Below are positions 1 to 40,618 of a DNA stretch of 40,618 nt, in pieces. This DNA comes from Alphaproteobacteria bacterium (GTDB taxonomy: Bacteria > Pseudomonadota > Alphaproteobacteria > JAPYRI01): assembly GCA_029941135.1 (NCBI GenBank), contig JAPYRI010000017.1, positions 1 through 40,618 on the forward strand. Direction: 5' to 3'. The translations under genes and the position numbers were made by a program. Under the pieces are notes generated by a model that saw only the letters and a program-made list of their open reading frames with translations, searched no databases and was not told the origin of the DNA. Within the stretch, counting starts at the first letter, position 1; each line of letters begins with the position of its first letter.

Positions 1-3
1 CTT

Positions 4-1188
4 TTACTCGATTACGCCCGTATCTCTCAATTCTGCGATTTGGGTGTCCGATAATCCCATCTCAGACAATACGTTGTTTGTGTGCTCACCCAGCATGGGA
101 GAGGGGCGACGAATAGCCGATGGCGTTTTCTCAAATTGAGCGACCGGGCGCGGCATGCGCATGGGGCCGCCACTCGGATGATCAATCTCAACGAGGCTAT
201 TTTGTTGCTGAATTTGAGGGTCTTCGTGAAGGTCTTCAATTGCGGTTACCTTGGCAAAGGGGGCATCGGCGGCTTCCATGCGGGCGCACATTTCGGCGGT
301 CGTGAGTTCGCCGCATGCATCTGCCAGTTCCCCCATCATCGAACACCAATTGTCTAAGCGATCTGATAAGGTCAAATATTTCGGGTTAGTGGCCAGTTTG
401 GGCTGTCCAATGCCTTCACAAACCGCGCGCCATTCTTCGTCGGACAGAGCCGCGCAAGTCACGTAACCATCGGCAGTTTTGGTCGGCTGAAGAAACGATA
501 GGATGGGGGTCATTTTACGTATGCCTTCGCCCAGTAAAGTGTTGTTCCACATTCCGTCCGGCCACAAAAATGATAGGCTGGCGTCCATCATCGAAAGTTT
601 GACTTCCTGTCCGCCGGCCCCTCTTTCGCGGGCCAGCAATGCGGCGGTTATGGCCTGGGAAGCCGTCAGCGCCGACACTTTGTCGCAGACAATATTTTTG
701 ACCAGGTCGGGAACACCGTTGTTGGCTTTGGCTTGCAAATCTGCATATCCGGTGGCGCTTTGCACCATGGCATCGTAGGCGCGCCGCTCCGCGTAAGGAC
801 CATCGTCGCCATAACCACTAATCGATACAAAAATAATGTCGGGCTGATGTTGTTTCAGCACTTCGTAGCCGAGGCCCATCCTGTCCATGGCGCCTGGCCG
901 GAAGTTTTGCACCACAACATCTGCATCAGCGACAAGTTGATAAAATATATTTTTCGCTTTTTCGTTTTTAAAATCGAGGACAATCGAGCGTTTATTTCTA
1001 TTCAATACGGCAAAAATAGAGGTCATGCCGCCACGGGATTCGCCGAAACTTCGAGATACATCTCCAGACTTCGGTTGTTCTATTTTAATAACGTCGGCGC
1101 CTTGATCGGCAAGTATCTGTACTGCCATCGGGCCTGAGACCACATTCGAAAGATCGAGAATACGAATACCGTTGAGTGCTCCAGCCAT
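4..1188 (-). CDS. CaiB/BaiF family CoA-transferase (copy 1)
   Basis: Class III CoA-transferase of 394 aa, the usual length for the family. These enzymes move CoA between acyl-CoA and a free acid in the cytoplasm. The N-terminus (ILDLSNVVSGPMAVQILADQGADVIKIEQP) is the typical CoA-binding Rossmann start, followed by NRNKRSI and the NFRPGAMDRMGLGY block. The Asp in the VCDKVSALTA segment aligns by position with the family's catalytic Asp. The start ATG has an AAAGGA ribosome site 6 nt upstream. It is the second of two tandem paralogues on the minus strand; the upstream copy begins MAGALEG and this one MAGALNG, so they are a duplication. Substrate is not predictable. Family call is firm. Confidence 0.93.
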   Translation of the reverse strand: MAGALNGIRILDLSNVVSGPMAVQILADQGADVIKIEQPKSGDVSRSFGESRGGMTSIFAVLNRNKRSIVLDFKNEKAKNIFYQLVADADVVVQNFRPGAMDRMGLGYEVLKQHQPDIIFVSISGYGDDGPYAERRAYDAMVQSATGYADLQAKANNGVPDLVKNIVCDKVSALTASQAITAALLARERGAGGQEVKLSMMDASLSFLWPDGMWNNTLLGEGIRKMTPILSFLQPTKTADGYVTCAALSDEEWRAVCEGIGQPKLATNPKYLTLSDRLDNWCSMMGELADACGELTTAEMCARMEAADAPFAKVTAIEDLHEDPQIQQQNSLVEIDHPSGGPMRMPRPVAQFEKTPSAIRRPSPMLGEHTNNVLSEMGLSDTQIAELRDTGVIE

Positions 1189-1230
1189 GGTCAGTCCTTT
1201 GTTAAAATAAGATGAGCTAATAGTAATGCG

Positions 1231-2415
1231 TCAGTCGACGACACCGGTCGCATGGTAATTACCAATTTGATCCGATGACCGACCAAGTTCGAGCAAAATT
1301 TCATCTGTATGCTGGCCCAATGTCGGGGCCTCAAAACGAATTTCCGAAGGTGTTTCGCCAAACCGGGCGGGTGGCTTGGGCATCCGCATTGTCCCTGCTT
1401 TCGAGTGAACGACTTCGGTAATCGAGCCTCGGTGGCGAATTTGCGGGTCGTTGTGAACTTCATCCAAGGCATTCACCCGGGCATAAGGAACTTCCTCCGC
1501 GTCCAGACGCGCGCAGATATCATTTGTCGACCACTGTGAGACCGCTTCATCCAATATCTCGCCGATTTCCGCCAACCTTCCAATACGATCGAGGATCGTG
1601 ACAAACCGGGGGTCGGTGCCCAGTTCAGGTTTTTCAATTGCCCGGCACATGCCTTGCCACTCGGAGTCCGAAACGCAGAAATAAGTGACGTAACCATCGG
1701 TCGTGCGGGTTATTCGATAAGCTTCGCTCAGTGCCGGCATAGGGCGAATTCCCTCGCCGGTAAGAGTGTGGTTCCACATACCATCCGGCCATAGAAACGC
1801 GAGTCCGGAATCGACCATTGCAATTTCAATATACTGCCCGCTAGCGCCGCGCTCCCGGGCGAACAGGGCGGCTGTGATCGCTTGAGCTGCCGTGAGGGCG
1901 GTGGCTTTGTCGCACACAATATTCCGAATGAGCTCTGGCTCGCCGCCGTGCGGTGCCGCCTGGCAGGCAGCAAAGCCGGTGACACCTTGAATTACCGGGT
2001 CGTAAACCCGCCGATTGGCGTAGGGTCCGTCATCGCCAAACCCGCTAATCGAAGCGAAAATCAAGTCAGGATTAATTTTGCACAGGACAGCATACCCGAT
2101 ACCCATTCGATCCATGGTGCCAGGCCGATAGTTCTGCACAATAACATCGGCATCACGCACCAGATCAAACAGAATTTCCCGTCCTTCAGCTTCGCTCAAA
2201 TTGAGGGCAATTGACCGTTTGTTGCGGTTCAACACGGCAAACATCGCGGTAATTCCACCCCGTTCTTGGCCTGACATGCGAGAGATATCACCGGTTTTCG
2301 GTTGTTCAACTTTTATAACATCGGCGCCCTGATCGGCCAGCATTTGCACGGCCATAGGGCCAGAGACGACATTTGACAAATCGATGATGTGAACGCCTTC
2401 AAGTGCTCCAGCCAT
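1231..2415 (-). CDS. CaiB/BaiF family CoA-transferase (copy 2)
   Basis: Class III CoA-transferase, 394 aa from the chosen start. The ORF track extends to 2535, but that would overlap the tolC-SPOR stop. The ATG at 2415 gives MAGALEGVHIIDLSNVVSGP, matching the start of the downstream paralogue, and has AAGG about 8 nt upstream; MSMAG at 2421 is the alternative. It has the same blocks as copy 1: LADQGADVIKVEQPK, NRNKRSIALN, NYRPGTMDRMGIGY and VCDKATALTAAQAI with the presumed catalytic Asp. The copies are 42 nt apart and probably co-transcribed, with the tolC-SPOR gene 106 nt upstream on the same strand. Divergence between the copies suggests different acids or a hetero-oligomer; neither can be decided here. 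Confidence 0.93.
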   Translation of the reverse strand: MAGALEGVHIIDLSNVVSGPMAVQMLADQGADVIKVEQPKTGDISRMSGQERGGITAMFAVLNRNKRSIALNLSEAEGREILFDLVRDADVIVQNYRPGTMDRMGIGYAVLCKINPDLIFASISGFGDDGPYANRRVYDPVIQGVTGFAACQAAPHGGEPELIRNIVCDKATALTAAQAITAALFARERGASGQYIEIAMVDSGLAFLWPDGMWNHTLTGEGIRPMPALSEAYRITRTTDGYVTYFCVSDSEWQGMCRAIEKPELGTDPRFVTILDRIGRLAEIGEILDEAVSQWSTNDICARLDAEEVPYARVNALDEVHNDPQIRHRGSITEVVHSKAGTMRMPKPPARFGETPSEIRFEAPTLGQHTDEILLELGRSSDQIGNYHATGVVD

Positions 2416-2521
2416 AGACATTGCCTTTTTCCGTAATGGGGCAGTTAGTATCAGTCGCAATACTGCCAAACTGCTGATCTCTGTCGTGAGTATATCGCAC
2501 GGCCGGGAAGGTGAAAGGCGT

Positions 2522-4375
2522 CTAGTGCCGCACAATCCAGCAATTTTGTCCTTGATCTTTCAAGGATTGGCACAGTTGCTGAGATGCCTCTTTATCTGAT
2601 TTGGGCCCAACCCGCAGGCGATAATATTGTTGGTCTCCGTTGAGCATTACCCCGATCACGTTGGATGAATGATCACCCAGAATGTTGGGGTGTTTTTTTG
2701 TCAGTTTCTCCCATCCCCGGTCTGCACCTTGGATGGTACGGTAGGCCGCTAATTGAACCAGATATTTTTTTGCCCCTGCATAATTCGCCGCTTCGAATTC
2801 AGATGTCGCTGCCATCGATTGAAATTGTTCACCTGGGGACCGGGTAAGGCTTGCGCCTTGGGAATTTGGCACTGCTGTTGGCTTACTATCTGTATTATCT
2901 TTTAACGCAGCACCTTCCGCAGGCATTGCGCTATTTTCACCTGCTTCTGGCTGTTCTCCCGAAGTGGTCGCGGGGCTGGTGTCCACGTTGGGTAGAGGTT
3001 CGTCGTTTGCGCTTTGTCCCAATCCAATCCATCTGTAGCGGACTTGGCGGTAATTTATTGCGGGATCATAACTTTCGACATCGAGGTCTAGTTTTTGAGG
3101 TGATAGTTCACCGATCAAAGATAGTATTTGATAGGCGGCCACGTGTTCATCACGGCGGGCATTCTCAAGGGCGACGCGGGAATCTAACAATCTCTGTTCT
3201 TCATCCAGTACATCAAGGGTCGTGCGCGAGCCAACCAATGCCTCTTGCCGTACGCCTTCATACGCTATCTCGTTCGCTCTCACTTGTTCTTTGCGGGAGA
3301 TAATATTGCTTTTAACCGCGAGAAAATCGGCCCACTGATCCTTCAACCGTTTTCTGACTTCTCTGTCAATGCGTAGCGTCTCAATCCGCCGTTGATTGTG
3401 AATTTGACGGGCTTCACGAACCCGAGAACTAGCGCCGCCCGCCTGATACAGGGGAATACTCACGCGGGCCATGACAATTCGGTCACGGTTATAGGTGCGA
3501 AATTGGCTAGGTTCCTTGATTCGCGAATATTCGCCCTGGACAGAAACCAACGGCAACATGTTGCCAACTGTGCGGCGCAGGAAATGCCGCGCGGCTTCTT
3601 CACTGTGGCGTGCGGCCACGAGAATCGGATTCTGCGCAATCGCTATTGATATCGCGTCATCGACATTTGCTGGCAATGCCGGGAATCCAGTGCCAGCCTC
3701 TAGTTGACTGGGCAGCTGACCAACATGTCTTTGATACCGTGCGCGACTGCCACTTAATCGGGCTTCGGAAATTGTGAGGTTGGACAAAGTAGCGGACAAA
3801 GCCGCTTTTGACTGCGCGACGTCTGTCTGGGTAATTTCGCCGACTTTAAAGCGATCTTCAGAAGCAGCAAGTTGCTGGCGAAGGACTTGAACATTGTTGC
3901 GGTTCAATTCCTGTACCACTTGATCTTGGCGCACATCGAAATAGGCCGTGGCGGTGTTCAATAAGACGTCCTGCTCGGCCGAATGCAAATTTGCCCTGCC
4001 TTCGTAAACTTGGCTTTTCGCTTGGCGCATTTCCGCAACTGTTTGTCCACCTCGATATATGGGTTGGTCGAGAGTAAATCCCCACCGAAAAGGGTTGAAT
4101 TGAACGTCTGGGTTAACTGGTGAATTCGCGCCGCCAATGCCGGCGTCTTGATGTCGTTCTTCATACGACGCTTCACCGGCCAGGGTTGGCCGCCAGCCAG
4201 ATACCGCCTGTGCCATTCCTTCATCAATAGCGCGCAGCTCAGCACGGCGCGCTTCCAAAAGGGGGCTGTTGTGGTATGCGATTGCAAGTGAATCCTCCAG
4301 CGTCATGGATGTGGCGTTACTGGCTAGAGACCATCCGATCATTACGATCAGGCTGTGGAAAATGACGCTTTTCAT
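2522..4375 (-). CDS. TolC family outer membrane protein with C-terminal SPOR domain
   Basis: 617 aa, longer than the roughly 450 aa of an ordinary TolC. Residues 1-23 look like a signal peptide (MKSVIFHSLIVMIGWSLASNATS). Residues about 24-455 are a TolC-type outer-membrane efflux duct: TLEDSLAIAYHNSPLL, SGWRPTLAGEASY, QPIYRGGQTVAEMRQAKS, VGEITQTDVAQSKAALS, and the second-half repeat VRQEALVGSRTTLDVLDEEQRLLDSR. A Pro/Ser/Glu-rich linker of about 80 residues follows. Residues about 536-617 form a SPOR domain (KKYLVQLAAYRTIQGADRGW ... YYRLRVGP ... CWIVRH), a module known to bind denuded septal peptidoglycan. The second tolC in the window (30017-31390) is clearly homologous but lacks linker and SPOR. 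No strong ribosome site precedes the ATG. TolC and SPOR calls are firm; targeting to division sites is inference. Confidence 0.93.
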   Translation of the reverse strand: MKSVIFHSLIVMIGWSLASNATSMTLEDSLAIAYHNSPLLEARRAELRAIDEGMAQAVSGWRPTLAGEASYEERHQDAGIGGANSPVNPDVQFNPFRWGFTLDQPIYRGGQTVAEMRQAKSQVYEGRANLHSAEQDVLLNTATAYFDVRQDQVVQELNRNNVQVLRQQLAASEDRFKVGEITQTDVAQSKAALSATLSNLTISEARLSGSRARYQRHVGQLPSQLEAGTGFPALPANVDDAISIAIAQNPILVAARHSEEAARHFLRRTVGNMLPLVSVQGEYSRIKEPSQFRTYNRDRIVMARVSIPLYQAGGASSRVREARQIHNQRRIETLRIDREVRKRLKDQWADFLAVKSNIISRKEQVRANEIAYEGVRQEALVGSRTTLDVLDEEQRLLDSRVALENARRDEHVAAYQILSLIGELSPQKLDLDVESYDPAINYRQVRYRWIGLGQSANDEPLPNVDTSPATTSGEQPEAGENSAMPAEGAALKDNTDSKPTAVPNSQGASLTRSPGEQFQSMAATSEFEAANYAGAKKYLVQLAAYRTIQGADRGWEKLTKKHPNILGDHSSNVIGVMLNGDQQYYRLRVGPKSDKEASQQLCQSLKDQGQNCWIVRH

Positions 4376-4644
4376 TTAAGTACCGGCAATTGTCATTTAA
4401 ATATTTATATTATGAATACGTAATCATCCAACACAAAGATATGCACCGAATTCGCTACGTTATTAGGACATTGCTGAATTTTGCTGTGCATTTATGCCAC
4501 TAATATCTTGGCCTCTGAATAGATCGTTAATGTGAAGGGGTCAACTCAGGCGATACATTCGCCGGTGCAAGCCTAAATGCTATTAATTTTGCAGGATTGA
4601 ACGACGCCTAAAGAAACGATATCTGAAGCAGAAGGAGTCTACCA
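4376..4644. promoter_or_regulatory. Divergent intergenic region, tolC-SPOR / small secreted protein
   Basis: A 269-nt AT-rich gap between two divergent genes must hold promoters for both. I see a small inverted repeat GGCGA-TACAT-TCGCC near 4549-4563 and a clear AAGGAG ribosome site just before 4645. No confident -35/-10 pair or known operator was recognised. Confidence 0.35.
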
Positions 4645-4935
4645 ATGCGAACGGTTTTAGTCGTTCTAATCGGCCTGGGCGTTACAAGTATGCCCACGCC
4701 GGTCTCATATGCAAAAGACCCTGCTGATCAGCACGCGGGTGCGCAAGATTTACTGGAAGATGCCACCGGCATAATTATGCAGGCCTTGAGCCTAATAAAT
4801 GGCTCGATCCCGCAATATCAGTTACCTGAAGTCTTGGACAACGGCGACATTATAATCAGAAAAGTGCGGCCCAAAGCTCCGCCCAAGTCCGCACCGTCAC
4901 CAACCGATGGTGAGATCGATGAAACTTCCACATAA
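4645..4935 (+). CDS. Small secreted hypothetical protein
   Basis: 96 aa. Residues 1-23 form a signal peptide (MRTVLVVLIGLGVTSMPTPVSYA) with a plausible cleavage before KD. The mature part has a short amphipathic stretch (LLEDATGIIMQALSLINGSIPQYQLPEVL), then NGDIIIRKVRPKAPP and a Pro/Ser/acidic tail. I recall similar short secreted proteins with an IPQY...NGDIIIRR pattern in alphaproteobacteria, but no function is known to me. AGAAGGAGTCTACCA gives a strong ribosome site and fixes the start. The 3' end overlaps the next ORF by about 17 nt. It is divergent from tolC-SPOR, so an envelope role is possible but unproven. Confidence 0.75.
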   Translation: MRTVLVVLIGLGVTSMPTPVSYAKDPADQHAGAQDLLEDATGIIMQALSLINGSIPQYQLPEVLDNGDIIIRKVRPKAPPKSAPSPTDGEIDETST

Positions 4936-5386
4936 TTACTCGTTGATGTCTTCGGTCGGTGCGCATAGAAGCGCGTGTGTCTTGATTTTAGAAAACTTAG
5001 CGAACGATGTATCGGCGGACCAGCGTTGGGCTGATCATGCAATCGAAGAGCTAAAAGAACTCATGCGTCTTGAAATTTGTGAAATTCGCGTCCCAGGCTT
5101 GTGGCCATTCCGCCCGCTGAGAGAAAATATGATCCGTAAGATCGTCCTCCTTAAAACACGTGTCCTCGCAACCATCGAGCACGTACGCGAGTTTCGGGAG
5201 TACTTGATCCGCGAGGGGCGAATGCTTCCTATGAGTTCGGGTTCGACGGACAAATCACCCGGAACCGCGGAGATGGAAAGCTTGCCGCCGATAAATTTGA
5301 ATTCCGCTCTTGCAAAGACAAAAATGGAATTGCGTGTGCGATGGAACATCGCGCGCTCTAGGGCTGTGCCAGGTCTGCTTGAATAA
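4919..5386 (+). CDS. Hypothetical protein (unrecognised)
   Basis: 155 aa from the ATG at 4919 (MKLPHNYSLMSS), overlapping the end of the secreted-protein gene by 17 nt. A start at 4907 is also in frame. Upstream GGTGAG is only a weak ribosome site, so translational coupling is likely if the gene is real. No signal peptide or membrane span is apparent. The middle is helical and charged (DHAIEELKELMRLEICEI, LRENMIRKIVLLKTRVLATIEHVREFREYLIREGRM) and includes PGLWPFRPLREN. No family recognised. It is preferred over the antisense ORF 5035-5349 because it tiles neatly between two plus-strand genes and ends 14 nt before the next start. Confidence 0.5.
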   Translation: MKLPHNYSLMSSVGAHRSACVLILENLANDVSADQRWADHAIEELKELMRLEICEIRVPGLWPFRPLRENMIRKIVLLKTRVLATIEHVREFREYLIREGRMLPMSSGSTDKSPGTAEMESLPPINLNSALAKTKMELRVRWNIARSRAVPGLLE

Positions 5387-5400
5387 CGGAGAAGAAATCA

Positions 5401-5862
5401 ATGCTTTTGGAAGGTTCATGCCATTGTGGCGCCGTCCGTTTTCGCCACCAGTCCTCTACGCCACAACCCTATATGCATTGTTACTGTTCAATCTGCCGTA
5501 AAACTGCTGGCGGCGGTGGGTACGCAATTAATCTCAGCGGTGACGCCACCACGCATGAAGTCGAGGGCGCTGGGCACGTGAGTGTTTACCAAGCGCTGAA
5601 AGGTGGTGCAGAACGCCATTTCTGCAAGACATGCGGGACTGCTTTGTGGGTTTGGGATTCACGCTGGCCGGAGCTCATTCACGCTTTTGCGTCCGCCGTG
5701 GATACGTCTCTCCCGAAACCGCCTGAAGTCGCCCACATCATGCTCGGGTCCGCTGCTCTGTGGGTAGACGTGCCTGACGGCCCAAACGACATTAAGTTCG
5801 ACGATTATCCGGATGCCTCAATTGAAGAGTGGCATAAAGCCAGGAGCTTGACCTCAGACTAG
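5401..5862 (+). CDS. GFA/CENP-V domain protein (glutathione-dependent formaldehyde-activating family)
   Basis: 153 aa, the normal size for this family. It is a beta-fold zinc protein with the three typical cysteine clusters: CHCGAVRF at residues 7-14, CYCSICRKTAGG at about 27-38, and FCKTCGTALWVWD at about 78-90. Family members include glutathione-dependent formaldehyde-activating enzymes, but most are uncharacterised and a formaldehyde role should not be assumed. GGAG precedes the ATG. The stop codon shares a CTAG palindrome with the stop of the convergent downstream gene (4-nt tail overlap). Family call is firm. Confidence 0.9.
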   Translation: MLLEGSCHCGAVRFRHQSSTPQPYMHCYCSICRKTAGGGGYAINLSGDATTHEVEGAGHVSVYQALKGGAERHFCKTCGTALWVWDSRWPELIHAFASAVDTSLPKPPEVAHIMLGSAALWVDVPDGPNDIKFDDYPDASIEEWHKARSLTSD

Positions 5863-6260
5863 CCGAAAGGCGGGCCCCCTTGATCAAGCCAAGTTTGCAT
5901 GTCGAAGTAATCGCGCCAACTGGTGATTTTGCCGTCCAGATTCAGATCGAATGCACCCGCGACAGGTACCTCCAATCTGTTGCCACCGAGTTCGAAACAA
6001 TCAACGCGTTCGGTGTACACCCGCTTGCCGACGCCTTGAAGTTGAAGAATTTTCCACTCGACCAAGTCGCACGCGGCCAAGAACGGCTCGGCCATCGCCA
6101 TAACCGCATCCAACCCGTTGATCGGATCCATGGGCATGTTGTGCCACACAATTTCAGATGCAAATGTATTTCGGATCGCCGCCGCATCTTTGGCTTCCCA
6201 GCCCGCGATCATCTCTCGGACCACATTCTCATTCCTTTCAACTGTCGACATGTCAGCCAT
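5859..6260 (-). CDS. Limonene-1,2-epoxide hydrolase-like protein (SnoaL/NTF2 fold)
   Basis: 133 aa in the NTF2-like fold. The pattern resembles limonene-1,2-epoxide hydrolase: an Arg-x-Asp pair in YTERVDCFEL and a second acidic residue in SWRDYFDMQTWL correspond to the family's Asp-Arg-Asp catalytic triad. The pocket residues and N-terminal helix (VVREMIAGWEAKDAAAIRNTF) are also typical. The enzyme would open an epoxide with water in the cytoplasm; the substrate is unknown and need not be limonene. The start at 6260 has GAGGGG 5 nt upstream; MSTVERN at 6251 is an alternative. It is convergent with the GFA gene and divergent from the AhpD-like gene. Confidence 0.85.
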   Translation of the reverse strand: MADMSTVERNENVVREMIAGWEAKDAAAIRNTFASEIVWHNMPMDPINGLDAVMAMAEPFLAACDLVEWKILQLQGVGKRVYTERVDCFELGGNRLEVPVAGAFDLNLDGKITSWRDYFDMQTWLDQGGPPFG

Positions 6261-6401
6261 ATGCTCCCCTCGTTATTTTGCTCCACACGAGCTATTCATA
6301 CCCAATTATAGCCGTATCGTCGAGGCTAGCGGTAAAAGATACTCCCCGGTACGTTTACCTGTAAGCAAAAGTGCCAGCCGACACTCTGTATGGGAAAATA
6401 T

Positions 6402-6967
6402 ATGACACGTGTAGCGATGATAGAACCTGATACCAATTCAGACCCGCAAATCAGCGAGATACTTGCCTGGGTTACCGAGGTTGAAGGGGCGTTCCTAACC
6501 ATTTTAAAGCTGAACTTAATTTCCCTGAATTGATGAAAGCCAAGCTCGGAACAACTCAAGTCTTGTGGCAAATGGGCGAATTGTCGCTGCCGGAAGTTCA
6601 ACACGTCGGTATCGCGGTGTCGAAGGCCAATGGCTGCCCTTATTGCACGGCCGCATTTTGCACCATTCTGAATTACGGTATTGAGACGGACGAAGAGTAC
6701 ACCCGTAATTTTGTCGCCGACGGAACCGCCGTGGTCGAAGATGAGCGCACGCGAACCTTGGTCAACTTTGCTTTAAAGGTGAACGCGGATGCGGCCGCGG
6801 TCGCCGACAGTGATATTGATCAACTGCGCGACGTTGGTCCGACCGACAAAGACATTGTTCAGATCATTCACCTAGTGAGCGATTTCGCCTCTTACAACCG
6901 GCTTAATTTGGCGCTCGGCACCGATTACGACTATCGTGATATGTGGCGGCAACTGGCTTTCGGATGA
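6402..6967 (+). pseudogene. AhpD-like / carboxymuconolactone decarboxylase family protein, frameshifted
   Basis: The ORF track shows only the C-terminal 145 aa from 6530, but the gene starts at ATG 6402. That frame reads MTRVAMIEPDTNSDPQISEI..WVTEVEG and then, after GGGG at 6486-6489, goes off frame to a stop. The other frame continues VPNHFKAELNFPELMKAKLG, where it meets the ORF-track protein. Adding one base restores a continuous protein of about 188 aa, the usual length of the peroxidase-related AhpD-like group. The redox CPYC motif (NGCPYCTAAFC) and the HLVSDFASYNRLN block are intact. Either a real 1-nt deletion or a sequencing error at the G run. If the lesion is real the product would be non-functional unless translation restarts at 6530. 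Confidence 0.85.
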
Positions 6968-7030
6968 AAATTGGGGCCCGGCGGCGTTGAGGGTGATAAC
7001 ACCCGTGGTGTACGAAAAGAACCAGCCTGA

Positions 7031-8233
7031 TTAGCCGTATCCATAGGTATCGACAACAAAATCCAGATCTTTGTCGCCCCGGCCAGACAGGTTAATCAGA
7101 ATGCTTTCGCCTTTTCGTCCTTTGGCCAGCTTAATCGCAAAAGCGACAGCATGCGCACTTTCAAGGGCAGGAATGATGCCCTCGCGCCGGGACAGCACAT
7201 AAAATGCTTCCAGGCTCTCTTCATCGGTGGCGCTTTCGTATGTGACCCGGCCAAGCTGATTGAGAAGCGCATGCTCGGGACCAACTCCTGGGTAGTCGAG
7301 CCCACTGGCAATTGAATTCACCGGGCCTGGTTCGCCCTCAGCATCCTTGATCAACATGGTTTTAAAACCGTGGATTACACCCGGTTCGCCGAGGGAAATG
7401 GAGGCGGCGTTTTGCCCAAGCTTTGATGAAGTCCCCATGGGTTCCACCCCATACAGCGCGACGTCTGGATCGTCCATGAAGCTCGAAAATAAGCCCATGG
7501 CATTGCTGCCTCCTCCAACGCAGGCGATGACGTGATTGGGTAGGCCACCCGTGAGTTCGTTGAACTGCTCCCGGGCTTCATCCCCAACGACGCGCTGGAA
7601 GTTTCGAACCATAAGCGGGAAGGGGTGTGGGCCAACTACGGAGCCGATGGCGTAGAGGATGTTTTCCGGGTCTTTCATATAGGCCATAAACGCCGAATCG
7701 ACGGCTTCTTTAAGTGTGCGGGCGCCAAACGAGACGGGCACGACGGTTGCCCCCAATAGTTTCATGCGAACGACGTTCGGATGCTCCTTGTCGATATCCA
7801 CTTCGCCCATATGAATTTCGCAGTCCATGCCGAAATAAGCGGCGGCCGTGGCGAGTGCGACCCCGTGTTGCCCAGCGCCGGTTTCGGCAATAAGTTTCTT
7901 CTTGCCGAGATACTTGGCGAGCAAGGCTTCGCCCATGCAATGATTAAGCTTATGGGCCCCGGTGTGATTTAAATCTTCGCGTTTTAGATAGATATCCGCG
8001 CCGCCGATGTCGGCCGATATATTGCGCGCAAAGTGAATAGGTGTGGGGCGTCCCTGAAAATGTTTGCGTATGTACGTCAGTTCCTCGATAAACTCCGGGG
8101 TGCAGCTAACGCGCATATATTCCGCCGCAATTTTTTCCATATGCGGCTGCAGCTCGGGTGGAATAAACGCACCGCCAAAGTCACCAAAAAACCCTTCGTC
8201 ATTTGGATATTGCGAGAAATAAGTGTCACTCAT
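7031..8233 (-). CDS. trpB: Tryptophan synthase beta subunit-like protein (TrpB paralogue)
   Basis: 400 aa PLP enzyme of the TrpB family, which joins indole and serine. The PLP lysine is K95 in [11 protein letters not shown], the catalytic Glu is E117 in [11 protein letters not shown], and the phosphate loop is GGGSNAMG. The C-terminal SGRGDKD is also typical. No trpA or trpF lies nearby; the neighbours are an AhpD-like gene and a lipoprotein. Sequence around the active site ([23 protein letters not shown]) departs from the usual HKINN and MGAxD...QxxN patterns, so this may be a stand-alone paralogue rather than the main biosynthetic TrpB. GGGGA 5 nt upstream supports the start. Family firm; physiological role uncertain. 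Confidence 0.88.
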
Positions 8234-8330
8234 GTCGTTCCCCGGTCTTTTCTCTGCGGATAGTCATCAAACACGTTAATTAACTTCATATCATACCCGA
8301 ACCCTTGGGTGCCAAATCGCCGGTGGCCAG

Positions 8331-8696
8331 TTGGCTGCGCTCGTGGTTGGGCTTTTCGTATTAGCGGGTTGCGCAACCCCAGCGGCACCACCGGTCTATG
8401 CGCCTATTTCGTTCTCCGATCAGACGAGAATTCGCTTTACCGTAGGTGCTGTGCAAGTCATCTCGGATTATATATCGACGGGCAAAGCACCTCATATAGA
8501 ACATGAATTCCCATTCTCGCCTGAACGAGCCCTATGGCAATGGGCAGAAGACAGACTACAAGCTGCCGGTGACTGGGGACGGGTGGAGATGACTATTCGC
8601 GATCCGTTGTCGACAGAGGGTGGGATACTGAGTGTGTTCAAAAAGGAACAAAGCGAGCGTTATACCGCATCTCTGGTGGTTACCTTTGCGGTTTAA
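8331..8696 (+). CDS. Small putative lipoprotein
   Basis: 121 aa from a TTG start (no ATG or GTG in frame between the upstream stop at 8277 and here). Residues 1-14 are a short hydrophobic signal ending in the lipobox LAGC, so Cys14 is probably lipidated. The mature part is about 108 aa (FSDQTRIRFTVGAVQVISDY, FPFSPERALWQWAEDRL, GRVEMTIRDPLSTEG, ERYTASLVVTFAV) and ends in an alternating pattern suggestive of beta-strands. No family recognised. It is divergent from trpB with 97 nt between starts. The TTG start and lack of a clear ribosome site lower certainty about the exact N-terminus, not about the gene. Confidence 0.7.
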   Translation: MAALVVGLFVLAGCATPAAPPVYAPISFSDQTRIRFTVGAVQVISDYISTGKAPHIEHEFPFSPERALWQWAEDRLQAAGDWGRVEMTIRDPLSTEGGILSVFKKEQSERYTASLVVTFAV

Positions 8697-8849
8697 AATG
8701 TTGCGCCAGACGAAATGCAAATGCATACACGGCTGCCTATGGGCCTTTAAAAAGCAAGGGCCGCGCCAGATTAATAATTGAGCTAAAGGGCTAATATCTG
8801 CGATTTATGCCTGGGCGGCATTAACCGGAAGTGTTCAGTTCATGAAACC

Positions 8850-8869
8850 GTGTAAACGAGGGTTTACAC
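8850..8869. terminator. Perfect inverted repeat, probable terminator or operator
   Basis: GTGTAAAC-GAGG-GTTTACAC is a perfect 8-bp inverted repeat with a 4-nt loop, 13 nt beyond the stop of the minus-strand acyl-CoA dehydrogenase and downstream of the lipoprotein gene. The position between convergent gene ends fits a terminator hairpin, though the T-run after it is short. The symmetry would also suit a dimeric regulator's site. Confidence 0.5.
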
Positions 8870-8881
8870 TACACAGGTCGG

Positions 8882-10129
8882 CTATTGTTTGTTCTTTCCC
8901 GAGTATCCGAACAAATGGGCGGCCACCTTGCGAATTTGTATTTCTTCCGCGCCCTCGGTAATGCGATAGCGCCGGTGGTGCCGATAAATATGTTCGAACG
9001 GTTTTGCGCGCGTGTAACCAATGCCGCCATGAACCTGCATAGCGCGATCAGCGGCTTCGCATATCAGTCTGTTGGCCCGATAATTGGCCATAGCTACTTG
9101 GTCAGTGACCAGAAAGTGATCTTTGCGGTCCAAATGCCAGGCGGTCTTGTAAACAAGATTGCGCACCATTTCGCATTCGGTGTGCAGTTCCGCTAGTGGC
9201 CATTGAATCGCTTGATTTTCAGACAACGGTTTGCCCCAGGTGATCCGCTCGCGCGCATAGTCGACAGATTCATTAATACAATATTGAGCGGCGCCTACGC
9301 CTGAGGCCGCTTGCCGGATGCGGTTTTCGTGGAAAAACGCCTGGGCGAGGATGAGGCCATGGCCTTCTTCGTGCAAAATAGCGCCATTTGGTACACGCAT
9401 ATTATGAAACGACACTTCGGCGTGATCGCTGGGCATATTAAATGTCCAGTGCATGTAATCAACAGACAGACCGGGAGTATTGGTAGGGACAACAAAAGCG
9501 GTTACGCCCATACCTTCACCGGCTTTCCCTGATGTGCGTGCAAAAACAATGTCATATTCCGCGTTGTGCATGCCGCTGTTGAAGCGCTTGACGCCATTTA
9601 TGATCCAATCGCCGCCGTCCTTTATGGCCGTCGTCTCTAGGTAAGTGGCGTCGCTGCCGTGGTTGGGTTCGGTAACGCCAAAGCCCACTCCCATTTGGCC
9701 GGTAATCAAGCCCTCGATTAGCTTCTCCTTCTGTTCGTCTGTTCCATAGCGATGGAGGATGTGAACAATCGGAAAATTACCGACGATGGACGATTCGTTT
9801 TGTAGATCGTTATGGAGCCCCAAACCCTTGGCGGCCAGATGCTCACGGATCATGGCCATGCCCAGATTTGTGCCGTCTTGACCTCCCAGCTCTTTGGGCA
9901 AGGCATACCGAAGGTGCCCGGCCTTGTCTGCGCGCCGCTTCATTTCCCGAAGCACTTCCTCCCAGGCTTCGCTGGGCTGGCCGTCATTGTCCCAATCGGT
10001 ACGAGCATTCTCCCGCCGGTAATCAAAGTATTGAATGTTTTCGGCTTCCAGCGGCTTAATTTCCGCTTCAATGAAAGCATCCAATTCCGCCAATTTGGCA
10101 GTGATCTCTTCTGGGACAATGAAATCCAT
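8882..10129 (-). CDS. Acyl-CoA dehydrogenase
   Basis: 415 aa FAD-dependent acyl-CoA dehydrogenase, introducing the alpha-beta double bond in an acyl-CoA. The FAD/substrate segment GVGFGVTEPNHGSDATYLETTA, the NGVKRFNSG strand, the MQVHGGIGYTRAKPFEHIYRHHRRYRITEGAEEIQ C-terminus and the Glu at the canonical catalytic site in EGAEEIQ are present. AAGG precedes the ATG. It is the last gene of a probable minus-strand unit: beta-propeller protein, cupin, then this gene 24 nt after the cupin. Chain length of the substrate is not predictable. Family firm. Confidence 0.93.
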   Translation of the reverse strand: MDFIVPEEITAKLAELDAFIEAEIKPLEAENIQYFDYRRENARTDWDNDGQPSEAWEEVLREMKRRADKAGHLRYALPKELGGQDGTNLGMAMIREHLAAKGLGLHNDLQNESSIVGNFPIVHILHRYGTDEQKEKLIEGLITGQMGVGFGVTEPNHGSDATYLETTAIKDGGDWIINGVKRFNSGMHNAEYDIVFARTSGKAGEGMGVTAFVVPTNTPGLSVDYMHWTFNMPSDHAEVSFHNMRVPNGAILHEEGHGLILAQAFFHENRIRQAASGVGAAQYCINESVDYARERITWGKPLSENQAIQWPLAELHTECEMVRNLVYKTAWHLDRKDHFLVTDQVAMANYRANRLICEAADRAMQVHGGIGYTRAKPFEHIYRHHRRYRITEGAEEIQIRKVAAHLFGYSGKNKQ

Positions 10130-10152
10130 GACGCTACCTTTAAGTTCTGGTT

Positions 10153-10578
10153 CTATTCGCCAGGATGTAAATCGACGATCAGAACGGTAACCGGTTTATC
10201 GCCTTCGTTGGCGGCGGCCATGTCGTGGGGCGGATGATTCTCACCCGGACCTTCGAAATAGGTGTCGCCAGGCCCATAAGTATGTTTGGTGCTGTCTTTC
10301 CAATAAATCGTGATCTCGCCTTCGAGCACATAGCGAATGCCGGGTCCGTCATGACGGTGGGTAGGCGATTTTGCCCCCGGCGGGAAGGTGAATCTTCGCG
10401 CCCGCATCATCGGATTTTTCATGTCGATTTGCCCCAGCGCCACATCCTGAAGCTCTCCATCCGGCTTATGATGCTTTTCGTCACTGAGAGCGGCGGTCGC
10501 GATAGCGAATATCGTTGCCACCATGGCGCCAGATAGTATGAGCGCGAGCGTTCGTGGGTATAGGCGTGCGGTCTTCAT
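10153..10578 (-). CDS. Secreted cupin-domain protein
   Basis: 141 aa from the ATG at 10578, which has a strong GGAGGAAGTA site; the longer ORF-track start lacks one. Residues 1-32 are a signal peptide (MKTARLYPRTLALILSGAMVATIFAIATAALS), so the protein is periplasmic. A single small cupin barrel follows: GAKSPTHRHDGPGIRYVLEGEITIYWKD is cupin motif 1 with the His-x-His metal ligands and the Glu, and GDTYFEGPGENHPPHDMAA is motif 2 with the third His. It may be a metal-dependent enzyme or a binding protein; function is not specified by the sequence. It sits between the beta-propeller/CxxCH protein (78 nt upstream) and an acyl-CoA dehydrogenase. Confidence 0.88.
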   Translation of the reverse strand: MKTARLYPRTLALILSGAMVATIFAIATAALSDEKHHKPDGELQDVALGQIDMKNPMMRARRFTFPPGAKSPTHRHDGPGIRYVLEGEITIYWKDSTKHTYGPGDTYFEGPGENHPPHDMAAANEGDKPVTVLIVDLHPGE

Positions 10579-10655
10579 TACTTCCTCCCCGAAAGAATGC
10601 AAGAGTTGATTATGAGCGAGACCAGGGGGCGCGGCAACGGTCAAACCCCCTAGCT

Positions 10656-12257
10656 TTAGCCATTTGGTTGCAAGCGAACAATTTTAGCGACCGCTTCGGG
10701 CAGGGATGAATATGCCGACCATACATCGCCGGTCTCTTCATCGACAGCAATGTGCCGTACATAAGCGGGTTCTGTGGGCCAGCGAAATTCGGTCCAAATC
10801 TCGGTTGCAGGATCAAATCTGAAAATGCTGCTGCTGAGCGAGCCCGCCATCCAAATCTCGCCGGTTTTTTGATTTACTTCGACATCGTAGGGGCCGATGG
10901 TTGACAGGCCGGGCTGAAATTGACTGAATTTTTCCGACTTAGGGTCAAATCTGGTCAACTTTCCCGTATTCCATTCGGGAATCCAAAGAATACCGTCGGG
11001 CCCAATCGCCAGGCGCCGAGGTCCGGAATTAGGCGTCGGCATATCATAACTGTTGGCGTCACCGGTGCGGGTGTTAAAGCGTATCAATTGGTTGCTGGCA
11101 AGACTGGTGCTCCACAAAATGTCATCTTGATCAATCTGCATGCCATAAGGAAGAGGTAGCCCCGCAGCCTCGGTTAGATATGCACTAGGGATTTGGTGCA
11201 CAGTAAGTTCGCCGGTACCACCGTCAATTTTGCCGATTTGCTCCGGTTTGCCGAAGTAGTCGTTGAACCAGACATTCCCCTGGCTATCCAGATCCAAGCT
11301 GTGTCCGTACATGCCTGCGTCAAACGTTTGATAGGCGCCGGTTTCCGGGTCGAGTTCAACCATCGCATCGGTCCCCCCCAGTAACATAACCAGCTTGCCG
11401 TTTGCTTTGAATTTAAGCGCGCGCACCTGGCCCAAGGTGTCGACTTTCTCGTTAATCGGGAAAGCTTCGATTTCTCCCGTGCTCGGTTCCAAAGCCCACA
11501 TTTCGTCATTGAAAAAGCCGGTAACCCAAATGCGGCGATCTGGTCCGACCACTAAATCATGGGGTAAAGCAGGGTGTTTGGGAACCGGATATTCGGTAAA
11601 ACGGGCATTCATGGCGGCGGGATTTGTGTCCTCAAGCGGCGCTGCCCCTGACATTGCTTTTTCGGTCAAATTTCCAGCCAACCACTTGGCGTACAAGTCG
11701 TCGTCAAAATCAGCCGGCGTTAATCCATACTCGTCGATTGAGCGCATGACGGCTATGGCTTCGGCCCAACTTTCGCGGCTTCGGTGCATGCCCTTTCTTG
11801 TCATCCGTGGGTGCGAAATTTCATGACAACTGGTGCAATTAACCAGAAATTCCCGTTTCATCTCGCCTTCCGGAAGCACGCTTAGCCAGTGAGAACTAGG
11901 CAATTTCTGGAGATAGTTTGGGGATGGCGATAAGGTGAAATTGATCGCATGAGCCTTGCTTTTGGTGGCTATCATTGTAACCGGCTCCGCTGTCCATTTC
12001 CGTCCGCCCGCTGTTGCCACATGGGATCCTGATTTCTGCAGCCAAATTTCGAAACGACCATTCGGACCAGATAGGCCGGTGACCGCGATGCTACTTTTCT
12101 GGTGGAGAAAAGTGATTGGCACACCGGGTAGTAAGGCACCGGCTTTATCGGTGATGGTTCCCGTCACAATTGAGTTAGCGCTCGTGGCTCCGGCTGCCAT
12201 CGCCATAAACACAAAAACAGCCGCTGTCTCAAGACAGTATTTCGTAATGTCGCGCAT
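10656..12257 (-). CDS. Secreted Vgb-like beta-propeller protein with carboxypeptidase-regulatory-like and CxxCH haem-type domains
   Basis: 533 aa. A signal peptide (about residues 1-27) is followed by a carboxypeptidase-regulatory-like Ig domain (GTITDKAGALLPGVPITF ... GPNGRFEIWL, about 32-110). Next comes a segment with CTSCHE (near 140) that looks like a single c-type haem site. Residues about 220-530 are beta-propeller blades with repeated phrases such as PHDLVVGPDRRIWVTGF, HSLDLDSQGNVWFNDY, RRLAIGPDGILWIPEW and DVEVNQKTGEIWMAGS, resembling virginiamycin B lyase/SMP-30-like propellers. It is probably a periplasmic electron-transfer or lactone-type enzyme; the substrate is unknown. AAGGGGAG precedes the ATG. 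It heads a minus-strand unit with the cupin and acyl-CoA dehydrogenase. Confidence 0.85.
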   Translation of the reverse strand: MRDITKYCLETAAVFVFMAMAAGATSANSIVTGTITDKAGALLPGVPITFLHQKSSIAVTGLSGPNGRFEIWLQKSGSHVATAGGRKWTAEPVTMIATKSKAHAINFTLSPSPNYLQKLPSSHWLSVLPEGEMKREFLVNCTSCHEISHPRMTRKGMHRSRESWAEAIAVMRSIDEYGLTPADFDDDLYAKWLAGNLTEKAMSGAAPLEDTNPAAMNARFTEYPVPKHPALPHDLVVGPDRRIWVTGFFNDEMWALEPSTGEIEAFPINEKVDTLGQVRALKFKANGKLVMLLGGTDAMVELDPETGAYQTFDAGMYGHSLDLDSQGNVWFNDYFGKPEQIGKIDGGTGELTVHQIPSAYLTEAAGLPLPYGMQIDQDDILWSTSLASNQLIRFNTRTGDANSYDMPTPNSGPRRLAIGPDGILWIPEWNTGKLTRFDPKSEKFSQFQPGLSTIGPYDVEVNQKTGEIWMAGSLSSSIFRFDPATEIWTEFRWPTEPAYVRHIAVDEETGDVWSAYSSLPEAVAKIVRLQPNG

Positions 12258-12327
12258 GAATCTCCCCTTAATTTTCGCGGCGACACCCTATCATCAGAAA
12301 CTCCGCAAGAAAGGATTTTCGCGGTCG

Positions 12328-12884
12328 AACTTGATCGACAGTCAGTCTTTCGATGACGCGGCGGGGGTGATTACGGTCCAACAGGATAACGGCAATAACA
12401 ATGTTGTCGGCACGGCTATGGGCTTAATAGCCAACATATTTGACGTCGACTCTTCCACGCAAACGCCAACGGTTCAGCGTCAGCAGACGCCAGGGTCGCA
12501 TACAACGAGGCCCATAGTGGAGGCTGCAGCCGGAGCAACACCTTGGACAGCGCTTTTGCCGGTGCGCAAGGGGTGATGGCCGTTCAACAGAATACTGGCG
12601 ACAATAACGTTATGTTGTCATCAATGCGTATTCTCGGGACAGACGAAACCATAAACCCGTTTGGGCCCGCATCCTCCTTGACCGAGTTGAATACGACAAT
12701 GACAGGTAATTTATCGACCGCCAGCAGCCATAAAAACTTTTCCGAGTACATCAACAAAACCTCAGACGTTGCGAACGGCAGTGGCGGTACATTCGTCATT
12801 CAACAGAACACTGGGAGCAATACCGGCATGGGTTCTGCAATATCTTTAGTGGTCAACGGCCCGGCGATGTCTTTCGCTTGGTAA
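12328..12884 (+). pseudogene. Decayed curlin-like QQNxGxNN repeat protein
   Basis: Three copies of a repeat resembling GVxxVQQNxGxNNVxxxA are spread over two frames. Copy 1 (12328-12435) reads NLIDSQSFDDAAGVITVQQDNGNNNVV. Copy 2 (12537-12641) reads NTLDSAFAGAQGVMAVQQNTGDNNVM in another frame. Copy 3 (12786-12857) reads GTFVIQQNTGSNTGMGSA in the frame of copy 2. NTLDS lies upstream of the apparent start of the 113-aa ORF, so the true gene ran through and a 1-nt lesion near 12455-12462 shifted it. No signal peptide or credible start precedes copy 1, so the 5' end is lost too. The repeat style recalls curlin-like or other secreted Asn/Gln-rich repeats; family assignment is tentative. Confidence 0.55.
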
Positions 12885-13169
12885 TCACGCATAAAATTGA
12901 GGAAATCCAGCAGGCGGGGAGCTTTAGTCAGGGAGTTAAGAAGATGCTTGGTCAACTATTACCGGACGTACATACGAAACTGCACCTGCAAGTTCTAAAA
13001 TACGCTTGTAAAGCGGAGACGGCCCGTTTACGTCGGATTTTACGTCCACAGTATCGGGTCTTGCGATTGTCCCGATTTCGCGATGCGGTCTGGGCCCACG
13101 CTGCTACGCGCCGGCTAGACGCTACGTTCGCCGCGTTTATGGCGCCGCCGACCCTTTAACCATTTGCCA
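12885..13169. other. Intergenic, no supported gene
   Basis: 285 nt between the repeat-protein remnant and the histidine phosphatase gene. The ORF 12878-13159 is Arg-rich, lacks a ribosome site and matches nothing I recognise. I see no RNA gene or hairpin terminator. Confidence 0.4.
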
Positions 13170-13889
13170 TCAACCGTCCCGCATTTTGATACGCCGCGCG
13201 AACATTTTTTCAACGGTTGTCAAAAATTGACCATCTTTCGTCAAGTTGTACGGCGTGTAGTTCATCTGCCGAACATATTTGCGAATAATCTTCCTTTCGA
13301 TGATGTCAATATCGAGAACGTTTAAACACAGCGTATCTTGATCGAACGTCGACATACCCTCCAAACCACTGTTTGTCATCCAACTGAGAATAGCGCGATT
13401 AACACCACCATGACCGACCAATAATATTTGCGACCAATCCGGCGCTTTCAGTAATTCTAAAAGCGCCACGACAATGCGTTCGCGAAACTCAGACAGTACT
13501 TCGCCGCCGCCAAAGCGAGCACCGGGAATTGGTGCTTTCTCAAAACCATAGACGTACTCGGCTTCTATTCGCTCAAAACTCATGGCGTTTATGTCGCCCG
13601 ATTTAATCTCGCGAAAACCGGGTAGGCTCTCCATTGGTATATCGTCGCGCCCCTTCATAACAATCTCGGCGCTTTCTTGAGCCCGCAGCATTCCAGAGTG
13701 AAAGGCTTTATCAAATTTGATTTCAGCTAGGGTTTCGGCCATGAGGGCGGCCTGTTCCCGTCCCCACTCAGTCAGGGTAACCAAAGTAGGATCGGGTACG
13801 CGCTCGCCTTCTTCGGTGAAGTAATTGACGTCACCGTGACGCAGTAAATAAATTCGATGCCGGCCATGGGTTCCGGGCAGAGCAGTCAT
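13170..13889 (-). CDS. Histidine phosphatase family protein (phosphoglycerate mutase-like)
   Basis: 239 aa with the branch-1 histidine phosphatase signature. YLLRHGD near residue 15 holds the phospho-accepting His, the SGMLRAQESAEI block the second Arg, and LVGHGGVNRAILSW the second His. Members dephosphorylate sugars, nucleotides or protein His/Ser. The substrate is unknown. The C-terminal half (DIDIIERKIIRKYVRQMNYTPYNLT) is unremarkable. AAAGGA lies 9 nt before the ATG. It is the last gene of the five-gene minus-strand operon, 41 nt after the FAD oxidoreductase, so it may remove phosphate in the same route. Confidence 0.88.
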   Translation of the reverse strand: MTALPGTHGRHRIYLLRHGDVNYFTEEGERVPDPTLVTLTEWGREQAALMAETLAEIKFDKAFHSGMLRAQESAEIVMKGRDDIPMESLPGFREIKSGDINAMSFERIEAEYVYGFEKAPIPGARFGGGEVLSEFRERIVVALLELLKAPDWSQILLVGHGGVNRAILSWMTNSGLEGMSTFDQDTLCLNVLDIDIIERKIIRKYVRQMNYTPYNLTKDGQFLTTVEKMFARRIKMRDG

Positions 13890-13930
13890 AAGCGGTCGTC
13901 CTTTACTCGATAAATGATAATTGGAGAGGG

Positions 13931-15583
13931 TTAGGGAAGTGATGCGGTTGACATCATACCCTGATATCCCAGTTCCCGGTTTGCCGGGTCGACAATTATT
14001 CCTGGATTCATAATTCCGTTCGGATCCAAACGCGACTTCACCCCTTGCATGGCCGACGAAAACAAATCCGGGATCTGTTTATCGTACCAGGGCCGGTGGT
14101 CCCGACCGACCGCGTGGTGGTGGGTAATAGTACCGGCGTTCGCGTTAATTGCTTCGGACGCGGCAACTTTAATCGCCAACCAATGGTCAATCATTTTTTC
14201 GGGCGTGCTGCGGGCGCTGAAGGAGAAGTAAGGGGCTGGCCCATCCGGATAAACATGGGTGAAACGGCAAGTGACGATGCCGGGATGGCCAGTGACTTCA
14301 AGAATTGCGTCGGCCGTCGCTTTCATGATGTTCGCGTGAAAAACAGGAAAGCGTTCCCAGGTAATTGAGGTCTCGAAGGTATCCATAATGTAACCGTGAG
14401 GCACCAAAAATTCGCGAAAGAAGGGCGCGCGAATAAAAGCATTACGCCACGCGCCCGCGGCGCCAGCTTTGTTGCTACCCTCTGCAGTCAAGAAATCCCG
14501 ATCATAAATTCCGCCATAGTCATCGACAATTTCCAACGCCCTTGCCATCCATGCATCGGTCGGGTGGTCGGCGGATTCAAATCCGAGAACCATCAACGAC
14601 ATTGAGCCATCCCCGGCGCCCATATTGCGGGTTTCATTGGCATCAATCAGTCGGCAATTGGTCGGAAAAAGCGCGGACTGAGAAAGCGTTCGGATGGCCT
14701 CGGCAGCCTTATGGAAGTTTGTAAAGCCGATTCCGATCGATGATTGAAACTTGGGTTTGTGTTGAAGCCGCATCCACGCTTCAGTGATGACGCCGAACGC
14801 GCCTTCTGATCCAATAATTAGTCTGTCCGGACTGGGCCCCGCGCCCGAACCAGGTAAGCGACGACTCTCCATGATGCCGGCCGGTGTCACCGTACGCACG
14901 CTTTCGACAAAATCGTCAATGTGGGTATAGACACTTGCATAGTGCCCTCCGGACCGGGTCGCAATCCAGCCACCCAGGGAGGAATACTCAAATGACTGAG
15001 GGAAATGGCGCAGGGTATATCCGGAGGGTTTAATCTGTGCTTCCAAAGCGGGACCGTACACCCCGGCTTGAATGCGTGCTGCCCGGCTGATGTCGTCGAT
15101 CTCTAGAACTTTATCGAGCTTCATCATGTCGACCGTTACAACACCTGCGTACCCATCGCCGACTGCGGGCTCGATCCCTCCGCAGACGCTTGACCCGCCG
15201 CCAAATGGCATCACCGCCACATTTTCGCCATCCGCCCATTCCAATAGGTTGGCGACGTCTTGTTCGCTTTCCGGGTAGGCGATCAAGTCGGGCGAACAGG
15301 GAAGGTCACGCAAATAGGCGCGCGCTACATCAGCAAATGATTTGCCATAACTGTGAATGAGACGATCCTTTGGATCGCTCGTGCACAGATGAGCCAGAGT
15401 GTCGGGTGGACCTACCTTGGGAATGGGAAGATCAAAATCTTCTACGTTCGGCACGGATAATGCCGTACCTTCGGAGCTGCCTAGTGCAACACCAGTGGCC
15501 GCAAGTAAGGTGTTTGATTCCTCGGCGTCGAGTCCTTCTCCTTCGAGCCCCCAACTCCAAAATTTCATTGGCCGTTCAGTCAT
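13931..15583 (-). CDS. FAD-binding oxidoreductase, alkyldihydroxyacetonephosphate synthase-like
   Basis: 550 aa from the ATG at 15583 (MTERPMKFWSWGLEGEG), which has GGAGA upstream; the track's longer start would run into the SDR gene. It is a PCMH-type FAD enzyme. The FAD-binding region shows EQDVANLLEWADGENVAVMPFGGGSSVCGG, then LRHFPQSFEYSSLGGWIATRSGGHYAS and a GSEGAFGVITEAWMRL block. The C-terminal cap ends with THHHAVGRDHRPW and LDPNGIMNPG. The MKxWxWG start and the SHHHGxG-type motif resemble eukaryotic AGPS, which makes the ether bond of alkyl-DHAP, but the homologues also include lactate- or glycolate-oxidase-like enzymes. Fourth gene of the operon, between the SDR and the phosphatase. 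Fold firm; ether-lipid role only a possibility. Confidence 0.88.
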   Translation of the reverse strand: MTERPMKFWSWGLEGEGLDAEESNTLLAATGVALGSSEGTALSVPNVEDFDLPIPKVGPPDTLAHLCTSDPKDRLIHSYGKSFADVARAYLRDLPCSPDLIAYPESEQDVANLLEWADGENVAVMPFGGGSSVCGGIEPAVGDGYAGVVTVDMMKLDKVLEIDDISRAARIQAGVYGPALEAQIKPSGYTLRHFPQSFEYSSLGGWIATRSGGHYASVYTHIDDFVESVRTVTPAGIMESRRLPGSGAGPSPDRLIIGSEGAFGVITEAWMRLQHKPKFQSSIGIGFTNFHKAAEAIRTLSQSALFPTNCRLIDANETRNMGAGDGSMSLMVLGFESADHPTDAWMARALEIVDDYGGIYDRDFLTAEGSNKAGAAGAWRNAFIRAPFFREFLVPHGYIMDTFETSITWERFPVFHANIMKATADAILEVTGHPGIVTCRFTHVYPDGPAPYFSFSARSTPEKMIDHWLAIKVAASEAINANAGTITHHHAVGRDHRPWYDKQIPDLFSSAMQGVKSRLDPNGIMNPGIIVDPANRELGYQGMMSTASLP

Positions 15584-15605
15584 GGTATTGGTCTCCGCTA
15601 TTTGA

Positions 15606-16370
15606 TTACTGGGCAACCCAGCCACCATCCACGGGGAGTGCAACGCCGGTCACGTAACTTGATTTGTCGGACAACAACCACGCAACCGCGTGACCAATTT
15701 CCGATGGATCCGCGACTCTGCGCATGGGAACCATTTTGATCAATTGATCACGAATTTTGGCGCTCGCGTCGGTTACCCTGTCGAGCATCGGTGTTTCGAT
15801 AAAACCAGGGCAGACCGCATTGACCCGAATATTACGTGAACCATATTCTAATGCAATAGTTTTGGTCAGGCCAACGACCCCATGCTTTGACGCGTTATAG
15901 CTTGGCGCGCCAGGAATCCCGACCAATCCCGCGGCAGAGGATGTGCCGACAATCGAGCCACCCGTATCCTGCTTGATCATCTGTTCGATTTCGCACTTCA
16001 TGCAATTGAAGACACCGGTGAGGTTAACCCCAATCACCCGCTCCCAGTCTTCAATCGAAACATTTTCAATTTTTGCAGTTGGCCCTTCAATCCCGGCATT
16101 GTTGAACGCCCCGTCCAGCGATCCATGGCGATCGGCAATGTCGTCCACGAGGCTCTTAACTTGAGCGAAATCAGTGACGTCGATGTGGTGATACTCGGCT
16201 TTTCCCCCAACCTCTTCGACCATACCAACTGTGTTCGCACCTTCCTCGTCTTGTAGGTCAGCGATCACAACCGTGGCGCCTTCCTGTGCGAGAACAATTG
16301 ATGTGGCCCGCCCAATGCCGGTGCTACCACCGGTCACAAGAGCAATTTTCCCCGCCAAAATTCCTGACAT
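15606..16370 (-). CDS. SDR family NAD(P)-dependent oxidoreductase
   Basis: 254 aa classical short-chain dehydrogenase/reductase. The cofactor motif TGGSTGIG is at residues 13-20, NNAG near 90-93, and the catalytic Ser144/145-Tyr158-Lys162 set in SSAAGLVGIPGAPSYNASK. The C-terminal CPGFIETPM and YVTGVALPVDGGW are standard. An Asp after the second strand (VVIADLQ) favours NAD+ over NADP+. AGGAAA precedes the ATG. It lies 25 nt downstream of an acyl-CoA dehydrogenase gene and 22 nt upstream of the FAD enzyme, so it is probably the hydroxyacyl/alcohol dehydrogenase step of the same pathway; the substrate is not predictable. Confidence 0.93.
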   Translation of the reverse strand: MSGILAGKIALVTGGSTGIGRATSIVLAQEGATVVIADLQDEEGANTVGMVEEVGGKAEYHHIDVTDFAQVKSLVDDIADRHGSLDGAFNNAGIEGPTAKIENVSIEDWERVIGVNLTGVFNCMKCEIEQMIKQDTGGSIVGTSSAAGLVGIPGAPSYNASKHGVVGLTKTIALEYGSRNIRVNAVCPGFIETPMLDRVTDASAKIRDQLIKMVPMRRVADPSEIGHAVAWLLSDKSSYVTGVALPVDGGWVAQ

Positions 16371-16395
16371 TCTATTTCCTATTCTAAAGAGGGGC

Positions 16396-17535
16396 TTAAA
16401 AGCCCATGAGTGTGGCGTAACGATCCCGATGAAAACCCGCGTCGCCGAAGGTTTGCTGCGCGACCCGCGCGCGTTTCATAAAGAAGCCGATCTCTTCCTC
16501 ATCGGTCATGCCGATGCCGCCATGCATTTGAACTGCTTCGTTGGTGACTAGTTCTATCATCTCGCAGGCTTTCGCTTTGGCGAGACTGGCCAATTGCGGA
16601 ACATCGCTGCGTTTTTCATCAAGTGCTGTTAGGGCTTCCAACACCGTTGATTTGGTCAACTCAAGTTCGCAGAACATAAGGGCCGCCCGATGCTTGAGGG
16701 CTTGAAAGGAGCCGATGGGCACCCCGAACTGTTCGCGGATTTTTAGGTACTCAATGGTGCGCTTGAAAGCTTCCAATCCGCTTCCAAGCATTTCAGCGGC
16801 GAGGCCAATACGTGCGCCGTCGAGAACTGCTTCCAGTGCCCCATAAGCGCGGTCAACGGGACCAAGCAGAGCATCCGGTTCCACTCGCACATTGTTGAAT
16901 GTTAGATTGGCCGCGTTGCGGCTATCTACCAGCGTCGTGCGCTTACGTGTGAGGCCATTAGCGCCTCCGTCGACCAAAAACATGCTGAGGCCATCCACGT
17001 CACCGGGAGCTCCACTAGTGCGGGTAACCACAATCAGTTGATCTGCGATGTGGCCGTCCAAAACAAAAGTTTTTGCTCCATTGAGGATATAACCGTCAGA
17101 ATCGGCCTCCGCGTGCAAGGCAGTGTTGGCCGGTGTGTGCCGTGGGGTTTCTTCGAGCGCCAGTGCGAGGATAAGATCACCGCTAACAATAGCCGGCAAA
17201 ATGTTTTGTTTTTGCGCGTCACTGCCGACCTCTAGCACTAGTGGTGCGGACAGTAAAACTGTTGATACCAATGGGGTTGCGGCCAATGTGCGGCCGGATT
17301 CCTCTAACACCTGACCCAGACCTTTGTAGCCGAAATCAACACCCCCATAGGTTTCCGGTAACAGAACACCTGCCCAACCCATTTCGGCCATCTGCCGCCA
17401 TAGATCCCGGTCGAATCCTGTTTCGTTTTTACCATCCCTTAAGGCGCGTAACGCCGAGATAGGCAGTTTCTCTCCAAAAAAACTGTGGGTGTAATCTTTG
17501 AGGAGTGTTTGCTCCTCATTTAGCAACAAACTCAT
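16396..17535 (-). CDS. Acyl-CoA dehydrogenase family protein, subunit lacking the catalytic Glu motif
   Basis: 379 aa with the normal acyl-CoA dehydrogenase architecture: MAEMGWAGVLLPETYGG, ILALALEETPRHTP (shortened FAD-contact region), LNGAKTFVLDGHIADQLIVV, REQFGVPIGSFQALKHRAALM and EAVQMHGGIGMTDEEEIGFFMKRARVAQQTFGDAGFH. The C-terminal EGxxEIQ that carries the usual catalytic base is absent; the chain ends FGDAGFHRDRYATLMGF. The gene directly follows a second acyl-CoA dehydrogenase that keeps the motif, 10 nt away. Such adjacent pairs form alpha2beta2 enzymes in steroid side-chain degradation (ChsE4-ChsE5 type), so a heteromer is likely. AAGGA precedes the ATG. Confidence 0.92.
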   Translation of the reverse strand: MSLLLNEEQTLLKDYTHSFFGEKLPISALRALRDGKNETGFDRDLWRQMAEMGWAGVLLPETYGGVDFGYKGLGQVLEESGRTLAATPLVSTVLLSAPLVLEVGSDAQKQNILPAIVSGDLILALALEETPRHTPANTALHAEADSDGYILNGAKTFVLDGHIADQLIVVTRTSGAPGDVDGLSMFLVDGGANGLTRKRTTLVDSRNAANLTFNNVRVEPDALLGPVDRAYGALEAVLDGARIGLAAEMLGSGLEAFKRTIEYLKIREQFGVPIGSFQALKHRAALMFCELELTKSTVLEALTALDEKRSDVPQLASLAKAKACEMIELVTNEAVQMHGGIGMTDEEEIGFFMKRARVAQQTFGDAGFHRDRYATLMGF

Positions 17536-17545
17536 GGGCCGTCCT

Positions 17546-18730
17546 TCAATCTGGAAGCTCGAGAACGCGTTTGGCGATCACGTTCAGTTGGATTTCCGAA
17601 GTGCCGCCTTCGATGGAGTTGCCTTTGGAGCGCAACCAAGTGCGGCAAATCATCAATTCGTCGTCGTCAAATTCATCGCCCTCCCACCCGAGACCGTTCG
17701 TCCCGACGCATTTCATGATTAATTCAAATTTCTTTTTGTTCTGCTCAGTTCCATAAAACTTAAACATGGAAGAGGCACCACCCGACGCGGTGCCGGCTTC
17801 GCTTTCTTGAGCCGCTCGCTTGATCGTAAGGTCGAATGCCCGATCATTCATAGTGTGCTGCACCACCGCATCGCGCAGAGCCGGATCATCGATCTTGCCG
17901 TTCTCATCCCCCAAATACTTTTTAGCGACTTTGTAGACCGGTGGCACCTTACCGCCAATGGCCCGGCCGATTTGCGCGATCATTCCGCGTTCGTGCTGCA
18001 GCAACTGTTTGGCAATATCCCAGCCTCCATTGAGTTTGCCGACCAATTGATCTTTGGGAACGATCACATCTTCAAAAAAAGTTTCACAAAAGAATGATCC
18101 ACCGCTGATAAGTGCAATCGGTCTGGTTTCAACCCCGGGCGTCGTCATATCAAACAGTAGAAAGCTGATGCCCGCGTGCTTTGTCGTTGTGTCCGTGCGA
18201 ACCAGGCAGAATATCCAGTCAGCCAGGTGGGCATATGACGTCCAGACTTTTTGCCCGTTCACCAGGTAATGATTGCCTTTGTCCTCGGCGCGGGTTTTAA
18301 GGCTTGCGAGATCAGAGCCAGCTCCAGGTTCGCTGTACCCCTGGCACCAGCGTAATTCTCCGCGGGCGATCGGGGGTAGATGTTTGGCTTTTTGCTCAGG
18401 CGTGCCGTACTTCAACAGTACCGGGCCTAGCATGCTGATACCAAAGCTGAATAGAGGCACGCGGCATTTAAGCCGCCCCATCTCTTCACCTAGTATGATC
18501 GATTCTTCTCGGCTTAATCCTCCGCCGCCGTATTCCTTTGGCCAGGCGGGTACTGTCCAGGCCTGAGCGACCATGCGGTCGAACCAAATCTTGCTGTCCG
18601 GGTTCTCGAATTTTGGCTGGCGGCCTCCCCAAACGCGTTCTTCTTCAGGCATGGGGGTGCGCATCGAGAGTGGGCAGTTTTCTTCAAGCCACGTCCGGGT
18701 TTTCGCGCGGAACCTCTCTAATGCATTCAT
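17546..18730 (-). CDS. Acyl-CoA dehydrogenase, catalytic subunit of a probable pair
   Basis: 394 aa from the ATG at 18730 (MNALERFRAKTRTWLEENCP); the ORF track begins 30 codons too early, and AAAGGA lies about 10 nt before this ATG. Key blocks are WPKEYGGGGLSREE, RWCQGYSEPGAGSDLASLKTRA (FAD and substrate contacts), VNGQKVWTSYAHLADWIFCLVRTD and the C-terminal SIEGGTSEIQLNVIAKRVLELP with the catalytic Glu region. First gene of the minus-strand operon and directly followed (10 nt) by a partner lacking that motif. Family members of this pair type often handle bulky, ring-bearing or branched acyl-CoAs; that substrate class is an inference. Confidence 0.93.
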   Translation of the reverse strand: MNALERFRAKTRTWLEENCPLSMRTPMPEEERVWGGRQPKFENPDSKIWFDRMVAQAWTVPAWPKEYGGGGLSREESIILGEEMGRLKCRVPLFSFGISMLGPVLLKYGTPEQKAKHLPPIARGELRWCQGYSEPGAGSDLASLKTRAEDKGNHYLVNGQKVWTSYAHLADWIFCLVRTDTTTKHAGISFLLFDMTTPGVETRPIALISGGSFFCETFFEDVIVPKDQLVGKLNGGWDIAKQLLQHERGMIAQIGRAIGGKVPPVYKVAKKYLGDENGKIDDPALRDAVVQHTMNDRAFDLTIKRAAQESEAGTASGGASSMFKFYGTEQNKKKFELIMKCVGTNGLGWEGDEFDDDELMICRTWLRSKGNSIEGGTSEIQLNVIAKRVLELPD

Positions 18731-19021
18731 GGCAAATATTCCTTTATATGAATGACCGCGAATCATGGACCGACCGGGGATACCCCGATGGTGCCGGTCC
18801 CGAGCCGAAGACGCAACCACATGGATAAATTTATCCCGTGATATAGCAGCTTAACGTAGTCAGCAATGGGAGCCGCTGAGAGTTGGAAGTGGTTACTTAG
18901 TTCACATTTGCGAGATTCTACGATTAAAGCGATGCAGAGGCATTCTGCGCGGTTTCGCCGTTCACGCACTTCATTTTGTGTCATAATCAGCTTCCGATCA
19001 AAGCAATATGGGGAGATGGTT
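18731..19021. promoter_or_regulatory. Divergent promoter region, acyl-CoA dehydrogenase operon / dodecin operon
   Basis: About 290 nt separates the start of the five-gene minus operon from the dodecin operon. Promoters for both should lie here. A CATAAT at 18982-18987 is a possible -10 for dodecin. No regulator gene is next to it, and I saw no strong operator. Confidence 0.35.
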
Positions 19022-19228
19022 ATGCCCAGTCATGTTTACAAAAAGATCGAAGCTGTCGAATCTTCGACGGAAGGCCTGCAAGCCGTCATTGAGCGTGGGG
19101 TGCCAAAAGCCGCGAAATCCGTTCATAACATTCGCTGGTTCGAGGTCGTCGCGCCGCGCGGCACCGTGGACGACGGTAAAACCGCCAACTGGCAAGTTAC
19201 GATAAAGATCGGCTTTACTCTCAATTGA
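19022..19228 (+). CDS. Dodecin family flavin-binding protein
   Basis: 68 aa, the standard dodecin size. The sequence MPSHVYKKIEAVESSTEGLQAVIERGVPKAAKSVHNIRWFEVVAPRGTVDDGKTANWQVTIKIGFTLN matches the family throughout, including HVYKKIE, the RWFEV strand with the flavin-stacking Trp, and the VTIKIGF end. Dodecins form hollow dodecamers that store or buffer flavins. The start at 19022 is chosen because GGGGAG ends 6 nt before it; ATG 19016 is too close. It heads a plus-strand unit with an intradiol dioxygenase, a hydrolase and a VOC dioxygenase, while the divergent operon encodes several flavoenzymes, so a flavin-supply role fits. Confidence 0.95.
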   Translation: MPSHVYKKIEAVESSTEGLQAVIERGVPKAAKSVHNIRWFEVVAPRGTVDDGKTANWQVTIKIGFTLN

Positions 19229-19287
19229 TCACGCGAACTGAATCAAAATCGATCAAATTAATTCCAATTAAAGTTGAAAGCGAAACC

Positions 19288-20115
19288 GTGACTGAATTTT
19301 CAGAGCAATCCCATTTGGAAGAAGCTTTACACCGTGTTCAGAAAACAACTGATCCGCGTCTAAAAGAAGTACTTGAAGCGTTTATCAAACACATGTTTGC
19401 CTTCGTAAATGACGTGAAGCCGTCAGAAAAAGAGTGGATGGCTGGAATTCAGTTCCTCACTGAAGTCGGTCAAAAGTGCGACAACGTGCGTCAAGAGTAC
19501 ATTTTATTTTCCGATACCTTCGGGATCACCATGCTGGTCGATCACCACAATCATAAAGCTGTGCCCGGGGTGACAGAAAGCTCTGTCCTGGGGCCATTCT
19601 ATCGGGAAGGTGCTCCGGCTTACCAAAATGGCGAAAGTATGTGCCAGGACAGCGCGGGCGATCCCGTTGTTATCGCCGGGACGGTAAAAGACGTTCAGGG
19701 TAAACCGATAGCCAACGCAAAACTCGATGTTTGGCAAACCGCTGCTAACGGTTTTTATCAAGTTCAGGACCCGCTCCAGTCTGACTTTAATTTGTCCGGT
19801 GTCTATCATACCGATGATGACGGGCACTTCGAGGTTAGAACAGTCAAACCGGTGAGTTACACTGTTCCCGACGATGGCCCGGTGGGCCGCTTATTAAACG
19901 CGACAGGGCGTCATGCCTACCGTCCGGCCCACGTTCATTTTGTGATCTCCGCGGACAATTACAAACCGGTCGTCACACAGTTGTTTACCGACGACGATGC
20001 TTATTTACGGTCAGATGCCGTGTTTGGTGTAAAGGATAGTTTGGTTATCCATTATACGCCTGAAGACAAAGGCTATAAGGTGTCGTACGACTTCGGGCTC
20101 AAATCCGCGGATTGA
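19288..20115 (+). CDS. Intradiol ring-cleavage dioxygenase, hydroxyquinol 1,2-dioxygenase type
   Basis: 275 aa from GTG 19288 (VTEFSEQSHLEEAL...), which matches the usual family N-terminus; the track's TTG at 19225 overlaps the dodecin stop and has no ribosome site. An N-terminal helical dioxygenase domain (DPRLKEVLEAFIKHMFAFVNDVKPSEKEW) precedes the catalytic domain. Fe(III) ligands are seen as Tyr in NGFYQVQ, Tyr in VKPVSYTVPDDGP and two His in RPAHVHF. The VSYTVPDDGPVGRLL...GRHAYRPAHVHF wording is closest to hydroxyquinol (1,2,4-trihydroxybenzene) dioxygenases, giving maleylacetate, but catechol cannot be excluded. It lies 59 nt after dodecin and 5 nt before the hydrolase. Confidence 0.92.
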   Translation: MTEFSEQSHLEEALHRVQKTTDPRLKEVLEAFIKHMFAFVNDVKPSEKEWMAGIQFLTEVGQKCDNVRQEYILFSDTFGITMLVDHHNHKAVPGVTESSVLGPFYREGAPAYQNGESMCQDSAGDPVVIAGTVKDVQGKPIANAKLDVWQTAANGFYQVQDPLQSDFNLSGVYHTDDDGHFEVRTVKPVSYTVPDDGPVGRLLNATGRHAYRPAHVHFVISADNYKPVVTQLFTDDDAYLRSDAVFGVKDSLVIHYTPEDKGYKVSYDFGLKSAD

Positions 20116-20120
20116 CTATA

Positions 20121-20960
20121 ATGGCGGGAGTTATGGGAACAACGCGGCGTATTGCCGGCGGTGGTGGGCTAGAACTATCGGTCTATGAGTGCGGCAAATC
20201 GGCAGGCCCCGGTATCTTATTCATACATGGTTTTTGCCAAAGTCACCTGGCCTGGAGTCACCAATTTGAGAGCGTTCTGGCTGAGGAGTTCAAGTTGGTT
20301 GCCCTTGATCTGCGTGGCCACGGCATGTCCGACAAACCACCAGGGCCAGACAACTACACCAAAGGTCAATTTTGGGCAGATGACATTGCAGCGGTCATTG
20401 CTAGACTCGATCTTCAAAAACCAAATTTAGTCGCCTGGTCATACGGCGGCTATGTGCTTTGCGACTATTTACAACGGTACGGCGACAGTGAACTCTCAGG
20501 CGTGGTTTTTGTATCGGCAGGCGTGCGGCGGGGTATGGAGAGCGCGCAAGGGCTCGCGCGGCCTGGCATCATCGATCTGTTGCCTGGGTTGATGTCGACT
20601 GACCTCGATGAAAACATCGCCGCCACGCGGGAGTTCGTAATCAATTGCACATCTGATCCTCCAAGTCAGGGGGATTTGGAACAAACACTGGCCTACAATA
20701 TGATGACGCCACCCCAAGTGCGTGAAGCCATGTTCTCACGGGCCCTTGATTTCTTTCCGGTTTTGTCGACTGTTAAAGTACCGACCTTGGTTATCCACGG
20801 CACGAAGGACGAAGTCATTGATTTGGCCATGGCGGAACTTATTTTGGCGGCGGTACCTGGAGCTCAAAAATCATTTTATGAGGGATTGGGTCATGCTCCA
20901 TTTCGCGAAAACCCTGAACGGTTCAACCTTGAATTAGAAAATTTTGTTCGCTCTTGTTGA
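20121..20960 (+). CDS. Alpha/beta hydrolase
   Basis: 279 aa from ATG 20121 (MAGVMGTTRRIAGG); ATG 20133 is an alternative. Catalytic serine in AWSYGGYVL, acid in GTKDEVIDLAMAEL and His in GLGHAPFRENPERF make a complete triad. HGFCQSHLAW is the oxyanion region and LDLRGHGMSDKP the usual strand-4 motif. The family includes 3-oxoadipate enol-lactone hydrolases, C-C hydrolases and esterases. Its position between two ring-cleavage dioxygenases suggests hydrolysis of a ring-cleavage product or an aryl ester. Five nt separates it from the dioxygenase, so it is in the same operon. Confidence 0.9.
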   Translation: MAGVMGTTRRIAGGGGLELSVYECGKSAGPGILFIHGFCQSHLAWSHQFESVLAEEFKLVALDLRGHGMSDKPPGPDNYTKGQFWADDIAAVIARLDLQKPNLVAWSYGGYVLCDYLQRYGDSELSGVVFVSAGVRRGMESAQGLARPGIIDLLPGLMSTDLDENIAATREFVINCTSDPPSQGDLEQTLAYNMMTPPQVREAMFSRALDFFPVLSTVKVPTLVIHGTKDEVIDLAMAELILAAVPGAQKSFYEGLGHAPFRENPERFNLELENFVRSC

Positions 20961-20994
20961 AAAGTGACATTTACAACAATGTTGGGGGAGAAAA

Positions 20995-21936
20995 ATGGGA
21001 CACGTTAAAGGACACCACCACGTCACATTGTGTGTGGGCGGTGCACAGGAAGATTACGACTTTCATACCAAATTGTTGGGGCTGCGTAGCGTCAAGAAGA
21101 CCGTTCTGTTTGACGGTGCCGCGCCATTCTACCACCTCTATTACGGTAATTATGAAGGAGATCCCAGCACCCTGATTACGACTTTTCCGATGAAAGGGCG
21201 TGAGGGCAGACGAGGATCCGGTCAAATCAAAACCATTCAATGTTCGATCCCATTGGGTGCGCTGGAATTCTGGGTTGATCGATTAAAATCCTTTGGGATC
21301 GGTAGCGAGAAAAGTGAACGTTTCGGGTCATCACGCCTCGAGTTTTCTCACCCGTGTGGCATTCGGTATGAATTGGTCGAGGTCGAAAATGATCCTCGGC
21401 CCGCAATTTCCGTAGATGGCATTAATGAGGACGTAGGTATCCGGGGTGTGCATGGGGTCGTTGTTTCCGTACGTGATCAGAACGGCATGAACGACTTCAT
21501 GGATCAGGGGTTTGAATGGAAGAAAACTGGCGACGAAGGTGGTTACACCCAGTACGAAGGCGGGGACGGGGGCTCTGGCCGGATAGTTGAAGTCGTTCAT
21601 GAACCTGACGTGCCGCAAGGTAGCTGGACTTTTGGCGCTGGTACGGTTCATCACTGCGCCTTTGCAGTAAACTCCGCTGAAGAGCAGCAAGAAGTAAAAG
21701 ATCAATTGGAAGGCATGGGCTACACCGACGTGTCCGATTCAAAAGACCGCAATTACTTCCATTCTGTTTACGTGCGTACGCCTGGTGGCGCTTTGTTCGA
21801 GGCGGCTTATTCGGTGCCGGATTCCTTTGCCAAAGACGAGAGCCTGGAAGACCTGGGTGCGGAATTTCAATTGCCGCCCTGGCTTGAAGATCAACGAGAG
21901 GAGCTGTTGGCCAAACTGGAAAAAATTGAATACTAA
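20995..21936 (+). CDS. VOC-family ring-cleaving dioxygenase (PcpA/LinE-like)
   Basis: 313 aa with two glyoxalase-fold (VOC) modules. Module 1 starts KGHHHVTLCVGGAQEDYDFHTKLLGLRSVKKT, module 2 around VRGVHGVVVSVRDQNGMNDF and GTVHHCAFAV. Candidate metal ligands are the first-module His (HHHVTL), the second-module His (TVHHCAF) and Glu in GGALFEAAYS, as in hydroquinone dioxygenases such as PcpA and LinE. GGGGGAGAAAA is a strong ribosome site. Last gene of the dodecin operon, and its TAA overlaps the stop of the convergent transketolase-like gene. It probably cleaves a hydroquinone or substituted catechol between or beside the hydroxyls; the exact substrate is unknown. Confidence 0.88.
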   Translation: MGHVKGHHHVTLCVGGAQEDYDFHTKLLGLRSVKKTVLFDGAAPFYHLYYGNYEGDPSTLITTFPMKGREGRRGSGQIKTIQCSIPLGALEFWVDRLKSFGIGSEKSERFGSSRLEFSHPCGIRYELVEVENDPRPAISVDGINEDVGIRGVHGVVVSVRDQNGMNDFMDQGFEWKKTGDEGGYTQYEGGDGGSGRIVEVVHEPDVPQGSWTFGAGTVHHCAFAVNSAEEQQEVKDQLEGMGYTDVSDSKDRNYFHSVYVRTPGGALFEAAYSVPDSFAKDESLEDLGAEFQLPPWLEDQREELLAKLEKIEY

Positions 21937-24332
21937 ACCCGGCGACCTTTGGGCAAAGTTTGAAGACTAGCCTCGGCGATGGCATCGGCATCAATGCCGT
22001 AGTGCCGGTATAGATCGTGCAGAGTCCCAGTCTGCCCAAACTTATCAACGCCAAGGGTCTGCACGCGATGACCATGTACCGATCCAAGCCAGGAAAGCGT
22101 TGCCGGGTGACCGTCAATGACAGTGACAATTTGAGCACCGCGGGCGAGGGGGGCGAGCAATTTCTCGACATGTGAAACCGCATTTTCGTCGCCGTCATGG
22201 CGTCTTTTCTGCGCGGTGCTCCAACCGGCATAGAGCCGATCGGCAGAAGTTACCGCGAGCAGACCCCCACCTTGAGTTAGATCCAATATCCGTCCCATGG
22301 CAGTTGCTGCATCGGGTCCCATAACACCTGTGTACGCAATCACAAGATCGCAGCCTTCGGCGGGCTCCCGCAGCCAATACCCGCCGCGGATAATATCGTC
22401 ACGGGTTTGCTTGTTAAGTTCGCGTGCCGGCTGGGCGATCGGTCTTGTCGACAACCGCAGATAAACCGAACCACCCGCTGCGTCGCGGTGTTCAAGGTTT
22501 TCAGCTTCACTGCCATCTCTCTGGATGTACTCAAACGCCCATTCCAGTATTACGGCAAGCTCGTCGACATAAGTTGGCTCAAACGCCGCCAATCCGTCCT
22601 GCGCCATGCCAATCAGTGGGCTGCCAATAGATTGGTGAGCGCCGCCTTCAGGTGCGAGCGAAATACCCGATGGGGTAGCCACCAAAATGAACCTTGCGTC
22701 CTGATAACACGCATAATTGAGCGCATCCAGACCGCGCGCAATGAACGGATCATACAAGGTGCCGATAGGGATGAGGCGTTCACCGAAAATAGTATGTGCC
22801 AATCCGAGCGCGCCAAGAGTAAGGAACAAATTGTTCTCGGCAATGCCGAGCTCGATATGCTGACCCTGCGGGCCCGCATCCCAGATTTGTGCGGACATTA
22901 GCTTCCGTTCCCGGAAAATGTCGTTCTCGGTCTCGCGAGAATAGATCGCGCGACGATTGACCCAAGCACCTAAATTTGTTGACACCGTCACATCCGGTGA
23001 CGTGGTGACGATGCGCTGGGCAAGCGCGGTATCACTTTTCGCGATCTCTCCCAGGATTTTGCCAAAGCCTTCTTGAGTCGACATTTCTCCCCGTATTGGC
23101 GGCAACGGTAATGCCGCGACAGGAATCGAACCGGCCTTCAACCGGCGCGGTCCTTTGGCGTTGAATGGCACGTTTGCGAGGGCAGCTTCGAGATCCGCAG
23201 CCGTTCGGTTCAGACCTGAAAACTTCTCCCAGTCTTGCTCCGGTAAGATGCCATTGCGGTCTCGAAATTCGCTCATGTGGGCTTTGGTCATGATACCCGC
23301 GTGGTTGTCTTTGTGACCCTGCAATGGCAAGCCGTAACCCTTGACGGTATAGGCAATGAAGCAAACCGGGCGGCTTTCCGGCGCGGTTTCAAAAGCCTCA
23401 ACAACCGTTTCCATACAGTGACCGCCGAGATTGGTCATCAGGGAGTGCAAAGAGTCGTCGTCATACTTTGCGACAAGGGATAGCGCGTCCGGGGCAGTGG
23501 TGAGATCCGCGTTCAGTTGTTTGCGCCACGCGGCGCCACCTTGAAATACGAGTGCCGAATACAACATGTTCGGGCATTCATCGATCCATTGGCGCAGATC
23601 GTCGCCTCCGCGTTCGGCAAAGACAGCCTGCAGGCGCTTGCCGTATTTGAGTGTAATGACCTCCCATCCCAAGTTCCTGAAAACGTCGCCATGCTTTTGA
23701 AACAGGCTGTCATTGACGACCGAATCTAAGCTATGCCGATTGTAATCGATCACCCACCAACAATTTTGCAGATCGTGTTTCCAGCCCTCGAGTAGGCATT
23801 CAAAGATGTTGCCTTCGTCTAATTCGGCATCGCCCATTAAAGCGACCATGCGTCCTTCGGGCCAGGCACCCATCATGTTGTGGGATTTTAGATAATCCTG
23901 AACCAGACTAGCAAAGGCGGTGATCGCGACACCTAAGCCCACAGATCCGGTCGAAAAATCAACATCGTCTTTGTCTTTTGTTCGCGACGGATAGGATTGT
24001 GCGCCGTTCAAACCGCGAAAGGTTTTGAGCTGCTCAAGGTTTTGATTGTTGAGCAGGTATTGAATAGCGTGGAAAACTGGGCTTGCGTGCGGTTTTACCG
24101 CAACCCGGTCCTCCGGGCGCAGAATGCGTAAGTACAATGCGGTCATGATGGTGACTAATGAGGCAGAAGAAGCCTGGTGTCCGCCCACTTTCAATCCGTC
24201 TTCGTTGATCCGTTCGTGGTTGGCGTTGTGAATAATGAGCGAAGACAACCATAGAATTTTGCGCTCGAGCGCTTCCAATGTCGCGATATCCATTGCCGGC
24301 AAATCACTTGATGCCGATTGTAAAAACGCCAT
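21933..24332 (-). CDS. Transketolase/pyruvate dehydrogenase E1-like ThDP enzyme
   Basis: 799 aa from ATG 24332 (MAFLQSASSDLPAMDI), which has a GGAGAAAGGG site; the track's start would run back past the opposite-strand ATG. The N-terminal domain has HANHERINEDGLKVGGHQASSASLVTIMTALYL, and the ThDP site is GDAELDEG ... WWVIDYNRHSLD. A central region has GIAENNLFLTLGALGLAH and the C-terminal transketolase-like domain follows. The overall layout resembles homodimeric E1 (AceE) or transketolase, but the protein is shorter than AceE and longer than most transketolases. I treat it as a distinct ThDP enzyme acting on a 2-oxo acid or sugar phosphate. It shares its 3' end with the VOC gene and is divergent from the hydratase. 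Confidence 0.87.
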   Translation of the reverse strand: MAFLQSASSDLPAMDIATLEALERKILWLSSLIIHNANHERINEDGLKVGGHQASSASLVTIMTALYLRILRPEDRVAVKPHASPVFHAIQYLLNNQNLEQLKTFRGLNGAQSYPSRTKDKDDVDFSTGSVGLGVAITAFASLVQDYLKSHNMMGAWPEGRMVALMGDAELDEGNIFECLLEGWKHDLQNCWWVIDYNRHSLDSVVNDSLFQKHGDVFRNLGWEVITLKYGKRLQAVFAERGGDDLRQWIDECPNMLYSALVFQGGAAWRKQLNADLTTAPDALSLVAKYDDDSLHSLMTNLGGHCMETVVEAFETAPESRPVCFIAYTVKGYGLPLQGHKDNHAGIMTKAHMSEFRDRNGILPEQDWEKFSGLNRTAADLEAALANVPFNAKGPRRLKAGSIPVAALPLPPIRGEMSTQEGFGKILGEIAKSDTALAQRIVTTSPDVTVSTNLGAWVNRRAIYSRETENDIFRERKLMSAQIWDAGPQGQHIELGIAENNLFLTLGALGLAHTIFGERLIPIGTLYDPFIARGLDALNYACYQDARFILVATPSGISLAPEGGAHQSIGSPLIGMAQDGLAAFEPTYVDELAVILEWAFEYIQRDGSEAENLEHRDAAGGSVYLRLSTRPIAQPARELNKQTRDDIIRGGYWLREPAEGCDLVIAYTGVMGPDAATAMGRILDLTQGGGLLAVTSADRLYAGWSTAQKRRHDGDENAVSHVEKLLAPLARGAQIVTVIDGHPATLSWLGSVHGHRVQTLGVDKFGQTGTLHDLYRHYGIDADAIAEASLQTLPKGRRV

Positions 24333-24470
24333 TACTAGCCCTTTCTCCCCGCTGACGCAGCATAGGCATAGTGCCGCCAAAATTCTCGCTAATTTTTCAC
24401 CTGATTTGGCGGGCGCATCGTGTTTACACTGTTCGAAACCAATGGAACTGAACTTGGAAAGGACCACGCC

Positions 24471-25280
24471 ATGACTGATCGATTTGCGAAGTACAAAGAA
24501 CTGGACATCGACCGTCCAGGAGACGGCATTCTGCGTATTACCTTTAATAAGCCTGAGACCTACAATTCACTCGACAAAAACGGTCACCGCGAACTGACCT
24601 ATATCTGGCGGGACATTGACGAAGATCCGGACGTTAGAGTTGCGATCCTCGCAGGCGCGGGCAAAGCCTTCTCGTCGGGCGGTGATTTCGGCATGATCGA
24701 GGACATGATCGATAATGCGCATGACCGTACCCGCGCGTGGAAAGAAGCTCGCGACTTGGTTTACAACATTATCAACTGCTCGAAACCGATTGTGTCGGCC
24801 ATCAATGGCCCTGCGGTAGGGGCAGGTCTGGTTTCAGGCTTATTGGCCGATATCTCGATCGCCGGTAAGTCCGCCCGCATTGTGGATGGGCATACGCGAC
24901 TTGGCGTGGCCGCCGGCGATTCCGCCGTCATTAATTGGCCACTGCTGTGCGGTATGGCCAAGGCAAAATATTTGTTGCTTATGTGCGAACCCGTGGACGG
25001 CGAGGAAGCCGAACGGATCGGGCTCGTTTCGTTATGTGTCGAAGACGACGAGCTGCAAGACAAGGCCCTGGAAATAGCGACAAAATTGGCGGCCGGAGCG
25101 CAGTCAGCAATTAGGTGGACCAAATACGCGCTCAACAATTGGTATCGCACCGCGGGGCCAGCGTTCGATGCGTCAACGGCACTTGAGATGCTTGGCTTCA
25201 CCAACGATGAAGCGAAAGAAGGAGTCGCGGCTTTCCGCCAAAAACGCGAACCCAAGTTCGATCCTACATCTTTTGCTTAA
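24471..25280 (+). CDS. Enoyl-CoA hydratase/isomerase family protein
   Basis: 269 aa from ATG 24471 ([19 protein letters not shown]), preceded by GGAAAGGA; the upstream codons in the track overlap the divergent gene's promoter. Crotonase signatures are visible: [20 protein letters not shown] (oxyanion hole 1), [32 protein letters not shown] (oxyanion hole 2) and [19 protein letters not shown]. The Asp near AAGDSA occupies a catalytic-Glu position in classic hydratases, so the exact reaction (hydration, isomerisation or decarboxylation) is open. It is divergent from the ThDP enzyme with 138 nt between starts, and could serve the acyl-CoA route nearby. Confidence 0.9.
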
Positions 25281-25536
25281 CTTGGCACTACCGCCGGGCT
25301 TTTACTCTGCCGCCACCGGTAAGGGCGCGCTCAAGAGCTCATTGCGCACTAGAATAATTCTCAACCCCTAAACTGGACCGAGAGACGGGTGTGGCGCTAA
25401 GAACTAACGCATTGAACATGTCGCTGATACCAAGATATTCCTTCTCTCTTCTTTCCTCTCAATCTCGAAATTCAGAAGACAGGGAGTTACTATACGATGC
25501 CCTAAAGGAGATTCACCTTTTTCACGGGAGGGCGAT
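25281..25536. other. Intergenic stretch with no supported gene
   Basis: Part of a 356-nt gap between the hydratase and the luciferase-like gene. I see no ORF of note, no RNA gene and no clear terminator. A GGGAGGGCGAT ribosome-like site near 25525-25536 leads into a short frame discussed separately. Confidence 0.4.
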
Positions 25537-25638
25537 ATGAACGAACACGAACAAGTTCTCCGTATTATCCAGACGAAGAACTAATTGCCCATCGAGCTTG
25601 ACCCCGTGCCAATTCACGACCTTCTTGGTGATCACTAA
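25537..25638 (+). pseudogene. Short leader-like frame interrupted by TAA, coupled to the next start
   Basis: ATG 25537 follows a strong GGGAGGGCGAT site and reads MNEHEQVLRIIQTKN, then TAA at 25582-25584. The same frame continues without another stop (LPIELDPVPIHDLLGDH) to a TAA at 25636-25638 that overlaps the next ATG as TAATG. A 33-codon small protein with one nonsense change, or a real 15-aa leader peptide, both fit. No homologue recognised. Confidence 0.4.
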
Positions 25639-26660
25639 TGAAAATTGCGCTCTATGCGAATACTCACGGCATTCCCTATCGCGATGCCACCGACCTGCAT
25701 GCCGAATCGGTCTCTACTGACCAGATGCAGCCAATTAATACCGCGCAACAGGCGGAACGCTCGGGATTTCACTCTATCTGGTTTCCGGACCACGTTTGTA
25801 TGCCGATAGCCTCGGACAGTGCGCATACGGCCAACGCATCCGGCGAGCGCGCTTATTCGGCGCAGCATAATATGCTTGATGCACAGATCGTAATGGGAGC
25901 AGTCGCTGCCTCGACCACCACCATCAAGTTAGGCACCACCTGTTTGATCGCACCATATCGCCACCCCTTATCTGATGCTCGCCAACTCGCCACTATTGAT
26001 GTGCTTTCCGAGGGACGTGTGATCGTGGGTGTGGCGGCTGGATGGATGGCAGAGGAGTACTCGGCACTAGGTTTGGATATCAGCGAGCGGAATTCCCGTC
26101 TTGAAGAATGTATTGAGATCTACAAGCGATCCTGGACTGATTCAGTCGTCGAGTTTCAAGGCAAACACTATCAGTTCAGCAATTTATCGATGGACCCCAA
26201 ACCGGTTCAGCCCTCAGGGCCGCCTGTGGTCTTTGGTGCAGTCACTCCAGCCGGTGCCCGCCGGGCAATTCGCTGTGCAGATGGCCTGTACCCACTGTTT
26301 TTGGACCCTACGGCACGGCCAGATCGTTACCTAAATTTGCAAGATGAAATCCGTCGCGAAGCCGAGCGAATCGGTAAATCCACTGAAGGATTTCATATGC
26401 TCTGTGCCGCGTCAGGCAGGCTCACTGATACAGCACAGCCAACTGGTCAAGCTCGCTCTATTTGCACCGGATCCGTTGACCAGGTGCTTGAGGATCTGGC
26501 TGGGTTCGCTGACAACGGCTACTCACTTGTCGTACTGGCACTGGATTGCCCTTCTAAAACTCGCGCAGAATTTATCGAGCAAATCGAGCGATTTGGCCAG
26601 GAAGTAATTCCGGAGGCATCCAGATTGACCCCGAGTGGCGAATGGCAGCCCGTTGACTAG
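25638..26660 (+). CDS. LLM class (luciferase-like) flavin-dependent oxidoreductase
   Basis: 340 aa TIM-barrel protein of the bacterial luciferase-like family, which use reduced FMN or F420. Recognisable parts are AERSGFHSIWFPDHVCMP, TTTIKLGTTCLIAPYRHPL, DVLSEGRVIVGVAAGWMAEEYSALGL, the NSRLEECIEIYKRSW block and PKPVQPSGPPVVFGA. The C-terminal part (SVDQVLEDLAGFADNGYSLVVLALD) is typical. The sequence looks like subfamilies often named F420-dependent, but an alphaproteobacterium may lack F420 and use FMN, so the cofactor is left open. The start overlaps the stop of the upstream short frame (TAATG), suggesting translational coupling. Confidence 0.9.
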   Translation: MKIALYANTHGIPYRDATDLHAESVSTDQMQPINTAQQAERSGFHSIWFPDHVCMPIASDSAHTANASGERAYSAQHNMLDAQIVMGAVAASTTTIKLGTTCLIAPYRHPLSDARQLATIDVLSEGRVIVGVAAGWMAEEYSALGLDISERNSRLEECIEIYKRSWTDSVVEFQGKHYQFSNLSMDPKPVQPSGPPVVFGAVTPAGARRAIRCADGLYPLFLDPTARPDRYLNLQDEIRREAERIGKSTEGFHMLCAASGRLTDTAQPTGQARSICTGSVDQVLEDLAGFADNGYSLVVLALDCPSKTRAEFIEQIERFGQEVIPEASRLTPSGEWQPVD

Positions 26661-26835
26661 CCCACTTCGCTAAATTCCGTAAGCTATGGAGACGTTCGCT
26701 CTAAGCTCCGCATACAGAGAGCCCCACGAAGGTTGGGAAGTGCGATTTGAAGGTATTTTCAAGTTAACCACTGCTAACTGTTATTTCAGTGATCAAAATA
26801 TACAAGCGCCACAGATATTCTTATGAATTTATCAG

Positions 26836-27885
26836 TTACGCCATTTGGTTCCAACGGTTGAGCAAATTGGCCATAGTTATCATGTCGTTTGCGGTAAGAC
26901 CTTGGTGAATCGACAGAATGGTTACGTGCTGTCTCAGGCTGCGCTCAAACGGAAAGTTATCGAGAGGGGCTGCAGAATAGTCCGTTGTCCAAAACGCCTC
27001 GCACTCAACATTATGCATGCGCATAAAGGCGTTCAAACCCTTGCGGTCTTGCACCCACACTGGATAGTTTCACGGACAAGCTCCGTCAGGTAATTCGGCT
27101 AATAAGGGACGGACATTTTTACCTGCAGTAAAATGTTGATCTAGAACGCGATAGTTAACCTGTCGCGATGTCTTTATGAACGCGTGATCTATGTGAGCGA
27201 GCAGCAATCGGCTCAGCGCGGGTAGACCCAATCGACACGATCAAGTTCAAGTTTCGTGCCTCCAAACGCCGATATCGATCCGGCGTCTGGATCCGATCGA
27301 TAATCTGCTATGAACATTCGCTCTAAAAACTCTACCGCAGGTTCGAGCAAATAGCTTTTGACCCTTCGGCTACCGTTCGGGAATTGATACAATAAGGTCG
27401 CCTCGATCATCCCTTTTAGTTACCCGCCACTGCAATCTCTTTTGGGGCACGTCGCGGTAAGGTTGGGCCATCAGAAGGGTGAGTAACGTGCAATGCATAG
27501 CCTCCGCCGTCGGTTATAGTGAGGCTCTTTGGCAAACTGAATATTTCCAAATCGCCATCGCTCCCCAGAGGCTGGCCATTTTTACCTGCCGAATACAGTC
27601 CATGAGTATTGTCTTCGATTAGTGAAAGTCGGCTTTTACAAGCGCGTCTAATTCAGCGCCGCAAGAGTACGCAGGAACCAATACGCGATCACCAGCGTTT
27701 AATCCGAGGTCATGCGCACCATGCCAAATGGCAGCGCGGCCATTATACCAGAGCTCGAGTATAGCGGAGTTGAAGGGATGTGGGTTTGACTGGTTTTGGC
27801 GACGAAATTTGAGCCCGGCAAATCCGATCCCATGCGTAAGCCCGTGCCCCACAACAACCTCCGTGAATATGCCCAATATTAACAA
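26836..27885 (-). pseudogene. Decayed DegT/DnrJ/EryC1/StrS-type aminotransferase
   Basis: Pieces of one PLP sugar-aminotransferase-like protein are scattered over frames. From 5' on the minus strand: FNSAILELWYNGRAAIWHGAHDLGLNAGDRVLVPAYSCGAELDALVKADFH (27619-27885); then LIEDNTHGLYSAGKNGQPLGSDGDLEIFSLPKSLTITDGGG in another frame, with the roughly 60-70 residues expected between them deleted; then MIEATLLYQFPNGS...DRVDWVYP (27213-27410) in a third; then SRLLLAHIDHAF...GACP, a TGA at 27070-27072, and NYPVWVQDRKGLNAF ... LSIHQGLTANDMITMANLL. The PLP lysine would be near FSLPKSL. At least two frameshifts, one nonsense codon and one deletion, so non-functional. It lies directly after the tRNA-Asn terminator. 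Confidence 0.8.
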
Positions 27886-27914
27886 GGGGCTAGACTCATA
27901 AGGTCTAACCCCTT
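27884..27914 (-). terminator. Terminator hairpin downstream of tRNA-Asn
   Basis: AAGGGGCTAGAC and GTCTAACCCCTT form a 12-bp stem with one mismatch around a 7-nt loop. It starts 9 nt after the tRNA-Asn CCA on the minus strand and is followed by GTTAATATT, a weak T-rich tail. Position and stem strength fit a tRNA terminator. Confidence 0.65.
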
Positions 27915-27922
27915 GCTTGTAT

Positions 27923-27998
<76 letters not shown>

Positions 27999-28006
27999 TA
28001 AGTGGT

Positions 28007-28033
28007 CAAGACGCTTTTGATTATGGCGTCTTG
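28007..28033. promoter_or_regulatory. Inverted repeat at the tRNA-Asn promoter
   Basis: CAAGACGC-11 nt-GCGTCTTG is a perfect 8-bp inverted repeat just upstream of tRNA-Asn. On the minus strand its loop holds CATAAT, with TTGGTA 17 nt further upstream, a plausible -35/-10 pair. It may be an operator or chance symmetry. Confidence 0.35.
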
Positions 28034-28611
28034 GGCGCTTTATACCAAAGTCAAATTTACGAAACCAGACCTGTCTTACCCAAAATCTGAGACACGGTAA
28101 CATTTTGCCCCAGTGCCATCAGCAGCGGAGTTTGACGTGCTGTGGTTTACAAAACCTGAATGCGACCACTTTCTTGTGACACAACTGGCGCATGGCCGTT
28201 TCACGCCTACCTATTAATGGTGTAATTTTTGCGCCAGGCAAGAGAAATAAGGGATACGTCATGAACCCAATTTTTGTTTTGGCGGTTGGATTAAGCGCGA
28301 GCGCAAATGAAGCTGCGAAATACAGAGTACTAATGAAAATTGTGTTCCCGTTGACGCGATTGACGAGTTGCGGGCTTATGATAACGACACCATGTCAGTA
28401 TTTGGTAATGGGCGCGAGCTCGCACGCATTGTTGTTGTTATTAGAGGGACATCAAACACGTGGATGATGCATCTCATTCACAAAGTTCGTTTCGAAGCCA
28501 GGGGCGATGGCCTATTGTGTCCGGAGGGCGCGGATACGTTGGTGTTGGATGGTCGCCATCATCCGGATTGGGCAAACCGCCCACATTGTCTTGGTTATCG
28601 ACGCCGCTGTC
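28034..28611. other. Degenerate stretch between tRNA-Asn and the integrase remnant
   Basis: About 580 nt with only short, frame-broken ORFs. One continuous piece (VPVDAIDELRAYDNDTMSVFGNGRELARIVVVIRG near 28340-28450) looks protein-like but matches no family I can name. Probably eroded mobile DNA. Confidence 0.4.
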
Positions 28612-28620
28612 GCAGCTGCA

Positions 28621-28815
28621 CATCGCCATTTTTACGCCAGTTGGCTTCTTGCGGAACCTGGTCGTGGCGGCAAGGGTACCTCTTTGACAGATGCGCAATA
28701 CTTGTTGGGCCACTCAAGCATTATGGTAACGGGCGATACTTACGGCCACATGCTGCCGACGCGCGGTGATGAAGCTGCCGAATACGCGCAAGCTGAACGG
28801 GCGCTATTGGAGTAG
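28621..28815 (+). pseudogene. Tyrosine recombinase (phage-type integrase) C-terminal remnant
   Basis: The last 64 codons resemble the end of a tyrosine recombinase: HRHFYASWLL (box II Arg-His), LTDAQYLLGHSSIMVTGDTYGHMLP (the His and catalytic Tyr region) and AEYAQAERALLE. The upstream part of the same ORF does not look like an integrase and the N-terminal DNA-binding and core parts are missing. It points towards tRNA-Cys, whose 3' end is 219 nt away. tRNA genes are common integrase targets, so this is likely a relic of an integrated element. Confidence 0.7.
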
Positions 28816-29033
28816 GGGTCTGGACGCATTGCGCTCTGGTGGCTGCGGAAATCTGGAGACCATTTTTGTTGTGTTTTTGATGAGAACAGCTGCTGGTAGT
28901 AAACGGTAGTAGGTGGAAAAATGGCGGTTTTAAAAGTATTTGTTGGATTTAGCTGTGTTTTGCTGGAAAAGAATCTTGCAGGTGTACAGCAGTGTTAAAT
29001 CGTCATAACCATTTGATATATATAGTAAAAAAC

Positions 29034-29107
29034 TGGAGGCCACGTCCGGATTCGAACCGGAGTAAACGGATTTGCAGTCCGCTGCGTAGCCTCTCCGCCA
29101 CGTGGCC
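29034..29107 (-). tRNA. tRNA-Cys (GCA)
   Basis: 74 nt including CCA. On the minus strand it begins GGCCACGTGGCGGAGAGGC and ends CGTGGCC-T-CCA, a 7-bp acceptor stem. The anticodon loop is CTGCAAA (GCA, Cys) and the T-arm has GGTTCGAATCC. The gene is followed by a T-rich run. Confidence 0.97.
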
Positions 29108-29244
29108 GCCTTATTTCGTTCCTGCAATTCCCGGAACGAGGTGCCGAGTACATGCACGCTAGAACCGCCATTTGCAAGTCCCTTTTCCGGGGTTTCATTG
29201 GCGTCGCCCGCTGATTGTTTCAGGCAGTCCAAGGGGGATCAGCG

Positions 29245-29273
29245 TTGTCATTGACCCGGCTCGGTCGTATAAC
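29245..29273 (+). promoter_or_regulatory. Candidate sigma70-type promoter for the pcm-tolC unit
   Basis: TTGTCA (29245-29250) and TATAAC (29268-29273) are separated by 17 nt, each matching 5 of 6 consensus bases. They lie about 50 nt before the pcm-like start, with GGGAAA as a ribosome site. Motif-based only. Confidence 0.45.
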
Positions 29274-29323
29274 TCGAATAAGAACAACGGCATTCTGGCT
29301 ATTTTGAAAAGTCTGGGAAAATC

Positions 29324-29977
29324 ATGAGCGACCTATCTATTGCTCGTGTGAATATGGTCGAGGGACAAATTCGCGCAAACAAGGTGACTGATCGCCGGAT
29401 CGTCGAGGCCATGGCTGCTGTGCCCCGCGAAAAATTCGTGTCTAAATTATTGGCCGGCGTTGCCTATATTGATGAAGACATCCCTATAGCGCCGGATCGT
29501 TATTTACTTGAACCTATGGTGTTCGCACGGTTGCTCCAAGCCGCTGCAATTGGACCGGACGACGTGGTTCTCGATATCGGCTGCGGCACGGGATACTCGG
29601 CGGCAATATTAGCGCATTTGGCGGCTGCGGTGGTTGCACTTGAGAACGATCAAGGTCTCGCCGACGGCGCGATCGAAAAATTGGCCGAACTCGGGGCAGA
29701 CAATGTAGCGGTTGTGAGCGGAAAACTGTCAAAAGGTTTCCCGGATCAGGGCCCATATGATGTGGTTGTTATAAATGGTAGCGTAGAACGCATCCCGGAA
29801 AACATCGTTTCGCAAGTGTCAAACGGCGGGCGCATAGTCGCGGTAATCAACGAAAGCGGCATTGGCAGGGCCACCCTCATGCGTGTTCAAGACGGACAAA
29901 TAGCGGGTATTCCACTATTCGAAACATCGGTTCCATCCCTGCCGGGTTTCGGTCAGGCGCGGGGATTTGTATTTTAG
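29324..29977 (+). CDS. pcm: Protein-L-isoaspartate O-methyltransferase-like SAM methyltransferase
   Basis: 217 aa. The N-terminus (RVNMVEGQIRANKVTDRRIVEAMAAVPREKFV) and SAM motif I (VVLDIGCGTGYSAAILAHLA) belong to the Pcm group, which repairs isoaspartate in aged proteins. It departs from classic Pcm in the post-I region: PYDVVVINGSVERIPENIVSQVSNGG replaces the usual APYDxIIVTxAxxxxP wording. Alphaproteobacteria often carry such a Pcm-like gene directly before tolC, as here (39 nt gap), so a role tied to the envelope operon rather than general repair is possible. The start has GGGAAA upstream. Family firm; true isoaspartyl activity uncertain. Confidence 0.85.
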   Translation: MSDLSIARVNMVEGQIRANKVTDRRIVEAMAAVPREKFVSKLLAGVAYIDEDIPIAPDRYLLEPMVFARLLQAAAIGPDDVVLDIGCGTGYSAAILAHLAAAVVALENDQGLADGAIEKLAELGADNVAVVSGKLSKGFPDQGPYDVVVINGSVERIPENIVSQVSNGGRIVAVINESGIGRATLMRVQDGQIAGIPLFETSVPSLPGFGQARGFVF

Positions 29978-30016
29978 CAAAGGCTGGCTTGCTCCTGCCG
30001 CAACTCTGGTGTCGCA

Positions 30017-31390
30017 ATGAAACGCCTTATTCCCTTGATTTCGGTTGGTCTTATTGGATTTGTGATGATACCTCATGCGCCTGCGGCGACTCTTGAGGAC
30101 GCCTTAGTCGGCGCGTATCGCACTAATCCGACTATACAAGCTGGCCGCGCGCAACAACGCGCAACAGACGAAACAGTGGCCCAAGCCATGTCGGGCTGGC
30201 GCCCCACTTTATCTAGCTTTGGGTCTTACAGTCATGTGCTCCAGGATTCTGGAATCGGTGGTGCAAACAGCACCGCCAACCCTGACGTAAAATACAACCC
30301 GGCGGGAATTGGGGCTAACCTGTCGCAGCCGTTGTTTCGTGGTGGGCGGACAATAGCCGGGATCCGGGAAGCGAAAAGTTCGGTCCAGGTCGGACGCGAG
30401 AATTTGATATCGATTGAACAGGTTGTACTGCTGCAGTCAATTACGTCTTATATGGATGTTTTCCAAGATCAGGCTGTTCTCGAACTCAACGGTCGCAATG
30501 TTCAGGTATTGACGCGCCAACTGGATGCAACGCGCGATCGTTTTGAAGTCGGTGAGATTACCCGTACCGACGTTGCTCAAGCCGAAGCCGCATTGTCTTC
30601 GGCGATTTCGAGCCGAACTCTGGCCGATGCACAGTTGACTGCAAGTCGGGCTGAATACACAAAATTAGTGGGTTCCGTTCCTAGCGATTTGGAGGAACCG
30701 GTATCCCTGCCGAACCTTCCGGGTAGCGAAGAAGAGAGCAAAGCTATGGCTCTTGCGGCCAATCCGTCTATAGGAGCGGCGAAACATACCGAAGCGGCGG
30801 CACGGCAGGGCGTAAAGGGGGCTGTGGGGGCGTTATTGCCGTCAGCCGACGCTACGGGAGAGATTTCGTATACCGATGATGCCAGCCAATTTGCCACGTT
30901 TGTGCGGGTAAAACGGGTCACGGGAGAGATCACCGTTCCCGTGTATCAAGCGGGCAGGGTGTATTCTCGAGTTCGTGAAGCGCGGCAAATTCACCGCCAA
31001 AGACGTCTGGAAGTGGTGGAAAATCAACGGCAAGTCATTGAGCAAGCCGTAACCACATGGTCAAATTTCAGCGCAGTTCAGAGCACGATTATTTCTCGTC
31101 AGGAACAAGTGCGGGCAAATGAGATCGCCCTTGAAGGCGTCAGGCAAGAGGCAATTGTGGGCTCACGGACAACTCTTGATGTTCTGGAGGAAGAACAGAG
31201 ATTGCTGGACTCGAGGGTTGAATTGATACGCGCCAAACGTGACCAGCAAGTGGCCGCCTACCAATTACTATCTGTGGTTGGTGGCATGACTGCGGCCAAG
31301 TTAAATTTGCCGGTGAACGTTTACGATCCCGACACCAACTACCATAAGGTTCGCAATGCCTGGATCGGCTTCGGACAGTCTGCCGAATAA
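30017..31390 (+). CDS. tolC: TolC family outer membrane efflux protein
   Basis: 457 aa. Signal peptide MKRLIPLISVGLIGFVMIPHAPAA, then the two-repeat TolC fold: TLEDALVGAYRTNPTIQAGRAQQRATDE, SQPLFRGGRTIAGIREAKSS, VGEITRTDVAQAEAALSSA and, in the second repeat, VRQEAIVGSRTTLDVLEEEQRLLDSRVELIRAKRDQQVAAYQLLSVVG. It is the outer-membrane duct for type I secretion and RND/MFS efflux. It ends in a short IGFGQSAE tail without SPOR, in contrast to the paralogue at 2522-4375. It follows the pcm-like gene by 39 nt and precedes popZ, an arrangement common in alphaproteobacteria, so this is likely the housekeeping tolC. Confidence 0.95.
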   Translation: MKRLIPLISVGLIGFVMIPHAPAATLEDALVGAYRTNPTIQAGRAQQRATDETVAQAMSGWRPTLSSFGSYSHVLQDSGIGGANSTANPDVKYNPAGIGANLSQPLFRGGRTIAGIREAKSSVQVGRENLISIEQVVLLQSITSYMDVFQDQAVLELNGRNVQVLTRQLDATRDRFEVGEITRTDVAQAEAALSSAISSRTLADAQLTASRAEYTKLVGSVPSDLEEPVSLPNLPGSEEESKAMALAANPSIGAAKHTEAAARQGVKGAVGALLPSADATGEISYTDDASQFATFVRVKRVTGEITVPVYQAGRVYSRVREARQIHRQRRLEVVENQRQVIEQAVTTWSNFSAVQSTIISRQEQVRANEIALEGVRQEAIVGSRTTLDVLEEEQRLLDSRVELIRAKRDQQVAAYQLLSVVGGMTAAKLNLPVNVYDPDTNYHKVRNAWIGFGQSAE

Positions 31391-31524
31391 GGCCGTTTAA
31401 GGTTGGCGCGGGCTCGTTTAGGTGCCATGCCTGCCATTAGCTTATCTCATTAACAAGGCTAGCTTTTTTGTTTGGGCTACCGTAGGGTTGCCCGCGAAAA
31501 CCACGTGCGAATGATGTTTTTAGT

Positions 31525-32061
31525 ATGAGCGAGTCTGAATCCGAACAACCAGAACCAACAATGGAGGAAATATTAGCCTCCATTCGCCGCATTATTTCGG
31601 AAGACGGCGAGGAAAATGACGCGCCCGAAGCAGACGAGCGGGCCGAAGCGGAAGCAGCATTTGAAGAAGAAATTGTTCTCGAACTGACTGATGTTGTGGA
31701 AGAGGCGCCGGTCGAGGAAATTTTCGATACTGAGCCGGAACCAGAGCCGGAGATCGAAACCGAGATTGAGATTATCGAAGAAGCGGGATCTGAAGCCAGT
31801 TACCAACCTATTCCAGAAGAATTAGAGCCGATAGGCGAAGATGAGAATTTAGTTTCTGATGCGCCTTCGGATGTTACAAGCAATACATTTACTCAACTCT
31901 CTGGCGCTATGCTCCTTCAAGGTTTGACCTTGGATGAATTGGTGCGTGAAATGCTAAAACCCATGCTTAAAGCTTGGCTTGACGGAAACTTGCCGCAGAT
32001 TGTAGAGCGCCTTGTGGAAAGGGAAATTGCCCGCCTGTCTGGTGGCAAACCGCGTGACTAA
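31525..32061 (+). CDS. popZ: PopZ-like pole-organising protein (DUF2497)
   Basis: 178 aa. The N-terminal motif EPTMEEILASIRRIISEDG is the diagnostic PopZ helix that recruits client proteins. A long acidic, Glu/Pro-rich stretch (about residues 30-110, e.g. EPEPEPEIETEIEIIEE) is disordered, as in other PopZ proteins. The C-terminal helices (LTLDELVREMLKPMLKAWLDGNLPQIVERLVEREIARLSGG) form the oligomerisation domain. PopZ builds polar hubs that tether ParB and cell-cycle proteins. Location just before valS matches the order in Caulobacter relatives. The 134-nt gap after tolC suggests its own promoter, but none is clear. Confidence 0.92.
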   Translation: MSESESEQPEPTMEEILASIRRIISEDGEENDAPEADERAEAEAAFEEEIVLELTDVVEEAPVEEIFDTEPEPEPEIETEIEIIEEAGSEASYQPIPEELEPIGEDENLVSDAPSDVTSNTFTQLSGAMLLQGLTLDELVREMLKPMLKAWLDGNLPQIVERLVEREIARLSGGKPRD

Positions 32062-32140
32062 CAGATAATTTGGTGCCGCGCGAAACCTTCGCTATCTTTC
32101 ACCTGAACCCGCGATCCTGATCAAAACGAAAATACCTGCA

Positions 32141-34804
32141 ATGCTGGATAAGACCTTTCGTCCTGATGAGGTCGAGCAAAAACACTACGAGCGCTGGGAG
32201 TCGAACGGCGCTTTTAAGTGCGGTCAGCGGCCTAGTGCTGAGCCGTTCACGATTGTAATTCCGCCTCCTAATGTGACTGGCAGTCTACATGTCGGCCACG
32301 CGCTGGATAATACACTTCAAGACATTCTAATCCGATTTGCTCGCATGCGTGGTTGCGACACCCTTTGGCAGCCGGGCACGGATCACGCGGGTATTGCTAC
32401 TCAAATGTTGGTTGAGCGGCAATTAGCGGAGGAAGGGCTTTCCCGCCATGATCTTGGCCGGGACACTTTTATCGAACGGGTTTGGGACTGGAAGGCACAA
32501 TCGGGCGGCACAATTACCCAGCAATTGCGCCGATTGGGTGCATCTTGCGATTGGTCGAGAGAACGTTTTACGATGGATGACGGTCTGTCTCAAGCCGTCC
32601 GCAAGGTATTTGTCGATCTGTATAAAAAGGGTCTCATTTATAAAGACAAGCGCTTGGTCAACTGGGACTGCGAGCTTCGAACGGCAATTTCTGACCTTGA
32701 AGTCGAGCAGCGAGAAATCCACGGACACATGTGGCATTTCAAATACCCCATTGAAGGCGAAGATAAATTATTCATAACCGTGGCCACTACACGCCCGGAA
32801 ACGATGCTCGGCGACACGGCAGTTGCGGTTCATCCCGACGATCCACGTTATGCAGATCTGGTGGGCAGGTATGTGGTTTTGCCATTGGTCGGACGACGCA
32901 TTCCGATTGTGGCCGACGCATACTCTGACTCCGAAAAGGGTACCGGCGCGGTCAAAATTACCCCTGCCCATGATTTCAATGATTTCGAAGTGGGGCGCAG
33001 GCACGATCTGCCTTTGGTCAATGTGCTGGATGACCAGGGCCGCATGAGCGACGAAGTGCCGGAAATTTACCGCGGACTCGATCGGTCCGAAGCCCGTAAA
33101 AAGGTTGTCACCGACCTGGAGGCAGCGGGCCTTGTTGTGGCAATTGAGGACCATGTGCTCCAGGTCCCCTATGGCGACCGGTCGGGCTCGGTCATAGAGC
33201 CGTGGCTCACAGATCAGTGGTACGCCGACGCGCAAACCTTGGCGAAACCGGCGATCGAGGCTGTAGAGTCGGGGAAAACCAAATTCATTCCAGCCAATTG
33301 GGAGAAGACGTACTTCCAGTGGATGCGCAATATTCAGCCATGGTGCATCTCAAGGCAGCTTTGGTGGGGTCATCAAATACCCGCTTGGTACGGCCCGGAT
33401 GGCGATGTGTTCGTTGCGGAAAATGAGCAAGATGCTCGCGCAGAAGCCGCCCTTAAATATGGCAATGAAGTGGTTCTGATACGCGATCCGGACGTATTGG
33501 ACACCTGGTTTTCCTCAGCACTTTGGCCTTTTTCCACTCTGGGATGGCCGGACGAAACGCCTGGAGTCGGCCGCTATTACCCGACTAATGTTTTAGTGAC
33601 CGGTTTCGACATTATCTTTTTCTGGGTGGCGCGGATGATGATGATGGGTCTTCATTGTATGGGGGGGGTTCCGTTCCGCGAAGTTTATATCCATGCCCTG
33701 GTGCGCGATGCGAGTGGCCAGAAAATGTCGAAAAGCCGCGGCAATGTGATGGACCCGCTGGTGTTGATCGACAAATTTGGCGCGGATGCTTTGCGATTTA
33801 CTTTGGCCGCCATGGAAGCTCAAGGGCGGGATATTAAACTCGATGAAAGTCGGATTGAAGGCTATCGTAATTTCGCGACGAAGCTTTGGAATGCGGCCCG
33901 CTTTTGCGAAATGAATGGCTGCCGCCGGGATCCCACGTTCGATCCGGCATCTTGCGAGCGCGCTGTCGACAAGTGGATAGTGGGTAAACTTGTTGAAACC
34001 CAACATGCGGTCACTAAAGCCCTTGAAGCATTCCGCTACAATGAAGCCGCTAACGCCATATACCAATTCACTTGGGGAACCTTTTGCGATTGGTACGTTG
34101 AATTCATCAAACCCTACTTCGGAGGAGAAGACGGGGCCGAAAAAACCCGAACTCAGAATACGGCGGCATGGGTGATCGACCAGATTTTGTCTCTTCTGCA
34201 TCCGTTTATGCCGTTTGTCACCGAAGAATTATGGGAACGGTTAGCTGAATCATCCGCTATTGAACGTGAAAGCATGCTCATTTTAGCGCCCTGGCCTGAG
34301 CACTCGGATAGCCTCATTGATCCTAAAATAGTCGCTGAGGTGGATTGGTTGATGGAACTTATTTCAAAGATTCGCGAAGTGCGTAGTGAGATGAATGTGC
34401 CAGCAGCGGCTAAAATTCCTATGCTGCTGACCGGTGGTGACGCTCAATCTGCTCGGCGTCTGAACTCCCACCTTGATGTACTTTTACGCTTGGCCCGCCT
34501 CGAAAGTGCGAATGTGGACGGCACAGTTCCCGCAGGATCGGCGCAAATCGTCCATGGCAACGCGACCATTGTGCTGCCGCTCGCTGGTGTGATCGATCTG
34601 GATCAGGAAAAAGCCCGGTTATCCAAGGCCCGCGGCAAGATTGAAGACGAAATCGGGAAAATCGACAAGAAGCTGGCGAACGAGAATTTCCTTGCCAAAG
34701 CGCCACCTCAGGTCATCGAGGAGCAACGGGTACGCCGCATCGACGCCGAAGCCGCGATAGCCAAGCTCTCAGAGGCACTCGACCGGCTGCCCACCAACGG
34801 TTAA
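32141..34804 (+). CDS. valS: Valyl-tRNA synthetase
   Basis: 887 aa class I aminoacyl-tRNA synthetase. The HIGH signature appears as PNVTGSLHVGHALDNT near residue 45, and KMSKS as GQKMSKSRGNVMDP near 530. The editing (CP1) domain lies between (TTRPETMLGDTAVAVHP), and WDCELRTAISDLEVEQ and WCISRQLWWGHQIPAW are typical. The C-terminus has an anticodon-binding domain and the coiled-coil arm (LDQEKARLSKARGKIEDEIGKIDKKLANENFLAKAPPQVIEEQ). Length is normal. Ribosome site is weak. It lies 79 nt after popZ and 34 nt before ilvD. Firm. Confidence 0.98.
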   Translation: MLDKTFRPDEVEQKHYERWESNGAFKCGQRPSAEPFTIVIPPPNVTGSLHVGHALDNTLQDILIRFARMRGCDTLWQPGTDHAGIATQMLVERQLAEEGLSRHDLGRDTFIERVWDWKAQSGGTITQQLRRLGASCDWSRERFTMDDGLSQAVRKVFVDLYKKGLIYKDKRLVNWDCELRTAISDLEVEQREIHGHMWHFKYPIEGEDKLFITVATTRPETMLGDTAVAVHPDDPRYADLVGRYVVLPLVGRRIPIVADAYSDSEKGTGAVKITPAHDFNDFEVGRRHDLPLVNVLDDQGRMSDEVPEIYRGLDRSEARKKVVTDLEAAGLVVAIEDHVLQVPYGDRSGSVIEPWLTDQWYADAQTLAKPAIEAVESGKTKFIPANWEKTYFQWMRNIQPWCISRQLWWGHQIPAWYGPDGDVFVAENEQDARAEAALKYGNEVVLIRDPDVLDTWFSSALWPFSTLGWPDETPGVGRYYPTNVLVTGFDIIFFWVARMMMMGLHCMGGVPFREVYIHALVRDASGQKMSKSRGNVMDPLVLIDKFGADALRFTLAAMEAQGRDIKLDESRIEGYRNFATKLWNAARFCEMNGCRRDPTFDPASCERAVDKWIVGKLVETQHAVTKALEAFRYNEAANAIYQFTWGTFCDWYVEFIKPYFGGEDGAEKTRTQNTAAWVIDQILSLLHPFMPFVTEELWERLAESSAIERESMLILAPWPEHSDSLIDPKIVAEVDWLMELISKIREVRSEMNVPAAAKIPMLLTGGDAQSARRLNSHLDVLLRLARLESANVDGTVPAGSAQIVHGNATIVLPLAGVIDLDQEKARLSKARGKIEDEIGKIDKKLANENFLAKAPPQVIEEQRVRRIDAEAAIAKLSEALDRLPTNG

Positions 34805-34838
34805 ACTATTTTTTTGATTTCTGCGAAAGGGTCGCGAA

Positions 34839-36695
34839 ATGCCACCTTATCGATCACGAACCACCACCCATGGGCGAAATATGGCCGGTGCGCGGGCATT
34901 ATGGCGTGCGACCGGCATGACCGATGGTGATTTCGACAAACCGATTATCGCCATCTCCAACTCATTCACCCAGTTTGTGCCCGGCCACGTGCACCTAAAA
35001 GACATGGGGCAGATGGTCGCTCGTGAAGTTGAACGCGCTGGCGGGGTAGCTAAAGAGTTTAACACCATCGCCGTCGATGATGGGATCGCCATGGGTCACG
35101 ACGGCATGCTCTACAGTTTGCCGTCCCGGGATCTCATCGCTGATTCGGTCGAGTATATGGTCAACGCCCATTGCGCGGACGCCCTGGTATGCATTTCCAA
35201 CTGCGACAAAATAACGCCTGGCATGTTGATGGCGTCGTTGCGCCTCAATGTTCCAACCGTGTTTGTGTCTGGCGGTCCAATGGAAGCGGGGAAGGTCATT
35301 GCCGGCGACAAAGTGACGAAGTACGACTTGGTCGATGCCATAACCATGGCGGTTGATCCCAATGTTTCCGACGAAGAAACCCTAATCGTTGAACGCTCGG
35401 CCTGCCCCACCTGTGGGTCATGCTCGGGCATGTTCACGGCAAATTCGATGAATTGCCTGGTTGAAGCCATGGGACTCGGTTTACCAGGTAATGGCAGCAT
35501 GCTGGCGACCCATGCCATGCGCCGTGACATATTTCTGTGGGCCGGGCGAACCATTGTCGAGATGGCTCGTAAGTATTATGAGCACGATGACAGCTCGGTT
35601 TTGCCGCGTGAAATAGCAACTTTTGAAACTTTTGAGAACGCGATGATGCTCGATATCGCCATGGGAGGATCCACAAACACTGTCCTCCATCTGCTGGCAG
35701 CAGCTCACGAGGCTGGGGTCGACTTCACCATGAAAGACATTGATCGGCTGTCCCACAAAGTGCCCAACCTGTGTAAAGTCGCGCCTAGCACACCCGAATA
35801 CCACATGGAAGACGTCCATCGCGCGGGCGGTATCATGGCGATTTTGGGTCAACTTGACCGCATGGGAGTGTTGCATAGCACCCAGCCCACCATTCACAGC
35901 GCGACCATGGCCGATGCTCTCGATCAGTGGGACGTTAGCAGAACCAACCGTGAAGACGCGCACAATTTTTATTTGGCGGCACCCGGAGGCGTGCGCACGA
36001 CCGAAGCCTTTTCACAAGAGCGTAAATACACCGAACTGGATATTGACCGTGCCAACGGCTGTATTCGGGACGCCGACCATGCCTACAGCAAAGATGGCGG
36101 ACTTGCCGTGCTCTACGGCAATTTGGCCGAAGAAGGCTGCATCGTTAAAACCGCCGGCGTCGACAAAGATAATCTGACCCACTCGGGGCCAGCGCGCATT
36201 TTTGAAAGCCAGGATGCGGCTGTGGCCGGCATTATGGGCGGCGCTGTTTTGGAAGGTGACGTGGTTCTCATCCGTTATGAAGGTCCGCGCGGCGGTCCCG
36301 GCATGCAGGAAATGCTCTATCCAACCAGTTACTTAAAGTCCATGGGTCTGGGCAAAGCCTGTGCACTGGTCACTGACGGGCGCTTTTCCGGCGGTACCTC
36401 GGGATTGTCAATCGGGCATATATCGCCCGAGGCCGCCGAAGGCGGGTTGATTGGCCTGGTGGAAGAAAACGATACCATCCAGATCGACATCCCGAATCGT
36501 ATCATCAACGCTGATGTGACCGAGGATGTATTCGCTGAGCGCCGAACGGCTATGGACGCAAAGGGTGCAAGTGCTTGGAAGCCAAAGGAGAAAAGAAAAC
36601 GGATGGTGTCGCAAGCCCTACGCGCTTATGCCGCCATGACGACCAGCGCCTCCCGTGGCGCCGTGCGCGATGTGTCTCAAGTCGAACGCAGGTAA
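34839..36695 (+). CDS. ilvD: Dihydroxy-acid dehydratase
   Basis: 618 aa. Converts 2,3-dihydroxy-3-methylbutanoate (and the pentanoate) to 2-oxo acids in valine and isoleucine synthesis. Fe-S ligand cysteines are in [12 protein letters not shown] and [25 protein letters not shown], and the C-terminal [23 protein letters not shown] is the substrate/Mg region. GGGTCGCGAA lies before the ATG with AAAGGG further up. It starts 34 nt after valS and shares the strand, and is convergent with xthA (4 nt apart). Pairing with valS brings valine synthesis and charging together; linkage may be coincidental. Confidence 0.98.
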
Positions 36696-36699
36696 GACG

Positions 36700-37473
36700 T
36701 CAAACCTCGGCTAATTCGCACCAAACGGGGACGTGGTCAGACGCTTTTTCCGTGCCGCGCACCGCCCTTTCGATTCCAGATGCGGCCAATCGGTCGGCGG
36801 CTTGCGGCGAAAGCAATAGGTGGTCAATTCGCATGCCTTGGTCCTTGTGCCAACTGCCGCCCCGGTGGTCCCACCAGCTGTAGGCGTGTAACCCCGGGTT
36901 GAGAATCTGATAAGCGTCGGTTAAGCCAAGGTTGAGAATGGATCGAAATCGGATCTGCTCCTCCGGATGAAAGCAAACGGTCCCGGCAAGCTCAATCGGG
37001 TCGTAAACATCACCCGGCTGTGGCGCCACGTTGTAGTCACCGCCGATCACCAAAGCCTCTTCATACTGCATAAGTTCGGCCGCGTGAGCGCGCAACCTTT
37101 CGAACCAGCGTAACTTGTATTCAAATTTGTCGGAGCCGACGGAACTGCCGTTCGGCACATAGACGCTAATCAGACGCACACCATTGGTGACGACTTCAAT
37201 ATAGCGCGCCTGGTCGTCTTCGGACTCTCCGGGCAGAACGGTTATCAAATCTTCGATGGGCCATTTTGAAAAGATCGCAACGCCGTTGTATGACTTTTGG
37301 CCGTGGAGCGCCAAGTTGTAGCCCAGGTCCTCGAATTCCAAAGTGGGAAATTTTTCATTGACGGTTTTGGTTTCCTGCAACAACACAACATCAGGCTTGA
37401 AGTCACGTAACCACGCCAGTGCATTGGGCATGCGTGCGCGTATGGAATTGACGTTCCAGGTTGCAATTTTCAT
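36700..37473 (-). CDS. xthA: Exodeoxyribonuclease III
   Basis: 257 aa AP endonuclease/3'-5' exonuclease of base-excision repair. Motifs are WNVNSIRARMPNAL (Asn), LLQETKT (Glu, metal), SVYVPNGSS (Tyr), VIGGDYNVAPQPGDVYDP (Asp-Asn), WWDHRGGSWHKDQGMRIDHLLLS and SDHVPVWCEL (Asp-His). All catalytic positions seem intact. It lies 12 nt downstream of erpA on the minus strand and is probably co-transcribed. Xth next to erpA is common in alphaproteobacteria. Confidence 0.97.
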   Translation of the reverse strand: MKIATWNVNSIRARMPNALAWLRDFKPDVVLLQETKTVNEKFPTLEFEDLGYNLALHGQKSYNGVAIFSKWPIEDLITVLPGESEDDQARYIEVVTNGVRLISVYVPNGSSVGSDKFEYKLRWFERLRAHAAELMQYEEALVIGGDYNVAPQPGDVYDPIELAGTVCFHPEEQIRFRSILNLGLTDAYQILNPGLHAYSWWDHRGGSWHKDQGMRIDHLLLSPQAADRLAASGIERAVRGTEKASDHVPVWCELAEV

Positions 37474-37485
37474 CGCAGGATTGCC

Positions 37486-37839
37486 TTAGACTGCAAATGA
37501 CGTTCCGCAACCGCAAGTCGATGTGGCATTCGGATTGTTGAGGGTAAAAAATGAACCGATCAAGTCTTCTACATAGTCGACTTCGGAGCCAAACAGGAAC
37601 ATGAGCGAGGAGGGGTCGACTATTACGGAAACACCGCTCTTTTCAACCACGACATCATCATCGGCTGCGGTGCTTTCGAAGTCGAAGCCATACTGAAAAC
37701 CGGCACAGCCGCCGCCGGACACTTTTATCCGCAACATGGCATTAGGCTGGTCCTCTTGTTCGCGTAACGCAACAATGCGTTTGACCGCGCTATCCGAAAT
37801 CGTAATGGGACCAGTTACGCCCGACATATGTTCAGCCAT
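37486..37839 (-). CDS. erpA: Iron-sulfur cluster insertion protein ErpA (A-type carrier)
   Basis: 117 aa from ATG 37839 (MAEHMSGVTGPITISDSAVKRIVALREQ). The track's longer start adds 40 unlikely residues, and AAAGGG lies 6-8 nt before this ATG. The three cluster-binding cysteines are in VSGGGCAGFQYGF and TSTCGCGTSF at the end. It delivers 4Fe-4S clusters to apo-enzymes, plausibly including the IlvD encoded close by. It is divergent from dgt, with a 215-nt region that should contain both promoters. Assignment as ErpA over IscA is by context (xthA-erpA-dgt), so slightly less certain than the family. Confidence 0.93.
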   Translation of the reverse strand: MAEHMSGVTGPITISDSAVKRIVALREQEDQPNAMLRIKVSGGGCAGFQYGFDFESTAADDDVVVEKSGVSVIVDPSSLMFLFGSEVDYVEDLIGSFFTLNNPNATSTCGCGTSFAV

Positions 37840-38054
37840 CTCACACCCTTTAACCAAGCCACTTACTAGGACACTATATCCTAACCCGAACTCAATAATC
37901 TTCCCTACAATAACTGGGATAAATTGCGCGATCTTCAATTGCCTTGCTAAAATAAACAAATATTGAAAGATTTCAAACGCTTAGATGAATTAAATAAGAG
38001 AAATATCGGGCATCTACCGTTGATACAGGCGTCTGAGAGAGCTAGGTTGCAGCC
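37840..38054. promoter_or_regulatory. Divergent region erpA / dgt
   Basis: 215 nt, AT-rich, between divergent starts. Promoters for both units must lie here. I see no IscR-type site or other operator that I can support. Confidence 0.3.
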
Positions 38055-39239
38055 ATGAATCCTCTATTTACGCGCGCGCCGCCCTACAATCTTGCCCCTT
38101 ACGCCTCATTGGCTGAAAATAGCCGGGGGAGGCTCATCTCCGAGCCTGATGCCGAAACCCGCTCTCCATTTCAGCGGGACCGGGACCGTGTCATTCATTC
38201 CGCTGCATTCAGGCGCCTAAAATACAAAACTCAGGTCTTCGTGTTTCACGAAGGGGATTACTATCGGACGCGCCTCACCCATTCATTGGAAGTAGCGCAA
38301 ATCACGCGCTCAGTTTGCCGGGTGATGGGACTGGACGAAGATTTAGGCGAATGCCTTGCGCTCGCTCATGACTTGGGGCACACGCCGTTCGGACATGCCG
38401 GCGGCGAAGCTTTGGATGCGGTTATGGCGCCGTATGGCGGCTTTGATCATAACGCGCAAACATTGCGTATTCTGACCACATTGGAACATAGATATGCCGC
38501 GTTCGATGGTCTCAATTTAACCTGGGAAGCATTGGAAGGTATCTCCAAACACAATGGGCCCTTAACCGGGGCGCGGGCTCAAAAATCAAAGCCGCTGTTT
38601 GCTACCATCGCCGACTACAACGCGTGTCATGATTTGGAGCTTGATAGTTACGCAGGTGCAGAAGCCCAAGTGGCCGCGTTGGCCGACGATATTGCCTATA
38701 ACAATCACGATATTGACGACGGACTTCGGGCCGGTTTATTGACAGTGGAGCAACTCATTGAGTTGCCGCTGGTTGGCCCGGCTTTTCTCGAGGTATTGGA
38801 CACGTACCCTGATCTCGAACCTTCCCGATTAGCTCACGAAGCGGTGCGCCGTTTGATCAATCTCATGGTCAATGACTTGATTGCCGAATCTTCACAGCGA
38901 CTTACCACTGCAAAGCCCGAAACAGTCTCAGAAATTCGGGCGTTGGACCGGCCGATGATTGCGTTTTCTGACGTCATGTCCGAAAACGACAAAATGGTGA
39001 AAAACTTTCTGATGAAGCATTTGTATCGCCACCAAAGGGTCAACGAAATGACCGAGCATGCGAAACAGGTGGTCAGCAGGTTATTCCAGCAGTATATGAA
39101 CGAACCAGCGGCGTTGCCCGAAGATTGGCAAGCGGCAGAGGAAGTGAAAAACCCAATGGACCAGGCCCGCGTAGCGGCGGATTTTATCGCCGGCATGACC
39201 GACCGGTTCGCCCTGCAAGAATACGAAAAATTGGTTTAA
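38055..39239 (+). CDS. dgt: Deoxyguanosinetriphosphate triphosphohydrolase-like protein
   Basis: 394 aa HD-domain dNTP triphosphohydrolase, converting a dNTP to nucleoside and triphosphate. The start has RDRDRVIHSAAFRRLKYKTQVF, the metal His in RLTHSLEVAQI, the HD pair in ALAHDLGHTPFGHAG, and the later Asp in LADDIAYNNHDIDDGL. Length matches the shorter Dgt-like group of alphaproteobacteria rather than E. coli Dgt (about 505 aa), so preference for dGTP is not assured. Upstream ribosome site is weak. It ends 31 nt before argS. Confidence 0.94.
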   Translation: MNPLFTRAPPYNLAPYASLAENSRGRLISEPDAETRSPFQRDRDRVIHSAAFRRLKYKTQVFVFHEGDYYRTRLTHSLEVAQITRSVCRVMGLDEDLGECLALAHDLGHTPFGHAGGEALDAVMAPYGGFDHNAQTLRILTTLEHRYAAFDGLNLTWEALEGISKHNGPLTGARAQKSKPLFATIADYNACHDLELDSYAGAEAQVAALADDIAYNNHDIDDGLRAGLLTVEQLIELPLVGPAFLEVLDTYPDLEPSRLAHEAVRRLINLMVNDLIAESSQRLTTAKPETVSEIRALDRPMIAFSDVMSENDKMVKNFLMKHLYRHQRVNEMTEHAKQVVSRLFQQYMNEPAALPEDWQAAEEVKNPMDQARVAADFIAGMTDRFALQEYEKLV

Positions 39240-39270
39240 AGGCTGGTCCCTTGGGACCGGGCAGTACTGA

Positions 39271-40618
39271 ATGAATATATTTACCGCGTTACGAAACGAT
39301 GTTTGCGAGGCTCTTGAGAGCTTAGTCGCCGAGGGCAAACTCAGCTCTGGTCTCGACTTAAAAAACGTAACCGTCGAACCTCCTCGTGATCCTGAGCACG
39401 GTGACATTGCGACCAATGCAGCGATGGTCTTGGCAAAGCAAGCCAAGATGAAACCACAGGATATAGCTTTGTTACTCGCGGTCGTTCTTGAAACCAAATC
39501 CGAGGTATCGTCAGTTGAAGTGGCCGGTCCCGGATTTCTGAATTTACGGCTGACGGACGAATTTTGGCGGCTGCAGTTGCACCATCTGATCGACACCGGA
39601 ACGAATTACGGCGCTTCAAAAATTGGTGGCGGCGAGAAGGTTAACGTTGAGTATGTATCGGCCAATCCCACCGGCCCCATGCATGTGGGCCATTGCCGTG
39701 GGGCAGTGTTTGGCGATGCCATGTGCGCGTTGCTGAGAAAAATCGGTTACCAGGTGGTCGAAGAATACTACATCAACGATGCCGGCGTGCAGATGGATAT
39801 GCTTGCCCGCTCGCTTCACTTTCGTTACCGAGAGGCCCTGGGTGAAGATACAGGTCCCCTGCCCGGAGGGTTATATCCCGGCGATTATTTGGTTCCGCCC
39901 GCGGTTACTCTCGCGGAGCGAGACGGGGACAAGTGGGCAATGTTGCCAGAATCAGAATGGTTGGAGCCTCTTCGGGAGTTCGGTGGTAACGCCATGATGG
40001 ACTTGATTCGTGCCGACTTGGCGGCGCTGGGAATTGAACACGAAATTTTCTTCCGGGAATCAGACCTGCATGAGAACGGTGCCATTGATCAAGTCCTTAT
40101 CGACTTGACCGCGAAGGGCGAAATTTACGAAGGCGTTTTAGAAGCCCCTAAGGGTAAGTTGCCAGATGATTGGGAGCCCCGACCGCAAACGCTGTTCCGA
40201 GCCACCAATTTTGGTGATGATGTGGACCGCCCGCTTAAAAAATCGGATGGCGCATACACTTATTTTGCCGCCGATATCGCCTATCACCAAAACAAATTTC
40301 AGCGTGGTTTTACCCGCATGATCGACGTGTGGGGTGCCGATCACGGGGGCTATGTAAAGCGTATGAAAGCGGCTGTGGCCGCGGTCTCCGGTGGTCAGGC
40401 GGACTTGGACGTAAAACTTTGCCAGCTCGTCAAGCTGTTTCGGAACGGAGAGCCGGTTCGTATGTCTAAACGATCCGGTGACTTTGTCACTCTGCGTCAG
40501 GTGGTTGATGAAGTCGGTAAGGATGTTGTGCGATTCATCATGTTGACCCGAAAGAACGACGCGTCGCTAGATTTCGATTTTAAAAAGGTGACTGAGCAAT
40601 CTAAAGACAACCCGGTAT
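39271..40618 (+). CDS. argS: Arginyl-tRNA synthetase (3' truncated by window)
   Basis: Not in the ORF track because it runs off the window. From ATG 39271 ([27 protein letters not shown]) it is open for 449 codons without a stop. The N-terminal Arg_tRNA_synt_N domain is followed by the HIGH site [20 protein letters not shown], the class I catalytic fold ([33 protein letters not shown]) and a KMSKS-like [12 protein letters not shown]. The DALR anticodon domain should begin past the window. It follows dgt after a small GGTCCC-TT-GGGACC repeat, and the two are probably co-transcribed. Neighbouring genes beyond the window often encode a SPOR protein in this order. Confidence 0.97.

Follow-up and report, generated by a model that had tools for sequence, protein, structure and literature searches.

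TolC forms trimers whose two termini both lie on the periplasmic side, close to the equatorial ring, and its contact with the wall at this ring is usually assumed to be passive. It is still debated how the large machines of efflux and secretion that span the envelope are positioned in peptidoglycan and how they cross it. The equatorial region has been proposed as the site of peptidoglycan contact, and in the reconstituted AcrABZ-TolC the peptidoglycan has been placed between the adaptor and TolC (PMC13082787). In another class of outer-membrane ducts, the secretins, the AMIN domains of PilQ bring the protein to the peptidoglycan of septa and poles (PMC10653833, PMC5285504). SPOR domains bind denuded glycan, i.e., strands without stem peptides, which is enriched in the septal ring, and the known SPOR proteins are division or morphogenesis proteins (PMC6895207). 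In RlpA, the glycan is contacted by Q270, the main chain near A273, F274 and the basic residues of a patch, R302/R309/R311; FtsN R285 has been named as an equivalent (PMC6895207).

In the window (the whole stretch of 40,618 nucleotides that was analysed), we identify a tolC gene whose product continues into a SPOR domain. Its features are as follows.

2522..4375, minus strand: tolC-SPOR fusion gene (617 aa; ATG start, TAG stop)
3008..4375, minus strand: complete TolC duct with two OEP matches, residues 1-456 (PF02321, TIGR01844, AlphaFold, Foldseek)
2771..3007, minus strand: low-complexity linker, residues 457-535 (composition and pLDDT <50 at 453-532)
2525..2770, minus strand: SPOR domain, residues 536-617 (PF05036, own profile, fold matches)

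Body, linker and tail are encoded in one continuous open frame, and their GC contents are even (0.52, 0.53 and 0.48, respectively, with 0.52 for the window), so that no composition break is seen. The N-terminus of the protein (about residues 1-23) resembles, by eye, a signal peptide without a lipobox Cys, and OEP and SPOR are the only Pfam domains detected. The TolC profile TIGR01844 (NCBIfam) matches residues 23-431 with 285.6 bits, compared to the cut-off of 225.15 bits, and PF02321 (OEP) matches two stretches with 182.9 bits, far above the curated cut-off. The AlphaFold model of the body, based on an alignment of 33 TolC proteins, has pLDDT mostly >90, and the best Foldseek matches of the body are the TolC proteins of E. 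coli, Salmonella and Klebsiella (TMt about 0.8). Both hallmarks by which we assign proteins to the TolC family, namely two OEP repeats over threshold and a predicted TolC fold, are found in the fused protein, and assembly into a trimer is predicted from membership in this family. Of 104 columns with strong conservation, the fused body departs from its relatives in 8 and the paralogue discussed below in 9. This is within the range of 0 to 18 among the 31 relatives themselves, and the fused body therefore is not decayed.

The linker is rich in Ala, Ser, Glu, Pro and Thr, close to the Pro/Glu/Ser-rich composition given for it in the earlier note, and is predicted by AlphaFold to be disordered. 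The Pfam profile of the SPOR domain (PF05036) matches residues 535-616 over positions 2-76 of its 76 positions with 54.9 bits, the gathering cut-off being 21 bits, and a SPOR profile built from 23 other alphaproteobacterial domains, with the fusion left out, gives 87.6 bits for the tail, with 2000 shuffled tails reaching 7.5 bits at most. The SPOR domain that the earlier note had recognized in residues 536-617 thus stands far over threshold. The full-length model renders the SPOR part poorly, as its alignment contained no SPOR rows, and the assignment of the fold rests on a model of the tail alone computed with 24 SPOR domains (mean pLDDT 86.8). In the PDB, the best Foldseek matches of this model are CwlC (1x60), RlpA with denuded glycan (6i09), RlpA (6i05) and then DedD (6ztg). 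Aligning TolC and SPOR sequences together was abandoned because MAFFT set the SPOR fragments onto TolC helices. A phmmer search of the PDB with the tail alone returned chance matches only, and the SPOR profile matched FtsN (1uta) and CwlC (1x60).

According to the profile alignment to FtsN 1uta and the family alignment, Q541, A544 and Y545 of the fusion correspond to RlpA Q270, A273 and F274, Y584 to FtsN W283, R586 to RlpA R309 and FtsN R285, and R588 to RlpA R311; the fusion position aligned nearest to RlpA R302 is Gly575, with no basic counterpart. Arg586 is invariant (23/23 relatives), Ala544 aligns with Ala or Ser in all 23 relatives and Gln541 with Gln in 20 of them; the aromatic Tyr545 and Arg588 are also kept at predicted glycan-contact positions. 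A SPOR domain is expected to show a whole-domain profile match, an RNP-like fold and a conserved Gln, Ala/Ser-aromatic pair and basic patch, all of which are found in the tail, and on this sequence evidence the tail likely binds glycan. The arrangement of TolC, linker and SPOR in a single chain, claimed previously from the letters alone, is confirmed by the ORF, Pfam and NCBIfam, and the placement of the tail on the C-terminal, periplasmic end of TolC is supported by the profiles, the predicted folds and the conserved ligand-contacting positions.

Among 24 SPOR domains in a tree, the nearest partner of the tail, with weak support (81/76), is the SPOR domain of an FtsN-like protein from another genome of the class. 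Divergent SPOR-like stretches are also encoded elsewhere in the host genome, in two neighbouring ORFs of 109 and 307 aa (contig C26, 2878-4052) whose similarity to the tail of the fusion scores 26.8 and 23.1 bits and which have no Pfam family match. In the 24-domain tree, the tail does not group with them. Contig C40 encodes a TPR protein with a sub-threshold SPOR match.

We consider it fairly probable that the protein functions as a TolC duct tethered, through three SPOR domains per predicted trimer, to denuded, mainly septal, peptidoglycan, with some enrichment of the duct at the septum. The three linkers of about 80 residues would easily span the distance to the wall layer, amidases at the closing septum are the main makers of the denuded strands, and for its putative transport function the fused duct would still dock to an inner-membrane pump supplied in trans. 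Since denuded glycan is enriched where amidases split the septum, the fused duct should sit at septa and young poles or, more broadly, at denuded wall. The best surviving alternative, which appears unlikely but retains some weight, is that the tail ties the duct to denuded glycan anywhere, at poles, side wall or damaged wall, without division-specific localisation, and stabilises a tripartite pump across the peptidoglycan like OmpA-type anchors. Such a role would be compatible with the recognition of denuded glycan as such by SPOR domains (PMC6895207), with the avidity that three tails on long linkers could provide at low ligand density, and with the location of the fusion gene, which has no gene-order link to division genes. 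However, the known SPOR proteins belong to division and morphogenesis, and their ligand is concentrated in the septal ring (PMC6895207). Points against the reading as a septal tether are the missing counterpart of RlpA R302, the fragmented assembly, and the results on gene neighbours and CtrA-type sites given next.

In the neighbourhood of the fusion gene, there is neither a divisome gene nor a transporter gene beside it. Directly downstream, two genes of CoA-transferase family III are located in tandem on the minus strand (4-1188 and 1231-2535), the nearer of which would share 14 bases with the end of tolC-SPOR if translation began at its TTG; an internal ATG is the more likely start. Upstream, two small plus-strand ORFs (4645-4935 and 4907-5386) are divergent from the fusion gene; neither has a Pfam or NCBIfam match, and the first has a signal-peptide-like start. 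The flanking genes give no hint of the substrate. No sigma-70-like promoter was seen, and no CtrA-type site (TTAA-N7-TTAA) is present within the window. The GANTC sites near the start of the gene are unremarkable. Across the window (1-40618) this motif is two-fold depleted (83 sites found vs 165 +/- 12 expected), which would fit CcrM-type methylation in an alphaproteobacterium.

A second, canonical tolC gene is encoded in the same window in the gene order pcm-tolC-popZ-valS.

29324..29977, plus strand: pcm-like methyltransferase, upstream of canonical tolC (Pfam)
30017..31390, plus strand: canonical tolC paralogue, 457 aa (Pfam, NCBIfam; gene order)
31525..32061, plus strand: PopZ family protein (DUF2497), downstream of canonical tolC (NF052660, 142 bits, cut-off 125)

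This paralogue is 54% identical to the fused copy and, in agreement with the earlier note, lacks the tail: Pfam finds no SPOR match in it. It ends at residue 457, about the point at which the fused copy passes into its linker, and 28 other aligned relatives end near the linker start or a few residues later; other TolC proteins with the C-terminus read have at most 50 residues after the match. Long ORFs among the TolC relatives were inspected as potential carriers of hidden tails and dismissed, having turned out to be frames extended at the N-terminus or short ends (again at most 50 residues after the match). As judged from these sequence comparisons, the tail was added after the end of a complete TolC. 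The fused and canonical copies come out as sisters (SH-aLRT 100) in a tree of 138 TolC proteins, with end branches of 0.49 and 0.39, and their neighbours include Emcibacter-like and other uncultured lineages (SH-aLRT 87). The long branches of the sister copies indicate that the duplication is old and lineage-specific and, accordingly, that the TolC body of the fused gene has been kept open over a long time. The most parsimonious scenario suggested by the tree and the protein ends is a tolC duplication in the host lineage, after which one copy would have gained a flexible linker and an alphaproteobacterial FtsN-type SPOR domain at its periplasmic C-terminus.

The combination of TolC with SPOR is a new one of known families that so far has been seen once. 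The searched sets comprise 787 distinct genomes, one of which carries the fusion among the matches listed. In particular, no fused protein is among the matches listed for 58 sampled relatives, 385 genomes of the class and 399 of the phylum, or for 10 and 40 genomes of two orders, with the proviso that in genome searches a fusion that is distant and has another linker could appear as two weak separate matches. The fusion is present in none of the best 80 of 512 relatives on GTDB contigs, and none of the 173 plasmid records with a match in PLSDB covers 80% of the query. Peptide-pattern searches yielded no close relatives in genome or viral contigs with the single fusion protein, or in viral contigs with the alignment. 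No description of a TolC-SPOR fusion was found in the literature (open-licence papers), including the titles and abstracts of eight papers that mention both SPOR domain and TolC. The host is the sole member of its order among the genomes searched, so that its nearest relatives, the likeliest place for another fusion, are missing from these sets. It had been stated in advance that homologues never carrying the tail would point to an isolated oddity or artefact, and as far as the searches reach, the homologues indeed lack it. The fusion is thus for now a variant known from one genome, and this counts against the reading as a functional tether, since function is usually argued from the conservation of a domain combination.

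An evolutionary accident, that is, an in-frame fusion tolerated in one lineage with the SPOR tail adding little or nothing, would account for the occurrence of the fusion in only one genome among all those searched. Nevertheless, the SPOR core and the ligand-contacting residues are intact, the predicted fold is confident and the TolC body shows no decay although the copies are old, and we regard an accident as quite unlikely. The old duplication, together with the intact TolC and SPOR cores, also argues against a recent artefact, without showing function. That two genes were joined by mis-assembly, or that the gene was binned in from another organism, is very improbable: the assembly is metagenome-like and fragmented (178 contigs), and two apparently adjoining contig ends differ slightly in sequence, but the gene is a single open frame with no composition break, and its nearest relative, the canonical tolC, lies on the same contig in ordinary alphaproteobacterial gene order.

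The host belongs to a poorly sampled alphaproteobacterial lineage, and its genome, in 178 contigs, is rated 95% complete. The fused and canonical TolC are the only two proteins of the OEP family found in it. Candidate partners include a type I secretion HlyD (contig C114), a full RND pump with its adaptor (C75), RND pieces on C4 and C132, an adaptor on C4 and another adaptor on C5; none of these adjoins either tolC gene. The genome encodes one Amidase_3 protein, which could produce denuded glycan, and a separate FtsN-like SPOR protein on contig C38. The window ends within argS (39271-40618), and C38 (4379-5606) contains an apparent argS 3' end followed by the ftsN-like SPOR gene, a nagZ-like gene, scpA and scpB. 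The ends of the window and of C38 encode the same residues (DNPV) with different DNA, and the contig may break in argS at strain variation. If the two contigs adjoin, ftsN would be about 10 kb from canonical tolC.

Returning to the TolC duct with a wall tether of its own, a more specific version is that one of only two outer-membrane ducts of this organism is sent to the septal peptidoglycan opened by the amidase and serves as a division-site-specific export duct. We propose this tentatively, as a real possibility that falls somewhat short of being the expected outcome; if true, efflux or type I secretion with a cell-cycle address would be seen here for the first time. The hypothesis on placement becomes directly testable with a TolC that carries a denuded-glycan reader of its own. 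The principle known from PilQ and its AMIN domains, whereby a wall-reading domain decides where a duct is assembled, would, if the proposal is true, extend to the TolC class.

Compared to the TolC/type I secretion outer-membrane factor family (TIGR01844, PF02321), the fusion has the same two-repeat OEP body, signal peptide and predicted TolC fold but carries 161 additional C-terminal residues that end in SPOR and are present in no examined relative. With FtsN and other alphaproteobacterial SPOR proteins (PF05036; NF050813), it shares the SPOR sequence and fold and the disordered linker that precedes the domain. However, FtsN is a divisome member anchored by an inner-membrane helix, whereas the anchor of the fusion is an outer-membrane duct; the identification of the protein as FtsN itself was rejected given the score of 28 bits to NF050813 (cut-off 300) and the TolC body. 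PilQ of Myxococcus and Pseudomonas is likewise an outer-membrane duct with its own peptidoglycan-binding domain, a likeness limited to the working principle: PilQ is a secretin with N-terminal AMIN domains and experimentally shown localisation, in contrast to a TolC with a C-terminal SPOR domain and predicted localisation. A PilQ-type secretin with AMIN was also rejected as an identification, with Pfam finding OEP and SPOR only. Bucl8 of Burkholderia is another efflux outer-membrane factor with an extra fused part, which is collagen-like, whereas the part added here is of a peptidoglycan-binding type (PMC7682875). Finally, the lipoprotein RlpA is similarly anchored in the outer membrane with its SPOR domain facing the peptidoglycan, but the partner of SPOR is a lytic transglycosylase in RlpA and a transport duct in the fusion.

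Follow-up and report, generated by a model that had tools for sequence, protein, structure and literature searches.

A probable 3' remnant of a FapC-like fibre-subunit gene in an alphaproteobacterial genome

The closest described counterpart of the locus analysed here is the Fap system of Pseudomonas, whose secreted subunits carry imperfect repeats of ~37-39 residues with conserved Gly, Gln and Asn, separated by linkers. A 2013 survey recorded Fap only in Beta-, Gamma- and Deltaproteobacteria, with Alphaproteobacteria absent (PMC3792158), and a 2025 analysis extends Fap operons to many Pseudomonadota families and some other phyla, Alphaproteobacteria going unnamed in its accessible text (PMC12822426). 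In the same work Fap is described as evolutionarily fixed, with an almost invariable number of three repeats. Variants of up to 16 repeats have been modelled, the largest named in the accessible part of PMC12392863. Here we describe a stretch of 40,618 nucleotides of alphaproteobacterial DNA (the window), in which positions 12328-12884 are best explained, with a probability that we put at roughly 80%, as the 3' remnant of a FapC-like subunit gene from a Fap-like amyloid system, in a lineage that is losing that system.

Three repeat units in two reading frames

The following features were located in the window:

12258..12312, plus strand: stretch where the missing 5' part should start (three-frame translation)
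12328..12438, plus strand: repeat unit 1, + frame 1 (relatives-only profile 6.2e-10; tblastn to the G137 relative)
12444..12465, plus strand: interval of the frame change (upstream TGA, tblastn junction at 12465, codon statistics)
12465..12884, plus strand: second-frame part, with linker, units 2 and 3, C-terminus and stop (tblastn, structure prediction)
12537..12644, plus strand: repeat unit 2, + frame 0 (relatives-only profile, 46.2 bits)
12753..12860, plus strand: repeat unit 3, the final one ahead of the stop, frame 0 (relatives-only profile, 20.2 bits)

The units are of an Asn/Gln repeat type, unit 1 reading RSNLIDSQSFDDAAGVITVQQDNGNNNVVGTAMGLIAN. Unit 1 lies in + frame 1 and units 2 and 3 in + frame 0, the frame being given as the first base modulo 3. 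The N-to-N spacing is 209 bases between units 1 and 2 and 216 bases between units 2 and 3, and since 209 is not divisible by three the first two units fall in different frames. An original prediction, made from the DNA letters, had proposed three matching units in two frames, and a profile built only from the units of other genomes confirmed this: on E-values scaled for a genome of 3.02 Mb, units 2 and 3 together reached 2.4e-14 and unit 1 reached 6.2e-10, and no matches were obtained on the reversed window or on 25 codon-block shuffles. The NTLDS motif that opens unit 2 begins at 12537, six bases 5' of the TTG at 12543 listed as the start of the open reading frame, so that an NxxDS motif does precede the listed start, as had been claimed.

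When an intact 805-residue relative, from genome G137, was aligned to the window by tblastn, it matched 12313-12465 in the first frame (49% identity) and 12465-12857 in the second (33% identity). The two pieces are separated by four query residues and have a joint E-value of about 1e-21; the part that covers unit 1 corresponds to G137 residues 670-719 in stop-to-stop frame numbering. Because the relative aligns through both frames, the window units represent the 3' end of a longer gene that once ran through them, and they are equivalent to the last three of the eleven units in the G137 protein. Codon statistics derived from twenty long window genes favoured the first frame in 12390-12449 and the second in 12450-12509. 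The second frame is closed upstream by a TGA at 12441-12443, which places the frame change between 12444 and about 12465; codon statistics and tblastn thus agree on a break close to the predicted 12450-12465.

Homology to the intact relative begins at about 12313, and the neighbouring minus-strand gene starts at 12257. Translations of the intervening 12258-12312 revealed neither a signal peptide nor homologous 5' sequence in any frame. Compared with the G137 protein, the remnant lacks the first eight units together with the signal-like N-terminus before them, in keeping with the prediction that the 5' end is missing.

The remnant lies between genes for a Vgb-lyase-type protein and a histidine phosphatase, and the repeat protein stands alone in the window, where no remnants of other Fap genes were found. 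The divergent neighbour (10656-12257, minus strand) combines a carboxypeptidase-regulatory-like domain, a CTSCH haem-type motif and a Vgb-lyase-type propeller in one protein. Elsewhere, the window encodes paralogous TolC-type outer-membrane efflux proteins at 2522-4375 (minus strand) and 30017-31390 (plus strand), the former with a C-terminal SPOR fusion (OEP 6.9e-54, SPOR 1.1e-14), and two adjacent, clearly paralogous CoA-transferase-type proteins at 4-1188 and 1231-2535 (both minus strand).

Intact relatives and their neighbouring genes

When 190 alphaproteobacterial genomes were sampled, a profile of the three units detected intact relatives in two, the window's own genome not counted, and a 36-unit profile added no further relatives in 385 genomes, which suggests that the repeat type is rare in Alphaproteobacteria. 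Searches with the 113-residue frame returned only the window itself by tblastn in 96 genomes, and no relatives in a pattern search of named genomes. The intact relatives have 11 units in 805 residues (G137), 42 units in 3063 residues (G147) and, in a plasmid-borne gene of Indioceanicola profundi, 8 units. Their imperfect repeats of about 36-40 residues are joined by linkers of about 35, giving a period of 62-83 residues, and the alignment of 36 units has the consensus GxxxVQQNNGxxN. All have N-termini that appear signal-like by eye; full-length relatives with a signal peptide had been proposed as a check on the original prediction, and their existence supports its view of the locus as the remnant of a secreted protein of the fibre type. 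In the loci L067 and L069, the 42-unit locus is also present in the Alphaproteobacteria MAG PL24a_bin.80, on an 89,396-base contig as long as that of G147, and in MAG IP29b_bin.19, which is labelled Anaerolineae, the contig in this case being probably mis-binned.

Directly downstream of the intact genes are genes for a short secreted one-unit protein and a C39 peptidase, the latter FapD-like by homology and adjoining the subunit gene in all three relatives. The G137 peptidase matched the NCBIfam FapD model NF058616 at 8.4e-52 and a protein of the same locus with coiled-coil and barrel regions matched the FapF model NF058560 at 1.3e-41; the same FapD-like and FapF-like pair is present in the G147 locus. 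These genes correspond to the FapD C39 peptidase and the FapF coiled-coil/barrel transporter of Pseudomonas. No pore gene was identified beside the Indioceanicola gene. All scores lie well below the NCBIfam equivalog cut-offs (FapD 175.6 against 330 bits, FapF 142.8 against 700, FapB 20.3 against 190). The loci also differ from the order fapABCDEF with three-repeat FapB and FapC: the relatives have 8, 11 or 42 repeats, a one-unit gene precedes fapD, and neither FapA nor a three-repeat FapB was identified in them. For these reasons we use the term Fap-like and refrain from assigning the system to Fap proper. The Acinetobacter Fil system offers a second comparison, since the relatives' C39 peptidase and outer-membrane protein match the NCBIfam FilB/FilC models at 2.9e-38 and 3.8e-11, respectively, but these matches are weaker than those to FapD and FapF.

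Among 80 public FapD-like loci, FapF was also present in 73 and an open reading frame bearing a repeat unit lay just before FapD in 29. In several Fap-like accessory proteins (L028, L029, L098, L121 and similar loci) and in the G147 FapF we observed an LSxxELxxxRGG-like stretch that resembles the double-glycine leaders cut by C39 peptidases and may possibly be a signature of FapD substrates.

State of the system in the window's genome

The genome assembly that contains the window consists of 178 contigs and is 95% complete. Across it, five units were detected: the three in the window and one each at C29:12397-12525 and C46:4052-4171. The C29 copy (G000:C29:12397-12525; L026 3239-3549) has a signal-like N-terminus started by GTG and requires a frame change just ahead of its unit. 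A strong terminator-like hairpin, judged by eye, follows this copy. The C46 copy is intact and encodes a short protein that opens with a signal-like sequence and carries a single unit. FapF is represented by a homologue at C15:28888-29988, with about 50% identity to the G137 protein; it contains an internal TGA and an internal TAG, lacks its N-terminus and has no in-frame signal peptide, and by these features we class it as a pseudogene. Some two kilobases from it, part of a sigma-54-type regulator remains, a C-terminal piece that is spread across two frames and resembles regulators in other Fap-like loci. FapD was not found in this 95% complete assembly and could sit in a gap. In the search for relatives, the genomes nearest to the window's own were no closer than the same class.

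It could be argued that the frame change arose in sequencing or assembly, so that the remnant is truncated only at its 5' end or is an intact gene with a misassembled start. The contig does come from a draft in 178 pieces, and the C29 unit copy would also need a correction of frame. On this explanation, however, one would not expect the 5' part with its signal peptide to be absent in all frames, the long neighbouring genes of the window to be intact, or the FapF of the genome to carry two stops, which break the system at a further site. Since genes are broken in several places, real decay is likelier than a single assembly error; we infer that the decay is real and consider an error unlikely.

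A working gene is much less probable still, whether as a two-unit protein started in the second frame or through programmed frameshifting or phase variation. The second frame is indeed free of stops for 146 codons, the frame break recurs in the C29 copy, and the small one-unit gene at C46 is intact with a signal-like start. Nevertheless, neither a signal peptide nor any promoter-like or terminator-like site serves a plus-strand gene at this position (no promoter-like site for the remnant was found, and the two terminator-like sites are both on the other strand), no simple repeat tract or slippery run was seen at the break, and the FapF exporter is itself a pseudogene. On these grounds both the working short gene and programmed frameshifting were rejected. 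Since this genome has a broken exporter gene as well as the broken fibre gene described here, the window copy is best read as a pseudogene, and given the lost 5' part, the frame change and the FapF pseudogene, production of a fibre from it is unlikely.

Family assignment and variation in repeat number

The original prediction had labelled the repeats curlin-like and suggested a comparison with curlin models. Like the window repeats, curli are built from an Asn/Gln-rich repeat protein, here presumed to be a secreted amyloid, and CsgA and Fap repeats share a Q/N-X10-Q/N spacing (PMC6173800); yet descent from a curli gene (CsgA/CsgB) is very improbable, because the window proteins matched no curlin family of Pfam even with the threshold relaxed to E = 10 (only one irrelevant weak match appeared), Curlin_rpt PF07012 was silent in the region whereas the E. 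coli control exceeded the cut-off in the same search, the period is about 70-73 residues with a core of 36-40 and linkers, against about 22 in CsgA (PMC6173800), and the relatives adjoin export genes of another kind, the FapD- and FapF-like ones. At the level of family models the curli assignment is refuted. The functional guess was nevertheless close, and only the family wrong, since secreted amyloids rich in Asn and Gln are formed by both systems.

Direct matches of the repeats to Fap models were weak. Pfam and NCBIfam gave nothing significant for the window repeat proteins; the NCBIfam FapB model scored a non-significant 0.39 against the window protein, 3.3e-4 against the Indioceanicola relative and no match against the G147 protein, and as a genome query it was uninformative, with zero matches even in the controls. 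An iterated repeat profile, on the other hand, reached a four-unit protein of Acidithiobacillus encoded beside fapD (L121) at 3.2e-32, and this protein matches FapB at 2.6e-13. Acidithiobacillus is listed among the Fap-bearing genera with many-repeat FapC (PMC3792158). The published motif of the third FapB repeat (PMC12392863) agrees in spacing with GxxxVQQNNGxxN when compared by eye. The link to Fap is therefore carried by the partner genes and the Acidithiobacillus bridge, the window units themselves matching no Fap model strongly, and on this sequence evidence we group the intact relatives with the Fap functional amyloids.

Structure predictions, made with alignments of 44 two-unit segments, gave five predicted beta strands per unit both for the second-frame piece of the window (mean pLDDT 79.8) and for a two-unit piece of the G137 protein (mean pLDDT 78.3). 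Five strands per layer are likewise described for the cryo-EM structure of FapC (PMC12392863). Each of two fold searches over 350,542 PDB chains placed the FapC entries 9nqd and 9u4u at the top, in ranks one and two, although the matches were weak (E 0.01 to 1.3, TM-scores 0.14-0.20), and we take this ranking as a pointer to a FapC-like fold, not as proof. Sequence searches of the PDB with the repeat profile or the intact relatives returned nothing relevant.

The alphaproteobacterial loci share with Pseudomonas Fap the partner genes, the predicted strand number and probably the repeat type, but differ in having 8, 11 or 42 repeats where PMC12392863 and PMC12822426 give almost always three, and in carrying a separate short one-unit protein just upstream of FapD; the window copy differs further in being a dead fragment. 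The Fap-type systems known from Acidithiobacillus and Vibrio, whose FapC has 4-16 repeats (PMC3792158), are similar in their arrangement of a fibre gene and a one-unit gene directly before fapD (L121, L136), whereas they have a QNSG-type motif in place of the QQNNG type of the alphaproteobacterial units, and fewer repeats. The 42-unit G147 protein exceeds the maximum of 16 repeats named in the accessible part of PMC12392863. It is an even question, in our judgement, whether Alphaproteobacteria hold a separate Fap-type branch with an open-ended number of repeats (8, 11, 42), of which the window lineage, with exporter and fibre genes broken, is caught midway through loss. The novelty of these loci at class level is uncertain.

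On the model of Pseudomonas Fap (PMC6173800), the ancestral protein would have crossed the inner membrane by Sec, depended on the C39 peptidase FapD and left the cell through the FapF outer-membrane pore, and its repeats would have stacked to form a biofilm amyloid fibre with one repeat in each cross-beta layer. The repeats, the change of frame, the relationship to intact genes with FapD- and FapF-like neighbours and the decayed state of this genome's FapF were established computationally; amyloid formation, the secretion route and a role in biofilms are inferred for the Fap-like proteins from the Pseudomonas system.

Overall, a window fragment that is dead by itself has drawn attention to Alphaproteobacteria whose Fap-like loci are intact. 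Should the proteins of these loci form amyloid, Fap fibres, like curli, would vary widely in repeat number, and the dependence of fibre stability on repeat number could be studied with naturally long-repeat proteins. In that case, the window's genome would illustrate the decay of such a system.
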